Positions 1 to 64,000 of a stretch of DNA of 64,000 nt are shown one piece after another. Numbering within the stretch: position 1 is the first letter of the stretch; each line of letters begins with the position of its first letter. A model generated the notes under the pieces. It was not told the origin of the DNA. It saw nothing but the letters and a program-made list of their open reading frames with translations, and made no database searches. The position numbers and the translations under genes are program-made. Source of the stretch: an uncultured Isosphaeraceae bacterium (GTDB lineage: Bacteria > Planctomycetota > Planctomycetia > Isosphaerales > Isosphaeraceae); assembly GCA_945957605.1 (NCBI GenBank), contig CAMFLR010000024.1, positions 1-64,000 on the forward strand, written 5' to 3'.

Positions 1-2
1 AG

Positions 3-75
3 CACGAGCGGAGGGAATCGAACCCCCAACCGCCGGTTTTGGAGACCGGTGCTCTACCAGTTGAGCTACGCTCGT
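3..75 (-). tRNA. tRNA-Trp (CCA)
   Basis: Cloverleaf on the minus strand. The 7-bp acceptor stem pairs ACGAGCG with CGCTCGT, the discriminator is G, and the T-arm contains the GGTTCGA-type loop. The anticodon stem CCGGT/ACCGG encloses the loop CTCCAAA, giving anticodon CCA. It lies downstream of tuf and rpmG on the same strand, the position that tRNA-Trp takes ahead of secE-nusG in many bacteria. The next genes lie outside the window. Confidence 0.95.
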
Positions 76-166
76 ATCAGTCCAACCCAGTTCACTCAAA
101 GCTGCAAGGGGCCGTCAATTAAGGGACACAGGTCGGCGATATTCTCGCCGCGTATCCCATCGACGA

Positions 167-319
167 TCACTTCTTGCGCGACTCTTTGTGAACCGTATGC
201 TTGCGCGTGCGCGGGCAGTACTTCTTCAATTCGAGGCGTTCCGCACCACGGGTCTCTTTCTGAACCCGGTAGTTACGATCGCCGCAGTCGGTGCATTCGA
301 GCCAAACATACTCACGCAT
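167..319 (-). CDS. rpmG: 50S ribosomal protein L33
   Basis: A 50-residue protein beginning MREYVWLECTDCGDRNYR and ending HTVHKESRKK. It is a component of the large ribosomal subunit, near the E site. The length and the basic C-terminal KYCPRTRKHTVHKE segment are typical of L33. Cys9, Cys12 and Cys35 are visible, so this resembles the Cys-containing zinc-type L33, although the second Cys pair is incomplete. The ATG at 319 is preceded by GAGGAG about 8 nt upstream. It sits between tuf and tRNA-Trp on the same strand and is probably co-transcribed with them. A hairpin at 134-150 downstream has no U-tract, so termination there is doubtful. Confidence 0.95.
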   Translation of the reverse strand: MREYVWLECTDCGDRNYRVQKETRGAERLELKKYCPRTRKHTVHKESRKK

Positions 320-482
320 CTGCCGCCACTCCTCAACTCAAACTGCCGACGAGATTTATCATCTCGTCTTTGATCCGGACGAACCGGACGCGACACCTCG
401 AATCGAGCTGTCGCGTCCTTTGATTCCGGCGGCATACCCACGGAATGGGCCGACGAAAAACGCCGGCCCGACCGTGCAAAAC

Positions 483-1694
483 TTAGAGAAGAATCTTGGT
501 CACAACGCCTGCACCGACCGTCTTGCCACCTTCACGGATAGCGAAGCGGAGGTTGGCTTCCATCGCGATCGGGGTGTGCAGTTCGACGACCATCTTGATG
601 TTGTCGCCGGGCATGCACATTTCGGCTTCGCTACCGTCTTCCGACAGCAGCGTGAGAACCGAACCGGTCACGTCGGTGGTGCGGAAGTAGAACTGAGGAC
701 GGTAGCCCTTGAAGAACGGGGTGTGACGACCACCCTCGTCCTTGCTGAGGACGTAAACTTCGGCCTCGAACTTGGTGTGCGGGGTGATCGTGCCCGGCTT
801 GCAGATAACCTGGCCACGCTCAAGATCGTTCTTTTCAACACCACGAAGGAGGATACCGACGTTTTCGCCGGCCTCACCCACTTCGAGGGTCTTCTGGAAC
901 ATTTCGACGCCGGTGACGACCGAGTTCTTGTTGGCGTTGAAACCGACGATTTCGACGGCGTCACCAACCTTGATCACACCGCGTTCGATACGACCGGTGC
1001 CCACCGTTCCGCGGCCTTTGATCGAGAACACGTCTTCGATCGGCATCAAGAACGGCTTGTCCTTTTCGCGGGTCGGCTCGGGAATGTAGTCGTCCATCGT
1101 CTTGACGAGGTCGAGAATACACTGCGAAGCCTTCGGATCGCTCGGGTTTTCGTATGCCGGGCGGGCACAACCGCGAGTGATCGGAATTTCGTCGCCAGGG
1201 AACTTGTAGTGCGTGAGCAGCTCGCGAAGTTCCATTTCGACCAGTTCGAGCAACTCTTCGTCGTCGACGAGGTCGATCTTGTTCAGGAACACGACGAGGG
1301 CCGGCACACCGACCTGGCGAGCGAGGAGGATGTGCTCGCGGGTCTGCGGCATCGGGCCGTCGGCGGCGGAAACCACCAGGATCGCGCCGTCCATCTGGGC
1401 GGCACCGGTGATCATGTTCTTGATATAGTCAGCGTGACCCGGGCAGTCGATGTGAGCGTAGTGACGCTTTTCCGACTCGTACTCGACGTGCGACACCGCG
1501 ATGGTCACGGTCTTGTTCGCGTCGCGAACCGTACCGCCCTTGGCGATATCGGCATAGTCCTTCTTCTTCGCCTGGCCATGTGCCGCGAGAACCGACAGCA
1601 ACGCGGCCGTCAGGGTCGTCTTGCCGTGGTCGATGTGTCCGATCGTGCCCACGTTGACGTGCGGTTTCGTCTTGACAAAAGTTTCCTTCGCCAT
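483..1694 (-). CDS. tuf: Translation elongation factor Tu
   Basis: A 403-residue GTPase that delivers aminoacyl-tRNA to the ribosome. The G1 motif GHIDHGKTT (residues 19-27), the G3 motif DCPGHAD (83-89) and the G4 motif NKID are intact, and domains 2 and 3 follow in full ([17 protein letters not shown], then [16 protein letters not shown]). The switch I effector loop (about residues 48-68) reads [21 protein letters not shown], where most bacteria have a DNAPEEKARGITI-type sequence. The Mg-coordinating Thr (VTI) is kept. Start ATG at 1694. The gene follows four tRNA genes (Thr, Tyr, Gly, Thr), matching the E. coli thrU-tyrU-glyT-thrT-tufB order, and precedes rpmG. Confidence 0.98.
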
Positions 1695-1879
1695 CGTTGC
1701 TCCCGTCGTCTCCTGAAACCGAGGACCGTTTGAGGCCGGATCGATCCAGCACTCTTATTTGCCCCGGACCACATGCCACTGGTTGGGCGATTCGGCGGCG
1801 GGACGTCCTGTGCCTACAGGGCCGAACCCCTCGTCCGCCCCCGTTGGGCCACTTCTCTACGCTATAACGACCCACCGAA

Positions 1880-1952
<73 letters not shown>

Positions 1953-2079
1953 AAGTGTTTTGGGTTGGCTTTTCGCCTTCGCGATACCTCTGTGATGCTT
2001 CTATCGTTCGCTTACAACAATCGCTGATTATGCCTGACTTCCGGCGATCCTGTCCAACCACCGCATTTCATCGGCTAAG

Positions 2080-2150
2080 AGCGGGTGATGGGAATCGAAC
2101 CCACGTAGCCTGCTTGGAAGGCAGGTACTCTACCATTGAGTTACACCCGC
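2080..2150 (-). tRNA. tRNA-Gly (TCC)
   Basis: Minus-strand cloverleaf of 71 nt. The acceptor is GCGGGTG/CACCCGC with discriminator U, as usual for tRNA-Gly. The anticodon stem CCTGC/GCAGG encloses the loop CTTCCAA, giving anticodon TCC. It lies between tRNA-Tyr and tRNA-Thr(GGT) in the tuf operon. Confidence 0.95.
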
Positions 2151-2300
2151 CTTGACTTCTTGACTCAGTTGAGCCCAGAGACGCAGAGGATGAATGCTCG
2201 GAAGGCGGAGGGCCGGGCGACGATCAAGGCAATCTCAGCAACTGAGTGAAGCTCTCCTCGTAAGGCAGATTCCTCGACTTCTCCAGGAAGATTTCGAGGA

Positions 2301-2382
2301 TGGGTGGAGCAGGATTCGAACCTGCGAAGGTAGAACCACCAGATTTACAGTCTGGCCCCTTTAGCCACTTGGGTATCCACCC
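2301..2382 (-). tRNA. tRNA-Tyr (GTA)
   Basis: Minus-strand class II tRNA of 82 nt with a long variable arm. The acceptor is GGGTGGA/TCCACCC with discriminator A. The anticodon loop CTGTAAA gives GTA. Both the long variable arm and the anticodon identify Tyr. It is the second tRNA of the tuf operon. Confidence 0.95.
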
Positions 2383-2481
2383 GAATAATTTCGGTCGTGC
2401 TTTCCGAAGGGGCTCGTCTTTCGACCCGTCCCTACCAGACTTTCTCAAACACTCCTCGGCCGGGCCGGGGATCCGATTGAA

Positions 2482-2554
2482 AGCTGGCGGTGAGAGTCGA
2501 ACTCACAACCGTCGGTTTACAAAACCGGTGCTCTGCCGATTGAGCTACGCCAGC
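2482..2554 (-). tRNA. tRNA-Thr (TGT)
   Basis: Minus-strand cloverleaf. The acceptor is GCTGGCG/CGCCAGC. The anticodon loop TTTGTAA gives TGT. The anticodon stem (CCGGT/ACCGA) has one C-A mismatch at its outer pair. This is the promoter-proximal tRNA of the tuf operon, equivalent to thrU in E. coli. Confidence 0.92.
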
Positions 2555-2578
2555 CGACATGAGGCCGTGAAAGCCCCA

Positions 2579-2606
2579 TTTATACCGTCCGGATCGCCGA
2601 ACGCAA
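2579..2606 (-). promoter_or_regulatory. Putative sigma-70 promoter of the tRNA-tuf operon
   Basis: On the minus strand a -35-like TTGCGT (2601-2606) and a -10 TATAAA (2579-2584) are separated by 16 bp. The predicted transcript would start roughly 18 nt before tRNA-Thr(TGT). The -10 matches consensus at 5 of 6 positions; the -35 is weak. The position immediately ahead of a stable-RNA operon supports the call. Confidence 0.5.
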
Positions 2607-2855
2607 GGGCATTCCAACGCTCCTGGCCAAAATCTCGGCGGAAGATCGGGCCTGGATGCAGAAAGATCACCCGCCGTCAGCGAAACGCGACCGCTATCGT
2701 AACGCGGATCTTAGACCCGTCGTCACAACGCGGTCGTGCGATAGCACTCTCAGCGAGACACGATTGTAATCGCATTGGTTCACGTTCGGCAAGAGGCTGC
2801 CGCGATTTTCTTCGGAGCCGACCGCATTTTCAACGAATGAGACGATCATCGCGCG

Positions 2856-2896
2856 AAAACGCCCCGCAGAGTGGAGTTACCTCCAACTGCGGGGCG
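2856..2896 (-). terminator. Rho-independent terminator of the sigma factor gene
   Basis: Perfect 10-bp inverted repeat CGCCCCGCAG (2860-2869) and CTGCGGGGCG (2887-2896), with a nested GGAG/CTCC pair in the loop. On the minus strand it is followed by TTTTCGCGC. It starts about 24 bp past the sigma factor stop codon at 2921. Confidence 0.7.
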
Positions 2897-2920
2897 CTCT
2901 AGTCGGTCTACCCTAAGCTC

Positions 2921-4594
2921 TTAAAGCATCGGGAGATCGAGCTTTTCTTCATTGGCGATCTTGCGGAGCTTTTCCTGGGCTCGCGACTCGATCTGCCGTA
3001 CGCGTTCCTTGGTAATACCCAGCTCGCGGCCAAGTTGCTCCAGGGTTTGCTCGTTGGCGCCGCTGATTCCGAAACGGCTGATGATGATCCGCCGTTCGCG
3101 ATCGTCGAGTCGGCCAAGCATCCCCTTCACCGCGTCTTGCATACGCTTCTGGGCGTTTTCGTACTCGTGCTCGTCGATCCGGTTATCAGCAGCAGCCTCG
3201 AACATCTCCTCGTGACCGGTAACGAAGCGGTCGCGCCGGAAGTTCTCTTCGGGAATCGTCCGGGCGAAGTTCTTCATGATCGCCCACGAGGCGTACGTCG
3301 AGAACTTGTTGCCGCGCGAGTAGTCGAACTTCTCGACCGCACGAATCAGGGACATATTGCCGTCGGACACTAGCTCGAAGAAGTTGTTCGACGGGCCGAC
3401 GTGCCGCTTGGCGATCGACACGACCAACCGCAAGTTGGCGCGGATGATCTGGTTCTTCACCGCCAAGGCTTCTTCCTGCAGCGACTCGATCTCATCCAGC
3501 TCGGCGGTCTTCGCCTTCGTGGGGTCGATCTTCTCGCGGAGGCCGTTGGCGAGATACTTCAAGTAGTTCATCTTGCGGAACAGGTGAGCTTCCTGTTCGC
3601 GGCCGAGCAACGGAACCTCGTAAAGGCTCGCGAGATACGGCGGCAGCCCCTTGGGCGCCTTGGTTCGGCGCGGGGCCTTGCCGTCGGCCGGTACTGGCAT
3701 CGGTCCGAGCAGCTCGTCGCGCATCTTCGGATCTTCGAAGCTTGCGTGCGGCATGAACTCGAGCTTGACCGACAGGATGCGCCGGGCACGCATTTCGTTA
3801 AGGATGCGATAGATGCTCGACCGCGTGCGGTTGAACTGGGTGGCGAGCACCTCAACCGATACGCCACGGCCGCCGGCATAGAGTCGATGTATCTTCGCCT
3901 TGTCGGTTTCGTCCAAGGGGGCCGTCGACGGCGGGAAGATCGCCCGGTCGGGGTGCTCTCGGTCGTAAGCCTTCAAGGTGGTGCGAATGGTTTCAGTTGA
4001 CCGTTCCATTTTCCTTGCGATCCTCCGCGCTATTTCAATCAATCCGTGGTGACCGCCAACCTGAGCGAGTCGTCTAGCGCGACGCACGATCTCGTCGCGC
4101 TCCTCCTCGCTCACCAGGCGGAATTTCGTCCCACGTTCGACCTGTTCCAGGTGAGACTCGACAAAACGTTTTAAACTCGACTCAAGAAACCCAACCTTGG
4201 TTCGACCGTCGATCACAAACCGGCGTGCGACCAAACCTTGCAACCGCCAACGGTTGACGGTTCGTGTGGAAACGTTATAGCGATGGCTGACGGCCTCCAC
4301 CGTCAGTACCGGCTCACCGACCTGTTCCACCTTCTGGCCGACTGTCGCCGAAAGGTCTTCGATAAACAGGCGGAGGTCGTTTTGAACATCTAACCCATCC
4401 AGCACAAGGGCGGGGAACCCTTCGGGCCGAAATCCTGTAATCCTAAAACAAAGGTATTCATAAGGATAACGCCGTTTCGGCTCGATTTCGCCGAGCAGGC
4501 TTTCCGCTCGGTCAATCTGTTCGAGGCGGCGGTCCTTTGGGGCAAATCGCGACTGCTGCTCCTTGAGTTGCTTCAAGGCCGGGTGTCGGTACAT
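2921..4594 (-). CDS. Sigma-70 family RNA polymerase sigma factor with extra N-terminal HTH segments
   Basis: 557 residues if started at ATG 4594, which has AGGGGAG just upstream; an in-frame extension to 4732 is possible but lacks support. The C-terminal half is a sigma-70 factor: region 1.2-like [21 protein letters not shown] (about 318-338), region 2 [13 protein letters not shown]...[14 protein letters not shown]...FSTYASWAI (386-440), and region 4 [19 protein letters not shown] (521-539). Regions 2 and 4 are separated by only about 45 residues, so region 3 looks short or missing. The first 300 residues are not ordinary sigma sequence. They include a MerR/excisionase-like HTH ([21 protein letters not shown], 97-117) and two further helical segments (about 165-215 and 230-275) that resemble HTH modules. 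It directs promoter recognition; the role of the N-terminus is unknown. Confidence 0.9.
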
Positions 4595-5216
4595 GCTCCC
4601 CTTCCCTCGCCCTTCCGTCCACACCGGCTCGCGACTCGATGCCGCAGCGCTGGGCCGACGAGCAATCGCTTCGCCGACCCCGAGGGAATTCGTTGCTTCA
4701 CCCGAATTCTTGGCTGAAGTCAAACCCCTCATTGTGGACGTCCCCAGGCAAGGGTGGGTTCAGTCGTTACCTTGGTACTACGCAAAGTCAATGCCTTTGG
4801 GTCGATAATTATTCTCGACCCCGTCATTTCCCCGAGTGCCCACCAATCTCTTGACCACAGCCGGCGACCGGCGGGTCAGTTAATTGGACAGCGATTCTTC
4901 CGTAAACCGCCAGCACTCCAGCGTATGCCGCGATTTCGCCACGAGCCGAGGTTCGTGATTTCTCGCCCACATTCGCTGCGTCTCAGCCCCAAACCTGACC
5001 AAGGTTCCGGGCTGCTTTACACTGTTAGACGTACGAGCTACTTCAATCGTTACACCAAAATGGCAGACGGCCGACGCTTTTTGACAAAACCCACAAATTC
5101 ATCAAAGGCATTGATGCAATCGTGCAACTTCAACCCAACAAATGAGCGGCCGTTGGGTGGATTCGCCGCACGCGTGTCAATTCAAAGTGACACACGCCCG
5201 CGTACGCGTTCCACTA
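4595..5216. other. Intergenic region upstream of the sigma factor gene
   Basis: About 620 bp with no credible ORF, between the kinase stop (5217) and the sigma factor start. It contains a 7-bp hairpin GGGTCGA/TCGACCC (4799-4821, loop TAATTATTC) and a hairpin GTGTCA/TGACAC (5174-5193) just past the kinase stop. The sigma gene promoter must lie here, but no clear -35/-10 pair was identified. Confidence 0.5.
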
Positions 5217-6551
5217 TTAACAATACGGCCGCAGGGCGCGCCTCAGGTCATCGGCCGTGGGAAATCGTTCGCTCGGTTGACGAGCAAGCCCGCGCTCGAG
5301 GACGCTCGCGAGTCCAGGCGGGACGTCCGACCGGCGTTTACGAATCGGCACCGGTGACTCTTCCAACAACATCCGAATCAAGTCGCCGCCGCCGTCAGAC
5401 GCCTGGTCGTAAATGAACTGCCCTGAAATCAGGTAGTAGAGCGTGGCGGCGGTGGAATAGAGGTCGGCCGAAGGAAGAACTGTTTTGAAGTCGAGCATCT
5501 GTTCGGGCGGCATGAACGGAATCGTCCCACGCATCTCGCCGGAAAACGTAAGTCCTGATAATCCAAGTCCTTTGAAGCTTTTCGCCAATCCAAAATCAGA
5601 GATCTTCGCAACTGCCCCTGCCGGCGACGAACCAATTAATATGTTTTCCGGCTTGATATCACGATGCACGAACCCAAGCGAATGCGCGTGCGACAAACCC
5701 TTCAAGACCTGGCTCGCCATTCGACACGCTTGCTTGATCGGATATCGTCCCTTTTCGGCGTTGGCGATTGCTTCCAGGTTTGTCCCTTCGACGAACTCCA
5801 TCGTGAACCAGAACTGCCCACGCGTCATCCCCTGCTCGTACCACTCGACGATGTTGGGATGCTTGAGCTGGCTGATGACCGACATCTCGCGAAGGAATCG
5901 GTCAATGGCCGTGCGAGTGGCGGCCGATTCGGGGACGATCAGCTTGAGCGCGACCATTCGGCCCGTCGGATTGTGTCGCGCCTGATAGACAAGCCCCATG
6001 CCGCCTCGACCTAACTCACGAATCGCCGTGTAGTTAGGGACGGGCTGTGGCGTCGTCGCCGATTCACCGCGACAGAGGTCGCAAAGCCAGTAGGGTGCCT
6101 GGCCGTCATCGTCGTCGTCCGACATGAGCGGCACCGAGCCCGGCGGCGCGGAGATTCCGCAGCCTGCGCAGAGGATAACGGGTCGCGAGGGGTCGAGCGC
6201 GACGGTGTTCATGTGGTTTGAGACGGTGACGGCCCCGGAAACTTCCTCAGGGGCTTCGAATCGCACCAGGAAAATGCTCTGGCCGGCCGCAATGCGGTCC
6301 CCAGCTTGCAGGCGAATGCGCTCGACCTTCTCGTCGTTTACGAACGTTCCGTTCGTGCTTCCCAGGTCTCGCAATTCGCAGCGCGGGGGGTGAACTTCAA
6401 TGAGAAAGTGGTCGCGCGAGAGTGCGGAGTCCTCTGGCATGGCGCAATGCACATACGGCGATCGCCCCACGATGAACGTATCGTGACGATCGAATACGAA
6501 CATTTCGCCCTTACGTGGGCCGTGAACGACATCCAAGATTACTCGCATCAT
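5217..6551 (-). CDS. FHA domain / zinc-ribbon / serine-threonine protein kinase
   Basis: 444 residues with three parts. An FHA phosphothreonine-binding domain spans about 25-95 (IVGRSP, SRDHFLIE, GSTNGTFVN). A short zinc-ribbon-like piece has Cys128/131 and Cys157/160. A Hanks-type kinase domain covers 174-444: glycine loop GRGGMGLVY (181-189), Lys203 in VALKL, HRDIKPEN (296-303), DFG (319-321) and MPPEQ in place of the usual APEQ. All catalytic residues are present. There are no transmembrane segments, so it is probably cytoplasmic. Substrates are unknown. Start ATG 6551 is followed directly by a second ATG; the RBS is weak. FHA fused to STK is common in planctomycetes; the ribbon between them is less usual. 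Confidence 0.93.
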   Translation of the reverse strand: MMRVILDVVHGPRKGEMFVFDRHDTFIVGRSPYVHCAMPEDSALSRDHFLIEVHPPRCELRDLGSTNGTFVNDEKVERIRLQAGDRIAAGQSIFLVRFEAPEEVSGAVTVSNHMNTVALDPSRPVILCAGCGISAPPGSVPLMSDDDDDGQAPYWLCDLCRGESATTPQPVPNYTAIRELGRGGMGLVYQARHNPTGRMVALKLIVPESAATRTAIDRFLREMSVISQLKHPNIVEWYEQGMTRGQFWFTMEFVEGTNLEAIANAEKGRYPIKQACRMASQVLKGLSHAHSLGFVHRDIKPENILIGSSPAGAVAKISDFGLAKSFKGLGLSGLTFSGEMRGTIPFMPPEQMLDFKTVLPSADLYSTAATLYYLISGQFIYDQASDGGGDLIRMLLEESPVPIRKRRSDVPPGLASVLERGLARQPSERFPTADDLRRALRPYC

Positions 6552-6750
6552 CTCAACCGCACGGGCCTTGCAGCGAGGGAACGCTCTCCTCTACCCTACG
6601 TAGGAACGAGCGTATTGGGCCAGAGTTTCGCCTGAGGAAGCGTGGCGAATCAATGGCCGCGCCTTCATAACGCGCACGACGCCATCGTCATCCCTCGGGC
6701 TTTTCTATCATAGAGCAGCGTCCAACCGGAAGCGACCAGAGACTCCCCTC

Positions 6751-7641
6751 ATGACGGCGAAAACGGTTCCGGGCGTAGCACTTGAATCGACCCTGATCGC
6801 GCACGGGCTCCCGTGGCCCGACAATTTCGAGACGGCGCGTGCTTCCGAAGCCGCCGTTCGAGCCGCCGGAGCCGAGCCGTTTACCATGGCAGTGCTCGAC
6901 GGCGCCATTCGCGTTGGTCTCAATCCCAGTGAGCTGGAATTCTTCGCGCAGACAGGCGCGGGGAACATCATCAAGGCCGGCCGGCGCGATCTGGCAGCGG
7001 CGATCGCTCAGAAAAGACATGCGGCCCTCACCGTTTCGGGAACGCTGTTCGCCGCGCGCGGAGCCGGGCTTAACATCATGGCGACGGGCGGCCTCGGCGG
7101 AGTTCACCGCGGCAACGCGACGTTCGACATCTCAAACGACCTACACGAACTCGCGCGTGCCGATGGCATGGTCGTTGTCTGCTCGGGTGTGAAATCGATC
7201 CTCGACATCGCCGCGACGCTCGAAGTCCTCGAAACCTGGGGCGTGACGGTCGTCGGTTACGGCACCGATGAATTTCCAGCCTTCACGACCGTGAGCAGCG
7301 GCCTACCGATCGATACGCGCATTGATGGTCCCGATGAAGCGGCTGACCTCATCCTGGCACACCGACGACTTAATCTGCCGGGCGCAATTGTCATCGCGCA
7401 ACCCCCGCCCGACGACTTGGCCTTACCCCGCGAGGAGGTGGAACGGGCCATCGGTGATGCAATTCGCCATGCGGAAGTCCGGGGAATTAGCGGCAAGGCG
7501 ATCACGCCGTTCTTGCTCGAATCGATCCGCAAATCGACCGAAGGCCGCAGCCTGATTGTGAACAAGGCGCTTATCGTGCGTAATGCTGGCCTGGCGGGAG
7601 CGATTGCTGTTGCAGTTGCCGAGCGGAAATCTTCGGGATAA
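6751..7641 (+). CDS. psuG: Pseudouridine-5'-phosphate glycosidase
   Basis: 296 residues, full family length. It catalyses reversible cleavage of pseudouridine 5'-phosphate to uracil and ribose 5-phosphate in pseudouridine catabolism. Family signatures: ALESTLIAHGLPWPDN near the N-terminus (catalytic Glu9), a Lys in GNIIKAGRRDL, MATGGLGGVHRG, the active-site Lys in CSGVKSILD, and NKALIVRNAGLAGAIA near the C-terminus. No partner pseudouridine kinase (psuK) is adjacent. The start ATG has no strong RBS. The gene is divergent from the kinase at 6551. Confidence 0.93.
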   Translation: MTAKTVPGVALESTLIAHGLPWPDNFETARASEAAVRAAGAEPFTMAVLDGAIRVGLNPSELEFFAQTGAGNIIKAGRRDLAAAIAQKRHAALTVSGTLFAARGAGLNIMATGGLGGVHRGNATFDISNDLHELARADGMVVVCSGVKSILDIAATLEVLETWGVTVVGYGTDEFPAFTTVSSGLPIDTRIDGPDEAADLILAHRRLNLPGAIVIAQPPPDDLALPREEVERAIGDAIRHAEVRGISGKAITPFLLESIRKSTEGRSLIVNKALIVRNAGLAGAIAVAVAERKSSG

Positions 7642-7669
7642 TGGGTAGCGCGCGACGAACCCGTTCTGT

Positions 7670-8965
7670 ATGAGCTTCTTCCAGCGCAAGTCCAAGCAGC
7701 CAGAGACTGTCTTTGCGACGCTCGATGAGCCGTTCGAGCCGCCGAAGGATTATCGATTCGAGCCGGAACTCGAGGCGCCGATACCGAGGCCATACCCGCG
7801 GGAGTTTCTCGAATACGAGCGCCTCGAATGGCGGACGATCATCTTTGGGATGCTCAGCGTGGCAGTCGGCATCGCAATTTTTTCCCGCCTTGCATCGGCT
7901 GACGGTCAAATCCCTGTGCGGGTAGCGATGATGGCTGTGAGTATCTTGTTCGGATTGTTGACGCTCGCGTCCTGGATTATGGCCCGCGTTCTGCTTGCAG
8001 TGTACCGCCGGAATCTGGATGGTCAGCCTCTCGTCGCACAGATTTGTAAGCTTTCAACTGCCTCTAGTCCTTGCGGTAGCCATAGACAGAAGTTGACGCA
8101 GGTTGTGGCGCAAATCCGATATCGCGACCCAATCGACGGAATTCTGAAGTACAGCGAGTGTCGATCATTTTCGATGAGTCCGGTAGCGGTTGCCGTTCAC
8201 TCGTGCACTTACCAAGTCGGTCAGTACGTTACGGCTTTGTTGACGTCCCGCGATCGCCGATCGCCGGTCGTGCTCTATGGGTTCCTCGGTCTCCGTCGAG
8301 ACTTGGGAATCGTCCGCGCTAAACGTCCGCAGTTGCCACCAATGTGGCGGTGGTTCGGTCTTACTTATGGAATAGTTTTTCTTTTGGGAGCGTGTTTCGC
8401 TCAAGCGTATTCGGTCCGAGCTTTTCAATTCGCCGACTTCGCGTTCGACAATTCCGAGTTCATCCGATCTGCAGCGATTTACCTCGGAATGCTCGCGGCC
8501 CTTGCTCATTTCACTGCTGCAGCGCCAATACTGATCAGACATGATCCGCTTGATGGCTTGATATACCCAGGGAAGCACGAAGGCGATCCACTCGATATCC
8601 CGATCGGCCTATTTTATCGCCGTCTTGATCGATTTGAGTTCTTACAAGTGCCTTCTTTTTGGATGATACTCGCTGCGACAGTCGTACTCGGTACGCTTTG
8701 GGGTTCGGCACTTCTACGGATCGCAAACGGACTCGTCGATTCGGAGCCTCCTAGCTGGGAACCAATCACAATCGCGTCCGTCGAGCCCGCGACGGATACG
8801 ACAACTTTATGGGTTACGATCAGATTCGAAAGTCCTTTTCTGCGCACGTCGACGATATTGAAGAATGCGACCGAAACCGGATGGATCGCTAGAGGAATGA
8901 AAGCCCGGGCCAAGGTACATTACGGTTGCTTAGGTCGACCGTGGATCGAATCAATCTCGCGGTAA
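7670..8965 (+). CDS. Multi-pass membrane protein, paralogue of the next gene
   Basis: 431 residues. The function is not recognised. The N-terminus carries the motif PPKDYRFEPELEAPIPRPYP, two hydrophobic helices follow (about 60-110), then a soluble segment (about 120-220), another hydrophobic pair (about 225-300) and a C-terminal helix near 330-350. The soluble part (LVAQICKL...QIRYRDP, YQVGQYVTALL, LYGFLGLRRDLGI) resembles DUF3592-type membrane proteins, a tentative match. It shares its domain plan and motifs with the gene at 9001, so the two are tandem paralogues. Confidence 0.75.
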   Translation: MSFFQRKSKQPETVFATLDEPFEPPKDYRFEPELEAPIPRPYPREFLEYERLEWRTIIFGMLSVAVGIAIFSRLASADGQIPVRVAMMAVSILFGLLTLASWIMARVLLAVYRRNLDGQPLVAQICKLSTASSPCGSHRQKLTQVVAQIRYRDPIDGILKYSECRSFSMSPVAVAVHSCTYQVGQYVTALLTSRDRRSPVVLYGFLGLRRDLGIVRAKRPQLPPMWRWFGLTYGIVFLLGACFAQAYSVRAFQFADFAFDNSEFIRSAAIYLGMLAALAHFTAAAPILIRHDPLDGLIYPGKHEGDPLDIPIGLFYRRLDRFEFLQVPSFWMILAATVVLGTLWGSALLRIANGLVDSEPPSWEPITIASVEPATDTTTLWVTIRFESPFLRTSTILKNATETGWIARGMKARAKVHYGCLGRPWIESISR

Positions 8966-9000
8966 AAGCGACCGTCGCCGCCTCACTGCCGGAATTCACT

Positions 9001-10323
9001 ATGTTCCATGAAAGCGAATTCGACGAATTTGAAGCCGACGGAGTCGTCGACCTCGGCGCGCCCGAGCACCTTCCTTTCGACCCTCCGCACGACTACGCCT
9101 TCGAACCCGAGTTCGATGCGCCCGTCCCGCGCCCCTGTCCGCCCGAGGTGCGTTGGGGGCGTTACGCGACGCTGCAGAAGCGGCAAATTGCTGGACTCCT
9201 TTTCAGTGGCGCGGCGCTGCTCGCTGTCTCAAAGCTACAGTTCATCGAAATCTTAAGTAATTACCTTTTGCCGTTACAATTCATTTTCCCGCTCGGCCTC
9301 ATACTGGGCCTATGTGGAATCGTGGCGATCGTCGCTCGCAAATACCGGCCGGGCCGATACCGCTATGTGATCGAAGGCGAGCCGATGATCGCGCAAATTC
9401 GGCGGTTGGAAATGCAATCCACCGCCGTTGCGAAGGGAAATGCGACAATCTTCCACCTCTTCACCGAATTCATCTATCGCGACCCAATCACGGGCGAAGA
9501 TCACACAGCGTTTACTGCTTCCGAGCCCATTGGCATTGGCCAGCGAATGATCTTACAGTCGACATACCGCGTGGGTGATTACGTCACTGCCGTGCGTTTG
9601 CCGGGCAAGCCGAACGATCCCGTGAGGCTCTATGGTTTTCTGGGGCTCCGGCACGATTTGGGCGTCATCCCACAACAAGGCAAACAGCTCGATTCACCAC
9701 TCCGCATGTTTTTGACGTTGGTGTTTCTCTTTGCATTTCTGGGGGCGATTGGTTGGTTCATCTACGCGCTTGGAGCGCTCAAAACGATCAGCACCCCCGA
9801 CGGCGATTTCTGGAAATGCGTCGGCCTCGGCGCAGTCGTTTTTGGACTGCCATTGGCGTTTGCATTTCATCAAGTTCTCGCGGGCTGGATCAAACGCAAT
9901 CATGTGCGGGATTTCAGCGAAGTCGACGAGTTCGATCGGCCCGAAGATCCCGTCGCGCTTTCTGAGGACGAGTTGAAGTCGTACCTCAAGTCAACTCGAA
10001 TGCTTCGGCTATTCTTGATTCCTGCAGCACTTGTCGCAGGTGGATTCTTCTTCTACACATGCTGTCTGTCGATCAACGCCCTGGTGGACACATCACCGGC
10101 TGTCTGGAAGCCAATTCAGGTCGATCAACTCACCATCACGACGCATCGCGGAATGGTTCGCGAATACGACGTGCACTATCACTTCCTCGATAATCCCGGC
10201 AAGCGCCATACGCGAGCCTCCACGCCCGAGCAAATGGTGGGGCTTATCGCCGGCCGAAACTATCGCGCCGAAGTGCATGCCGGCTATTTTGGTTGGCCGT
10301 GGGTGAGGTCGATCAGCCAGTGA
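9001..10323 (+). CDS. Multi-pass membrane protein, paralogue of the preceding gene
   Basis: 440 residues from ATG 9001; an in-frame upstream start at 8926 would overlap the preceding gene and is less likely. It has the same layout as its neighbour: PPHDYAFEPEFDAPVPRPCP at the N-terminus, a TM pair, a soluble segment with MIAQIRRLE, YRDPITGED, YRVGDYVTAVRLP and LYGFLGLRHDLGV, a second TM pair, and a C-terminal TM followed by a small beta-rich tail. Function is unknown. It converges with the hydrolase gene ending at 10327, with only 3 bp between the stops. Confidence 0.75.
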   Translation: MFHESEFDEFEADGVVDLGAPEHLPFDPPHDYAFEPEFDAPVPRPCPPEVRWGRYATLQKRQIAGLLFSGAALLAVSKLQFIEILSNYLLPLQFIFPLGLILGLCGIVAIVARKYRPGRYRYVIEGEPMIAQIRRLEMQSTAVAKGNATIFHLFTEFIYRDPITGEDHTAFTASEPIGIGQRMILQSTYRVGDYVTAVRLPGKPNDPVRLYGFLGLRHDLGVIPQQGKQLDSPLRMFLTLVFLFAFLGAIGWFIYALGALKTISTPDGDFWKCVGLGAVVFGLPLAFAFHQVLAGWIKRNHVRDFSEVDEFDRPEDPVALSEDELKSYLKSTRMLRLFLIPAALVAGGFFFYTCCLSINALVDTSPAVWKPIQVDQLTITTHRGMVREYDVHYHFLDNPGKRHTRASTPEQMVGLIAGRNYRAEVHAGYFGWPWVRSISQ

Positions 10324-10326
10324 TCT

Positions 10327-11619
10327 CTACTTCCCCGAAATCTTGCTTCCATTCTTCGTGAAGAATTCCATGGCACGAGGAATTCCCACCTGAATCATGC
10401 CATCGTAGTGGCCGCCTGACTCAACAACATCAAACGTTACCCGCTTGGCCATCTCGCGCAAGCCTTGCGCTAACGCTCGCGATTGCTCGTACTCCACAAC
10501 GTCGTCATCTTGGGCCTGAAACAGGTAAATCGGGCACTTCACCAGTCCGCAGTGATGAGCGGGATTGAACTCAGCGAAGATGCTCTGCGAGCTGGGTGCG
10601 ATCGCCTTGATGCCTGTCAGTTGATCGCCGGGAAAAGCCTTCGTTGTGTCGGACCGAGGCGCGAAGACGGCGCAGGCGCGGATTCGTGGGTTATGTTCGG
10701 CGAGCAGTAACGCGACCGTTCCCGCCGAGTTGTGTCCGGCCGCATAAATTCGCTCGCTATCAACCTCGGGAGCGTTTCTCAGCATCCAGCGCATCGCTGC
10801 GTCGGCGTTGAACAATCCCGCATTCGATGCCACAAACTTGCTGCACGCCGTCCCAAGTTCTGGATTCGTTTTCGGTCCGGGCCCAAATTCAAACGAACCA
10901 TCAAGCGAGTACGCGAGAACGGCGTATCCCGCGCGAACGTAAGGCAGGTGCTCTGCCCGATCCTTATCGCCGAGCCACATGCCCGTCACCACCTGACTCC
11001 GCGCCGGAGCGATGACGACACACGGCAAGCTTCTCAGGTCGAGTTCCCGATCCGGCAGGTAAAGCCACACCGTCATCGAGGTGGTTGGAACCAGCGGATT
11101 TCCCGTCGCTGAGACTTCAAACACTCGAACACCGGGTTCGATCACTCGGCCCGGACCGCGCGCTGGGAAGATCGCGGCGGGAATGATCTCGTTTGTCACC
11201 GGATCTCGAGACGGCTCCGGAACGACTGGACGAGGCGGAAGCGCGGCGGGCGGCAAGGGTGGCGGCTCTGAGTCTTTCGCGTCGTTATAAGCCCACACGC
11301 CGACCATCCCCAGCAACACGCCGAGCGTGCCGAGGAGAAAAAGGAGCGTTGCCGGCGAGCGACGACGAACCGGATAGGGCGACTGCGGCGACCAGCCTGA
11401 GGGATATCTCCGCGTTGGCGGCACAGCCGGCCTTCGCGGCGGTATCGGGATCGCGTCAAGGACGACTTCGGGAGTTCGCTCAGGCCTGCGCGGAGGTGGG
11501 GGCGGGAGCGGGATTCGGATGATCGCGCCGCACTCTTTGCACTGTGCTTTCTTGCCGCCCAGGTTATCGCTAACTTCGTATTCTTTGCGGCATGCCGGGC
11601 ACATGAAATCGATGGCCAT
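10327..11619 (-). CDS. Zinc-ribbon, membrane-anchored alpha/beta hydrolase
   Basis: 430 residues from ATG 11619 (GGGAGA upstream). The N-terminal zinc ribbon (CPAC at 7-10, CKEC at 27-30) is the type found in many planctomycete membrane proteins. A Pro/Arg-rich linker and one TM segment (LLFLLGTLGVLLGMVGVWAY, about 106-125) follow, then a periplasmic-type alpha/beta hydrolase. The nucleophile elbow is GHNSAG, with probable Asp in QAQDDDVVEYE and His in ESGGHYDGM. The fold resembles dienelactone hydrolase or prolyl-oligopeptidase-like esterases. The substrate is unknown. Confidence 0.8.
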   Translation of the reverse strand: MAIDFMCPACRKEYEVSDNLGGKKAQCKECGAIIRIPLPPPPPRRPERTPEVVLDAIPIPPRRPAVPPTRRYPSGWSPQSPYPVRRRSPATLLFLLGTLGVLLGMVGVWAYNDAKDSEPPPLPPAALPPRPVVPEPSRDPVTNEIIPAAIFPARGPGRVIEPGVRVFEVSATGNPLVPTTSMTVWLYLPDRELDLRSLPCVVIAPARSQVVTGMWLGDKDRAEHLPYVRAGYAVLAYSLDGSFEFGPGPKTNPELGTACSKFVASNAGLFNADAAMRWMLRNAPEVDSERIYAAGHNSAGTVALLLAEHNPRIRACAVFAPRSDTTKAFPGDQLTGIKAIAPSSQSIFAEFNPAHHCGLVKCPIYLFQAQDDDVVEYEQSRALAQGLREMAKRVTFDVVESGGHYDGMIQVGIPRAMEFFTKNGSKISGK

Positions 11620-11909
11620 GAACCGTCTCCCGCGACGATGACTCAAAGTTGGCGCCGCCGCCATTGATATCAGACTATGTGGTTATCACCTCTCAATCAA
11701 GCCGCTCGTATAGCGATCTGCGACGATTGTCACTGGACGCACAACGAATTGATTCGACCTTGTCGGCAACGAATTACATCGGCGTTCCAGAGCGAGCAAA
11801 TCTTCTCAGACCCATTCAAAGAGGGCTTTCCCCTCCAAGCCCAGAAACGCTATGTTGTGCATCCGGGGCTCAAATCCATGATCGAGCAAGTCTGAATAGT
11901 TTCGGATTC

Positions 11910-13142
11910 ATGTCGCAATTTCCGCTTCACCTGCTTTGTGTTGAGCCTCGATTCCCAGGCCGACTTGGCGCCGTAGCCGATTGGCTCGTTAGGCGCAGGG
12001 GATATCGCGTTTCGTTCTTCTGCCACAATGCCGACCCTCGCGCACTCTGGCCGGAGTCGACCGGCAAAGGGCTCGACGTAATCTCGTTCGGCGTCGGCGG
12101 CCTGGCCAACGAGCAGCGCATCGATTGGACTCGCGTGCTCGAACGCAGCCTTTGCTACTCGTACGGCTGCTGGGAAGTGCTCAGCGCACGCCACCCTCGC
12201 CAGGTCGACGTCATCCTCGGCCGATCGGCGGGACTGGGCTCAACCCTGTTCGCCAATGTCGAAATCCCGCGCACACCCGTCGTGCAGTTTTACGATACGT
12301 ATTTCGATTCTAAAAATACTTCTTTATCAGCAAGCGAAACATATCTCCACTGGCGCAAGGCGGCAAACGCGATCGAGCTGATCGAGCTGGAAAACGGCAC
12401 GATCCCCTGGACCGCCACGCAGTACCAGCGCGGGCTCTTTCCCGGCGAATACCGCGATGACTTTCACGTGATCTTTGACGGCGTCGAAACCCGGTCGCTG
12501 CCACCGCGCGATCGAACGCCGCTCACCATCAACGACAAGACGCTCGACGAGAATACGCGAGTGGTGACGTTCGTCGCGCGCTCGCTCGACGCACTTCGCG
12601 GATTCGACACCTTCGCCCAGGTCTTCGACCGCCTTGCGCAGACCGATCCCAACGTGGTGGCGATCGCCGCCGGTTCGCCGATTGTCGATCACGCGTTTGA
12701 CCACGCGAACTACGGCTCCGATTTTCCCGCCAAGATTCTCGCCTCGCTCTCGCAAACCGCACGCGAGCGTATGCTGCTTCCAGGCGTGCTGTCGCAAGCG
12801 AACCTCGCACGCGTTCTGGCTCGTAGCGATCTGCATTTCTACGGCAGCCAACCGCATCCGGTCTCACGCTCGCTCGCGCAGGCGATGGCAGCGGGATGCG
12901 TGGTGCTGGTAGTTGATGACGCCGCCGTTCGCGAATTCGTCGAGCATGACGCGACAGGTTTGCTCGCAAGCAGAGAGGTCGACGAATTGACAGCGATCGC
13001 GCAGCGAGTGCTCGGGAAGCCGCTCGAGTATCGCACACTTGGTGATGCTGCAGCCACGTTCGCCCGCGAAAAACTATCGCGAGACGTCACGCTTCCGCGC
13101 CTTGTAAGCCTGTTCGACCGGCTCGTGGATGAAAGACGATAA
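11910..13142 (+). CDS. Glycosyltransferase, GT4/GT1-like fold
   Basis: 410 residues from ATG 11910; the open frame extends 87 codons further upstream without a good start. The C-terminal half has a GT-B nucleotide-sugar binding domain: RVVTFVARSLDALRGFDTF, LLPGVLSQANLARVLARSDLHFY, and SRSLAQAMAAGCVVLVVDDAAVREFVEH. The last carries the usual Glu-x7-Glu-like region in altered form (Q and E). The adjacent gene at 13145 is a paralogue of the same length and architecture. The pair probably act in succession on cell-surface or secreted glycans (inference). Confidence 0.85.
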   Translation: MSQFPLHLLCVEPRFPGRLGAVADWLVRRRGYRVSFFCHNADPRALWPESTGKGLDVISFGVGGLANEQRIDWTRVLERSLCYSYGCWEVLSARHPRQVDVILGRSAGLGSTLFANVEIPRTPVVQFYDTYFDSKNTSLSASETYLHWRKAANAIELIELENGTIPWTATQYQRGLFPGEYRDDFHVIFDGVETRSLPPRDRTPLTINDKTLDENTRVVTFVARSLDALRGFDTFAQVFDRLAQTDPNVVAIAAGSPIVDHAFDHANYGSDFPAKILASLSQTARERMLLPGVLSQANLARVLARSDLHFYGSQPHPVSRSLAQAMAAGCVVLVVDDAAVREFVEHDATGLLASREVDELTAIAQRVLGKPLEYRTLGDAAATFAREKLSRDVTLPRLVSLFDRLVDERR

Positions 13143-13144
13143 TC

Positions 13145-14374
13145 ATGCACATTCTTTTCATCCACGATGCTTTCCCCGCGCAGTTTGGGCGCGTCGGCCT
13201 CGAGCTTACCGAACGTTACGGCTGGCAGTGCTCGTACCTCGTACGCAGCTTCACGCGCTGTCCCGAGCCATCGCAAAAAATGCTCGATTCCTTGACGATT
13301 CAGCGCTACACCTTCGGCACTCGGCCGTTTGGTTCCGATCAAACGCCCTGGCCTCAGCTTTACGGCGAGTACGTCGAGCAATGTGCGGCCGTGCTTAACG
13401 CCGCACGCGAATGGCCTGATTTACGTCCCGACCTGATCGTCGCCAACGGGGGCCGAGGCGCACCGACGCTCTACCTGGCCGAGCATTTCGATTGCCCGAT
13501 CGTCACCTACTGCGAATACTATTTTGCGCGATCACATCGTGATTTGACTTACCGGATTGATCTCCCGCCCGCCGAGCCCGCCCCGTTCTTCCCGCGCGTC
13601 ATTAACGCGCCAACGCTCGCGAGTCTCACCACATCGCACGCTGGCTGCGCTCCGACGCACTGGCAAAAGCAATCGTTCCCCGAGCGGTTTCATCACAAGA
13701 TCGAAGTCCATTTCGACGGCGTAGATGAACAGCTCTACGCGCCGGGCCAACGCGTTTCCGAAATTGCCGGCCGCACGATTTCCCCTGAAACGAAGGTGGT
13801 CACGTTCGTAGCGCGCGGCATGGAATCGATGCGCGGGTTTGACCTGTTCATCGCGGCAGCGAGTCGAATCGCGCAAGAACGTAGCGACGTACTATTCGTG
13901 GTCGCCGGCGACGAGAAGGCATATTACGGCTGGGATTCGTTCCACGCGCAGGGGAAGACGTTCCAGGAATGGACGATGAGCCGCATCCCGTGCGACCCGT
14001 CGCGGTTCCTGTTCCTGGGTCACGTCTCGCCTGAGACCCTCGCCGATGTGTTGCGACGCTCCGACCTGCATCTCTATCTCTCGGTGCCGTTCGTCACATC
14101 CTGGTCGCTGTTCAACGCAATGTCGACGGGCGCGGTCGTGCTCGCTTCGGATATCGCACCCGTGCGCGAGATCGTGAAGCACGAACAAAACGGACTCCTC
14201 TGCCCTCTGTTCGACACCGATCAAATGGCCAATCTGGCGCTCGACGTCCTCGCCACCCCTGCCAAATACGCGCCTCTGGGACGAGCAGCTCGCGACACAA
14301 TCCTGTCAAAATACAGTTTGGACGCCTGCATGCCAAATCTGAAGGACTATTACGAACGCGTCGCAAACCTTTAA
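13145..14374 (+). CDS. Glycosyltransferase, GT4/GT1-like fold, paralogue of the preceding gene
   Basis: 409 residues. The N-terminus [21 protein letters not shown] is a GT-B Rossmann start. The C-terminal domain has [46 protein letters not shown], and [28 protein letters not shown], typical of GT4. It begins 2 bp after the preceding glycosyltransferase stop, so the two are co-transcribed. Residues such as YCEYYF and [12 protein letters not shown] are shared in spirit with many O-antigen/capsule transferases. The sugar donor and acceptor cannot be told from sequence. Confidence 0.88.
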
Positions 14375-14421
14375 TAGCTTACAACTTAATCAGAATCCTG
14401 AATCAGCCGCGTCCATCTGGA

Positions 14422-14449
14422 TTGACTTGAATTCCCTAATCGGCATAAG
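14422..14449 (+). promoter_or_regulatory. Putative sigma-70 promoter of the BNR-repeat gene
   Basis: TTGACT (14422-14427) and CATAAG (14444-14449) separated by 16 bp, about 58 bp before the ATG at 14508. The -35 matches consensus well; the -10 is only 4 of 6. Confidence 0.4.
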
Positions 14450-14507
14450 TGTTCGAAAGCTGGCATTTCGATCAGGAATCGATCCACCGAACCAGAGGGA
14501 TAAGGTC

Positions 14508-15623
14508 ATGAGCACCGTGCGGGTTCTTGTGGGCACGCGCAAAGGCGCGTTCATCCTTACGTCCGACGGTAAGCGGGAAAAGTGGGACGTCAGCGGCCCG
14601 CACTTCGCCGGCTGGGAGGTCTACCACGTTAAAGGCTCGCCCCTAAATCCCGACCGCCTCTACGCCACGCAATACCTGAGCTGGTTCGGCCAGACGATTC
14701 AACGCTCGGACGACGGCGGGAAAACCTGGGCGCCTGTGAGCAACAAGTTCGAATACGACGGCGTCCCCGGCACGCACATGTGGTACGACGGCACGCCCCA
14801 CCCCTGGGAATTCAAGCGCGTCTGGCATTTCGAGCCGTCGCTCACCGACGCAGAAACCGTCTACGCCGGTGCCGAAGACGCCGCGCTGTTCAAGTCGACC
14901 GACGGCGGCCAGAACTGGGCTGAAGTTTCCGGCCTGCGCAAGCACGGCACCGGCGCACGGTGGCAACCGGGCGCGGGCGGGATGTGCCTGCATACGATTT
15001 TGATCGACCCGACCAATCCCAACCGCATTTTCATCGCGATTTCCGCCGCGGGTGCATTTCGCACCGACGATGGCGGCGAAACGTGGAAGCCGATCAACAA
15101 GGGGCTCGTTTCGCAGTACATTCCCGACCCGAACGCCGAGGTCGGCCACTGCGTGCATCGCATCGCCCTTCACCCTTCGCGGCCTAACGTCCTCTTCATG
15201 CAGAAACACTGGGACGTGATGCGTAGCGACGACGCTGGCGAGAACTGGCACGAAGTGAGCGGCAATCTGCCCACTGACTTCGGCTTCCCGATCGACGTCC
15301 ACGCACACGAGCCCGAAACGGTTTACGTCGTTCCAATCAAGAGCGACGGCGAGCACTTCCCGCCCGATGGCAAGCTTCGCGTCTATCGCAGCAAGACCGG
15401 CGGCAATGACTGGGAAGCGCTGACGAAAGGCCTGCCGCAGCAAGATTGCTACGTCAACGTCTTGCGTGATGCGATGGCGGTCGACAAGCTCGATTCGTGC
15501 GGGATTTACTTCGGCACCACTGGCGGCCAGGTGTATGTCTCGCCCGACTCGGGCGATAGTTGGATGCCGATCGTTCGCGACCTCCCCGCCGTCGCCTCCG
15601 TTGAGGTGCAGACCCTGCCATGA
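14508..15623 (+). CDS. BNR/Asp-box repeat (sialidase-fold) protein
   Basis: 371 residues from ATG 14508, preceded by GAGGGATAAGG. At least five or six Asp-box repeats (S/R-x-D-x-G-x-x-W) are visible: [48 protein letters not shown], a degenerate [12 protein letters not shown] and [11 protein letters not shown]. This predicts a six-bladed beta-propeller. There is no signal peptide, so it is likely cytosolic. The catalytic sialidase residues are not obvious, so it should be called a glycosyl-hydrolase-like or exo-alpha-sialidase-fold protein, not an established sialidase. The stop overlaps the next start (ATGA), so the two are translationally coupled. Confidence 0.88.
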
Positions 15624-15916
15624 TTCGCGTCTGCCTGCCCATGCACCTCCGTAGCCTGGCGCAAGTCGGTACGGAGGTGCAGCTTGAGGTTCCACCGCCG
15701 GTTACACAGATTACCCTGCTCGACGCGCTCGAAGCCGCATATCCCATGCTTTGCGGCACGATTCGCGATCGCCAGACCAAGAAGCGCAGGGCTTTCCTGC
15801 GTTTCTTCGCATGTCAGGAAGACATCTCGTTCGAATCGCCCGACGCGCCGCTGCCCGATGCTGTCATTGCGGGTGACGAGCCGTTTCTGGTCGTTGGGGC
15901 GATTGCGGGGGGCTGA
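15620..15916 (+). CDS. MoaD/ThiS family (ubiquitin-fold sulfur-carrier-like) protein
   Basis: 98 residues: [15 protein letters not shown]...[16 protein letters not shown]...[31 protein letters not shown]. The length, the beta-grasp pattern and the C-terminal Gly-Gly match MoaD/ThiS sulfur carriers, which are adenylated and thiocarboxylated at that diglycine. No moaE, thiF or thiG lies nearby. The start overlaps the BNR gene stop by 4 bp. The carrier's target pathway is unknown. Confidence 0.75.
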
Positions 15917-15977
15917 CAAAGGGCGCGTAAAAGCATCGCGACACCGGCGGCGCCGCACAAGGACAGTTCGGCATTGC

Positions 15978-16007
15978 TTTACAGGTTGCGCGAACTATTG
16001 CTAGACT
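15978..16007 (+). promoter_or_regulatory. Putative promoter of metK
   Basis: TTTACA (15978-15983) and TAGACT (16002-16007) separated by 18 bp, about 90 bp upstream of the metK start. The same -10 sequence TAGACT occurs ahead of the RRM protein gene (48050-48055). Confidence 0.4.
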
Positions 16008-16097
16008 GGCCGCTTACGACACGCTGCCCGTTTGGCATCAGTGTGTTTGTGTTCAGTGCTGGCGTGTTTTACTTCTCCTCAGCAAGGACGTCCTTCC

Positions 16098-17270
<1,173 letters not shown>

Positions 17271-17309
17271 GACTTGCGAGCTGCGTCCCTTCTCATCTCA
17301 AGTTGCAAT

Positions 17310-17350
17310 CGCCGTGGTCTCCCAAACGGGGCCACGGCGGTTCGCTTCTC
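17310..17350 (+). terminator. Terminator-like hairpin downstream of metK
   Basis: Stem CGCCGTGG (17310-17317) with CCACGGCG (17332-17339), followed by GTTCGCTTCTC. The U-tract is weak. It lies 40 bp after the metK stop and 42 bp before galK. Confidence 0.55.
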
Positions 17351-17381
17351 GGCTTCTTAGGCTCTATTCTGAGTCTGTCTC

Positions 17382-18590
17382 ATGCCGAAATCGCTCCTTT
17401 CTTCCGCGCGATCGGCTGCGCTCGACGCCTTCGGCGAACCACCCAGCGTCATCGCGCAGGCCCCCGCACGGGTCGAATTGCTCGGAAATCATACCGATCA
17501 CAACGGCGGACTCGTCCTCGCCGCCGCTATCGACCGCTACACGGTCATCGCCGGCTGCGCGTCCGAGGGCCGGCACGCCGCCGTGCGATCGACGAATCTC
17601 GCGGGCATCGATGCCTTCGCCATCGATCATCTCGTCCCCGGCGAACCGGGAGCATGGGGACAGTACGTCCGCGGCGTGACGTGGGCTCTTGGCGAAACAC
17701 ACGGCCCGCTCCGCTCCGGCTTCGAAGCCGCGCTTGCTGGCAACGTTCCGCTCGGTGGCGGCCTCTCCAGCTCCGCGAGCCTTCAGGCCGCATTCGCACT
17801 CTTCCTGATCGCCGCCGGCTGCGTGCCCGACCTCAATCCCGAGCTGAACGACGAAGACCGGATGGCGCTCGCGAAAATCTTGCGGCGCTCCGAGAACGCC
17901 TTCGTCGGCGTCGCCTCGGGCCTGCTCGACCAATTCTCTTCCCTCTTCGGCCGCGCTGGCCACGCGCTGACGCTCGACTGCCGCACCCTCGCCTACGAAC
18001 GCCTCCCACTCGGCAATCCCGCGATTGTCGTCATCGACTCCGCGACCTCACGCAAACTCGCCGACGGCATGTACAACATCCGGCGCGGCGAGTGCGAAGC
18101 CGTCGTGCGTTATTTCCAGGACAAACGCGGGGCCGATCGCGTGCAGTCGCTGCGAGACGTTTCGCTCGACGAATTGCGCACGGAATGGTCGCACCTCGAA
18201 CCCGAACCCCGCCGTCGCGCTCGACACGTTTTGACCGAGAATGACCGCGTAACACGCGGAGCTACGGCGCTTCGCTCCGGCAATCTCGCCGAGTTCGGCA
18301 AGCTAATGACCGCCTCGCACGCCTCGAGCCGCGACGATTTCGACAACAGTTCCGAAGCGCTCGACGCCCTTATCGCCTCGGCGGAAATATCACCGGGCTT
18401 TCTTGGAGGCAAGCTTTCAGGTGCAGGCTGGGCCGGTTGCACGGTGAACCTTGTTCAGCCCGAGCTTGCCGAGGAATTCGCCGCCAGCGTCTGCGAAGAA
18501 TACATCAAGAAAACGGGACTCGTTCCCACGATTCATATTTGTCATGCGGCTGAAGGTGCATGGGGAAAGAGTGTTTCGACTAAGGAATAA
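17382..18590 (+). CDS. galK: Galactokinase (GHMP kinase family)
   Basis: 402 residues. It phosphorylates galactose at C1 using ATP (Leloir pathway). The galactokinase signature RVELLGNHTDHNGG (about 30-43), the GHMP ATP-binding motif NVPLGGGLSSSASL, and the C-terminal GGKLSGAGWAGCTVNLV are present. HTDH is retained in a GNHTDH variant (often GEHTDY), so specificity for another sugar such as N-acetylgalactosamine cannot be excluded. No galT or galE is adjacent. ATG start with a weak RBS. Confidence 0.88.
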   Translation: MPKSLLSSARSAALDAFGEPPSVIAQAPARVELLGNHTDHNGGLVLAAAIDRYTVIAGCASEGRHAAVRSTNLAGIDAFAIDHLVPGEPGAWGQYVRGVTWALGETHGPLRSGFEAALAGNVPLGGGLSSSASLQAAFALFLIAAGCVPDLNPELNDEDRMALAKILRRSENAFVGVASGLLDQFSSLFGRAGHALTLDCRTLAYERLPLGNPAIVVIDSATSRKLADGMYNIRRGECEAVVRYFQDKRGADRVQSLRDVSLDELRTEWSHLEPEPRRRARHVLTENDRVTRGATALRSGNLAEFGKLMTASHASSRDDFDNSSEALDALIASAEISPGFLGGKLSGAGWAGCTVNLVQPELAEEFAASVCEEYIKKTGLVPTIHICHAAEGAWGKSVSTKE

Positions 18591-18592
18591 AC

Positions 18593-18609
18593 AACGGCTT
18601 CACGCCGTT
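18593..18609 (+). terminator. Hairpin downstream of galactokinase
   Basis: Stem AACGGC/GCCGTT with loop TTCAC, 2 bp after the galK stop. No strong U-tract follows, so it is a weak terminator candidate. Confidence 0.35.
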
Positions 18610-18660
18610 CCGTCATTAATTGAGAAGTTGCGCACTTGGAATTGAACACAACAAGGATTT

Positions 18661-18725
18661 GGGTGGCCGGGACAACTTGCTTGTCCCGGTCGCGAAGCGA
18701 CAAGAGGATATCGCAAACTTTCCCG
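18661..18725 (-). repeat. Dispersed double-hairpin element, copy A
   Basis: Read on the minus strand: a small hairpin TCGC-TTC-GCGA, a 9-bp hairpin CCGGGACAA/TTGTCCCGG, then CCACCC (complement of GGGTGG at 18661). The flank CAAGAGGA..TCGCAAACTTT is shared with copy B1 (32965-33028). It lies between galK and a hypothetical gene. It belongs to a family with copies at 32965, 33036 and 62611. Confidence 0.75.
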
Positions 18726-18748
18726 ACTAATTCCTAGAGCCGTCAAGC

Positions 18749-19210
18749 ATGGTCGATTTTGGCAAGTTCTTCCACAAGACCACGATGGAACGCCTGTCGT
18801 TTCAAACCCGAGGCATCGGCGGAAACTACCGGCACGACATCGTCTTCATTTCATCATATCTTCACGACGCCACATTCTCACGCGATGATTTCGTGCTCAA
18901 GGATGGAGTGATCGACATTGTTGTCAATCGTGCGTGCTGGGAACTGTACAGGATGCACGAGAAAACAACCCATCTTCTGCCAGCAAGCCATTCACGATTG
19001 CGAATTTCGGACGTTTGGCGAATCAAACTCCCCCATCGAATGCCCAAGGAATTCATGATCGGCCAGATCTATCTCGGGCCAAAAGGATTCGATCGAGATG
19101 ATTTCTGCGACTTGGTGATCATATCTCAAGATCTCAAATCGAAGGTCAAGGTTCGAGCGAAACAATCGGCGATTCCGGTTTCGCTTGAAGACTTGGACGA
19201 TCCGACATAG
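18749..19210 (+). CDS. Hypothetical protein
   Basis: 153 residues, no recognised family. No signal peptide or membrane segment. The sequence is mixed alpha/beta with conserved-looking blocks RISDVWRIKLPHRMPKEFMIGQI and YLGPKGFDRDDFCDLVIIS. It stands alone between two palindromic intergenic elements (18661-18725 and 19239-19314), and its AT content is higher than its neighbours', which could indicate transfer. ATG start at 18749; weak RBS. Confidence 0.6.
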   Translation: MVDFGKFFHKTTMERLSFQTRGIGGNYRHDIVFISSYLHDATFSRDDFVLKDGVIDIVVNRACWELYRMHEKTTHLLPASHSRLRISDVWRIKLPHRMPKEFMIGQIYLGPKGFDRDDFCDLVIISQDLKSKVKVRAKQSAIPVSLEDLDDPT

Positions 19211-19238
19211 TGCATCCTCATAGCGAGCTATCAGAATT

Positions 19239-19314
19239 GGGTGCCACTGGCTCTGCCAGTGATCTTCCTCTTTTTGCTTGCACTTGCAGAACACTGGCAT
19301 AGCCAGTGGCACCC
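19239..19314. repeat. Inverted pair of GGGTGCC hairpins
   Basis: Two 23-bp arms in inverted orientation with a single mismatch. Each arm is GGGTGC followed by a hairpin CACTGGC/GCCAGTG (three-base loops TCT on the left and ATA on the right). They enclose about 30 bp that are C/T-rich on the left and end in CACTTGCAGAA. The left arm starts at 19239 and the right arm ends at 19314 with GGCACCC. The organisation parallels the inverted pair B1/B2 at 32965-33080. Confidence 0.75.
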
Positions 19315-19458
19315 GAGTCAGTTGCCAAATATTGCTTGATACAGATCAACCCGGCTCTCGCGGGTAGACCTTTGGTAGCTCAAGGGTTACAACAGGACGG
19401 GCAGCCTGAGCGACGCATACGCCTTCGTATCGTCCATTCTCTTCGACGGAGCATCGCA

Positions 19459-22266
19459 ATGAGTCAACGCGGGTTCAGGTTGATAGCAATTCTGGCGATG
19501 GCGGGCATGATTTCTCCCGCATTCGCCGCCGACGATTCCCCGTCGATCCCCGACCTCAAGATCGAAAAGTACACGCTTCCCAACGGACTCGAAGTCATCC
19601 TCCACGAAGATCACACGACGCCCATCGTCGGCGTGAATATCTGGTACAAGGTCGGCTCCAAAGACGAGAAAATCGGCCGCACGGGTTTTGCGCACCTGTT
19701 TGAACATTTGATGTTCCAGGGGTCGCAGCACCATAACGACGAATACTTCGGCCCGCTCGAGAAAATTGGTGCCGAGATCAACGGCAGCACGACTACCGAT
19801 CGCACGAACTATTACGACGCCGTCCCCAGCAACGCCCTTGAACTCACGCTCTGGCTCGAAGCCGATCGTATGGGCTTTCTGCTCCCCGCGCTCTCGCAAG
19901 ACAAGCTCGACAACCAGCGCGATGTTGTGAAGAACGAACGCCGTCAGCGCGTTGACAACGTGCCCTACGGCCAGTCGCAAGAGATCATCAACCGCACGCT
20001 CTATCCCGAAGGCCATCCCTACCATCACACGACCATCGGTTCGATGGCCGACCTTTCCGCCGCGAGCTTGAACGATGTCTCCAGCTTCTTCCGCACCTAT
20101 TATGTGCCGAACAACGCCAGCCTTTGTCTTGCGGGCGACTTTAATCCCGCTGAAGCGAAAAAGCTGATCACCAAGTATTTCGGCTCGATTCCGCGCGGGC
20201 CTGACGCCGCCCGCCCTGCTCCGTCGACTCCCACTCTTACAGCGCCCAAAACGCTCACAATCACCGATCGCGTTTCACTCGCCCGCGCATCGCTCGTCTG
20301 GCCGACCGTGCCAATTGGTCATCCCGATGAACCCGCGCTCGACGTCCTTGCAAATGTGCTGGGCGAGCTCGACGGCGAAAACCGACTTTACAAGAAGTTG
20401 ATGTACGAGAAGCCGCTCGCCGCCCAGGCCGCGGCCATGCACCCAACTGGGACGATCACCGGCACCTTCCGCGTGATGATCACCGCCCAGCGCGGACAAT
20501 CGCTCGACGAGCTCGTCAAACTTGCCGACGGCGAGATCGACCGCCTCAAGAACGAAGGGCCGACCGAGCTGGAGTTGAAGAAGGTCAAAATCAGCAGCGG
20601 CCGTAGCATGGTCTTCGGCCTCCAGGCCGTGAAAGACAAGGCCGATTTCTTCAACGCGAACAACGTCTACAAGGGCGATCCCCTCGCTTATCGCGACGAC
20701 CTCAAGAAGACCTTCGCAGTCACAGCCGACGACGTGAAACGCGTCGCGGCGAAGTATCTCACGGCGAATCGTCTCCGTCTCGACGTGAACCCCGGCGCCC
20801 CCACTCCCCGCGCACCGGAAACAGCGGTCGATCCCAAATCGCAGGCGCCACTGGCGTCACCTCCGGCGGTCGCGATCAAGGATGACTTCGATCGCAACGT
20901 GATGCCCAAACCGGGTGCGACGCCCACGTTCGCAGCTCCCGCCGTTGTGCGCCGAAAGCTCTCGAACGGTCTGGAAGTGCTGATCGCCGAGCGGCACACG
21001 CTGCCGATCGTCGCAGTTGAACTCGTCGTGAAAGGCGGCGAGGTTCTCACACCTGCCGGCAAGGAAGGGCTCGCCTCGTTGACTGCCAGCCTCATGACTG
21101 AAGGGACCACCAAACGCGATGCGCTAGCGATCGCTGGTGAATCTGCCGAGCTTGGGGCGTCGCTGGGTGCATCGGGCGGGCTGGAGTTGATGACGCTTTC
21201 GCTGACCACGCTTTCAAGCTCGATCGGCAAGGCGCTCGACCTCTTCGCCGACGTTTTACTGCACCCGAGCTTCCCAGAAAAAGATCTTGAGCGGCTTCGC
21301 GTGCAGCAGCTTGGCGCATTGCTCCGCCAGGCCGATAGTGCACCGACGATCGCCATGATTGTCTTCCCCAAGATTCTCTACGGTAAGGAACATCCTTACG
21401 GTCGCCCTCGCAGCGGTACGCCTGCATCCGTCAAGAGCTTCACACGTGACGACGCGATTGCATTGCACAAGAAATTGTTTGTGCCAAACAATGCTACGTT
21501 GATCGTCACGGGCGATATCACTCCCGACGCGGCTGTCACGCTGCTTGAATCCGCACTCAAAGATTGGAAGGCCGGCGAGGCGGTTGAAACCAAGGTTCCC
21601 AATCCGCCGAGCGCCCAGCCCCTGGCCATTTACCTCGTCGACAAGCCAGGTGCGCCGCAATCGGTTGTTTACATCGGCCAGGTCGGCGTGCACCGGACGA
21701 CTCCCGACTATTACTCCCTCGAGGTAATGAACGCCCTGCTCGGTGGCAGCTTCGGTAGCCGCATCAACATGAATTTGCGCGAAAAGAAGGGTTACACCTA
21801 CGGCGCACGTTCGCAGTTCTCGTTCCGCCTCGGACCCGGCCCCTTCTCGGCCGGAGCACCAGTGCGAACCGACGTGACCAAGGAATCGATCGTCGAGTTG
21901 GTCCGCGAAATGACCGACATCAGCGGCGCAAATCCCGCGACCGAGGCCGAGGTTCGCGCGCAAAAAGACCGGCTCGTGAAGGACTTCCCGAGCCAGTTTG
22001 AGTCGGTCACCGGCGGTCTGCTGAGCGCGCTCGCAGAACTTGCGGTCTACAGCCTGCCCGATAACTATTTCGCTGACTATCAGGCGAAGGTTGAGGCCGT
22101 GACCAAAGCCGATGTCGACCGCGTCGCCAAGACGTACCTCAACCCGCAAAAAATGGTCATCCTGATCGTCGGCGATCGTGCCAAGGTTGAGCCCGCACTC
22201 AAGACCTTGCCTTACGGCCAGTCAATCCACCTGCTCACGCCCGAGGGCGAGCCGGCCGCGAAGTGA
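19459..22266 (+). CDS. M16 family zinc metallopeptidase, two-domain (pitrilysin-like)
   Basis: 935 residues from ATG 19459. It has a Sec signal peptide (FRLIAILAMAGMISPAFAA), so it is exported. The first M16 unit carries the inverted zinc motif HLFEH (79-83) and a downstream NERRQ Glu. The second unit (from about 490: RRKLSNGLEVLIAERHTLPIVAVELVVKGGE) lacks HxxEH and ends with the M16 C-terminal motif LREKKGYTYGARS. This is the fused active/inactive arrangement known for M16B proteins. It degrades peptides in the periplasm (family inference). The gene is convergent with the aminotransferase, 3 bp between stops. Confidence 0.92.
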   Translation: MSQRGFRLIAILAMAGMISPAFAADDSPSIPDLKIEKYTLPNGLEVILHEDHTTPIVGVNIWYKVGSKDEKIGRTGFAHLFEHLMFQGSQHHNDEYFGPLEKIGAEINGSTTTDRTNYYDAVPSNALELTLWLEADRMGFLLPALSQDKLDNQRDVVKNERRQRVDNVPYGQSQEIINRTLYPEGHPYHHTTIGSMADLSAASLNDVSSFFRTYYVPNNASLCLAGDFNPAEAKKLITKYFGSIPRGPDAARPAPSTPTLTAPKTLTITDRVSLARASLVWPTVPIGHPDEPALDVLANVLGELDGENRLYKKLMYEKPLAAQAAAMHPTGTITGTFRVMITAQRGQSLDELVKLADGEIDRLKNEGPTELELKKVKISSGRSMVFGLQAVKDKADFFNANNVYKGDPLAYRDDLKKTFAVTADDVKRVAAKYLTANRLRLDVNPGAPTPRAPETAVDPKSQAPLASPPAVAIKDDFDRNVMPKPGATPTFAAPAVVRRKLSNGLEVLIAERHTLPIVAVELVVKGGEVLTPAGKEGLASLTASLMTEGTTKRDALAIAGESAELGASLGASGGLELMTLSLTTLSSSIGKALDLFADVLLHPSFPEKDLERLRVQQLGALLRQADSAPTIAMIVFPKILYGKEHPYGRPRSGTPASVKSFTRDDAIALHKKLFVPNNATLIVTGDITPDAAVTLLESALKDWKAGEAVETKVPNPPSAQPLAIYLVDKPGAPQSVVYIGQVGVHRTTPDYYSLEVMNALLGGSFGSRINMNLREKKGYTYGARSQFSFRLGPGPFSAGAPVRTDVTKESIVELVREMTDISGANPATEAEVRAQKDRLVKDFPSQFESVTGGLLSALAELAVYSLPDNYFADYQAKVEAVTKADVDRVAKTYLNPQKMVILIVGDRAKVEPALKTLPYGQSIHLLTPEGEPAAK

Positions 22267-22269
22267 CTT

Positions 22270-23442
22270 TTACTTTCTCAGTTTCTTGACGGCCTGGAGA
22301 CGCTCGATCGCAAGGTCGAGCGTCTCATCTTTTTTGCAGAAGCAGAAACGGATGTAACCTCGGCCGAGTTCCTTGTCGCGGAAAAAGCTTGAACCGGGAA
22401 CCGTGGCAATCTTCTCTTCCCGCACCAGGTGTTGCGCAAACGAAACGTCATCCTTCGCGCCAAACGCCTCGATGCCCGCCATGATGTAATACGCACCCTG
22501 CGGCGGTTGAAGCGTGAAACCGCAATCAATGAGCGCCGCCGTGAATTTATCGCGACGCGTCTGATAGTCGGCCGCGAGCGCGTCGTAGTACGACCGCGGC
22601 ATGCGATACGCCAGAGCGCCGGCGGCCTGGAGCGGAGCCGCAGCGCCGATCGACACGTAATCGTGCGTCTGGCGGAAGGCGTGCGTCAGGTTCGGCGGGG
22701 CGATGATCGTTCCCACGCGCCAGCCGGTCACGCCGTAGGTTTTTGACATCCCGCCAATCGTCACCGTTCGCTCTTTCATGCCGGGCAGGGTTGCGAGCGA
22801 AATGTGCGGGCGACCGTCGTAAATGATGTGTTCGTAAATCTCGTCGGTGATGGCGATCACGTCCCACTTACGGCAGAGCGCGGCGATTTGCGCGAGTTCC
22901 TCACGCGTGAAGACCGTGCCGGTCGGGTTGTTCGGATTACAGAGGACGATCGCCTTGGTCTTGTCACTAAATGCGGCGGCGAGCTCGTCGGGGTCGAACG
23001 TCCAGCCGGGCGGACGAACGGGGACAAAGACGGGCGTCGCGCCAGCGAGGACGCAGTCGGGCCAGTAGTTTTCGTAGAACGGCTGCGAGAGGATGACTTC
23101 GTCGCCGGGATTGATGATCGACAGCAAGGCAACGAGCATCGCCTCGGTGCTGCCGCAGGTCACGGTGATTTCGGTCTCGGGATCGACTTCGAGTCCCAGA
23201 TGCCAGCCGGCGTGTTCGGCGATTGCTTGCCGGAGGTCGGTCGCGCCCCAGGTGATGGCGTACTGGTTGATGTCGGCCTGAATTGCGGCGCAGGCGGCGT
23301 CTTTGATTGCGGCGGGGGCGGGGAAGTCGGGCATCCCCTGCGCCAGGTTGACCGCGCCGTATTTGCGAGCCTCGACCGACATTCCGCGAATCACGCTCTC
23401 GGTGAACCGCGCGGCTTTGTGAGAGAGCAAGGGCATCAGCAT
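22270..23442 (-). CDS. Class I/II pyridoxal-phosphate aminotransferase
   Basis: 390 residues. The PLP-binding lysine is in GGMSKTYGVTGWRVG. Other fold-type I landmarks are NLAQGMPDFPAP, ITVTCGSTEAM, LCNPNNPTGTVF, ITDEIYEHIIYDG and the substrate-carboxylate Arg in GYIRFCFC. The overall pattern is closest to the kynurenine-glutamine/methionine aminotransferase branch, but substrate cannot be fixed. Start ATG at 23442. It is divergent from the exported protein at 23725. Confidence 0.9.
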   Translation of the reverse strand: MLMPLLSHKAARFTESVIRGMSVEARKYGAVNLAQGMPDFPAPAAIKDAACAAIQADINQYAITWGATDLRQAIAEHAGWHLGLEVDPETEITVTCGSTEAMLVALLSIINPGDEVILSQPFYENYWPDCVLAGATPVFVPVRPPGWTFDPDELAAAFSDKTKAIVLCNPNNPTGTVFTREELAQIAALCRKWDVIAITDEIYEHIIYDGRPHISLATLPGMKERTVTIGGMSKTYGVTGWRVGTIIAPPNLTHAFRQTHDYVSIGAAAPLQAAGALAYRMPRSYYDALAADYQTRRDKFTAALIDCGFTLQPPQGAYYIMAGIEAFGAKDDVSFAQHLVREEKIATVPGSSFFRDKELGRGYIRFCFCKKDETLDLAIERLQAVKKLRK

Positions 23443-23724
23443 CGTGAACCGGCCTCGGTGGTCGAGCGTTACGAGAAACGGCTATTTTGGCCAACGTGCG
23501 ATTTGCCCGCAATGTCGACCTGCTCGTCAAACCGTCGCAACCGCTACCTTACGACTTTCGTGCCTTCCATGCACAACTGGCGGGTTCGGAACCTGAAGTC
23601 ACTTGAAAACGCGGATTCAACGTGGCGAGCCGCGTCGCGCCGTCGATGAATGGCAGTGAGTCGGCACGGAGAGACCCGGCGGTCGGCCATTTTGTGCCCG
23701 CCGCGCATGCACGGAGGAGCGGAG

Positions 23725-24642
23725 ATGTGGGGACGTCGCACCGATCGTTCTCGTCGTAAACGGCTGGAATTTCAGCCGACACTCGACGGCTCGGTTCGCC
23801 TCGAGCCGAAAGTTGTTCTGTCTCACTTTCACCAACCGCTCGGCATTCCTGGCCAGGTCCGCACCGCGGCCGGCGGTGCGGCGGTTGAAGTGACCACCCC
23901 CCAGGGTCAAACCTTCTACGTTCACGTCACGACCGGCCGAATCAGGGCGAAGTTCAACCGCGCACAGGGCGGTTTCGATATCACCGTCGTGAACTCGGCG
24001 ATCGACTCGGAAGTAACGATCAACCCGATCGTCGACTTCTCGAACAAGGGCACCGCCCACACGTACAACCCGCGCCCCGATGATTACACCAACATGCTCA
24101 AGATCACCTCGCTCAACGTGAAGAGCGGGACGATCGGTGCGATTCTCGGTTATCGCGACGCCGTGCTCGCCGGGCCACTCACCTCGCTGGGCACAAGCCG
24201 CATCGACCGCATCGCGTTCGACGCCATTCTCCCCGGCGCAGCAATTCGTACCGGCGGCGACGTGAACATCTTGAACGTCCTCAACGACCTGACGCTGACC
24301 GGCGAAAACAACGTCGTCGCCATCGGCCGCGACCTGAATTCGTTCACCGTCGGCGGCAACATCACGTTGAGCAACGGTGCCGACTTCGTGGTCGGACGAG
24401 ACGTCGGCCTGAACCCGCAGTTCCACCAAGGGACCGCGCCGGACACGACCGGTCTGTCGGCGATCATCACCGGCAACATCACGATCAACCCCGGCAGCAA
24501 ATTCGTCATCACCCGCAATGTCGACCTCCCCTTCGAGGTCCAGGGCTCGATCTTCGGCGCATCGAACTTCAGCATCAACGCCGTGCCCCTGCCGCTGCCG
24601 AGGCAGCCGCTGCTGTACGTCGGCGGTACGATCAACGCCTGA
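23725..24642 (+). CDS. Exported planctomycete protein with LEPK-type N-terminal tag, beta-repeat
   Basis: 305 residues from ATG 23725 (GGAGGAGCGGAG upstream). The N-terminus RRKRLEFQPTLDGSVRLEPKVVLS has the basic stretch and L-E-P/D-x-x-x-L-S/A motif seen at the start of many large planctomycete surface proteins, probably a targeting tag (inference). The body is rich in short beta-type repeats: GGDVNILNVLNDLTLTGENNVVAIGRDLNSFTVGGNITLSNGADFVVGRDVGL, which suggests a beta-helix. No cleavable signal peptide or C-terminal anchor is visible. The target is unknown. Confidence 0.75.
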   Translation: MWGRRTDRSRRKRLEFQPTLDGSVRLEPKVVLSHFHQPLGIPGQVRTAAGGAAVEVTTPQGQTFYVHVTTGRIRAKFNRAQGGFDITVVNSAIDSEVTINPIVDFSNKGTAHTYNPRPDDYTNMLKITSLNVKSGTIGAILGYRDAVLAGPLTSLGTSRIDRIAFDAILPGAAIRTGGDVNILNVLNDLTLTGENNVVAIGRDLNSFTVGGNITLSNGADFVVGRDVGLNPQFHQGTAPDTTGLSAIITGNITINPGSKFVITRNVDLPFEVQGSIFGASNFSINAVPLPLPRQPLLYVGGTINA

Positions 24643-24670
24643 TCGTTGCCCGATCGTTGAAAACACAAAC

Positions 24671-24720
24671 GAGCCCGCCGCGCCCATTCAGTCACGGGAA
24701 CGGCGGGCTCGAACCAGTTT
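24671..24720. terminator. Bidirectional terminator
   Basis: Perfect 10-bp stem GAGCCCGCCG (24671-24680) and CGGCGGGCTC (24701-24710) between two convergent genes ending at 24642 (+) and 24719 (-). On the minus strand it is followed by GTTTGTGTTTT, on the plus strand by GAACCAGTTT, so it serves both, with the better U-tract for the minus strand. Confidence 0.7.
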
Positions 24721-25585
24721 AGCGAGGGTCTTTGGGTTCGATCGCCGTCACGAGATCCGCCCACTCGAGTCCGCTGGAGATCCGCCGGATCGGCCAGCCG
24801 AGCTGCGCGGGAATCTGCCGCACAACCTCCTTGTAGTGCGACTCAACACCCGGCGGATACAACAAAGCCAGCGAGGCTCCACGTCCTCCGCCGATCTCGG
24901 TGTAAGTGACTTTGGTCGCCGAAGGTTCAACTTGGAAGATCGATTGGATTACGGTCGATCGCCGTCTTATGCAACTCGGGCCAAAATGATCGATCAGCAG
25001 TTTCAAACGCTCGTCGAACGTCCCATCCACATGTGAAAAATAAATCGTAGCAGCACCAAGTTCTCTTTGGGGCATGAATCCGGGATTGGTATGAACGTCC
25101 CAGTTCGGAAAGATGGGACAGATCAAGCTTCCCGAGAGCCAGCGATAAAGGAACTCGGCCACTCCGAAGGGATAAACGACGGCGCAGGGACCGCGCGACT
25201 CCCTCACCAGAATTGGCCATGAGTCCGGCTCACCTTCAGTTAGCCAGTAAAGGGTGTCGCCGTTATCGGTGGTTCCCCAGGGAAACATCCCTCCCGGCTC
25301 GGGATGGATCGGCCAGGGCGATTCATCGGGAAGGATGTCCCGGAATTCTCGGCCGGACTCCAAGAAGTCTCGCTCGACCGAATCGAAACCGGTCCCTCCT
25401 TCACGGAGGGGATTGATCGGACTGAGTAAGTCCGAAAACGTTCCCGAACCGTAGACTTCAATCAGGGCCTTGAAGTCCTGGGGCAAATTCAAACCAATGC
25501 GCTGCTGGATCGCCGCCCAGTCGCCCCGAGCCTCGACCGGATTCTGAGGAGGCGGGACGATGGCGATGAGTTCAGGCAGCCCCAT
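24719..25585 (-). CDS. SMI1/KNR4 (SUKH) family protein
   Basis: 288 residues. The N-terminal half matches the SUKH pattern: LPQDFKALIEVYGSGTFSDLLSPINP, later GGMFPWGTTDNGDTLYWLTEG and a hydrophobic PILVRESRG block. SUKH proteins are often immunity proteins in polymorphic toxin systems, but many are single, general-purpose regulators. No toxin gene is adjacent. It starts 1 bp after the ABC ATPase stop, so it is the last gene of that operon. The C-terminal part (about 175-288) is not recognised. Confidence 0.8.
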   Translation of the reverse strand: MGLPELIAIVPPPQNPVEARGDWAAIQQRIGLNLPQDFKALIEVYGSGTFSDLLSPINPLREGGTGFDSVERDFLESGREFRDILPDESPWPIHPEPGGMFPWGTTDNGDTLYWLTEGEPDSWPILVRESRGPCAVVYPFGVAEFLYRWLSGSLICPIFPNWDVHTNPGFMPQRELGAATIYFSHVDGTFDERLKLLIDHFGPSCIRRRSTVIQSIFQVEPSATKVTYTEIGGGRGASLALLYPPGVESHYKEVVRQIPAQLGWPIRRISSGLEWADLVTAIEPKDPR

Positions 25586-25586
25586 G

Positions 25587-26513
<927 letters not shown>

Positions 26514-26571
26514 GGCTCTCGGCTCTTGGCGATATGGAAGATGAACTGAATGAATTGACGCGATGATATAA

Positions 26572-28851
26572 TTACTTACCGCCGTTCGCCGGCTTCTCAG
26601 TCGAAGGCGGCGGGGTAAGCGGCAGGATGACGCGGAGAATGGTCGAGCGCGACGTCTTGGGCGCTGAGGGAACGCTGCCGAGGTCGAGGTCGCAGAACGG
26701 GCGATCTACTTCGGCCACGAGCATCGGCCGATCGAGGTCGAGTTGACCGGTAAGATCAAGGTAATTGAGCGGCCGGTTCGTGTGCTGATTCGTACCGGTG
26801 TCGCTCTCGCGGAACAGAATCGCCTGCGCCAGCTTGTACCGGCTGATATTGGCTCCCGGCGACGGCGAGTACACCTGCTGGTCGGGCGTGTATCCCGATT
26901 GCAAGTCGCGCATGTGGCCTGAAAGGCGGCGGTCCTGCGTCAATTCGACCCGCACCGTGGCACCCGGGGCGATCGTTCCGAGGTTGTAGTAGATGTTTCG
27001 GTTGAAGGCGAGCACCGCGTTTTGGAGCGGCACGTCAAGCCGGTTCGTCACCGTGCCGTTGAGCCGGTCGCTTGTTCCGACCTGCGAAAGATCGGAGTCG
27101 ACAATCGGCTCGCCGTCCATGTTCGCGAACCAACGCGCTGTGAATTCCTTGGTGCTCCAGATCTTCACCCGCACGCCTTCGAGCTTGCTGGGCTGGCCGA
27201 GCGGAGCATATTGATATCCGCTGCCGCCAAACGACAACCCCTGACCACCGCCGTTCATCCCGCGGAGCCCCTCTTCCGGGCTCGCAAACCAGCTAACTCG
27301 CGTTTCGCCCGTGGGAGTTTTGCCGCCGGGAGTGAGCGCCCTGGGAACCACGGAAACGCTGTAGTCGCGATTTTGCGGACTGAACAGACCGATAAAGCTC
27401 GACCCACGCACCGCCTTCGAGGGAATATCAACATCGACGAAATCAATCTCGTTCACCCGCAACTCGGTCCCCTTCATCCGATAGGCCGCGAAGTAGGCAG
27501 CGGCGCTTACGAGGATGACAATCGCCGGGAAGGTGATCCACGTCAGTTCCATGCGCTTGATGACCTTGCGCAGGAAGAAGTAGTCACCAGGACCGATGAG
27601 CACGATGTACAGGAAGATGAAGAACGCCACCCAGCCGAACGGGATGAGCCGCACGCCCTCGAACTGCTCAAGGCTCTGGCGGACGACGCCCGAAAGGTCG
27701 CTGACCATGTGCTGATTGAAGCGCGAGCGATTCAAATTGCTGGTGGCAGTCGATGCGGGGTGAAGGTCAACCGCCTTCACCCAGAACAGCCCACGGTCGG
27801 TCCAGCTTGCGAACGGCTTGGAATCGACGTCGAGCGCAACGACCGTCACGCGTCCAAAGCCATAGGCCCCGCGGACAACGATCGGCGAGCTCGTTGTCGT
27901 GCAGAGCACCTTGCTGCCCGCCTTCTCCGCACCTTCGAGCTTGGTGATCGTCAGCGCGGCCCGCGCCGCACCGGTTTCGGCGACGAGCGGGTCCTTCGCG
28001 TTGGCATAGCTTTCAATCGTGCGAACATCGGTGATCGTGGTGCGGCCAGTGGGAGTGGCGGGCAAAATCGAGCCGAGCGGGCTGTCCTTCACCTTCTGCC
28101 AGTTCTGGCCGACGGCGATAACGAGATGCCCCCCCTGCCCGACCCATTCGCGGATCGTCTCACCTCGGCTCGATAAAACGGTGTCGACCACGTTCGCGTC
28201 GTTCGTGTCGATCACGATCGCGTCGAAGCCGTCGAACCCCATCGAACGACCAGGTAGAAACGAGACGTCCAGATCCGATAGCTGCACAACGTCGACCGCA
28301 GTGGCCGAGCCGTTGGTATTGTTGAGCTGCGTTCCGCCGTTCAGGCCGGGGACCTTGGTGATGAGGTCGATCCCCGCCGTTTTACCGAGCGCGAGAATCG
28401 CAATCTCGTCGGCGTAGGTCGCTTGCGGCAGGTTGTTGGGGCGAAGAGTTTCGACCGACGAACCGCCCCTGCCGCGACCATCCTTGTCGATGAACCGGAC
28501 CGAAAAATTCGACCGCGGCGAGCCAGGGCGGGTATAGGCAGTGAACTTCGCCGTTTCGCCCGCTCCAACTTTGGCGATGACCGAGTATGCGTTGGGCGTG
28601 CCCGACTCATCTTCCGAGATCACTTCCATGATGCCGTCGAACGGCTCGACGCCGCCGCGTACCTGCACCCAGACCGGCGTCCACGCGCCAATCTTGTAAT
28701 GCTCGTTGATGCCGACGCGGATGTTCTCGACTTCGACTCCCTTGCTGGGCGGAAACGCCTGCGCCAGCGCCGGCGCGAGCACGCACGCGGCCACGATGGC
28801 CCAGCGAATCAGGGACTTGCGGGAGGATCGAGACGGGGACGAGACAAGCAT
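26572..28851 (-). CDS. Exported/membrane protein, possible ABC-system partner (GldG-like region)
   Basis: 759 residues from ATG 28851. It has a signal peptide (KSLIRWAIVAACVLAPALAQA). A periplasmic beta-rich part follows, then a GATase-like segment (FDGFDAIVIDTNDANVVDTVLSS...GETIREWVGQGGHLVIAVG). Two or more TM helices lie near 490-560 (VAFFIFLYIVLIGPGDYFFLRKVIKRMELTW, IVILVSAAAYFAAYRM), then a long extracytoplasmic tail. This layout is common in planctomycete ABC loci with GldG/DUF4350-like components (tentative). It shares an operon with the ATPase at 25587. Function not established. Confidence 0.7.
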   Translation of the reverse strand: MLVSSPSRSSRKSLIRWAIVAACVLAPALAQAFPPSKGVEVENIRVGINEHYKIGAWTPVWVQVRGGVEPFDGIMEVISEDESGTPNAYSVIAKVGAGETAKFTAYTRPGSPRSNFSVRFIDKDGRGRGGSSVETLRPNNLPQATYADEIAILALGKTAGIDLITKVPGLNGGTQLNNTNGSATAVDVVQLSDLDVSFLPGRSMGFDGFDAIVIDTNDANVVDTVLSSRGETIREWVGQGGHLVIAVGQNWQKVKDSPLGSILPATPTGRTTITDVRTIESYANAKDPLVAETGAARAALTITKLEGAEKAGSKVLCTTTSSPIVVRGAYGFGRVTVVALDVDSKPFASWTDRGLFWVKAVDLHPASTATSNLNRSRFNQHMVSDLSGVVRQSLEQFEGVRLIPFGWVAFFIFLYIVLIGPGDYFFLRKVIKRMELTWITFPAIVILVSAAAYFAAYRMKGTELRVNEIDFVDVDIPSKAVRGSSFIGLFSPQNRDYSVSVVPRALTPGGKTPTGETRVSWFASPEEGLRGMNGGGQGLSFGGSGYQYAPLGQPSKLEGVRVKIWSTKEFTARWFANMDGEPIVDSDLSQVGTSDRLNGTVTNRLDVPLQNAVLAFNRNIYYNLGTIAPGATVRVELTQDRRLSGHMRDLQSGYTPDQQVYSPSPGANISRYKLAQAILFRESDTGTNQHTNRPLNYLDLTGQLDLDRPMLVAEVDRPFCDLDLGSVPSAPKTSRSTILRVILPLTPPPSTEKPANGGK

Positions 28852-28909
28852 GGGGAAGATCTCTCTCGATCGGATATACGAGCTCATGCGCGTCAGTCGA
28901 GCGTTAGGG

Positions 28910-29236
28910 TCAGGGCTTCTCTGCCGGGTTACAGACGCACGGAACGACTCCGCAACCAGGACAACCCGAGCCATATTTTTGCTGAAACGCCGCGTCGAGG
29001 TCGACGCCGCGAATGTTCGCCAGAGTTGCCAGCCAGGCGACAACGTCGGCCATTTCGAGGGCAAGTTCCTCGTGCGTTCCCGACCGTAGCGCGGTCGCCA
29101 GCTCGCCAAACTCCTCGGTCAGCCAGAGAAACGTCGCGATATCGCCGCGCGCTTCGTCTTTTTGGCCGTAAAGAGCCTTGATCCGCCGCTGAATCGCCCC
29201 GAGTGTCATACCGCTCGCCGTCGTTTCGTCTGTCAT
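28910..29236 (-). CDS. MazG-like nucleotide pyrophosphohydrolase
   Basis: 108 residues from ATG 29236. The MazG/all-alpha NTP-PPase metal-binding pattern is clear: EEFGELATAL, then ELALEMADVVAWLATLANIRGVDL, i.e. ExxE and ExxxD helices. It hydrolyses NTPs to NMPs (house-cleaning), acting as a dimer or tetramer. A C-terminal cysteine cluster (CPGCGVVPCVC) is an unusual addition and could bind zinc. It is 59 bp upstream of the large membrane protein, on the same strand. Confidence 0.85.
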   Translation of the reverse strand: MTDETTASGMTLGAIQRRIKALYGQKDEARGDIATFLWLTEEFGELATALRSGTHEELALEMADVVAWLATLANIRGVDLDAAFQQKYGSGCPGCGVVPCVCNPAEKP

Positions 29237-29300
29237 GGCTCTTAAATCATACAAAGATCGCCGAGTGCCTGGCAAACCCCCTCTGGGACAAAAGTCGTGG

Positions 29301-31187
29301 CTAGGCGGAAGCCGGCTCGGGATTGTGCTTCCAGTACACCATGATGCGGTCGTAAATCCCGCGCGTGGCGACGTTGTAAATGTCCATGATTTCAATGGGT
29401 ACGCCTTCAACCCAGACGTAAATGCTCGATTCGAGCCGCCCGCGGACGTGCTGTCGCGCAGGGTTCGTGGGCGGCTTGAAGTTCACCTCGGAAATCTGAT
29501 CCCACCGCACCTTGCCGAACCGTTTCCCCTGCCGCATCGCCAGACCGAGCGGAGTGATGACGAGCGTCGACGATCCCCAGCTAGTCATCCATCTCAGCCG
29601 GTCGACGCGATGGGTGATCAAACGACTGAGAAAACTGATCACGAGAATCGCGACCGCGACGATCAAAATCACCCCGCCCGCGATGCCCCAGGGCTGAAAC
29701 ACCGGGTCAGACGCGCCAATCGCAGTCCAGACGATCCAAGTCAGAAAACAGACCGACGTCATCAGCTTGATTCGGCTGGGCTTGCGGAAAACGAGCCGCT
29801 GATTTGCGTCGTAAGCCCAGACCTTGTTCGGCCCGAAGACTTCGCGATTTTTCTCGGTGTAGGCGATCAATTGCGGGTTCAAATAGGGGCGATTATGGGG
29901 CGCTGATTGCTCGAGCAAGACGCGATAAAGCGTTCGCGAATCGATGCCCGGAGCGCCCGGGATCGACAGAACTCCGAAGCGATGCGCCACGTCGATCGTA
30001 AATGACTCGGGCAGGTTTTCCGGATCGGCGATATCGGCGTCGACGCTCAGAATCGCGGCGAACCAGATCAATTGCAGGTGCGGTTCCCGCAGTTCGATCC
30101 CTTCGCGAACAATTCGCCCTTCTATCCTGCTGGTACGCATCCATAGCGACGCGATCGCAAGCGTAACGGGCAGAACCGCGAAGATTCCCAGATGCGGCTG
30201 ACGGAATCCGACCGCAGCGCCGACCGTGACGAAGGCGAGCGCGATCAAAACGTTCGACAGCCGATTGCTTGCGGGAATATCGAATCGCAGGTCGAGTAGC
30301 GGTACGCTCGCATCAGGCTGTGGATCGATCAAAGGTGCGCCCCGGCGATCGAGCCAGACGATTTCCTCTCGACCCGTCGATGGCAGAACCGGCGTCTCGA
30401 GCCTTGGAGGCACTGCGGCGGCCTCGGAAATGATCAATAAATCGTCGTCATCGCTTCGGGCTTCGCCCAGGTCGTTGATATAAAAAAGCGGCAATTCCTT
30501 CACAGGAGCGCTCAGCTCTCTGGGTGCTCGATTTTCCCGAATAATCTCGTCGATCTCAGCCCGATCGGCTAATTTGCCAACGCGCCGCGCGATGAGATAC
30601 CGCAGCGATCGCACAAAAACCGTGGTGATCACAACCGTGATTGGAACCGTCACCACAAGGAAGTTCGCAGTTGACGCGATTTTATTCGCCTGACTGAAGA
30701 CGATGTAATAAACAAACGCACTGATGCCAATATAAAGTGAAACGGCGATCAGCATCGACGGCACGGGCCAGAGCGAGAGAAAGCCCATCAGCGCGAGGAA
30801 GACAACACCCGACACCGCCAGTTCGGTGCCGAGAATCGTCAGCACTCGTCCGAGACGTTCTGAATCCTTTTGAATCGTGGCTCGCGAAAAAAAACGGAGG
30901 AAGCGGTTCTGATCTTTGATCTTCTCTTCTTCCCGTTCGCGATACGTCCGCATCGCGATTTCGCGCGTCGCGACCATCGACGAGCCAACAAAAAGACACG
31001 TCAGTCCGACCACGATCAGCAATACACGCGTGGCGGTGAGCGATCGCGGCGGAACGTACCGAGCGAGGTTGGGGAGTGGCGGATACTCGTCGGCGGCCGA
31101 CGCGAACCGCCCCTGGCGGCGAAGCGCAGCCTCATGCCGCTCGCCGCGTGACATCGCCGATCGGCCCAACTGAGACCAGTCTCTCAT
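29301..31187 (-). CDS. Multi-pass membrane protein with PH-like tail, unknown function
   Basis: 628 residues from ATG 31187, which overlaps the CPBP stop codon as ATGA and is therefore preferred over an upstream start at 31205. It has a cytoplasmic N-terminus, then about five TM helices between residues 50 and 190, a middle segment with two further helices around 325-370, and two more near 490-530. The C-terminus contains a small PH/bPH2-like strand pattern (RVDRLRWMTSWGSSTLVITPLGLAMRQGKRFGKVRWDQISEV). No catalytic motif is visible. Probably translationally coupled to the CPBP protease. Confidence 0.7.
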   Translation of the reverse strand: MRDWSQLGRSAMSRGERHEAALRRQGRFASAADEYPPLPNLARYVPPRSLTATRVLLIVVGLTCLFVGSSMVATREIAMRTYREREEEKIKDQNRFLRFFSRATIQKDSERLGRVLTILGTELAVSGVVFLALMGFLSLWPVPSMLIAVSLYIGISAFVYYIVFSQANKIASTANFLVVTVPITVVITTVFVRSLRYLIARRVGKLADRAEIDEIIRENRAPRELSAPVKELPLFYINDLGEARSDDDDLLIISEAAAVPPRLETPVLPSTGREEIVWLDRRGAPLIDPQPDASVPLLDLRFDIPASNRLSNVLIALAFVTVGAAVGFRQPHLGIFAVLPVTLAIASLWMRTSRIEGRIVREGIELREPHLQLIWFAAILSVDADIADPENLPESFTIDVAHRFGVLSIPGAPGIDSRTLYRVLLEQSAPHNRPYLNPQLIAYTEKNREVFGPNKVWAYDANQRLVFRKPSRIKLMTSVCFLTWIVWTAIGASDPVFQPWGIAGGVILIVAVAILVISFLSRLITHRVDRLRWMTSWGSSTLVITPLGLAMRQGKRFGKVRWDQISEVNFKPPTNPARQHVRGRLESSIYVWVEGVPIEIMDIYNVATRGIYDRIMVYWKHNPEPASA

Positions 31188-32107
31188 AACCAGGGTTCCG
31201 ACCATGTAACGACAGCGTTATGGCAGCAGTGGAGGAACATGGGAACGATCATCGAGCGGCTCCAGACCCGCGCGTATCCGAACCCAATTCCTATGACGAT
31301 CAGCAATGGCATGCCCATCGGATTGTAAAGGTGGCACAATCCGAACATGAATCCGGAAATGATCACAGCCACATTCGTTCCCACGACCGGCCTGAGATGG
31401 CCGATCATCAGGTAGCGAAAGAACAGTTCCTCAACGATCGCCGGCTGCACGCAGATCAGCAGAAAAACCCAGACGACGAGGTCCTTGTGCTGAAGGTAAC
31501 TCGAGTGCACTTTCGGCAGCTCGAGCAGGTCGTTCAGCCAGCGCGAATAGCCAAAATTGAGCGCGAGAATTCCCACAAGTACCGGGATCGAAAACGCCCA
31601 GACGAGCCTGCGCAGAACCGGAGGCGACTCGGCGAGCGGCGGTGGCCGGCGCACGAGGGCAATCGTGCCGATCACGAGCGCACCATCGATCAACTCGAGA
31701 ATCGCCGTCACCACAAGGCTACGATTCACCGTATTGCGGTCGACCGTGTCGTCCTCATCGCGCGTGAGCGATCGGTAACCGGCGGCGAAAATCGAGGTCA
31801 GCAGAATCGCAACATAGAGCCAGATCAAACCAACAATCGCACGATCGGCGCGAATCGGCCGGGGCTTCTTCGTCGGTTCGTGACTCGGAGCACCAAACGG
31901 CGCGTGGCAGTACTCACAGTCCGTCCGGCCGGGGCTCGTTTCCAATCCGCGACGCCAGCAATTTGGCGGTGTAACCTCGTCCATAATCACGAGGCTGGGC
32001 GCATCGTCAGCGACGACGAGAATCTCGGACTCTTCGCGTGTTTCGATGAAGATCAACTCGCCGCCTTCAAATTCAGGTTCGGGCGGCGGAGTGGGCGGCA
32101 TATCCAC
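31184..32107 (-). CDS. CPBP family intramembrane metalloprotease
   Basis: 307 residues if started at GTG 32107; ATG 32101 two codons later is equally possible. An N-terminal cytosolic tail with a partial zinc ribbon (CWRR...CEYC, about 50-68) precedes about seven TM helices. The CPBP/Abi motifs are present: EELFFRY (EExxxR), FGLCHL (FxxxH) and MFLHCCHN (HxxxN). These residues form the metal-dependent active site of Rce1-like proteases. Its substrate is unknown. The stop overlaps the start of the 628-residue membrane protein. Confidence 0.88.
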   Translation of the reverse strand: MDMPPTPPPEPEFEGGELIFIETREESEILVVADDAPSLVIMDEVTPPNCWRRGLETSPGRTDCEYCHAPFGAPSHEPTKKPRPIRADRAIVGLIWLYVAILLTSIFAAGYRSLTRDEDDTVDRNTVNRSLVVTAILELIDGALVIGTIALVRRPPPLAESPPVLRRLVWAFSIPVLVGILALNFGYSRWLNDLLELPKVHSSYLQHKDLVVWVFLLICVQPAIVEELFFRYLMIGHLRPVVGTNVAVIISGFMFGLCHLYNPMGMPLLIVIGIGFGYARVWSRSMIVPMFLHCCHNAVVTWSEPWL

Positions 32108-32251
32108 GAGGCGCAGCTCCCAGCGGATGGACCGCCAGCGTTGGCCGGTGCGAAAGGGGGACGCTCACCGAACCGCAGCGGCGCGGTCCGGCTCGTTGAA
32201 CCGAGCCATTAACAGCGTATCGAAACTGACCTGCGCATGTAAGGCGCCGGT

Positions 32252-32872
32252 TCAGCTCGACGATGCCCGCTTCTCGTCCGCCGCAAGCCGTGCAGTCAGC
32301 GCTTCGACTTGCCGCGCGAGTTGATCGATCCGGTCCAATAGCTCGGCATGATGCTGCTCTCGCATCCGAGGTTCGCGCCCTTGAATCGAAAACGTTCCGC
32401 CCGGTTCGAGTACGCACGACTCGACCTCTTCGAGCGAGTAAAACCCCTGCCGATGCGCAATCGACAGCAACTCGGCCTTGGTGATCAACTCGCACGCCAT
32501 CGCTGAACGAACGAGCTTGCCCTCGCGAATGAGAGTCGTAGGTTTTCCGGCGATGATCTGGTCGAGACGACGGTGCCGGAAAAGATAACGAATCACGACA
32601 TAATTAATCGCACATAGTGATACAGCGCCAACAAGACCGCCGGTCACCGAATTATCATCGCCGATGATCGAATTCTGCACCGTGTTCGAGAGGCAGAGCA
32701 GCACGACAAGGTCGAACGGGTTGAGCTGTGCCAGCTCGCGTTTGCCGAAGATCCGTAGGAGCAAGATGAGAAACGCATAGACGATGATTGGCCGGAGAAT
32801 CTTTTCCAGCAACGACGGGCCGAGATGGAACATCGACGACCAGAGCGCATCGGCGAACAGGAGGCCAGACAT
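32252..32872 (-). CDS. DUF421 (YetF-type) membrane protein
   Basis: 206 residues. Three N-terminal TM helices (IIVYAFLILLLRIFGKRELAQLNPFDLVVLLCLSNTVQNSIIG, VGAVSLCAINYVVIRYL) are followed by the characteristic DUF421 cytoplasmic domain (LDQIIAGKPTTLIREGKLVRSAMACELITKAELLSIAHRQGFYSLEEVESCVLEPGGTFSI). B. subtilis homologues include YetF. Start ATG 32872 with GAGGA upstream. A GGCTCG/CGAGCC hairpin (32190-32207) follows the gene without a U-tract. Confidence 0.88.
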   Translation of the reverse strand: MSGLLFADALWSSMFHLGPSLLEKILRPIIVYAFLILLLRIFGKRELAQLNPFDLVVLLCLSNTVQNSIIGDDNSVTGGLVGAVSLCAINYVVIRYLFRHRRLDQIIAGKPTTLIREGKLVRSAMACELITKAELLSIAHRQGFYSLEEVESCVLEPGGTFSIQGREPRMREQHHAELLDRIDQLARQVEALTARLAADEKRASSS

Positions 32873-32964
32873 GGCGCGTCATCCTCAACGGCGGGTTGTT
32901 GGTCGAAGCGAGCAATCAGATGGACATAGGAGCAACGCAATTGGTTTTGGGCACACGGTTGGAA

Positions 32965-33028
32965 GGGTAGACGGGACAACTCGTTGTCCTGGTCGCGAAG
33001 CGACAAGAGGAAGTCGCAAACTTTGCCG
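32965..33028 (-). repeat. Dispersed double-hairpin element, copy B1
   Basis: Minus-strand copy: small hairpin TCGC-TTC-GCGA, then main stem (CAGGACAA/TTGTCCCG with loop CGAG, containing one G-T pair), ending GTCTACCC where the other copies end GGCCACCC. The flank ACAAGAGGA..TCGCAAACTTT matches copy A. It is paired head-on with copy B2 at 33036-33080. Confidence 0.75.
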
Positions 33029-33035
33029 CGTTACC

Positions 33036-33080
33036 CTCTTGTGGCTGCGCCGCCTGGACAACAATTTGTCCAGGCCACCC
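33036..33080 (+). repeat. Dispersed double-hairpin element, copy B2
   Basis: Plus-strand copy: CTCTTG, small hairpin GTGGC-TGC-GCCGC (with a T-G wobble), main 9-bp stem CCTGGACAA/TTGTCCAGG with loop CAAT, then CCACCC. It faces B1, so the intergenic region contains an inverted pair. Both lie between DUF421 and the cysA stop. Confidence 0.75.
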
Positions 33081-33129
33081 GTTCCTATCCGGCGCGTTGG
33101 CGCAACTGCGTAACTCTTACGTCAAAACA

Positions 33130-34197
33130 TCAGATCGCATAATCTTCGACGAACGAGGCCGATTCATGGAAGACCTTCATGTCCTTCGGCGTCACAAATA
33201 CCGATTCACCTTCGGCCAGAGCCAGCTCGAGGCAGCTTTCGCGTGTGAGTTGCACGAGCAAGTTCGTGCCGTCGTCGAGCACGAGTTCGAGCCGCACGAG
33301 ACCGCCCAAGCGTGTCAATTTCTTGATCCGCGACGGCCAGGCCGGTCGGCCGTTGATCGACCGCGTGATCTCCAAATCATGCGGCCGCACGTAGACCAGG
33401 GACGATTGCGACCGTCCCGGCAATACGAGCGGCGGATCACCGAGATGACCCGGCTGAATCGTCGCCACGGTTTCGAGCTTGAGCACGTTGACCGCACCCA
33501 GGAATTCGGTCACGAACGGGCTGGCGGGATTTTCGTACAGCCACTGAGGCGGCCCCATTTGCTCGACGCGTCCGTGGTTGAGCACGACGAGCTGGTCGGA
33601 CACTTCGAACGCTTCTTGCTGGTCGTGCGTGACGAACAGACTCGTCACGTGAACTTCGTCGTGCAGCTTGCGAAGCCAGGTGCGAAGCTCTTCGCGAACC
33701 TTGGAGTCGAGCGCACCGAACGGTTCGTCGAGCAGCAACACTTTGGGCGCCGGCGCGAGTGCTCGCGCCAGCGCAACGCGCTGCCGCTGTCCGCCAGAAA
33801 GCTGCGACGGGTAGCGACTCGCATAGCCGGTGAGCTGCACGAGGTCGAGCAATTCATCAACGCGGCGGCGAATTTCGGGACGACGGAGCTTCTGCACTTC
33901 CAGCCCGAACGCAATGTTCTGGCGGATCGTCATATGACGAAACAGCGCGTAGTGCTGAAACACGAAGCCGACCCCGCGGCGCTGCACCGGGAGATTCGTG
34001 GCGTCTTCGCCAGTGAGTTCAACCTCGCCGGTATCAGCGTCTTCGAGTCCCGCGATGATCCGCAGGATTGTGCTCTTGCCCGAGCCCGATGGTCCCAAAA
34101 GCGCGACGAGCTCGCCGGCGGGAACTTCGAACGAGACGTCGTCGACCGCCTGGAACGACCCGAACCGCTTCGAGAGATGTCTGACGGTGATCGCCAC
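33130..34197 (-). CDS. cysA: Sulfate/thiosulfate ABC transporter, ATP-binding protein
   Basis: 355 residues from GTG 34197 (AGAGG upstream); the encoded [15 protein letters not shown] aligns with the usual CysA start. An upstream ATG at 34242 would add 15 residues. Walker [10 protein letters not shown], signature [15 protein letters not shown], Walker [13 protein letters not shown], and the H-loop THDQQEA are intact. A TOBE-like C-terminal domain follows (YVRPHDLEI...). It powers CysTW-mediated sulfate import. It is the last gene of the Rrf2-sbp-cysT-cysW-cysA operon. Confidence 0.95.
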
Positions 34198-34264
34198 GTC
34201 TTGCCTCTTCTCTTTCTCTGCACGGAAGCCCTGTTCCCGCATCCCGGAACGTGAGCACGACCGT

Positions 34265-35122
34265 TTATTCTTGAACCGAGTGTTCTCGCGCCTCGACGTA
34301 CTTGCGCAACGTTTCCATGCCAATCAGCAAGACGATCGAGATGCCTGCAAGCACGACGCTCGCCGCATAGGCCGACTCGGGATGAAAGCTTTCGATACCA
34401 TCGTGAATGAACAGCGTCGCCGTTTGCGTGCGGCCGAGAATATTGCCCGAAACGACGAGCAACGCCCCGAATTCACCGAGCGATCGCGCTACGGTGAGCG
34501 TGACGCCATAAGCCAGGCCCCAGCGAATCGAGGGTAGCGTGACGCGCCAAAACGTCTTCCAACGACCAGCGCCGAGCGTGCGGGCGACCTCTTCCTGATC
34601 GAGACCGAACTCGCGCAGAACAGGTACGACTTCTCGGACGACGAACGGAACCGTCACGAACGTCGTCGCCAGCACGAGCCCGGGCCACGAGTAAACAACG
34701 CGAAGCCCACCGGCCTCGATCCACTTGCCGATCCATCCCTTCGGTCCGTAAACCAGCACAAGCATCAGGCCGGCGATGATTGGCGAGACAGCAAATGGAA
34801 GGTCAACGATGCCGTCGGCCAGGGTCTTGCCCCAGAACTTCTGGCGCACCAGCACGAACGAGAAGCCAAGGCCGAAGAGTGTGTTGGCGATCGTGGCGAC
34901 GAAAGTCACCCAGAGGGTGAGGCCGAACGCACGCTGAGCTTCGGGCGACGAAACGGCGTGCCAGAACGAGTTCAATCCGCCGGAAATTGCAGTTCTAGCA
35001 AGCGCGATCGCTGGGAACAGAATGAGGATGGCGAACCAGAGCCAGACAGCGCCGATGAGCAGCCACTTCACGCGCGGGCTGGCGTCGGTGGCGCGGGCAA
35101 ATCGTGTACTTGAGGCACTCAT
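34265..35122 (-). CDS. cysW: Sulfate ABC transporter permease CysW
   Basis: 285 residues with about six TM helices. The EAA loop ([34 protein letters not shown]) is the contact site for the ATPase, and the downstream [17 protein letters not shown] is typical of the CysW/MolB-type permeases. Its ATG overlaps the cysT stop (ATGA). Forms the heterodimeric channel with CysT in the cytoplasmic membrane. Confidence 0.93.
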
Positions 35123-35934
35123 TTCCGCGTCTCCGGCCTGCGCTGCAAGGCGTTAAGGCCGACGAGGATCGCCAGCGACAGTCCGAGCAAAACCGTGGAT
35201 ACCACCATCGCGCCGATACGATTGCCGCTCTCGATCTCGCCAAAGACGTACATCGGCCCCGTCTTGGTTTCAAGCGGCCGATTACCTGCCACCATCACCA
35301 CGCTGCCGAATTCGCCGAGCGCCCGGCTGAACGCCATCGCAGTACCCGTCAGAATCGCCGGCCAGAGCGTCGGAAACGTGACGCGGCGGAAGATCGTCCA
35401 GGGACGCGCCCCCAAGGTCTTCGCCGCCTCTTCCTCGGCTGGGTCAATTTCCTGCAGCACCGGCATCACGCTTCGGACCACGAAGGGATACGAAACGAAC
35501 AAAAGCGCCAGCACAATTCCCGGCGGCTGATAGATGACTGCCAGGCCGTTGCTGTTGAGAATCGCCCCCAAGGTGCTCGAAGGACCATAAAGCGCGACGA
35601 GCATGAGGCCCGTGACCACCGTCGGCACGGCGAACGGCAGGTCGACGAGGGCGTTCATCAGCCCTTTGCCGGGGAAATCGTAGCGAACCAACACCCAGGC
35701 CGTCGCAGTTCCAATCACCGAATTGATGCCGACCATCACGAACGCCGTGGCAAACGTGAGCTTGAGGGCATGCCAGGCGAACGGGTCGGTCAGCTTGGCG
35801 ACGAATTCCTGCCGGCCAGGCGTCACCGCTTCTGTCACGAGAGCAACGAGCGGCAAGATCACCATGATTCCCAAATAGGTCAGCGTGGTGCCGCGAAGCG
35901 CCAGGCTCACGGGCGATGTCGCAATTTTCGCCAT
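35119..35934 (-). CDS. cysT: Sulfate ABC transporter permease CysT
   Basis: 271 residues, about six TM helices, with the EAA loop (VMPVLQEIDPAEEEAAKTLGARPWTIFRRVTFPTL) and the FSRALGEFGSVVMVAGN segment. It is the second half of the sulfate channel. Its start overlaps the stop of the binding-protein gene by one base. The name cysU is also used for this component. Confidence 0.93.
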   Translation of the reverse strand: MAKIATSPVSLALRGTTLTYLGIMVILPLVALVTEAVTPGRQEFVAKLTDPFAWHALKLTFATAFVMVGINSVIGTATAWVLVRYDFPGKGLMNALVDLPFAVPTVVTGLMLVALYGPSSTLGAILNSNGLAVIYQPPGIVLALLFVSYPFVVRSVMPVLQEIDPAEEEAAKTLGARPWTIFRRVTFPTLWPAILTGTAMAFSRALGEFGSVVMVAGNRPLETKTGPMYVFGEIESGNRIGAMVVSTVLLGLSLAILVGLNALQRRPETRK

Positions 35935-36983
35935 TAGCGGCCTCCTGCCTTATTCGAGGCCTGCTTGTTCTTCTCGCGCTCGGTGAAGATCGAAGTCCAA
36001 ACACCCTTCGGTCCGTAAACCTCGGCCTTGATCTTCGTCCAGCCGCCGAGTTCCTTCATCGTGAACGTGCCAGCGGGAAGTTTCGCGGTCAGCGGGCGAA
36101 AACCGTACTCTTTGAGGATCTCTTGTCCACGCTTGCTCCGCATGAAATCAAGAAATGCCTGCGCCAGTTCGCGGTTACCGTGGCGATCGACCGAAGTGTC
36201 GACGAGCGCCGCGGGACCTTCGATCAGCAACGTCCGCGGCGGCACAACCGACTCCAGACCGGGATCGCCACCGCGTCCGAGCCGAAGCAGCAATTCGTTT
36301 TCATACGTCACCACGGCATCGCCGGTGCCGCGTTCGAAAGTTCCCAAGCTCTGCCGGCCCGAGGAGTCCATGTTGATGACGTTGTATTGAACCTTCGTCA
36401 GCAGCGCTTTTGCGGCTGCGAGGTCGGGTGGTGTTTTGCCGTCGCCCAGCAGGCCGGCGCCGTAGATCGCGTTGATATTCCAGCGCGCGCCGCCGGATGT
36501 TTTGGGGTCGGGATAAAGCACACCGACGCCTTCCCGCGTCAGGTCGTTCCAGTCGCGAACCGCCTTGGGATTTCCCGGCCGGACACCAATCACGACCAAG
36601 CTACGCGTGACGAGCCCCTTCTCGGGCCCTTTGTTCCAGTTCTCGTTGACGAGCCCCGCCTTCACCAGCGGCGTGACGTCGTCTTCGAGCGAGAGAATCG
36701 CGATATCGGCATCGAATCCTGCGGCGATTGCTCGCGATTGAGCGCCAGAGCCGTTGTACGACTCCTCGAACCGGATATCGCGGCCGGTCTTTTCCTTCCA
36801 GATCCGCGCGAATTCAGGGGCGAGGCCGTCGTGAATCGCCTCGCGGATCACTGAGTAGCAGCCCAACGTCAACACGTCGGGCCGTTTGGATTCGAGCTTG
36901 GGTACGCAGCCGCAGAACAGGCTCAGGCAGATGGCCGCGAGCGCGGCCGCTCGCTCAAATCGACCAGTCGCCGACGTACCCAC
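35934..36983 (-). CDS. Sulfate-binding periplasmic lipoprotein
   Basis: 349 residues if started at GTG 36983, which overlaps the end of the Rrf2 gene by 29 bp; no ATG is available closer. The N-terminus AALAAICLSLFCGC is a probable lipoprotein signal with Cys as anchor, though the lipobox is not canonical. The rest is Sbp/CysP-type: ESYNGSGAQSRAIAAGFDADIAILSLEDDV, LYPDPKTSGGARWNINAIYG, and TGDAVVTYENELLL. It captures sulfate or thiosulfate and delivers it to CysTW. Confidence 0.88.
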   Translation of the reverse strand: MGTSATGRFERAAALAAICLSLFCGCVPKLESKRPDVLTLGCYSVIREAIHDGLAPEFARIWKEKTGRDIRFEESYNGSGAQSRAIAAGFDADIAILSLEDDVTPLVKAGLVNENWNKGPEKGLVTRSLVVIGVRPGNPKAVRDWNDLTREGVGVLYPDPKTSGGARWNINAIYGAGLLGDGKTPPDLAAAKALLTKVQYNVINMDSSGRQSLGTFERGTGDAVVTYENELLLRLGRGGDPGLESVVPPRTLLIEGPAALVDTSVDRHGNRELAQAFLDFMRSKRGQEILKEYGFRPLTAKLPAGTFTMKELGGWTKIKAEVYGPKGVWTSIFTEREKNKQASNKAGGR

Positions 36984-37404
36984 GCTTTCGCTCTGCGCTT
37001 TCACGCACGAGGTCGGCGAAGGTCGTCTTATCGACGACGTCGGAGATCGCCTGGCGAACCCGACCCCAGAATCCGAAGAAATTGCACTCACCTTGGAACT
37101 CACACTCTTTGAATCGCGACTGGCTGACGCAATCGACCGGGGCAATTGGCCCGTCGACGAATCGCATCACCGCGCCGATCGTCATTTCGTTCGCGGGCCG
37201 CGCGAGGAAGTAGCCCCCCTCTGCGCCTCGCTTGCTCCGGACGAACCCGCCCCCCTTGAGCTGGTTCAAAATCACTTCCAGAAACCGAATCGGGATCAGC
37301 TCCCGCTCGGCAATCTGGGCAATTTTTAGGGGCTCCGGGCTGTTGTGCTCCGCCAACGCGTAAATCGCCCTGAGCGCGTAATAACACTTCGACGACACGC
37401 TCAT
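36955..37404 (-). CDS. Rrf2 family transcriptional regulator
   Basis: 149 residues. The N-terminal winged-helix (KCYYALRAIYALAEH, LKIAQIAERELIPIRFLEVILNQLKGGGFVRSKRGAEGGYFLARP) is typical of Rrf2. Three cysteines at 92, 101 and 107 resemble the [2Fe-2S] ligands of IscR (92, 98, 104), so it may be an iron-sulfur sensor. By position it is likely to control the sulfate-uptake operon, like CymR-type regulators of cysteine metabolism (inference). Its start has GGGGAAGAG upstream. See the promoter/operator entry at 37434. Confidence 0.92.
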   Translation of the reverse strand: MSVSSKCYYALRAIYALAEHNSPEPLKIAQIAERELIPIRFLEVILNQLKGGGFVRSKRGAEGGYFLARPANEMTIGAVMRFVDGPIAPVDCVSQSRFKECEFQGECNFFGFWGRVRQAISDVVDKTTFADLVRESAERKRGYVGDWSI

Positions 37405-37433
37405 CGGCTCTTCCCCGATCGCGGGACCAGTGA

Positions 37434-37462
37434 ATCATCCATTTTTCGACTAACTTGGTCAA
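37434..37462 (-). promoter_or_regulatory. Promoter and candidate Rrf2 operator of the sulfate operon
   Basis: On the minus strand: -35 TTGACC (complement of 37457-37462), 17-bp spacer, -10 GATGAT (37434-37439), 30 bp upstream of the Rrf2 ATG. Overlapping the -35 is TTGACCAAGTTAGTCGA (37446-37462), which is close to the palindromic sites used by Rrf2 proteins such as IscR and CymR (TTGAC...GTCRA). This suggests autoregulation. Confidence 0.55.
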
Positions 37463-37540
37463 GATGAGTTGGATTGCCCCCGAGGACCCTGCCCGGAGGG
37501 AATGCGGAGACCCATGGTAGCAAAAGCGATCGGGAAAATG

Positions 37541-37573
37541 GACAGGCACGCGTGACGTTCACGCGTGTGTCCG
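37541..37573 (-). terminator. Terminator downstream of the small hypothetical gene
   Basis: Reading on the minus strand: GGACACACGCGTG / CACGCGTGCCTGTCC hairpin with a CACGCGTG palindrome in each arm, followed by ATTTTCCC. It begins 32 bp after the stop at 37606. The two CACGCGTG octamers are 5 bp apart and could also serve as a protein site, but the U-run favours termination. Confidence 0.55.
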
Positions 37574-37605
37574 TTAATTCCGGGAGAATCGCGGAAAAGC
37601 CGGGG

Positions 37606-37941
37606 CTATTCGACTTCTTCGGTCCGTCGGACCAGGACGTCGAATCCCTCGAGTTCCGCTTCGATCGCCAGGTCGAGACCCGCAATCGGTTCACGCAATG
37701 GCTTGGGGTCATACGCAAGCAGGCCGCGGCGGCCCGCACATGGCAAGCAAAGTTTTTCGTCGGCCTTCACCAGGTAAACTTCACCATCGAGCAAGCGGTG
37801 ATAATGGTCTGCGCCGGGGGCCATCGCGTAGCAATACTCGCGAATGCTGTCGGTTTTACGCGCGATCTGCCATCCCGGCTCGAACATGAATAGCCGAGGG
37901 AGTTCACGGAGTTCGGCCTGAACTTCGTCCTTACGAATCAT
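37606..37941 (-). CDS. Hypothetical protein, partner of the HTTM-DCC gene
   Basis: 111 residues: basic N-terminus (MIRKDEVQAELREL), a His/Tyr-rich middle (YCYAMAPGADHYHRLLDGEVYL) and CLPCAG near residue 66. No membrane span and no family recognised. Its ATG overlaps the HTTM-DCC stop (ATGA), so it is translationally coupled, probably a soluble partner. Ends ahead of the terminator at 37541. Confidence 0.65.
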   Translation of the reverse strand: MIRKDEVQAELRELPRLFMFEPGWQIARKTDSIREYCYAMAPGADHYHRLLDGEVYLVKADEKLCLPCAGRRGLLAYDPKPLREPIAGLDLAIEAELEGFDVLVRRTEEVE

Positions 37942-39356
37942 CGTGCGCTCCGTCCGGTCGAAGCGGGAACCTGGGCCGATGACGGCGGGTGAATACCGCA
38001 GACTTCGTCATTGCAGACGACGTCGCGCGGGCGACTTGCGGCTATACGATTGTAGACCTTTCGACCGACGACGGATACCCCCGGAATGAACCGGACGAGG
38101 GAAATCGGCCAGAAAAGCGGCGTCCAACCGAGGATCGCCATCACCGCGTCGTACCCCTCTTTCACCTTCCGCTTGCTCGTGACGAGATGCATCGACCGCA
38201 TGCACGCCTCGCGCGAAAGCGATGGATGAACCTTGGTCACATCGACGGCTGTCAGGTCGACGGGCTCGATCAACCGATCCGGATCGCCCGCACTCACAAT
38301 CGCCATGCTGGCCCGGCACCGTGGGCACGCACCGTCATAGAGAACGCGTCCCGCGACCTGCCCCGGCACTGCCCCAGCAACCAGACTCCTGAGCCACGGC
38401 CCCGAGACAAAAGCCAGATTCGCCGCGACCATCACCAGGCTGAACTCGACCAGACCGAGCGTGATTCCGATCCCAATGTGCATGAGCGTGACGATCGCCA
38501 GCACGATCGGCCGCCCCGCGCGATTCCAGATGACGATCGGATAGAGCAGTTCGACCGCCAGCCCCGCGTGGGTGAACGCGTTTATCAGCTGGGGATAACT
38601 CGCGAGCCAGGTGAGATCAAAGAGCCGAAATTCACCCGCGGCGACAGTTCCCCAGAAGGCGCTGCCGTTCCACCAGGCCGGTCCTTGCAACTTCGCGAGC
38701 CCTGCCATCCCGTAGATCAAAACCAGGTGGCACTGAATCAGCCTCAAGGCGATGTTCGCCGCGATCGACGGCTCAGGCCGTCCCGAGGGCGCTGTCCATG
38801 TCCCCGTCTTCGACCGCCGCGCGACCTCAGCGCGATTCCGCCGCCAGCGTGCGTAGTAACGGTCGAGCGAGACCGCCTTCCCACTCGCGCCCGTCACTGC
38901 GAGGTAAAGGCAAAGCGTCGACAGGATCTGGTCGAAGCCGTAAACGGTCACCGGTGAGCGGCGAACCGTCGACGCGATGATCGCCCACGCCAGTACGGAC
39001 GTCACGCGGCTAAACGCCCCGCATGTGAACAAAGCTAATATCACCAGGCAAACAATCCAAACCGGACGCAGCAATCCATCAGGGATCGCCAGCCAGAACG
39101 ACCAAGCCGTCGGGTCGACTTCCTTGAGGAATGCGGTCACGCCTTCGGGCGTTGACCATCCGGTCGAGCCGAAAAATCCTTGTAGGTCGAGCCCATAGAC
39201 GAACAGGCTCCAGAACGCGAGGATTCCGGTCGCCACGCGCACCACGCCTAGCGAAGTTGGGTCGGCGGGAGTGAAAACGAACCGGTTCCAGCCGTCGCGG
39301 ACCGCGTTTGCAAGCCGGGCCACTGCCTGCAATGGGTCGGTCAGGAGACGTCGCAC
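37938..39356 (-). CDS. HTTM-domain membrane protein fused to a DCC thiol-oxidoreductase-like domain
   Basis: 472 residues from GTG 39356 (GGAGAG upstream), which overlaps the preceding gene by 16 bp. The first 330 residues have about eight TM helices of the HTTM type (a bacterial relative of vitamin-K-dependent gamma-carboxylase), with LGVVRVATGILAFWSLFVYG and AAGEFRLFDLTWLASYPQ. The C-terminus is a DCC domain: VLYDGACPRCRASM (CxxC), with RSMHLVTSKRKVKEGYDAV. Substrate unknown. Found with small partner genes on both sides. Confidence 0.85.
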   Translation of the reverse strand: MRRLLTDPLQAVARLANAVRDGWNRFVFTPADPTSLGVVRVATGILAFWSLFVYGLDLQGFFGSTGWSTPEGVTAFLKEVDPTAWSFWLAIPDGLLRPVWIVCLVILALFTCGAFSRVTSVLAWAIIASTVRRSPVTVYGFDQILSTLCLYLAVTGASGKAVSLDRYYARWRRNRAEVARRSKTGTWTAPSGRPEPSIAANIALRLIQCHLVLIYGMAGLAKLQGPAWWNGSAFWGTVAAGEFRLFDLTWLASYPQLINAFTHAGLAVELLYPIVIWNRAGRPIVLAIVTLMHIGIGITLGLVEFSLVMVAANLAFVSGPWLRSLVAGAVPGQVAGRVLYDGACPRCRASMAIVSAGDPDRLIEPVDLTAVDVTKVHPSLSREACMRSMHLVTSKRKVKEGYDAVMAILGWTPLFWPISLVRFIPGVSVVGRKVYNRIAASRPRDVVCNDEVCGIHPPSSAQVPASTGRSAR

Positions 39357-39994
39357 GGGAACTCTCCGATTCGTTCGGGAACGGAATAGAACTGATTCGG
39401 GTCGTCGAGGTCGGGCGCCTTGCCGGTCGCATCGATCTGGCGGCGGATCTCGTTGGGATCCGGAATTAGATGCATCTCAACCGAAAGTGCCACCGAGACG
39501 GCACCAGGATGCGTCTTCCCGAGATGCTTCGCATACGATTGCGCCCAACGGCTGCGCGAAGCATCGCCCGTCCCTGCGCGAGCCGCTTCCACATCATTCA
39601 GCAAGTGGTTCGCCAGGGCGAGTTGACGTTGGTAGAGCATCCGCGGCTGAATGTCGCGATTGGGGATCCGCACTTCTTCGGTCTTGCCGTCCTTATATTT
39701 GATCACCGCGCGCAAAACCGGCGTCGGCGGCGGTTCGGGCGCGTAATAGCGGTAGGTATAACCCTGGTCGATCAGGCCGTAATACCACCGAAAGCCATCG
39801 CGCCAGCTCATCTCGAGCCGCGACGCCGGCGAGCCGCCCCACGCCGCAATCCAGATCAGCGCGGCATGGGAAACAATCGCGATCGTCGCGACGACCCGCA
39901 GCCAGGGTGGCCAACCCGTCGATTCCCCAGCGCTCTCGGCTTTGCGAGTGTCCAGTTGATCCACGCCAGACCTCATTTTTTTAGTAACCGACAC
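39341..39994 (-). CDS. Single-pass membrane protein upstream of HTTM-DCC
   Basis: 217 residues if started at GTG 39994 (GGAAGAG just upstream); ATG 39976 is an alternative. One TM helix (WLRVVATIAIVSHAALIWIAAWG, about 31-53) is followed by an extracytoplasmic domain with SWRDGFRWYYGLIDQGYTYRYYAPEPPPTPV. Similar proteins commonly precede HTTM genes in planctomycetes (inference). It overlaps the HTTM start by 16 bp. Confidence 0.7.
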   Translation of the reverse strand: MSVTKKMRSGVDQLDTRKAESAGESTGWPPWLRVVATIAIVSHAALIWIAAWGGSPASRLEMSWRDGFRWYYGLIDQGYTYRYYAPEPPPTPVLRAVIKYKDGKTEEVRIPNRDIQPRMLYQRQLALANHLLNDVEAARAGTGDASRSRWAQSYAKHLGKTHPGAVSVALSVEMHLIPDPNEIRRQIDATGKAPDLDDPNQFYSVPERIGEFPCDVS

Positions 39995-40316
39995 ACTCTT
40001 CCCACGTAGGTTGATTCATCCTAAGCCCAGCATTCGCAAGAGGCCAGCCGAACCGCCTGTTCGGAAAATCAACAAACCTCCAAGACAGTGATTTTCTACC
40101 CATTTTATCAATCGGCTTGCATCTGCCGGGACGACGTATTACACTTTGGGAGATACAGGCCGAGATTAACGCTAAGCGATTTTAGGCGAATGGCGTCGGT
40201 TTTGCTGAGAAATCAGGAGATTTCTCGAACCAAGTGGACCGATGCGAGTCCTGCGTTGGTCGAGCCGCAGTCGCGGTTTCACTCACCATTGGTTTTGACA
40301 CCCGGGAGAATTGTCC
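39995..40316. other. Intergenic region between divergent genes
   Basis: About 320 bp between the HTTM cluster (-) and the Cys-rich gene (+). A possible plus-strand promoter, TTGCAT (40117-40122), 17-bp spacer, TACACT (40140-40145), is visible; the -35 is poor. Nothing else recognised. Confidence 0.4.
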
Positions 40317-41027
40317 ATGCAAGGTACGATCGTGATGTTGATGGCGCTGAGCGGCCTCGGCTGCCATCACAAGGGTTGTGCGCCGACCTACGCGCCGGCC
40401 TGCTACAGCTCGTGCTATTCCTCGTGCTACAGCCCGAGCTACAGCACCCCGCTCTACTCGAACTGCAACCCCTGCGGTAACGTCAGCTACAGCTCGTGCT
40501 ACTCGAGCTGCTACAGCGGCTACTACGATTCGTGCTACTCGGCCTGCTACAGCTCGTGCTACTCGAGCTGCTACAGCGGTGGCCACCACCGTCGTGGCGG
40601 CGGTCTCTTCAGCTGCTTCAAGAAGAACCGCGGCGGTTGCTACTCGTCGTGCTACAGCGCTCCGGTCTACGACTGCTACACCGGCTGCAATAGCTGCGGT
40701 GGCGAACCGGTTTACGGCACCTACACCCCGGTCTACTCGTCGGGTCAGTACGCCTCGGCACAGACCTGGGCCGCCCCGCAGGCTGGCTACAGCGCAGCCG
40801 TCGCCCCGACGACCAAGATGGTTGCCCCCGCTCCGGCGATGACCGGCGCTGCTCCCGCCACCATCGACGCCGTTCCGGCCGCTCCCGTCCCCGCCGCGCC
40901 GGTTCCGGCCGACGTCAAGCCGATCAGCCCGCCGGTTGTTCCGGCCGCGCCCGTCCCGGCCGTTCCCGCTGTGAAGCCGGTTGTTCCGGCCGTCCCCGCG
41001 GTTCCCGCTCCCAAGCCGAGCGCCTAA
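40317..41027 (+). CDS. Cys/Tyr/Ser-rich repeat protein, probable exported surface protein
   Basis: 236 residues from ATG 40317 (CCCGGGAGA upstream). A short hydrophobic N-terminus (GTIVMLMALSGLGC) may be a lipoprotein or export signal. Residues 29-115 are built from repeated YSSC units (YSSCYSSCYSPSYS, YSSCYSSCYSGYYDSCYSACYSSC), giving about 19 cysteines in all. The rest is Ala/Pro/Val-rich (PAAPVPAAPVPAD, VPAVPAVKPVVPAVP), probably extended. Cysteine-rich proteins of this general kind contribute to planctomycete cell envelopes, but this repeat does not match the YTV family. No homologue could be named. Confidence 0.75.
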   Translation: MQGTIVMLMALSGLGCHHKGCAPTYAPACYSSCYSSCYSPSYSTPLYSNCNPCGNVSYSSCYSSCYSGYYDSCYSACYSSCYSSCYSGGHHRRGGGLFSCFKKNRGGCYSSCYSAPVYDCYTGCNSCGGEPVYGTYTPVYSSGQYASAQTWAAPQAGYSAAVAPTTKMVAPAPAMTGAAPATIDAVPAAPVPAAPVPADVKPISPPVVPAAPVPAVPAVKPVVPAVPAVPAPKPSA

Positions 41028-41047
41028 GTCTTAGCGAAATCGAAGCG

Positions 41048-41062
41048 TTACGCTCCGCGTAA
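41048..41062 (+). other. Small hairpin after the Cys-rich gene
   Basis: Perfect 6-bp stem TTACGC/GCGTAA with loop TCC, 20 bp after the stop codon. It has no U-tract, so a role in termination is doubtful. Confidence 0.25.
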
Positions 41063-41104
41063 TGGACGGCTCGCCGTCACCACACCCGCGCCATCCTCTT
41101 TGAC

Positions 41105-41134
41105 TTGAGAGGGTGGAGCGGGTCGTGTTATTCT
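41105..41134 (+). promoter_or_regulatory. Putative promoter of the GT2 gene
   Basis: TTGAGA (41105-41110) and TATTCT (41129-41134), spacer 18 bp, about 95 bp before the GT2 start. The -10 matches 4 of 6 positions. A CTTATAAG palindrome follows directly. Confidence 0.35.
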
Positions 41135-41227
41135 TATAAGCCTCGTTTCGGGTCCTGGCCTCCCTTTCGCCGCCCGGCCCGGGCGCTCCCGAAAACGACT
41201 TCGCATTCGCGATGGAATCTCAACGCG

Positions 41228-42094
41228 ATGGCTGAGACTGAAACTGAGAATCTGGAACATAACGTGACTTTCACCGAAGCCGGCAACGAAGCCCCGCTCG
41301 ATTACGACGCGATCGTCCGACTTCTGGGTGAAGCCACCTGCCGTAAGCTCGGCATCTATCCGATCCCGCCCGATCTTGTGCTTTCCGTTGTCATTCCCGT
41401 TTACAACGAGCGCAGAACGCTCCACGAAATCGTCCGCCAGGTACGCGCCGTTCCCATCAACAAACAAATCATCCTCGTCGACGATTGCTCCAAAGACGGC
41501 ACGACCGACATGCTTAAAGAGTGGGAAACCACTCAGCCCGACTTGACGATCCGCTACCACGAAAAAAACCAGGGCAAAGGTGCAGCGCTCCGTACCGGCT
41601 TCCAGCACGCGACCGGCCAGATCGTCATCGTCCAAGACGCCGACCTCGAGTACGACCCCTCAGAATACCTTCGCCTGATCCAGCCGATCATCGAAGGCAA
41701 GGCCGACGTCGTGTATGGCTCGCGGTTCATCGGCGAAACCCACCGCGTTCTCTACTACTGGCATTCACTGGCGAACAAGTTCCTCACGTTGCTTTCAAAC
41801 GCGTTCACAAATCTTAACCTCACCGATATGGAAGTTTGTTACAAGGTTTTCCGTCGCGAGGTGATTCAAGGCGTGAAGCTCAAGAGCAATCGCTTCGGCT
41901 TCGAGCCGGAAGTCACTGCCAAGATCGCCCGTTTCAAGATGCCAGCCATTGAAGGCCGTCCCGCGCGCCGCTGCCGTGTCTTCGAAATGCCTGTCAGCTA
42001 CAATGGCCGCGACTACAAGGAAGGCAAGAAGATCGGCTGGAAAGACGGCGTGCAGGCGCTTTATTGCATCGTGCGGTATGCGTTCGCGGATTGA
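41228..42094 (+). CDS. Family 2 glycosyltransferase, dolichol/polyprenyl-phosphate hexose synthase-like
   Basis: 288 residues from ATG 41228. It has a GT-A core: [18 protein letters not shown], the [12 protein letters not shown] block (DxSxD), [12 protein letters not shown], and [13 protein letters not shown], where the DAD metal-binding motif sits. There is no multi-pass C-terminal anchor, so it resembles soluble DPM1-type synthases with a [22 protein letters not shown] helix. It would transfer a sugar from NDP-sugar to a lipid phosphate or other acceptor (inference). An alternative start upstream at 41105 is unlikely. Confidence 0.9.
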
Positions 42095-42128
42095 AACGGC
42101 ATAAACAATCATTGCTGCGACTCGCCTC

Positions 42129-42761
42129 ATGCGGCAGCCCGCTCGCCGAAGCCGAAAGATTGGACTGACTCAGGGTGGCCGCGTTCGAGATGGCCGTCCG
42201 ACTGAGAAGTGGAGTCGCAACTTCACGCGAGATATTTGGGACCAACTCTCGGCGATGCCCGTCGCCGGTCATCCAACCGTCCTGCGCGAAAACCCGTCGC
42301 AAGATTATTTCCACCCGTGCCGCGGCAGTGACTATCTCGCGTTACTGGAGCGACTTCCTGCAGATCTCTGCGTGGGTCTGCGCGCCATCGTCCTGCGGCG
42401 AACTCCAAAACTCGATGCCGAGCTCGGCGTCGAGGCCAGGAAGCGATTTCGTTGTGTCATCCTGAATGCATTTCCCAGGTCGCTCCTGATGACGTGGGAA
42501 AACGGCGCGGGGCCGGCCACCAAACGTCACTATGGACGCTGGTGCGCGGGCGAATGGGTCACGAATGGTCCGCTCGTCACCCTGCAATGGAGTATCGAAG
42601 AAGTCCGTCGGAACTATGTGTTTCACCTCTTTTTGCACGAGCTTGGCCATATCAACCAACCGCGGTTTCACTCGGCTCGCCGCCGCGAAGAATTCGCGGA
42701 AAACTTCGCACTCGAATGGGCAGAACGCCTCGGCGAACTACCACCCGGATTGACGATTTAA
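42129..42761 (+). CDS. HELGH metallopeptidase-like protein
   Basis: 210 residues. No named family recognised. A zinc-binding motif HELGH (170-174) lies in a helix LFLHELGHINQPRFHSARRREEFAENFALEWAERLG, with Glu188 and Glu191 available as a third ligand, so the protein looks like a small metalloprotease or metal-binding fold related to SprT/ImmA-type proteins. The N-terminus is basic. The 3' two thirds of the gene lies inside an exact 598-bp tandem duplication (see 42357-43552), which created a second, truncated copy. Confidence 0.7.
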   Translation: MRQPARRSRKIGLTQGGRVRDGRPTEKWSRNFTRDIWDQLSAMPVAGHPTVLRENPSQDYFHPCRGSDYLALLERLPADLCVGLRAIVLRRTPKLDAELGVEARKRFRCVILNAFPRSLLMTWENGAGPATKRHYGRWCAGEWVTNGPLVTLQWSIEEVRRNYVFHLFLHELGHINQPRFHSARRREEFAENFALEWAERLGELPPGLTI

Positions 42762-42794
42762 CACCCGCTTTTTTGCCGTCACTACCTCCTTGAC

Positions 42795-42816
42795 GATATT
42801 CCTTCCGAGGAATATC
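42795..42816. other. Palindrome, first copy
   Basis: Perfect 8-bp arms GATATTCC and GGAATATC, loop TTCCGA, 34 bp after the HELGH gene stop. In unit 2 it lies about 135 bp before the toxin start (43393-43414) and might be a TA operator or a transcriptional stop; no U-tract is present. Confidence 0.4.
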
Positions 42817-42915
42817 CTGAACCTCGCCTCGCAATGACTCGAGGCATTGGGATGATCCGCATGAGCCTCGTCGGCAAGGCGCAGGTTTGTGATCGCAGGG
42901 ACGCGGAGGATCGAC

Positions 42916-43359
42916 ATGAAGACTCCCCGTGCAACGAGGATCCCCTGCGATGGACCTGCAGATCTCTGCGTGGGTCTGCGCGCCATCGTCCTGCGGCGAA
43001 CTCCAAAACTCGATGCCGAGCTCGGCGTCGAGGCCAGGAAGCGATTTCGTTGTGTCATCCTGAATGCATTTCCCAGGTCGCTCCTGATGACGTGGGAAAA
43101 CGGCGCGGGGCCGGCCACCAAACGTCACTATGGACGCTGGTGCGCGGGCGAATGGGTCACGAATGGTCCGCTCGTCACCCTGCAATGGAGTATCGAAGAA
43201 GTCCGTCGGAACTATGTGTTTCACCTCTTTTTGCACGAGCTTGGCCATATCAACCAACCGCGGTTTCACTCGGCTCGCCGCCGCGAAGAATTCGCGGAAA
43301 ACTTCGCACTCGAATGGGCAGAACGCCTCGGCGAACTACCACCCGGATTGACGATTTAA
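42916..43359 (+). pseudogene. Truncated duplicate of the HELGH gene
   Basis: Within unit 2 of the duplication. An in-frame fusion of a new 14-residue start (MKTPRATRIPCDGP) to residues 78-210 of the upstream HELGH protein gives 147 residues. The first 77 residues of the parent are missing. The HELGH motif is kept. Whether this truncated form is translated is unknown; it looks like a by-product of the tandem duplication. Confidence 0.7.
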
Positions 43360-43547
43360 CACCCGCTTTTTTGCCGTCACTACCTCCTTGACGATATTCC
43401 TTCCGAGGAATATCCTGAACCTCGCCTCGCAATGACTCGAGGCATTGGGATGATCCGCATGAGCCTCGTCGGCAAGGCGCAGGTTTGTGATCGCAGGGAC
43501 GCGGAGGATCGACATGAAGACTCCCCGTGCAACGAGGATCCCCTGCG

Positions 43548-43904
43548 ATGGATTGGCAAATCCGGCTTGTCGACGAGTTCGCGCAATGGCTACTTGAACA
43601 GGAATCCGAAGTCCGAGTCGCGATTCTGGCTCATGTCAAACTGTTGAAAGAACGTGGTCCGCAATTGAATAGACCGTACGTGGATACGATCAAAAGTTCA
43701 AAATACGCAAACATGAAGGAATTGCGACTGAACCACCGCGGCACGCCGTGGCGAGTCCTTTTCGCGTTCGACCCGCAGCGCCGCGCGGTTCTACTTGTGG
43801 GCGGGAACAAGGAAGGCGACAAGCGGTGGTACCTGACAAACCCTCGGATCGCCGATGAGAGGTTTCGGCGATACCTGAACCGACTCGAGGAGCCTAGCGC
43901 GTGA
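43548..43904 (+). CDS. HigB/RelE-like toxin (DUF891 / Gp49-type)
   Basis: 118 residues from ATG 43548 with GAGGA upstream. The sequence MDWQIRLVDEFAQWL...MKELRLNHRGTPWRVLFAFDPQRRAVLLVGGNKEGDKRWY matches the Gp49/DUF891 branch of RelE-superfamily toxins, usually mRNA-cleaving ribosome-dependent endonucleases. The stop overlaps the antitoxin GTG start by 4 bp (GTGA). Toxin-first order is as in HigBA. Its start codon ATGGA lies at the exact right end of the 598-bp duplication. Confidence 0.85.
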   Translation: MDWQIRLVDEFAQWLLEQESEVRVAILAHVKLLKERGPQLNRPYVDTIKSSKYANMKELRLNHRGTPWRVLFAFDPQRRAVLLVGGNKEGDKRWYLTNPRIADERFRRYLNRLEEPSA

Positions 43905-44227
43905 CGGTGAGCTACGACGACTTCCTCCGCGATCTGCCCGACGATGAGATCAAGGCGATCGAGGATCGCGGTGCGCAGCTCATTCAGGAAGAGGCCACGC
44001 TTCGAGAACTTCGGGAAATCACTGCAAAGTCGCAGGAAGAGCTCGCGAAGAAGCTGAACGTCAAGCAAGCGGCGATTTCCAAGCTGGAACGCCGTACAGA
44101 CATCTACATCAGTAGCCTGAGAAATTATATCGAAGCTTTGGGCGGGAAGCTGACAATCATCGCCGAGCTGCCTGGTCGCGCCCCGATTCAGATTCGGCAA
44201 TTTCAGGCGGATAAGGACGACGAATAA
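43901..44227 (+). CDS. XRE-family (HigA-like) antitoxin
   Basis: 108 residues from GTG 43901. A Cro/CI-type HTH lies at about 39-66 (LRELREITAKSQEELAKKLNVKQAAISKLERRTD), typical of HigA. It neutralises the toxin encoded directly upstream and probably represses the pair. A TA operator may lie in the region upstream of the toxin (palindrome 43393-43414). No other TA locus was seen in the window. Confidence 0.88.
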   Translation: MTVSYDDFLRDLPDDEIKAIEDRGAQLIQEEATLRELREITAKSQEELAKKLNVKQAAISKLERRTDIYISSLRNYIEALGGKLTIIAELPGRAPIQIRQFQADKDDE

Positions 44228-44368
44228 CTCACGAGCGTCGCGGTTTTTGTGCAACCATAATAAAACCTACGCATAAGGATTAGTCGGTCTTAAGGATAAG
44301 CATCACTTGTTTTTCTATGATGTGAAGATTCGTCGCAGACCATTGCTCGGACGTAAAGGGCTTGTGAG

Positions 44369-44878
44369 ATGGCCAAGGAAATATCATACACATATGCATT
44401 ACCTTATTTGCTGCCGATACCAATGGCAATCATCTCTCCAATAATCGAAATCGCTTTAAGAATCGCCGGCAAACCTCGGTGGATTGCATGGCTGCCACTC
44501 GGCGTCTATTTCCTGCTCTTAATAATCGGCGCGATTCTCACAGAGAGACGTGCCTTGAGACAGATTCGACGCTGGGCGCGTTCTCAGGGTGTATTCCAAG
44601 TTGTTAAGGGCCATTACACCTGCCCTTTCCCGACCTGGGAATTCACTTTATGGACGTTTTCCTCGATTAACCGCTTTCATGGCGTCGACGAAAACGGCGA
44701 ACCGGTCAAACTGTTCGGGGCTTACTACGCCCCATTCTTCGGACTATTTGTCGTCCACACGAAATGCGAAATCGCCGGACCAGAACCTCAGACGGCAACT
44801 GATCCGACGAGTCGCGCAAAGCTTCAACTGGAGAACTCGACCGATCCAACCAGAGAAGATCTCCCTAACCCTCCCTAA
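44369..44878 (+). CDS. Hypothetical membrane protein
   Basis: 169 residues. Two TM helices ([42 protein letters not shown]) are followed by a cytoplasmic tail with [41 protein letters not shown], which looks beta-rich. No family recognised. The 3' end overlaps the end of the convergent DUF1559 gene by 4 bp. Confidence 0.65.
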
Positions 44879-45900
44879 AACGCATCCGCCGAGATAATCT
44901 CGCCGCCTGCCCGAGTCGCGATCGCATGCCACGTCTGATAGGCAACCGAGTTCTTCACGAATCGCACCGACCCATCAAGGAATGAAACGTTAACTCCACC
45001 CGAATGATAAGAGCTCGCGCCGATGGGATTGGGCGGGCTTCCTTCACTTGAATAAATACAAGACTTGCCATTGGGCACGACCGTGTGGAAATAGCCGCCA
45101 CCTCGCCCTTCATAGTAACGCGGCCATTGCATCCCCCGTTGCCCATCGCCGAACGTGGTCGAAGCCTGGCAGGCGCTGTTGATCGCGAAGTCCGTCGTAT
45201 AAGTGCATGACGTGCCGCCCATCTTGAACGTGATATCGGAGCCAAGCCCCGATGTGGCGCCGCGTCCCTTGATCACCTCGCTGAAAATCGCGGTATTGCT
45301 CGTTCCGTCAATGACAGCGGCAAGCGAGACGGGCCCCATATTCGCGGTGTTCGTTCCGGTCGGACAGATCGGAATTGAAACGGTCCCAATGTAGTAAGCA
45401 GCACCATCGAACATTCCGCCATTAAACCCCGGGCTATTCCCGAGCGTGTTGGCATAGCTGCTGAAGTTGTACGTCGGGTTAGGGATATTCGCGTCCGAGG
45501 GGCAGTTGTATGCACTGATCGTCACGTGCAGTAACGTCGTATTCGACCCCATCGGGTCTTCTGAACTTCCGGTGTCGCCAGTGGGCATCCCGAAGCTGAA
45601 ATTCACCGAGTTGAAGAGCGGTTGTTGCTCGATGAACGGCAAAATACGCACCTTCAGCGATTGATTCTGAAATGAAACGCCTGCAACGATTCGCATTCCC
45701 GTGGGCGGCAGCGCGTTGTTGGCATCGTGATAATTCTGAATCGCCAGACCAAGCTGCTTGAGATTGTTAACGCACTGGGCTCGTCGCGCTGCCTCGCGTG
45801 CTGCCTGGACCGCGGGGAGAAGAAGGGCGATCAGAACCGCGATGATGGCAATAACCACCAGGAGCTCAATGAGCGTGAATGCTCGCCGGCGACTGAGCAT
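44875..45900 (-). CDS. DUF1559 domain protein with prepilin-type N-terminus
   Basis: 341 residues. The N-terminus [37 protein letters not shown] is the type IV prepilin/pseudopilin signature (F-T-L-I-E). The body contains the DUF1559 features: an N-terminal [20 protein letters not shown] block, and the C-terminal H-x9-DG motif ([17 protein letters not shown]). Planctomycetes carry dozens to hundreds of such genes, a clear lineage marker. Function unknown; probably secreted and processed like pseudopilins. RBS AGAAAGG lies about 8 nt upstream of the ATG. Confidence 0.95.
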
Positions 45901-46282
45901 GCGATCGACCTTTCTTCATGGGTAGGAATGGCGACGAAGATCCCGCTCCGGAGCATGCCGGAAGAGATTTCATCACATAAGGATCGGCTGGGATTTCGCG
46001 ATTATGACGCGGGGCCCAGCGATGTCAAGGATCGCGTTCATTACGTTGCATATTTAGAACGAAGAACTAAAGAATACGCTTTGCAATCGGTTCACATTTG
46101 GTTTGTTCGCAGCAAGACGTGACGACATCTCGTCGCTGCTCTCACGTGCTCGATCGATCCTGCTTCGATTCCCAAAATCGTGGTCAGGAATACCAGCGCT
46201 TACTATTCAGATCCCACTCTTTTCGCGTAGCCTGCGGCTGTCCGTCGGAATGAATTGCCAGGCCCATGACGAGGTGAACACG
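45901..46282. other. Intergenic region between divergent genes
   Basis: About 380 bp containing the DUF1559 promoter (46001-46028). An ORF continues upstream of the FAD gene without RBS support. Nothing else recognised. Confidence 0.4.
46001..46028 (-). promoter_or_regulatory. Sigma-70 promoter of the DUF1559 gene
   Basis: On the minus strand a perfect -35 TTGACA (complement of 46023-46028) and -10 CATAAT (46001-46006), 16-bp spacer. The start codon at 45900 lies about 95 nt downstream of the predicted start site. Confidence 0.65.
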
Positions 46283-47986
46283 ATGCGTCGGCGACAATTC
46301 CTTGAAACCTCGGGCTACGGCCTGGCGGGACTGCTGACCGCTGGTTTTGGCGAGCAAACCGCGCGAGCCTACTTCAAAACTGCCGCCCTCAACGCACGTG
46401 AGATCAAGGCCGACGTCGCGATCATCGGCGGTGGACTCGGCGGCTGCGCTGCGGCGCTGGCGGCCCTTCGACATGGTGAGACGGTCGTGATGACCGAGCC
46501 GACCGACTGGATCGGCGGCCAACTCACTCAACAAGCAGTTCCGCCCGATGAACATCCCTGGATCGAGAAATTCGGCGCGAATGCGTCGTACTTCGATCTC
46601 CGTCGACGTATTCGCGCATACTATCGCGATCATTATCCGCTCACACCCGAAGCCGCCGCGCGGCCGTTTCTCAACCCCGGCAATGGCGGGGTGTCAAAGC
46701 TCTGTCATGAGCCGAGGGTTGCGTTGGCGGCCCTTACGGCGATGCTTGCCCCCTACGCGTCGGCCGGAAAGTTGACCCTCCTGCTCGAACACGCGCCGAT
46801 CAAGGCCGACGTTGACGGCGATTTTGTGAAGTCGGTCACTGTGCGAGATAGCCGCGCAGGAACCGAACGTACGCTGCTGGCCCCTTATTTTCTCGATGCA
46901 ACCGAAATGGGCGACCTGCTGCCGCTCGCAGGTGTCGAGTTTGTCGTCGGCTTCGAGCCCAAGTCGGAGACGGGCGACCTGCGCGGTCCGGAAAAGGCTC
47001 AGCCCGAAAATCAGCAGTCGTTCACATGCTGTTTTGCGATGGATTACGTTGCTGGCGCCGATCATACGATCGACAAACCTGCCGAATACGACTTCTGGCG
47101 CGACTATGTCCCCAAACTCACTCCCGCCTGGCCAGGCAAGATGTTTGGCGACGCCTCGGAGCCGATCACGCTCAAAGGCCGCAAGTTCGCCTTCGATCCG
47201 ACTGGAAACGGTCAGGGATTCTGGGTCTATCGCCGGATCGCCGACGCCAAGAATTTCCGCGAAGGGCTTTATCCCGGCGGGATGACGCTCGTCAACTGGC
47301 CGCAGAACGACTACTGGCTGGGCAATTTGATCGGCGTCTCCGAAGACGAGGCTGCGAAGCACGTCGCACGGGCGAAGCAACTGAGCCTCTCGCTGCTCTA
47401 CTGGATGCAGACCGAATTCCCTCGCGCCGACGGCAAAACCGGCTACCGCGGTCTGCGATTGCGGCCCGATGTCGTGGGCACGGCCGACGGTCTTGCAAAG
47501 CACCCCTACATTCGCGAATCGCGGCGTATTCGTGCGGAATTCACCGTCCTGGAAGCACACGTCGGCACCGAGGCACGTCGCAAAGCGCTCGGGCGCGAGG
47601 ACGTGCAGGCCGAGAAATTCACCGATTCGGTGGGCGTCGGCTCCTATCGAATCGACCTTCATCCCAGTAGCGGCGGCGACAATTACATCGACGTCAGTTC
47701 GCTGCCGTTCCAGGTCCCGCTCGGCTCGCTCATCCCAAAACGAGTCGAAAACCTATTACCGGCATGCAAAAACTTGGGGGTGACTCATATCACAAACGGC
47801 TGCTATCGCTTGCACCCTGTTGAGTGGGGGATTGGCGAGGCTGCGGGAGCACTCGTTTCGTTCAGTTTAGGCCGGAAAACTAGGCCTCGCGCTGTACGCA
47901 ACACGCCTAAACTGCTCGCTGATTTCCAGGGCTTTTTGACGAATCAGGGTGTGGAGATCGATTGGCCGCGACTCACGCCGAGATGA
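46283..47986 (+). CDS. FAD-dependent oxidoreductase with Tat signal
   Basis: 567 residues from ATG 46283, preceded by GAGGTG. The N-terminus MRRRQFLETSGYGLAGLLTAGFG is a twin-arginine type signal (R-R-x-F-L). The FAD-binding Rossmann motif is IIGGGLGGCAAALAALRHGETVVMTEPTDWIGGQLTQQAVP (about 45-85), typical of the FAD_oxidored family (related to fumarate reductase flavoproteins). The C-terminus has a second dinucleotide-associated segment (LLPACKNLGVTHITNGCYRLHPVEWGIGEAAGAL). Likely exported folded with cofactor; substrate unknown. No neighbouring partner. Confidence 0.88.
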   Translation: MRRRQFLETSGYGLAGLLTAGFGEQTARAYFKTAALNAREIKADVAIIGGGLGGCAAALAALRHGETVVMTEPTDWIGGQLTQQAVPPDEHPWIEKFGANASYFDLRRRIRAYYRDHYPLTPEAAARPFLNPGNGGVSKLCHEPRVALAALTAMLAPYASAGKLTLLLEHAPIKADVDGDFVKSVTVRDSRAGTERTLLAPYFLDATEMGDLLPLAGVEFVVGFEPKSETGDLRGPEKAQPENQQSFTCCFAMDYVAGADHTIDKPAEYDFWRDYVPKLTPAWPGKMFGDASEPITLKGRKFAFDPTGNGQGFWVYRRIADAKNFREGLYPGGMTLVNWPQNDYWLGNLIGVSEDEAAKHVARAKQLSLSLLYWMQTEFPRADGKTGYRGLRLRPDVVGTADGLAKHPYIRESRRIRAEFTVLEAHVGTEARRKALGREDVQAEKFTDSVGVGSYRIDLHPSSGGDNYIDVSSLPFQVPLGSLIPKRVENLLPACKNLGVTHITNGCYRLHPVEWGIGEAAGALVSFSLGRKTRPRAVRNTPKLLADFQGFLTNQGVEIDWPRLTPR

Positions 47987-48026
47987 AGATATCTTTTTTG
48001 AAAATCCAAAAACGGCGTTTTTGCGT

Positions 48027-48055
48027 GGACAACCTTGTTAAACCCCGATAGACTG
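48027..48055 (+). promoter_or_regulatory. Putative promoter of the RRM protein gene
   Basis: TGGACA (48027-48032) and TAGACT (48050-48055), spacer 17 bp. The -35 matches 5 of 6 positions. It gives a 5' UTR of about 165 nt. The same TAGACT hexamer is found upstream of metK. Confidence 0.5.
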
Positions 48056-48228
48056 CGCGACGGTTGGATGGTCCGTCGAACGAGAACGCCGACGTTGATT
48101 CGCAGAGAGCTCTCTCTCCTGTAGGTCTCACTCGCTCCGTTCCCCGCTCGGCCGCCAAAAGGCCCCCCTTCTTAGACCCGGTTTCGGACGCGGGTCAGGA
48201 CTGATCGTGCTAGGAGAGGAGATCGACG

Positions 48229-48639
48229 GTGGGTAAGAAGTTGTATGTCGGGAACCTGAGCTACAGCGTCAACAGCTCGGACCTGGATCAGTTGTTCTCG
48301 CAGTTCGGCACCGTCCAGAGCTCGCAGGTCATTCAGGACCGCGAAACTGGCCGCAGCAAAGGATTCGGCTTCGTTGAAATGAACTCCGACGCCGAAGCGC
48401 AGGCCGCGATCGACGGCTTGCACGATCACGAGCACGATGGCCGTCGTCTCACTGTCAACGAAGCTCGTCCTCGTGAGGATCGTGGCGGTGGTGGCGGTGG
48501 TTACGGCGGTGGCGGTGGTGGTCGCGGCTACGGCGGCGGTGGCGGCGGCGGTGGCCGCAGCTACGGCGGCGGTGGTGGCGGCGGCGGCTACGGTGGCGGC
48601 GGCGGTGGTGGATATGGCGGCAAGGGCGGCCGCTATTGA
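48229..48639 (+). CDS. Glycine-rich RRM RNA-binding protein
   Basis: 136 residues from GTG 48229, preceded by GGAGAGGAGA. One RNA recognition motif (about 4-80) with RNP2 LYVGNL and RNP1 KGFGFVEM is followed by a Gly-rich tail of GGGG, GGYGGG and GRGYGGG repeats (about 85-136). Proteins of this architecture act as RNA chaperones and are cold-inducible in cyanobacteria. The long 5' UTR (about 165 nt) would fit post-transcriptional control (inference). A terminator follows at 48712. Confidence 0.93.
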   Translation: MGKKLYVGNLSYSVNSSDLDQLFSQFGTVQSSQVIQDRETGRSKGFGFVEMNSDAEAQAAIDGLHDHEHDGRRLTVNEARPREDRGGGGGGYGGGGGGRGYGGGGGGGGRSYGGGGGGGGYGGGGGGGYGGKGGRY

Positions 48640-48711
48640 TCTGACCTCGCGCTCCGTCGTGCCTCACACGCGCGTCCGGAATCGCGCGACGACAAAACAC
48701 TCTCAGCTCAA

Positions 48712-48760
48712 CCCTCGGCTCGCTGCCAAGTGCGGCGAGTCTGAGGGTTTGTTGCGCTTT
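48712..48760 (+). terminator. Terminator downstream of the RRM gene
   Basis: Imperfect stem CCCTCGG-CTCGC with GCGAG-T-CTGAGGG (one bulged T), followed by TTTGTTGCGCTTTT. It is about 70 bp after the RRM stop. Confidence 0.5.
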
Positions 48761-48835
48761 TCAAGAAGCGAACCGCGTGCCGCGCGATCTCGCCGGCCGT
48801 TTTTTGTTTTCCACGCAACACCCCGAAACATACGC

Positions 48836-49058
48836 TATAGTGTGGTATCACCAGGCCGGGCCTATGTTGCCCGGCGTCGGTTTGCACCGCGTGATTTAGG
48901 ACCTTGCCGCGCACCAGCGGCTGCGATCCGCCGGCCCGCTGTAACGAGTTTTGCTCCTCGAATTGCACCGGTCCCAAAGACGGCGTCAGTCCGGTTGTTA
49001 CGCACCCGTGCCCGGTCTCTTGCATGCTTCGGCATTTAAGAGACCGGGTTGGTTTTTC
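48836..49058 (+). ncRNA. Candidate structured leader or small RNA ending in a strong terminator
   Basis: No ORF with support. A -10-like TATAGT (48836-48841) is followed by several predicted hairpins: GCCGGGC/GCCCGGC (48855-48875), and GAC-GGC-GTC and ACCGG/CCGGT near 48967-48994. At the end is a canonical terminator: an 11-bp stem CCCGGTCTCTT (49011-49021)/AAGAGACCGGG (49038-49048) with a TTCG-capped inner ATGC/GCAT hairpin, then TTGGTTTTT. The U-run ends about 10 nt before ATG 49069 of the membrane protein gene. Either a separate small RNA or an attenuated leader. No known riboswitch family was recognised, and the -35 is unclear. Confidence 0.5.
49011..49058 (+). terminator. Strong Rho-independent terminator, possibly an attenuator
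   Basis: Perfect 11-bp stem, 16-nt loop containing a stable TTCG tetraloop hairpin, and a T-rich tail TTGGTTTTT. It is the strongest terminator in the window, and lies directly before the start codon of the next gene. Confidence 0.85.
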
Positions 49059-49068
49059 GAACGGATCC

Positions 49069-50739
49069 ATGACACTCTCCACGCCGTCCCCCACCCCCAG
49101 CGACGAACTCGCCCCGCTGGAACTGCCGCTGGGACTGGGAACGAGTCGACGCCTGGCGATCGCACTCCCCCTTGCACTCCTCCCGGTGCTCGCCGCACTC
49201 GCCTGGTTTCCTGGCTTCATCTCGCAGGACGGCCCCGCGCACCTGTACAACGCGCAAATCATCGCGCGATCGAGCAAACCGCCGTCACCCTTTGAATCCG
49301 CCTTCACCGTCCAGTGGCAGCCGCTTCCCAATTGGGGCGGACACCTGCTCTACATGGGCGCGGGAACTGTGCTCAACCCCTCCGCAGCCGAACGAAGTGC
49401 GCTGGCGATTACATTCATCGCTCTCGCGTGCGCGGTCGCCTGGCTCCGCGCGCGAGTGAACGGGGGAACCGGCGCAATCACCACGGCCGCCGTCGCTGCA
49501 TTGCTGGGGATGAACGTCACCTGGCTGTTCGGATTCACCGGATTCACGTTGGGCGCCGCGATGTTCGGGCTCACGCTTGCCACGTGGTGGAGCGGCCGCG
49601 AACGAATGTCCTGGGGCCATGCTTTCGCGATTGCCACCCTCCTCGTCATCGGCTATTTCTGCCATCCCGTCAGCCTCGGCCTGACCATGTTCGGGCTGGC
49701 CCTGTTCGCCCTTGGTGAGCGCAAGAATAAACGCACGCTTCTGCTTACTCTCACGACGTTTCTCCCGCTCATTCCACTCGTGCTCATATACAAGGGACTC
49801 ACGAGCGCAGGCGGACCGATGCGGCCGGAGTGGGAGCATCTGAGCAGCATCTTTTCGCCAAGCGCCTGGGCGACGCAACTGGGCTGGGTCGATCCCATCT
49901 CACTCGCCGCCAAGCTCTATCGCCCGTTCGGAACCAATCGTTCAAAGCTCAACATTATTTCCGCGCCCGTACTCTGGCTCGTCGTCGGTTTGACAGTGCT
50001 TGCCGTGGTTACAATCCGCACTCCCAGCCGAGCCGGCGGACGGAAATACTGGGGAATCCTCGCCGCAATTCTGATTGTCGCTGGCATCGTCGGACCCGAC
50101 ACACTGGGCGAAAGCCACGGCCATTATCTTCCCCAGCGCATCGTCTTGCTCGGCCTGGTTTCGCTCGTCCCCTGGCTGCGCCTCGACGTGCCCGGAATCT
50201 GGTCCAAGCTCGGCCGCGCATGCGTCTTCGTTGCACTCGTTCTTCAAAGCATGTTCATCTGGGACTATGCGCAAACAAGCGATCGCGATGCTGCGCCCTA
50301 CATGAAAATCGGTCTCGAACCCGGGCGGAATCAGCGCGTTGCCGCGATCGTTCTAGGCTACCAGACCCGCTTCCGCCCCAACCCGATGCTTCACGCCGAC
50401 TGCCTTCTCGGCATCGGCACCGACAACATCATCTGGGGCGATTACGAGACGAACCACTACTACTTCCCTGTTCAACTCGCGCACCCCGAAACCGCTCCCA
50501 AAGCAATGCCGCTCGAAGGGGTCACCCGGCTCAACGGTGCCGACAACGCCCACTACCGGCGCGAAATCTGGCAGAAATATCTCCAGGAAAACCAGCGGCA
50601 AATCGACGTTGTGCTGATCTGGGGGAGCGACCCAGAGTTGGAGGCGATCACGGCCACTCTTTACAACAAGGCGGGGATGGGAACCGACGGCAAAACGCAA
50701 ATCTGGGTGCACAAGCATGAGGAAGAGCACCAGCGCTAA
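49069..50739 (+). CDS. Multi-pass membrane protein, unknown
   Basis: 556 residues from ATG 49069; the frame remains open upstream through the terminator. About ten or more TM helices. The first extracytoplasmic loop has WFPGFISQDGPAHLYNAQIIARSS, and a DGPAHLYNA-like motif occurs in GT39/GT83-like integral membrane glycosyltransferases, so a lipid-linked sugar transferase is possible (weak). A C-terminal soluble domain (about 440-556) follows the TM region. The gene is preceded by the terminator at 49011-49058. Confidence 0.75.
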   Translation: MTLSTPSPTPSDELAPLELPLGLGTSRRLAIALPLALLPVLAALAWFPGFISQDGPAHLYNAQIIARSSKPPSPFESAFTVQWQPLPNWGGHLLYMGAGTVLNPSAAERSALAITFIALACAVAWLRARVNGGTGAITTAAVAALLGMNVTWLFGFTGFTLGAAMFGLTLATWWSGRERMSWGHAFAIATLLVIGYFCHPVSLGLTMFGLALFALGERKNKRTLLLTLTTFLPLIPLVLIYKGLTSAGGPMRPEWEHLSSIFSPSAWATQLGWVDPISLAAKLYRPFGTNRSKLNIISAPVLWLVVGLTVLAVVTIRTPSRAGGRKYWGILAAILIVAGIVGPDTLGESHGHYLPQRIVLLGLVSLVPWLRLDVPGIWSKLGRACVFVALVLQSMFIWDYAQTSDRDAAPYMKIGLEPGRNQRVAAIVLGYQTRFRPNPMLHADCLLGIGTDNIIWGDYETNHYYFPVQLAHPETAPKAMPLEGVTRLNGADNAHYRREIWQKYLQENQRQIDVVLIWGSDPELEAITATLYNKAGMGTDGKTQIWVHKHEEEHQR

Positions 50740-50820
50740 GCGGTCGCCATTCCCCTCGCGCGCGTTCATTTGGTAGTCTGGGTCGCGGCGTTCTTGATTC
50801 GACCCGTCCGGGAGAGTGGC

Positions 50821-51600
50821 ATGGCTTGGCTCGAGGATGAACTGGGATTCGTCAAGGCTCTGGCGCTCGAAACCGCAACAATCGCCCGCGAACGTGCCGC
50901 CAGCGTGAAGCCGCAGGAAAAGTCGAACCATAGCTACGTCACCGATCTCGACCATTACCTCGAAGAATTCATCCGCGCCCGCCTCGCCGAGCGCTATCCC
51001 GACGACCTCCTGACCGGCGAAGAGTACGCCGCGGCCGGTGGTTCGGGCCCGCGTCGCTGGTCGATCGACCCCATCGACGGCACCGGCAACCTCGTACATG
51101 CGCTTCCCCTATGGGCCATCAGTATCGGCCTGCTCGACGCCGGCGAGCCCGTGCTGGGCGTGATCGTCATCCCGCCGCTCGGCGAGCTCTTTTGGGCCGT
51201 CAAGGGCCAAGGAGCCTATCGCGACGGCATCCGCCTGCACGTGCGCGATAGCGACGTCGTGCACACGCAGGACAACATCTGCGTCGGCACGAACGCGTTG
51301 CGAACGATCGACACTCGCTCCTTTCCCGGCCGACTTCGCGACCTCGGCAGCGCTTGCTGCGAACTGACGTTCGTGGCCGCAGGCCGGCTCGCCGCCGCGA
51401 CGTTTCTCGGCGAACAGGCACACGACATCGCCGCTGGCGTGGTGATCACAACCGAGGCCGGTTGTTCCATTGGCACAATCGACGGCAAGGTGCTTACGCC
51501 CAGTGAATGGGTTGCCAGCACGCCGGTTCCCGTGCCCACGTTTGTCGCGCCACCCAAACGACTCGCCGCCCTGATGCGCGACGCCCGCCGGCTCGCCTGA
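50821..51600 (+). CDS. Inositol monophosphatase family protein
   Basis: 259 residues from ATG 50821 (GGGAGAG upstream). The metal-binding motifs are GEE (LLTGEEYAA), WSIDPIDGTGNLVHALPLWAISIGL (D-P-I-D-G-T-x-N), and a C-terminal EQAHDIAAGVVITTEAGC (the WD motif reads HD here). Substrate could be inositol phosphate, histidinol phosphate or another phosphorylated small molecule. 81 bp after the membrane gene, probably in the same transcript. Confidence 0.9.
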   Translation: MAWLEDELGFVKALALETATIARERAASVKPQEKSNHSYVTDLDHYLEEFIRARLAERYPDDLLTGEEYAAAGGSGPRRWSIDPIDGTGNLVHALPLWAISIGLLDAGEPVLGVIVIPPLGELFWAVKGQGAYRDGIRLHVRDSDVVHTQDNICVGTNALRTIDTRSFPGRLRDLGSACCELTFVAAGRLAAATFLGEQAHDIAAGVVITTEAGCSIGTIDGKVLTPSEWVASTPVPVPTFVAPPKRLAALMRDARRLA

Positions 51601-51633
51601 CATCCCCTAGCTCACTCGCCGAAGACTTCATCC

Positions 51634-52098
51634 ATGCCGCTGCGTCGCGCCGTCGCCGAGTTGCCCGAATCCGTAAACGAGCTATGTCTCGTCCGGTTCG
51701 GCCTGCTCGCGCACCGCCTTTCGGGTGTGCCGGTCGTTCGCCGCTACGCTCGCGCAGTCGAAGATGCAGCGGCCAAGGCAACCGGCTTGTTCCATTCCGA
51801 GCGACTGTCATTCGGCTGGAAACACATCGGTTTTTTGCAGTACTGGTCGAGTTTTGATGCCCTCAACACCTGGTCGCACGCGGCGCCGCATTCCGACTGG
51901 TGGCGGGCCGCGCTCGATCGCATGCGGACAAAAGGGGACATCGGCGTTTATCATGAAGCGTACGTCGTGCCGAGGTCGGGGGTCGAGTCGATCTATCTCG
52001 ATTGCGACGGAATAGGGTTGGCACGATTTGGAACGCTGGCCGAGCCGATCGGCACGCGCACGACTGCTCGCGACCGCCTGGGACGCCGCACTGTTTGA
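51634..52098 (+). CDS. DUF4188-like protein
   Basis: 154 residues. The pattern FGWKHIGFLQYWSSFDALNTWSHAAPHSDWWRAALDRM, followed by IGVYHEAYVVPRSGVESIYLDC, resembles the DUF4188 ('monooxygenase family', ABM-like dimeric alpha/beta barrel) proteins. Enzymatic function not shown. It follows the inositol-phosphatase gene by 33 bp on the same strand. Confidence 0.6.
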   Translation: MPLRRAVAELPESVNELCLVRFGLLAHRLSGVPVVRRYARAVEDAAAKATGLFHSERLSFGWKHIGFLQYWSSFDALNTWSHAAPHSDWWRAALDRMRTKGDIGVYHEAYVVPRSGVESIYLDCDGIGLARFGTLAEPIGTRTTARDRLGRRTV

Positions 52099-52116
52099 CG
52101 CTGAGGAATTTCTGCG

Positions 52117-52539
52117 ATGGGCCACTGGGGCGTGAAAAGCTACGAAAACGATGACGCCGGAGATGCGCTCGACGCAGGCTTCGCGCAGGCTCACGGCCAG
52201 GCGTACGAAGAGTTGATGGACGACGATAATCCGCTCTCGCCCGAGCAGGTTCAGGCCAAGCTTGCAAACGAAGCTACACTTCGGGCGACGATCGAAGCGT
52301 TCGAGAATGAATTTGGTTCGAACACCGCAGAGTGGGATGAAAGTGCCCGTCTTGCGTACGCAGGCATCGTCGTCCGCCATGCAGAATTGCAGGTCCCTCT
52401 CTCTCGCGCAGTTCGCGACCAGGCCCGAGAATTCCTTAAGAATGAGGATATCGACTGGGAAGAAGCCACGATGCGTCGTCTCAGACGCGACAAGGAACTG
52501 CGATTGCTCGAAGAAGCAAAAACGCTCGACGACGCTTGA
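52117..52539 (+). CDS. DUF4259-like small protein
   Basis: 140 residues. The N-terminus MGHWGVKSYENDDAGDALD matches the start typical of DUF4259 proteins (MG.WG...F.NDDA.D). The rest is helical and acidic (LRATIEAFENEFGS, EEATMRRLRRDKELRLLEEAK). No enzymatic motif. 18 bp after the DUF4188-like gene; probably co-transcribed. Confidence 0.6.
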   Translation: MGHWGVKSYENDDAGDALDAGFAQAHGQAYEELMDDDNPLSPEQVQAKLANEATLRATIEAFENEFGSNTAEWDESARLAYAGIVVRHAELQVPLSRAVRDQAREFLKNEDIDWEEATMRRLRRDKELRLLEEAKTLDDA

Positions 52540-52684
52540 AAATGATCCCAGCTAAAACAAATTTTATTTCATCAATTATTCACAAACTAATTCCTTACCA
52601 ATCGTACTTGATTTCAGATGAACGCAGTGTTTGATTGAAACTGTATCGATGCCGGACAGACTGACCCGACTGGGGAGAACCGCA

Positions 52685-53137
52685 ATGGCCGCTCGTCGCG
52701 AAATCACGATTACGAGTCTGCATGAAGTGATGCCAGAGATCGACCGGATGCTGGAAAACGGCTACGATCGATGCGGCAATTGGGCGTTGGGAGATGTCTG
52801 CAATCACCTCACTCAATCCGTTCAGAATTCAGTCGAGGGGTTCGGTTTCAAGGCTTCCTGGTTTTTGCGCATGACGTTGGCGAAGGTGGCGAAGCGTCAG
52901 ATTTTTGCCACGGGGAAGATGCGTGCCGGGATCAGCGTCCCACAGCTCAATCCCAAGGGAACCAATCTCGACGACCGCGCCGAAGCCGAGGCGCTTCGTG
53001 CGGCGATCGCCTATTATCTGACCACTCCTTCACCCCGCGCCGAGCACCCATTTTTCGGCAAGATGACGAGCGAAGACTGGGACCGACTTCACGCGATCCA
53101 TTCCGGGCACCACCTGAGCTTCTTGATCCCGCGCTGA
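52685..53137 (+). CDS. DUF1569 (DinB-like) protein
   Basis: 150 residues from ATG 52685 (GGGGAGAA upstream). The pattern GNWALGDVCNHLTQSVQNSVEGF and the C-terminal WDRLHAIHSGHHLSFLIPR carry the histidines (His-x3, HSGHH) of the DUF1569/DinB-like four-helix bundle, which usually binds a metal. Function is unknown. It ends 48 bp before the next membrane gene. Confidence 0.8.
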   Translation: MAARREITITSLHEVMPEIDRMLENGYDRCGNWALGDVCNHLTQSVQNSVEGFGFKASWFLRMTLAKVAKRQIFATGKMRAGISVPQLNPKGTNLDDRAEAEALRAAIAYYLTTPSPRAEHPFFGKMTSEDWDRLHAIHSGHHLSFLIPR

Positions 53138-53185
53138 TTGGCAAACCCAGGTTCTGACCTCGCACGCCGCGATCGCAGGGGCCGA

Positions 53186-54853
53186 ATGACGACGCCGACC
53201 TCAGACACCCCCACAGCGATCGCACAGCCGCGCGTCAGTCCCCCCCGCGCCTGGCCTTACGTTGTCGTGCTTGTGCTGGCCGGGATGCTATTGAGCGTGT
53301 GGCCTCACGTCGTCAATCTCGTGAGAAGCGGCGACGCAAGCTACATCGCCGATGGCGACGGCCTGCTTTACATCGCTTGGTCGCGCGATGCGCTTCACCA
53401 CGGCGTCTGGTCGATGACCGACGCAGTCCATCGTCCCAGCGGGCCGATGATGCATGCCTGGCCGCTATTCGTGCCGCAGGCGCTCGTTGGACACTGGCTT
53501 GGCGGCAGCGTGACGATGCTCGGAATTGTCTGGCGAGCACTCGGAGGCGGACTGCTCGCGGCTGTACTCTATCGATTCGTCCGGCCGCACGTACGTAAGC
53601 CCAACCATGCGTTCGCGCTTGCGCTTTTCTTGCTCTTTGACGCAGGTTTTCTCGTCGGCCGGCTCGTGCAATACGACGTTGAAAGCATCATCGACCTTTG
53701 TCGAACTGCCCCCACCGTGTTCGAAGACGTCCCTCGACTAGTCCCACAATTCCGCGCACCAACTCCCCTCTGGGCCCTTCCTTTTCTGATCATCCACTTC
53801 GCATGCGTCTTCCGCGCGCGTTCGACTGGCGGCTGGCGTGACATCACGCTCGCGGGCATCTCCCTTGGCCTGCTCTTTCACGTCTATTTTTACTTTGCGA
53901 CCACCGCATTTCCGGCGATCGCGCTCGCGATCTTGCTCGATCGGTCACATCGCGCCACCTACGCGCGAATCCTGTTCATCGGCCTGATCGTGGCGGCTCC
54001 GGCGGTGTTCGCCAGCATGCAAATCAAAGGCGCAACACCAGCCGACTGGCTGCACCGCACGCACAAATTCATCGCCGCACCGCACCGCTTGATTTTGCCT
54101 AAAGTACTCTTCGCCGAGTGGCTCGTCACCGCCTACTGGGTGTTTCGCAGCCGCCGGGAATTGATCTACCTCTGGATCTGCACCGGCGTCGGCATGTGCC
54201 TGCGCACTCATGAACTCATCACGGGTATCGAGATCGAAAACTTCCACTGGGTGTTCGCGTTTGGCGTTTCATTCAGTCTTATGCTCGCGCTCTTGCTCGT
54301 GAAACTCGTGCGCGAAACACCGCGCTGGCGAATCGCCGTGATTGCAGTTCTGTCGTTTCAAACGCTCTGTGCCTTCACGCTTCGAACGCTTGAAACAACC
54401 TCGACGCGCGAGACGAACCAATACCAACGCCTCGCTGACGATTGGAGGGCCGAGGACGTTTCACTCGCTCCCGCAACGGTAGTCGCCGGTCCCCCCAACC
54501 TCATCTTCCTGCTCGCCGCGACGACCGAGATCGACCCGCTTTCCGGCCGGCTCGTCGAGTTCAGTTCGATCGCGACCGACACCGAACTCGACACGCGACT
54601 CGTCCTCAACGCGCTTCTCACAGGTCGTCCGCGCGAGGAGACTCTCGCGCTTGGCGAAGACGTCACGTCCGAAACGATCGCGCGACGAGAGGCGCTCTGG
54701 ACCCAAATCTCTGCCGATCTTCCCACGTACGCTGCAAACCACCGAGTGTCTCAAGTCATCCGTGCCAATTCGGATGTAAACGCCTCACCTGCGCTCGGAT
54801 CTTATTTTCAAAGCGTCCATCGTGGAAAAAAGTGGACAATCTTTACACGATAG
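53186..54853 (+). CDS. Multi-pass membrane protein, unknown
   Basis: 555 residues from ATG 53186 (AGGGG upstream). About eleven TM helices, beginning AWPYVVVLVLAGMLLSVWPHVVNLV. The first loop (SGDASYIADGDGLLYIAWSRDALHHGVWSMTDAVHRPSGPMMHAWPLFVPQALVG) has an acidic motif, with a soluble C-terminal domain (about 430-555). The general plan resembles GT-C fold membrane glycosyltransferases, but no defining motif is present. Confidence 0.7.
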   Translation: MTTPTSDTPTAIAQPRVSPPRAWPYVVVLVLAGMLLSVWPHVVNLVRSGDASYIADGDGLLYIAWSRDALHHGVWSMTDAVHRPSGPMMHAWPLFVPQALVGHWLGGSVTMLGIVWRALGGGLLAAVLYRFVRPHVRKPNHAFALALFLLFDAGFLVGRLVQYDVESIIDLCRTAPTVFEDVPRLVPQFRAPTPLWALPFLIIHFACVFRARSTGGWRDITLAGISLGLLFHVYFYFATTAFPAIALAILLDRSHRATYARILFIGLIVAAPAVFASMQIKGATPADWLHRTHKFIAAPHRLILPKVLFAEWLVTAYWVFRSRRELIYLWICTGVGMCLRTHELITGIEIENFHWVFAFGVSFSLMLALLLVKLVRETPRWRIAVIAVLSFQTLCAFTLRTLETTSTRETNQYQRLADDWRAEDVSLAPATVVAGPPNLIFLLAATTEIDPLSGRLVEFSSIATDTELDTRLVLNALLTGRPREETLALGEDVTSETIARREALWTQISADLPTYAANHRVSQVIRANSDVNASPALGSYFQSVHRGKKWTIFTR

Positions 54854-55084
54854 CTGTGCTCGTAAACATCTTTGCGCCAATACCCTTATGATTGGCAACT
54901 TCCGAACGGATTCGTCAACTATGATTGGAATACAGGTCGGCGTGCGAGAATTTCCTTAATTGTGAATCATGTCCCAACGACTGCGGGTTTTGGAATTGCG
55001 AATTGCAGCGCTCGCTTTCGGTTGGGCCGAGGAACGCGCCCGGCCTACGTTCGCTCTACAGAACGTACCGAGAGGTCTAAAATC

Positions 55085-56071
55085 ATGACGATCCTGATCG
55101 CGGAGGACGACACTGGGTCATCATCAACGCTTCGCGAGACGCTTGCGCAAACCCGCGCGAACGTCATCGGTGCCGTCAACGGCGAGGAAGCGCTGCGTCT
55201 GATCCAGGAACGTTCGGAAATACGTATCTTGATCTGCGACTGGACGATTCCGGGAATCGATGGACTCGAACTCTGTCGTCGCGTTCGTGCGATGACAGAT
55301 CGGCCGTACGTGTACATCCTCCTGCTCGCATCGTGCGGCGAGCGCGATCACCGGCTGACGAGCCTTGAAGCCGGCGCCGACGACTACGCGTGCAAGCCGG
55401 TCGATCCCTCCGAACTGCTGGCGCGAGTAAACGTTGCACGACGATTGATCGCCGTGCAGGATGAGTTACGTAACCGTACCGAGGAACTGGAACATCTCCA
55501 CGCCGAACTCAAGCGGCAAAACGTTCAACTCGCAGAGCTTGCGACTTCGGACGGTCTAACAGGGCTCAAGAACCTCCGCTATTTTCAAGCGAGCCTCGAG
55601 TCAGCAGTATCGTTCTCGAATCGCAAAGGCTTTCCGCTCTCGCTGATCATGCTCGACGTCGACCATTTCAAGGAATACAACGACACCTTCGGCCATCCGG
55701 CGGGCGACCAGGTGCTGATTCGCGTCGCGCAGATTCTTCGCGACAACGTGCGCGAGCACGACGTCGTAGCACGCTACGGCGGCGAGGAATTCGTGCTCCT
55801 GCTTCCTGCAACTGACGTCGACGACGGCTTGCTCATCGCCGAACGTTTGCGCGTTAGCATCGAGGCGGAAGAATGGCCTTTGAGGCCGATCCGCGCAAGC
55901 TTCGGAGTGGCGACAACGAATTCCAAAGTGAGGGCAACCAATCAACTCGTCGAACTGGCCGATCGCGCACTCTATCTCGCAAAAGCACGCGGGCGCAATC
56001 AAACTGCTGAGGCCGACGAACTCGAAAACGCCGATCCGACGATCCTGACATTTCCGCATCCGCACGAGTGA
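55085..56071 (+). CDS. Response-regulator diguanylate cyclase (REC-GGDEF)
   Basis: 328 residues from ATG 55085 (GAGAGG upstream). An N-terminal REC domain (1-120) has Asp52 (LICDWTIPG) as the phosphorylation site and Lys in CKPVDPSELL. A coiled-coil linker (about 121-155) leads to the GGDEF domain with RYGGEEFVLLLP. The inhibitory I-site RxxD (REHD) lies five residues upstream, as in active product-inhibited cyclases. Makes c-di-GMP from two GTP. No sensor kinase is adjacent. Ends at the terminator 56091. Confidence 0.93.
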   Translation: MTILIAEDDTGSSSTLRETLAQTRANVIGAVNGEEALRLIQERSEIRILICDWTIPGIDGLELCRRVRAMTDRPYVYILLLASCGERDHRLTSLEAGADDYACKPVDPSELLARVNVARRLIAVQDELRNRTEELEHLHAELKRQNVQLAELATSDGLTGLKNLRYFQASLESAVSFSNRKGFPLSLIMLDVDHFKEYNDTFGHPAGDQVLIRVAQILRDNVREHDVVARYGGEEFVLLLPATDVDDGLLIAERLRVSIEAEEWPLRPIRASFGVATTNSKVRATNQLVELADRALYLAKARGRNQTAEADELENADPTILTFPHPHE

Positions 56072-56090
56072 TCAACCTCTGCGGGCAAGC

Positions 56091-56140
56091 AAAAACCCAG
56101 GAAGCACGCAATGAAACGCGCTTCCTGGGTTTTGTGTTTT
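56091..56140. terminator. Bidirectional terminator
   Basis: 14-bp stem AAAACCCAGGAAGC (56092-56105) and GCTTCCTGGGTTTT (56120-56133), followed on the plus strand by GTGTTTT. It separates the converging cyclase (+) and Bax-inhibitor (-) genes. Confidence 0.85.
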
Positions 56141-56158
56141 AACGCGGCAACTGGCGTA

Positions 56159-56911
56159 TCAGCGGCGGTCGTTGTAAAGCCGCATGAGCAGCGAGAGAAT
56201 CTGCCAGTACAGCCAGATCAACGACACCATCAAGCCGAACGCGCCGTACCACTCGTATGACCGGGGCGCACCGTACGCGGCACCCTGTTCGATCATGTCG
56301 AAGTCGAGCAGCAGGCAGAATGCAGCGAGTCCGACCACGAACAGGCTGAAGATGATGCCGACTTTCGCACCGATCTTCGGATCCATCGCGGGCATCGAAA
56401 CGCCGAAGAGCGACATGAGCATCGTGATCAGATAGAACAGCATCAAGGCGCCGAGCGCGCCGACGATCGCCATCCGCAACTTCTCGGTGACGCGGATCAG
56501 CCGTGTCGCGTACAGCGTGAGCATCACTAGCATTGTGCATGCGGTCAGGCCGACAGCCTGAAGCGCGATGCCTTTGTAGTAGCGCTGCTCGATGAATTGC
56601 GAAACGGCACCCAGCAGCACACCCTGAAGCGCCGAGTAGATTGGTGCGGTCCAGCGGGCGAGAGGCGGGTTGAACGACGTCACCAAACCAATGACCAAGC
56701 CACCAATCGCAGCGCCCATGATCAGGCCGCCGTCGATCGCGCGATCCGCCGCCTGGTTCCACGACCAGATTCCAGCCGCACTCAGAATCGCCAGGCAGAG
56801 GAACGTTTTCGAGACCGTCCCCTGAACCGTCATCGTTCCAGCGCGGGGCGCGGCGTAATCGAAACTCTCAAACACCTGGGGCCGCAGCGCGGGATTGCTC
56901 GACTTAAACAA
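56159..56911 (-). CDS. Bax inhibitor-1/YccA family membrane protein
   Basis: 250 residues if started at TTG 56911, which encodes the FKSSNPALRPQVF that family members usually begin with; an ATG further in (TMTVQGTV) would remove this conserved segment. Seven TM helices, with MTVQGTVSKTFLCLAILSAAGIW and the last AFGLMVSLIWLYWQILSLLMRLYNDRR. The family includes calcium-leak channels; role in bacteria is poorly defined. Confidence 0.92.
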   Translation of the reverse strand: MFKSSNPALRPQVFESFDYAAPRAGTMTVQGTVSKTFLCLAILSAAGIWSWNQAADRAIDGGLIMGAAIGGLVIGLVTSFNPPLARWTAPIYSALQGVLLGAVSQFIEQRYYKGIALQAVGLTACTMLVMLTLYATRLIRVTEKLRMAIVGALGALMLFYLITMLMSLFGVSMPAMDPKIGAKVGIIFSLFVVGLAAFCLLLDFDMIEQGAAYGAPRSYEWYGAFGLMVSLIWLYWQILSLLMRLYNDRR

Positions 56912-57294
56912 GGGTCGACCTACCCTTCCCTATTGAACGGAACATGGTCAGTGCGCAGCAGACACCCCGCGCGCAGCCGCACCGTTCCACTCCTTCTATT
57001 TTCGTACAGAACCCACGATTTGGCAATTGGCGTCTTACCACGCCGCACTGCCGCTTCTTAACTTCTACGCTTCCGAACACTTTTGTGTGCGAACCCGTTC
57101 ATTTGGCTTTGGTGAAGAATAAACCTAACCCATTATCCCATATCATCTTGCAGCTAAAGGCGCGTCGCGTCAATGCAGTACTGGATCGTCGTGCGTCGCG
57201 AGATCGCGCAAGCTGCCCGCTTGTTTCGGCGTGCTACAGCGAGTCGAATGCCCGAGACATCATCGATATTCTTCACGCTGAATCTGACATACGC
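56912..57294. other. Intergenic region between divergent genes
   Basis: About 380 bp, of higher AT content than its surroundings. Contains TTTTCGTACAG and other AT-rich stretches where promoters for both flanking genes may lie, but no unambiguous -35/-10 pair was recognised. Confidence 0.4.
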
Positions 57295-58524
57295 ATGAAC
57301 CACCTTCGCTTCGTCAACGGATCGGCCATCCTACCCGACCGCCTTTTGCCCAACGCTGAAGTGGTCTGCAATCGCGGCAAAATCGAGTCGGTCGAACGAG
57401 CGCGAAAGCGGTCGAATTCCAAAGGCCAGATCATCGACGCCGAAGGCGGATTCATCGCGCCTGGATACATCGATATCCACGTCCACGGCGGCGACGGTGC
57501 CGACTTCATGGACGGGACGGTCGAAGCCGTCGAAACGGCCTGTCGCGCTCATGCTCGCCACGGCACAACCACAATCTTCCCCACCACAACTACCGGCTCG
57601 CCAAAGCAAATTGCTTGTATGCTCGAAAGTTGTGGACAAGCGAAATCGCGCGGTAAGACGGGTGCGCGGATCGCCGGCGTTCACCTTTACGGCCCTTATT
57701 TCGCCGCCGACAAGGTGGGCTGTCACGCCCTCGACGGACGCCGCTCGCCGGTTGAAGAGGAGTACGAGCGTTACTTCGCAACCGGGCTGATCAAGGTCGC
57801 CACCTGCGCGGCCGAATTGCCCGGTGCCGAGGCGTTCTATCGCGCCGCCAAGCGACGCCGTTGCTTGGTGACGTGCGGACACTCGAACGCAAGCTGGACC
57901 GAGATGCAACAAGCGTTCGACGCTGGGATGCGGCATGTCGACCATTTCTGGTGCGCGATGAGTTCGGTGCCGTCGATCCGCCAGCGTCTTGGCGTACCAA
58001 TGCAGGCCAGCATGGCCGAGTTCGTGCTGATGAATCGTCAAATGAGCACCGAAGTGATTGCCGATGGTTGCCACCTCGCGCCCGAGTTGCTCGAATTCGC
58101 CTACAAGATGATCGGCCCCGAGCGTTTACTACTCGTCACCGATAGCAATCGCGCACTCGACCTTCCGCCCGGTCGCTACCGCTTCGGTCCCGATTCCGAC
58201 GGCTCATGGTTCGAGAGCGACGGCAAGGTTGGCTGGGCTCCAAACGGCAGCCTCGCGAGTTCGATCATGGGAATGGATCACATGGTTCGCCAGATGCGCA
58301 CCGCCACATCGGCCAGCCTTCCCGGAATAATCCGCATGGCCAGCCTCACGCCTGCCGAACGGGTTGGCATCGCGCGAACCGCCGGCAGTATTACAGTCGG
58401 AAAACGTGCCGATATTCTCATTCTCGATGATCGGCTCAACGTGCGGCGAGTGTTCGTCGGCGGTGTCGAAGTTGAGTCGGGTGTATCCCCTGGAACCGCG
58501 TCGACCGCTCGCGGAAAATGTTAA
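57295..58524 (+). CDS. N-acetylglucosamine-6-phosphate deacetylase-like amidohydrolase
   Basis: 409 residues from ATG 57295. Amidohydrolase landmarks of the NagA group: HVHGG (62-66), GHSNA (His196), [10 protein letters not shown] (His217), ADGCH (His260) and VTDS (catalytic Asp283). The expected GxHLEGP metal-binding Glu is replaced: the sequence reads GVHLYGPYF, with Tyr132 in that place. Other ligands are present, so the protein may use one metal differently or act on another substrate. There is no nagB nearby. RBS weak. Confidence 0.8.
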
Positions 58525-58568
58525 ATCTTCCAACCTCACCGCGCTACTCCCTCGCCAAGGACAACACC

Positions 58569-59432
58569 GTGAGACGTCTCCTCCTCGCTCTGGCGGTTCT
58601 CAGTTTTTCTGGCTTTGTGCGCGCTCAGGAAGTGAAACGCGACATTCGATACGTCCCCAACGGTCACGCGCGACACGTGCTCGATATCTATGCGCCCGCC
58701 AACGCGAAGAATGCTCCGGTCGTGTTCTGGATTCACGGTGGCGGCTGGCAGGGCGGCGATAAATCGAGCGTTCAGGTCAAGCCGCAAGCGTTCATGGACA
58801 AGGGCTTCGTGTTTGTCTCGACGAACTACCGCCTCCTGCCTGAAGTCGACATGGACACGATCATTCGCGACATCGCCAAGTCGCTGCACTGGGTTCACGA
58901 GCACATCGCCGAATACGGCGGCGACCCCGAGCGAATCATCGTCGGCGGCCATTCCGCCGGCGCACAACTCGCCGCCTTGATTTGCATCGACGACCGCTAC
59001 CTCAAGGCCGAAGGTCTGTCGTTCAGCATGCTCAAAGGGTGCATTCCCGTCGACGGCGACACCTACGACGTCCCCGCCATCATAGAAACCGCCGAAACGC
59101 GGTGCCGGGTTTACGGCCTGCCGCAAGCGAAATACGGCCATCGCCAAAAGTTCGGCAACGATCCTGCGAAACACAAGGATCTCTCAGCCGTCACGCACGT
59201 TGCCAAGGACAAGCAAATTCCGCCGTTTCTGATCATGCATGTCGGTGAGCATCCAGATACCTCAGCACAGGCCCAGCGGCTGGCGACCGCCCTGCGTGAA
59301 GCGAGCGTACCGGTGCAGGTTTTCGGTGCCCAGGAATCGAGCCATAACAAGATCAACAATAATATTGGCGTTCCCGATAGCGCTGAGACCAAGGCGGTTT
59401 TTGGATTCGTTGATGGGGCATTGAAGAAGTAA
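58569..59432 (+). CDS. Exported alpha/beta hydrolase (esterase/lipase family)
   Basis: 287 residues from GTG 58569 (AAGGAC upstream). Signal peptide ([19 protein letters not shown]). HSL/BD-FAE-type features: the oxyanion motif HGGGW and the nucleophile elbow GGHSAGAQ; acid and His are likely in [10 protein letters not shown] and QESSHNKI. Periplasmic carboxylesterase. 44 bp after the amidohydrolase stop on the same strand. Confidence 0.88.
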
Positions 59433-59470
59433 ACGATCGTGCAAGTTTCAACTCCGTAGAGGGCTCGGTC

Positions 59471-61117
59471 ATGCCGATCACGGTTCCCGCCGAGCTTCGT
59501 CATCGCGGCCAGCCGCTCGTCGAGTACCCTCGCGCCGACCTCTGGCGCGAGCTCGGCGGCGATCAGGGCGTTACGGAATTGATCAACGACCTTTATCGGC
59601 GAATCGAAGCCGATCCTCTGCTCCGTACAGCTTTCCCCCACTTCAACGCCGGCGCCGCGACGCCTTTTTTCATCCAATGGTTCGGCGGCGATCGGACCTA
59701 TTCCGACGATCTCACTGGCGGCCTGATGCGCCGTCATGAACATCGCTACATCAGCCCAAAAACGGCAGCCGCCTGGCTGCGTTGTATGCGCGAGGCGATC
59801 ACCGCGCGAGGCATCAACGCCGAGCCAATCATGCGTCCGCTCGCGCGCGTTGCCCGCGCGATGATTCACAGCGATGAAGTCGAAACACGCGAGTTGAATC
59901 GCGCCTGCGCCGCAGTGCAGGATCAATCTCAAGTGCATTTCGAGTCGCTTCTGAACGACGCCTTGCAGGGAAAGATCGACCGAATTCGCAGTGAAATCGC
60001 GAACGATCCCGCACTCTTACAGAAACGCGGAACCGAGAATCGCAACCTTGTTTGGGCCGCGACTTATCGTAATCGCGTGAAGATTCTTGAACTGCTTTTA
60101 GATGCCGGTGCCGACTGCAATTCTCCCGCGTGCGACCCGCTGCACACCACAATGGCCGGCGACGTCGTTCGTCTCGGAACCGGCGTTTCGGTCACTCCGC
60201 TGGCAATTGCTAAGAAATTGCATCCCGCGCTCATTCGCCCGCTGCACGACCATGGCGCGATCGACGACGTATTCACCGCCGCCTGGCTTGGCGATGTCCC
60301 TTCAATGCAAGCCTTTCTCGACCGCAACCCGGAACTCGTCAACGCGATCGATCCCGCCGACGATTTCCAGGAAGTTTCGCTCCTGTGTCACGCGGTGTGC
60401 GGCGGCAATCTCGAAGCCGTGCAACTCTTGCTCGCGCGTGGCGCCGAGGTGCGGCGACACAGCGGCAAGTTGCTTACATTCGCCGTGGTGATGAATCGTG
60501 TCGACCTCGTAAAAACGCTGATCGACCACGGCGCCGACATCCATCGCGTAAACCACCTCGGCCGGCTCGACGACGCCGAACGCCCCGTCGCCGACCTGCT
60601 GATTTCGCTCGGCATAAAAGTACCTGGTTGGATGCTCCCGCGCACCTGTCGGCCCGACGTCAGCCGCAACGAAGTGCATCGCGTGAATGTCTTGCTCGAC
60701 TACGGAGCCAACATCAACGACCGCGAACGCTACGGCCTCACCGCCCTGCACTACGCGATCCGCGGCGGCAAGCTTCCGCTTATTCGTTTATTGCTTGATC
60801 GCGGCGCATCGGTGAATTCGCTCGATGACAGCGGGGTGACACCGCTACTTCACCTCACCAAAACCCGCAGCAAGGCAGATCCGCTGCCCACTTTGGAATT
60901 GCTCGCCTCGCACGGTGCCGACTTGAATGCTCGCGACGAGAATGGCAATACGTTACTTATGCACTTTGTTCGTCAGGGCAATGTTGAAGTGGTGAAATGG
61001 CTGATTGGGCATGGTGCAGACTCGACGGTGCGAAACAATGCGGGCAAGACCGCGGGGGACGTTGCGGGAAAGCGGCCGGGGATGGTGATGCTCCTGAGCC
61101 GAGCCGCAAACGACTGA
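59471..61117 (+). CDS. Truncated haemoglobin fused to ankyrin repeats
   Basis: 548 residues; ATG preceded by AGAGGG. The first 135 residues look like a group II truncated haemoglobin: LYRRIEADPLLRTAF (Tyr42 at B10), FFIQWFGGDRTYSDDLTGGLMRRHEHRYISPKTAAAWLRCM, with His89 at the expected proximal F8 and Trp102 at G8. From about 170 to the end, multiple ankyrin repeats follow (VKILELLLDAGADCNSP, LEAVQLLLARGAEV, LVKTLIDHGADIHRVN, GLTALHYAIRGGKLPLIRLLLDRGASVNSLD, TLELLASHGADLNARDENGNTLLMHFVRQGNVEVVKWLIGHGADSTVRNNAGKTA). No signal peptide or TM. Probably a cytosolic gas-responsive or heme-dependent protein docking to a partner (inference). Confidence 0.82.
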   Translation: MPITVPAELRHRGQPLVEYPRADLWRELGGDQGVTELINDLYRRIEADPLLRTAFPHFNAGAATPFFIQWFGGDRTYSDDLTGGLMRRHEHRYISPKTAAAWLRCMREAITARGINAEPIMRPLARVARAMIHSDEVETRELNRACAAVQDQSQVHFESLLNDALQGKIDRIRSEIANDPALLQKRGTENRNLVWAATYRNRVKILELLLDAGADCNSPACDPLHTTMAGDVVRLGTGVSVTPLAIAKKLHPALIRPLHDHGAIDDVFTAAWLGDVPSMQAFLDRNPELVNAIDPADDFQEVSLLCHAVCGGNLEAVQLLLARGAEVRRHSGKLLTFAVVMNRVDLVKTLIDHGADIHRVNHLGRLDDAERPVADLLISLGIKVPGWMLPRTCRPDVSRNEVHRVNVLLDYGANINDRERYGLTALHYAIRGGKLPLIRLLLDRGASVNSLDDSGVTPLLHLTKTRSKADPLPTLELLASHGADLNARDENGNTLLMHFVRQGNVEVVKWLIGHGADSTVRNNAGKTAGDVAGKRPGMVMLLSRAAND

Positions 61118-61128
61118 TTGCTAGGTGA

Positions 61129-61154
61129 CCACGATTCTCGAACTGTGGCCACCC
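61129..61154 (+). repeat. CCACCC-ended hairpin (element D)
   Basis: CCACG-A-TTC / GAA-C-TGTGG stem with one A-C mismatch, then CCACCC. It follows the globin-ankyrin stop by 12 bp. It resembles the main stem plus tail of the dispersed element family but lacks the small upstream hairpin. Confidence 0.5.
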
Positions 61155-61204
61155 ACTTATTAATTATCCTTCACGCTGTCACTTTTGCTTTAATCCAGCG
61201 CGTT

Positions 61205-61374
61205 CGACGGGTGGCTGGGGCAGAATGCCCTCGTCAGGAATGAATCCCAAGTTCGGCCGAAGTCGAATTGGCAATCGCTTGCCCCGGCAGTATGGTCATG
61301 CCTGGGAGGGAGCATCAATCTAGGAACACGCGCTGTCTTGGCATCTGGGGGCGTTCTGCCCCAGCCGCCCGTCG
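61205..61374. repeat. Long inverted repeat with 26-bp arms
   Basis: The left arm (61205-61230) starts CGACGGGTGGCTGGGGCAGA and the right arm (61349-61374) is its complement with two differences, both of which would form G-U pairs in RNA. The interior is about 118 bp and shows no ORF. It carries GGGTGGC at its outer edges like the other elements. Confidence 0.75.
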
Positions 61375-61485
61375 TCTTAACGATCGGTTTGACAACGCCA
61401 AGCAACTAATGGTGTCCTTCGGATCGATTCCTCGTGAGCACTCGATTCTCGGGTGATGCTCGTGGTGTGTCCGATCATTTTGAGA

Positions 61486-62118
61486 TCACAACATGAGTGA
61501 CATCACACCGCAGACTAGGCAAAGCACGCCTGCGAGACAGGCCGAGATGATGCCAAGGACCGCCATCGCGCCGCCGCGCCGCCCGATAATCGAATATACG
61601 AACCCGGCGACCGATAGCCCGATTGAGGTCAGCAAAACCATCAACGCCGAGGCGAAATAAAGGACGATCGAATTTCCGAACAATCCAGCCATTGCCAGTG
61701 CTACGATCGACGCCGCTCCGAGAACGATCGTCGCCAGGCCGCTCAGACTCAGGATCAGCCCCAGAGTCGCCCGACGTCGAGCGAGCACCTCAGCCGAAGA
61801 AGCGGAGTCAACAGGCGCAGCGAGAGAAGCTATCGGCCGCACCCGTCGCGGCAACGTCGCCTCCTCAAGGTCATCGGGAATGTACGCCTCAGGCGGGTCG
61901 AGCCGGCCAAGGACTGCCAGCACATCCTCACGCGTCAGGGTGCTCTGATCGCGGATGGAGAGGAGTTCGTAAATCTGTGACTCGACCTCTGTCGTAATCG
62001 CTACGCGATCGGCGCGAGTCATGCGTCCCAGTAACATCCGGTCGATCGCGTCAAGCCGACTGTCGATCAATAATTGCAGCGAATCGGAAAGTGTGAACGT
62101 CGTCATAGCTGAACTCAT
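61486..62118 (-). CDS. Membrane partner of PadR (HAAS-like)
   Basis: 210 residues; ATG 62118 overlaps the PadR stop (ATGA). The cytosolic N-terminal half, LQLLIDSRLDAIDRMLLGRMTRADRVAITTEVESQIYELLSIRD...LTREDVLAVLGRLDPPEAYIPDDL, has the helical pattern of HAAS/DUF1700-like domains that accompany PadR regulators. Three to four TM helices follow (LGLILSLSGLATIVLGAASIVAL, IVLYFASALMVLLTSIGLSVAGFVYSI, AVLGIISACLAGVLCLVCGVM). Probably regulated by, or partner to, the PadR protein. Confidence 0.78.
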   Translation of the reverse strand: MSSAMTTFTLSDSLQLLIDSRLDAIDRMLLGRMTRADRVAITTEVESQIYELLSIRDQSTLTREDVLAVLGRLDPPEAYIPDDLEEATLPRRVRPIASLAAPVDSASSAEVLARRRATLGLILSLSGLATIVLGAASIVALAMAGLFGNSIVLYFASALMVLLTSIGLSVAGFVYSIIGRRGGAMAVLGIISACLAGVLCLVCGVMSLML

Positions 62119-62453
62119 GGCGATGCAGATCCTTCCAGCAGGGTTGAAACCGATGCAGCCACCCGCCGCCAGCTCTCCGCGCGTTCGCGAAGACGCTCCC
62201 GGCCCTCCTTCGTCAAACGATAATAGCGCCGCGTTGGGCCAGCCGGCGAAGCTTCCGCCCTTACGGCAAGCATCTTCTCACGCGCAAGCCGCGTGAGGAT
62301 CGGATACACGGTACTCTCCGAAAGCGTCAGGCCCTCAATCGCCTGCAACACTTCCACAATCCGATATCCATACGCCTCATTCTCGCGCTGGATCACGCAG
62401 AGCACCGCTAGCTCCGCCACCCCCTTCCGTAGCTGCGTTTCCCACGAATTCAT
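62115..62453 (-). CDS. PadR family transcriptional regulator
   Basis: 112 residues from ATG 62453. Winged-helix pattern of PadR: RKGVAELAVLCVIQRENEAYGYRIVEVLQAIEGLTLSESTVYPILTRLAREKMLAVRAEASPAGPTRRYYRLTKEGRERL. Likely a repressor of its own operon with the membrane partner at 61486. Promoter see 62494-62521. Confidence 0.93.
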   Translation of the reverse strand: MNSWETQLRKGVAELAVLCVIQRENEAYGYRIVEVLQAIEGLTLSESTVYPILTRLAREKMLAVRAEASPAGPTRRYYRLTKEGRERLRERAESWRRVAASVSTLLEGSASP

Positions 62454-62493
62454 CAGGCCCGCTCCCACGTCCGCGTCACCTACCACGCAATAC

Positions 62494-62521
62494 AAAGTAG
62501 CGATCCGTGCAGAATTGTCAA
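62494..62521 (-). promoter_or_regulatory. Putative promoter of the PadR operon
   Basis: On the minus strand a perfect -35 TTGACA (complement of 62516-62521), 16-bp spacer, and -10 TACTTT (62494-62499). Start codon 62453 lies about 35 nt downstream of the predicted start site. An inverted GAACA/TGTTC pair (62524-62552) upstream could be an operator. Confidence 0.45.
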
Positions 62522-62610
62522 GCGAACACTTCACATGTGTCGGTAGATGTTCTTTGATGGTGGGGTTTGTGGGAAGGACATGCGCGCGGGGAGGCTCTCG
62601 GAGATGCGCA

Positions 62611-62652
62611 TCTTGCGGCTTCGCCGCCCAGGTTCGAGAACCTGGGCCACCC
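62611..62652 (+). repeat. Dispersed double-hairpin element, copy C
   Basis: Small hairpin GCGGC-TTC-GCCGC then 8-bp hairpin CCCAGGTT/AACCTGGG with loop CGAG, then CCACCC. The architecture matches copies A, B1 and B2, but the main stem sequence is different yet still perfectly paired. It lies upstream of the PadR gene and downstream of the protease gene. Confidence 0.75.
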
Positions 62653-62674
62653 ATTTAATTACTTCTTCACACCA

Positions 62675-63529
62675 TCAGTTACCTGGCGTCGGCGGAGTCG
62701 GCAGCGGCGTCGGCGGTACAACCACAGGACTTCGCGTCGGTTCCACCTGCGTGCGTTTGGGCGAGCGTCGCAATACTGAACGCGCCACGTTGAGATCTAG
62801 ATTATTATCGCGCAAAATCTTGTGCACGCTTTCGCACGACGCAAAAATGCCAAACCGCTTGCCCTGAATCACCTCGGCGCGGCCAACACACACGCCCACC
62901 ACCGTCCCCGAAGGACCGTACAGTCCACCGCCGGAACGGCCGAAATCGGGGGGGACGTCGGTTAGCAGGAACGGGCGGTCGCCGCCTCCTTTTTTCATGT
63001 CGATGCGTGCCATGTCGATAATGCGCGTCGGCCAGCTCGAGAGCTTCGTGCCGCGGTCGATTCCGACCGAAAGAACTGGTGTGCCGGCTTCGGGTTCGAC
63101 GGGCCTGCCGGTCAGTCGCGCGACGTAGGGCATCGCCTGGAAACCGGTTATTCGCATGATCGCCACGTCAGCGGCGGGATCGGTCGCCACGACCGTGGCA
63201 GGGATTCGTTTGGGCCAACCTTCTGAACCTCGCTTGTTTTCAAGCGCGAGGTTGTAGCGATGCACCTCGACGAATGCCGGCTCGGACGATTCCATCACGT
63301 GTGCGGCGGTCAGCACGAGCGTTTCGCCGGGGACCGACGCGATCACCGTCCCGCTCCCTTGGTGTTTGCCGCGGGTGACGATCACCGTCGGACGAAACGT
63401 GTAGTCGTCGGTGGCTGAATGTTTGCCAGGCGCAAGGTTACGGTCCTGGCCGAACGCCAGTGAGTTGGACGAGACGAACAAAATCAGCCAAATCAAAGAT
63501 CGCCGCATTATCCGTAATCGCTCCGTCAT
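62675..63529 (-). CDS. Exported trypsin-like serine protease
   Basis: 284 residues from ATG 63529; ATG 63508 would leave a shorter n-region before the signal peptide (RRSLIWLILFVSSNSLAFG). Catalytic triad: His in LTAAHV, Asp in DPAADVAIMRI, Ser in GRSGGGLYG. This is a chymotrypsin-fold (S1/HtrA-like) domain without a PDZ domain. A Pro-rich C-terminal tail (PTRSPVVVPPTPLPTPPTPGN) may be a linker to the wall. Probably periplasmic or surface. Confidence 0.9.
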   Translation of the reverse strand: MTERLRIMRRSLIWLILFVSSNSLAFGQDRNLAPGKHSATDDYTFRPTVIVTRGKHQGSGTVIASVPGETLVLTAAHVMESSEPAFVEVHRYNLALENKRGSEGWPKRIPATVVATDPAADVAIMRITGFQAMPYVARLTGRPVEPEAGTPVLSVGIDRGTKLSSWPTRIIDMARIDMKKGGGDRPFLLTDVPPDFGRSGGGLYGPSGTVVGVCVGRAEVIQGKRFGIFASCESVHKILRDNNLDLNVARSVLRRSPKRTQVEPTRSPVVVPPTPLPTPPTPGN

Positions 63530-63552
63530 TCGACTCTTCGACAGATTCCCGT

Positions 63553-63999
63553 CTATTCTGCGTCGCCGGGCGCGGGTGTCGCAAGGCTGCTGTCAGTTTC
63601 GCACGACCGAGCCCGGTCGAGCAGAATCGCTCGCTCACGACTGTTCCGCGTAAGGCTCGCCGCTCGCGCGAATTCGTCGCATGCTTCGCCCAACCTTCCC
63701 AGTTTCACCAAAAGGTCGCCGCGTACGCTTGGCAATAAATGATAGCTCCGAAGTGAGTCTTCGTCCGCTAATTCGTCGACCAACTCTAAACCTGCCGTCG
63801 GTCCAAACGCCATCGCGACCGCCACGGCTCGGTTGAGTGCAACAACCGGCGAGGGGACGGCCATTAGCAACGCGCCGTAAAGTGCGGCGATACGAGACCA
63901 ATCGGTGGTGTCGGCAATGGTTGCTCGCGCATGACAGGCGGCGATTTCCGCCTGTAATCGGTAGGGGCCAGGGAGTTGATCCAGCTTTTCTGCTCGGGC
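63553..63999 (-). CDS. ECF RNA polymerase sigma factor, C-terminal part (5' end outside window)
   Basis: The frame runs off the window end, so only the last ~149 codons are seen (LDQLPGPYRLQAEIAACHARATIADTTDWSRIAALYGALLMAVPSPVVALNRAVAV...). The SPVVALNRAVAVAMAFGPTAGLELVDELAD...YHLLPSVRGDLLVKLGRLGEACDEFARAASLTRNSRERAILLDRA sequence is the TPR-like C-terminal extension of ECF42-type sigma factors, which usually pair with a YCII-related protein. The sigma region 2 and region 4 would lie outside the window. Confidence 0.85.
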   Translation of the reverse strand, partial: ARAEKLDQLPGPYRLQAEIAACHARATIADTTDWSRIAALYGALLMAVPSPVVALNRAVAVAMAFGPTAGLELVDELADEDSLRSYHLLPSVRGDLLVKLGRLGEACDEFARAASLTRNSRERAILLDRARSCETDSSLATPAPGDAE

Positions 64000-64000
64000 A

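Follow-up and report, generated by a model that had tools for sequence, protein, structure and literature searches.

The cellular role of single-domain group II truncated globins is debated. Members of this group, from Geobacillus stearothermophilus (2bkm), Bacillus anthracis (5v3t), Bacillus subtilis (YjbI, 1ux8), and Mycobacterium tuberculosis (HbO, 1ngk), share a common fold together with Tyr-B10, an aromatic CD1 residue, His-F8, and Trp-G8, and their chains stop after helix H. Truncated globins fused to a protein kinase or to a nitrate reductase, as well as tandem globins, are also known from an account in PMC7082302, the references of which include the truncated haemoglobin/antibiotic chimera of Bonamore et al. 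The same account describes globin-coupled sensors as 3-over-3 globins joined to regulatory output domains (PMC7082302). The gene described here lies in a 64,000-nucleotide stretch of DNA (the window; positions 1 to 64,000 of contig CAMFLR010000024.1) from an uncultured Isosphaeraceae bacterium. Its product shares the fold and the characteristic residues of the single-domain group II globins at approximately 25 to 31% identity, but its chain is extended by an arm at the N terminus, a linker in which one cysteine is invariant, and ankyrin repeats spanning some 400 residues. Like the other multidomain truncated haemoglobins it is a covalent globin fusion, although here the partner is a noncatalytic ankyrin scaffold. 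As in the globin-coupled sensors, a globin opens the chain and a further module follows it, possibly with a ligand-gated output, but the protein lacks both defining features of that class, since its globin is of the 2-over-2 group II type and no classical output domain is present. No description of a truncated globin fused to ankyrin repeats was found in the open-access papers searched, a set that did not extend to the main review of multidomain truncated haemoglobins (Hade et al. 2017, IUBMB Life 69:479) or to domain-architecture databases; the combination is thus provisionally taken as undescribed, truncated-globin fusions in general being already known.

The gene occupied positions 59471 to 61117 of the plus strand and ran from an ATG start to a TGA stop as one unbroken frame of 548 codons with no internal stop. 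Its product is almost certainly a fusion of a group II truncated globin with ankyrin repeats (trHbII-ANK). Four parts were distinguished, all on the plus strand: an N-terminal arm (residues 1 to 21; 59471..59533), defined by alignments and carrying the motif ELRHRGxxLVEYP in the close orthologues; the globin (residues 22 to 131; 59534..59863), defined by Pfam, phmmer searches of the PDB, AlphaFold2/Foldseek, and a tree; a linker (residues 132 to 151; 59864..59923), defined by the AlphaFold2 model and the least conserved portion by pairwise identities; and the ankyrin-repeat arm (residues 152 to 548; 59924..61114), defined by Pfam, the model, and Foldseek. The initial annotation had read the product as a group II truncated globin followed by ankyrin repeats, a reading that Pfam, phmmer, Foldseek, and the tree together supported. 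Its division into two domains stood, but its boundaries had to be moved, the globin proper spanning approximately residues 22 to 131 rather than 1 to 135 and the ankyrin repeats beginning at approximately residue 152 rather than 170. The N terminus, inspected by eye, did not have the look of a signal peptide, and the protein is probably cytoplasmic.

Pfam placed Bac_globin (PF01152) over residues 24 to 130 with E=5.8e-13 and a score of 49.5 bits (cut-off, 21 bits). When residues 1 to 150 were compared with the PDB by phmmer, group II truncated haemoglobins led with E values from 2e-12 to 4e-6 (2bkm at 1.9e-12, then 5d1v, 5v3t, 1ux8, 2bmm, and 1ngk), and the best group I structure reached 2e-4. 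An AlphaFold2 model of residues 1 to 152, built on a 22-sequence alignment, had a mean pLDDT of 73, with block means of 79 to 95 across most of the core; without haem, the F region was of low confidence in both this model and the full-length model described below, with block means of 42 to 51 (51 around residues 81 to 90 in the former). In a Foldseek search with this model, places 1 to 15 were all taken by group II truncated haemoglobins (E from 8.5e-5; target-normalised TM scores of 0.69 to 0.77), and group I structures started at place 20. The structure prediction that the initial annotation had named as its own check therefore returned a group II globin fold. In the globin tree, all six fusion globins fell on the group II side of a split from group I that was supported at 100/99. 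Because three independent methods (phmmer, the tree, and Foldseek) agreed, the globin fold and its group II identity were accepted.

The haem pocket was judged from its residues, with the names B10, CD1, E11, F8, and G8 assigned by alignment. Tyr42 at the distal ligand-stabilising position B10 (59594..59596, plus strand), His89 at the proximal haem ligand position F8 (59735..59737, plus strand), and Trp102 at G8, a hallmark of groups II and III (59774..59776, plus strand), were invariant in all 22 globins of the group II alignment, at the positions that had been proposed for them at the outset. In addition, Phe55 at CD1 (59633..59635, plus strand) was invariant in six of six fusions. Tyr-B10, Phe-CD1, His-F8, and Trp-G8 were unchanged even between fusions just about 30% identical, which argues that haem and a ligand site have been retained. 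The distal side of the close fusions showed one departure. Residue E11, which is Ala63 in the window protein (59657..59659, plus strand), was aligned as Ala in the four close fusions, whereas in free-standing relatives, and in a haloacid dehalogenase (HAD) fusion described below, it was Gln or Leu, and helix E was approximately three residues shorter in the same four proteins; in both respects the close fusions differ from the single-domain group II globins. With so unusual a distal side, the ligand affinity of these proteins is not predictable.

Over the C-terminal part, Pfam matched Ank_2 (E=2.7e-35) and Ank_4 (E=2.8e-34); canonical ankyrin repeats lay mainly within residues 402 to 548, and the first part of the arm, from about 160 to 400, was noncanonical. 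A full-length AlphaFold2 model, built on five sequences of the fusion family (mean pLDDT 79.6, pTM 0.73), showed globin helices at residues 22 to 131, a low-confidence linker at 133 to 138, and then paired helices to the C terminus, and it left the arrangement of the globin relative to the ankyrin arm undefined. Foldseek matched the arm of this model with DARPins and with ankyrin-R and ankyrin-B. Between close orthologues, the linker region (residues 136 to 160) was 44 to 56% identical, versus 66 to 77% for the domains, and within this variable linker Cys146 (59906..59908, plus strand) was invariant in all six fusions. Two other readings of the arm were rejected: NCBIfam models of Dot/Icm ankyrin effectors scored at most 76 bits against curated cut-offs of 450 to 1400 (the best, 76 versus 600), only the repeat being shared, and PADLOC matches to defence systems were confined to the ankyrin repeats and were read as cross-hits. 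A separate ankyrin protein, recurring in Isosphaeraceae as frames of about 500 amino acids (L047, L048, and L049), carried the conserved N-terminal motif LPARPNLDQLxNQAKDLLKA.

The initial annotation had suggested a search of other genomes for the fusion, and the search recovered it in at least five further genomes, all from other planctomycetes, which makes six with the window genome; Pfam found both globin and ankyrin in all four orthologues that were tested. Three close orthologues, 64 to 68% identical to the window protein, lay outside the genus of the window genome, and two of these (L042 and L122) outside its family as well: L041 (genome G008), from a Singulisphaera sp. metagenome-assembled genome of the same family, the closest named fusion relative, with a gene that ends at a contig edge; L042 (G256), on a 1.6-Mb contig and with a GTG start; and L122 (G290). 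The two distant orthologues, 30 to 31% identical, belonged to other classes of Planctomycetota and comprised L055 (G531; 514 amino acids) and L056 (G521; 342 amino acids), the latter with a shorter ankyrin arm. Of the 398 genomes sampled from the class, four scored above 220 bits in a search with a profile of five fusion globins, with the next match at 61 bits, and among these four G290 alone was absent from the query profile. A phylum sample yielded two more matches at 195 to 200 bits, both from sequences that the query alignment already contained, ahead of a next match at 63.5 bits. A scan of contigs with one protein as query, which recovers close relatives only, gave the Singulisphaera contig. 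Plasmid and viral collections returned either distant globins without sign of the fusion or nothing. The trHbII-ankyrin fusion is rare and patchy, but recurrent, within the sampled Planctomycetota.

The two halves have been inherited together, as indicated by the finding that the fusion gene was the best ankyrin match in each genome searched. With the ankyrin part of the window protein alone as query, the distant fusions scored 98 to 100 bits and other ankyrin proteins of the order at most 75 bits; with that of L055, fusions scored 88 to 122 bits versus at most 62 for others; and with that of L056, 74 to 92 bits versus at most 46. Within the two distant-fusion genomes, the window arm likewise found the fusion gene first (E=3.4e-30 versus 1.5e-10 in one, 1.9e-24 versus 6.5e-12 in the other). 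Since the ankyrin halves were one another's best matches by a wide margin, the arm appears to be specific to the fusion protein and not an interchangeable ankyrin module. Among close orthologues, the globin was 69 to 77% identical and the ankyrin arm 66 to 77%. Where dS could be estimated, it was high and in places saturated, and dN/dS was approximately 0.1 to 0.25 for both domains, which indicates that both halves are maintained by purifying selection. The six fusion globins branched as a grade adjacent to their free-standing group II counterparts, and in a test on the globin domain alone a single clade of the fusions was not rejected (p-AU 0.21), which allows a single origin without proving it. 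A recent copy of a globin from the same genome was rejected as the source of the domain, because the other Bac_globin proteins of that genome, on contigs C12 and C7, grouped with group I in the tree. In those two proteins (L001:228-1541 and L004:1435-2796, both on the minus strand) the globin domain is part of a longer chain, one of them carrying two such domains in tandem; they were divergent within the group I side, showed no ankyrin repeats, and had N termini that resemble putative export signals.

No gene neighbour was shared across the fusion loci compared. In the window, the fusion gene began 38 bases downstream of a BD-FAE-type esterase gene, which itself overlaps an amidohydrolase (NagA-like) gene, and the neighbours elsewhere included a SufD-like gene (by eye), an NQR2/RnfD-like gene, an ABC transporter, and molybdenum-hydroxylase-type genes (by eye). 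As the neighbours differ between loci, no partner or pathway is indicated. Scans for promoters and terminators gave matches at chance level. Also in the window, at 61486 to 62654 on the minus strand, a PadR-family regulator gene overlaps the start of a gene for a 210-amino-acid protein that had no Pfam match and resembles a membrane protein.

What was observed, and what any proposal about function builds on, is a two-domain chain whose haem residues are conserved and whose halves are co-inherited and both under purifying selection. The suggestion made from the window alone, that a domain which senses through haem or binds gas is coupled to protein docking, is plausible and agrees with the conservation of the haem residues and with the joint inheritance of the halves, and we put the chance that the protein is a gas- or redox-responsive adaptor at about even. 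In such a protein, a group II globin joined covalently, via a short and variable linker, to an ankyrin scaffold would bind haem through His89; Tyr42 and Trp102 would line the pocket that receives a diatomic ligand, most likely O2 or NO; and the ligand or redox state might then alter the identity of what is bound by the ankyrin arm, or the mode of binding, through a presumed coupling to a protein partner. Pfam found no known output domain (kinase, cyclase, methyl-accepting chemotaxis protein [MCP], or DNA-binding) in the fusion, and the C-terminal part consisted of ankyrin repeats only. A stronger version, put forward tentatively, is that the fusion may represent a haem-based gas sensor of a new class, its group II globin steering an ankyrin scaffold solely by protein-protein contact, without kinase, cyclase, or DNA-binding output, and that it may form an old lineage within Planctomycetota with a globin branching outside the free-standing group II globins sampled from the phylum.

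The main rival to the adaptor reading is a tethered scavenger or enzyme, in which the globin would carry out the usual group II chemistry with O2 or NO, by peroxidase or NO-dioxygenase-like turnover, and the arm would merely position it beside a client protein or reductase, with no signalling. Free-standing truncated globins are usually discussed as proteins reactive with O2, NO, and peroxide, and haemoglobins as NO dioxygenases have been reviewed in the literature; such proposed roles of group II globins speak for a tethered catalyst, and a linker that is short, variable, and modelled with low confidence suits a tether and a transducer equally. However, the long, specific, and co-inherited ankyrin arm exceeds the needs of a catalyst, no reductase is fused to the globin, and the loci have no neighbouring gene in common; this explanation is possible but less likely than the adaptor. 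It is unlikely that the haem goes unused, with the globin acting as a structural or dimerising module or as a holder of some other ligand and the ankyrin arm doing the work: the drift of the distal side in the close orthologues (Ala at E11 and the shortened helix E) and the low pLDDT of the F region, which leaves the pocket undefined in the model, would be in keeping with this, but the proximal histidine and the B10, CD1, and G8 residues have been conserved across the most divergent fusions. An artefact of assembly or gene calling, a chimeric contig, or a chance fusion in a single genome can be dismissed, because six independent assemblies have the identical junction, among others on contigs of 1.6 Mb and 103 kb, and because the frame is open without stops and under purifying selection across both halves.

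The naturally fused ankyrin arm is a direct biochemical handle, and the proteins that it captures should indicate what the globin serves; binding of the arm that depended on ligand would, if true, show a 2-over-2 globin signalling via a passive scaffold. Truncated globins also head MCP-type receptors in the phylum, which makes sensing less surprising, if unproven for a group II protein, since these receptor globins are of group I by the tree. Three planctomycete genomes encoded proteins in which Pfam found an N-terminal truncated globin and an MCP signalling domain (L126:525-2321, minus strand; L124:1915-4212, plus strand; and L123:554-2446, plus strand), and these resemble soluble chemoreceptors based on a 2-over-2 globin. 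One of the three had a GAF domain and a weak PAS match in between, and two of the genes adjoined a CheA or chemotaxis-looking gene, as judged by eye. Together with these chemoreceptors, the trHbII-ankyrin fusion shows that Planctomycetota have built several truncated-globin fusions. A further protein, of 338 amino acids (L060:1510-2526, minus strand), combined a HAD-family phosphatase with a C-terminal group II truncated globin according to Pfam.
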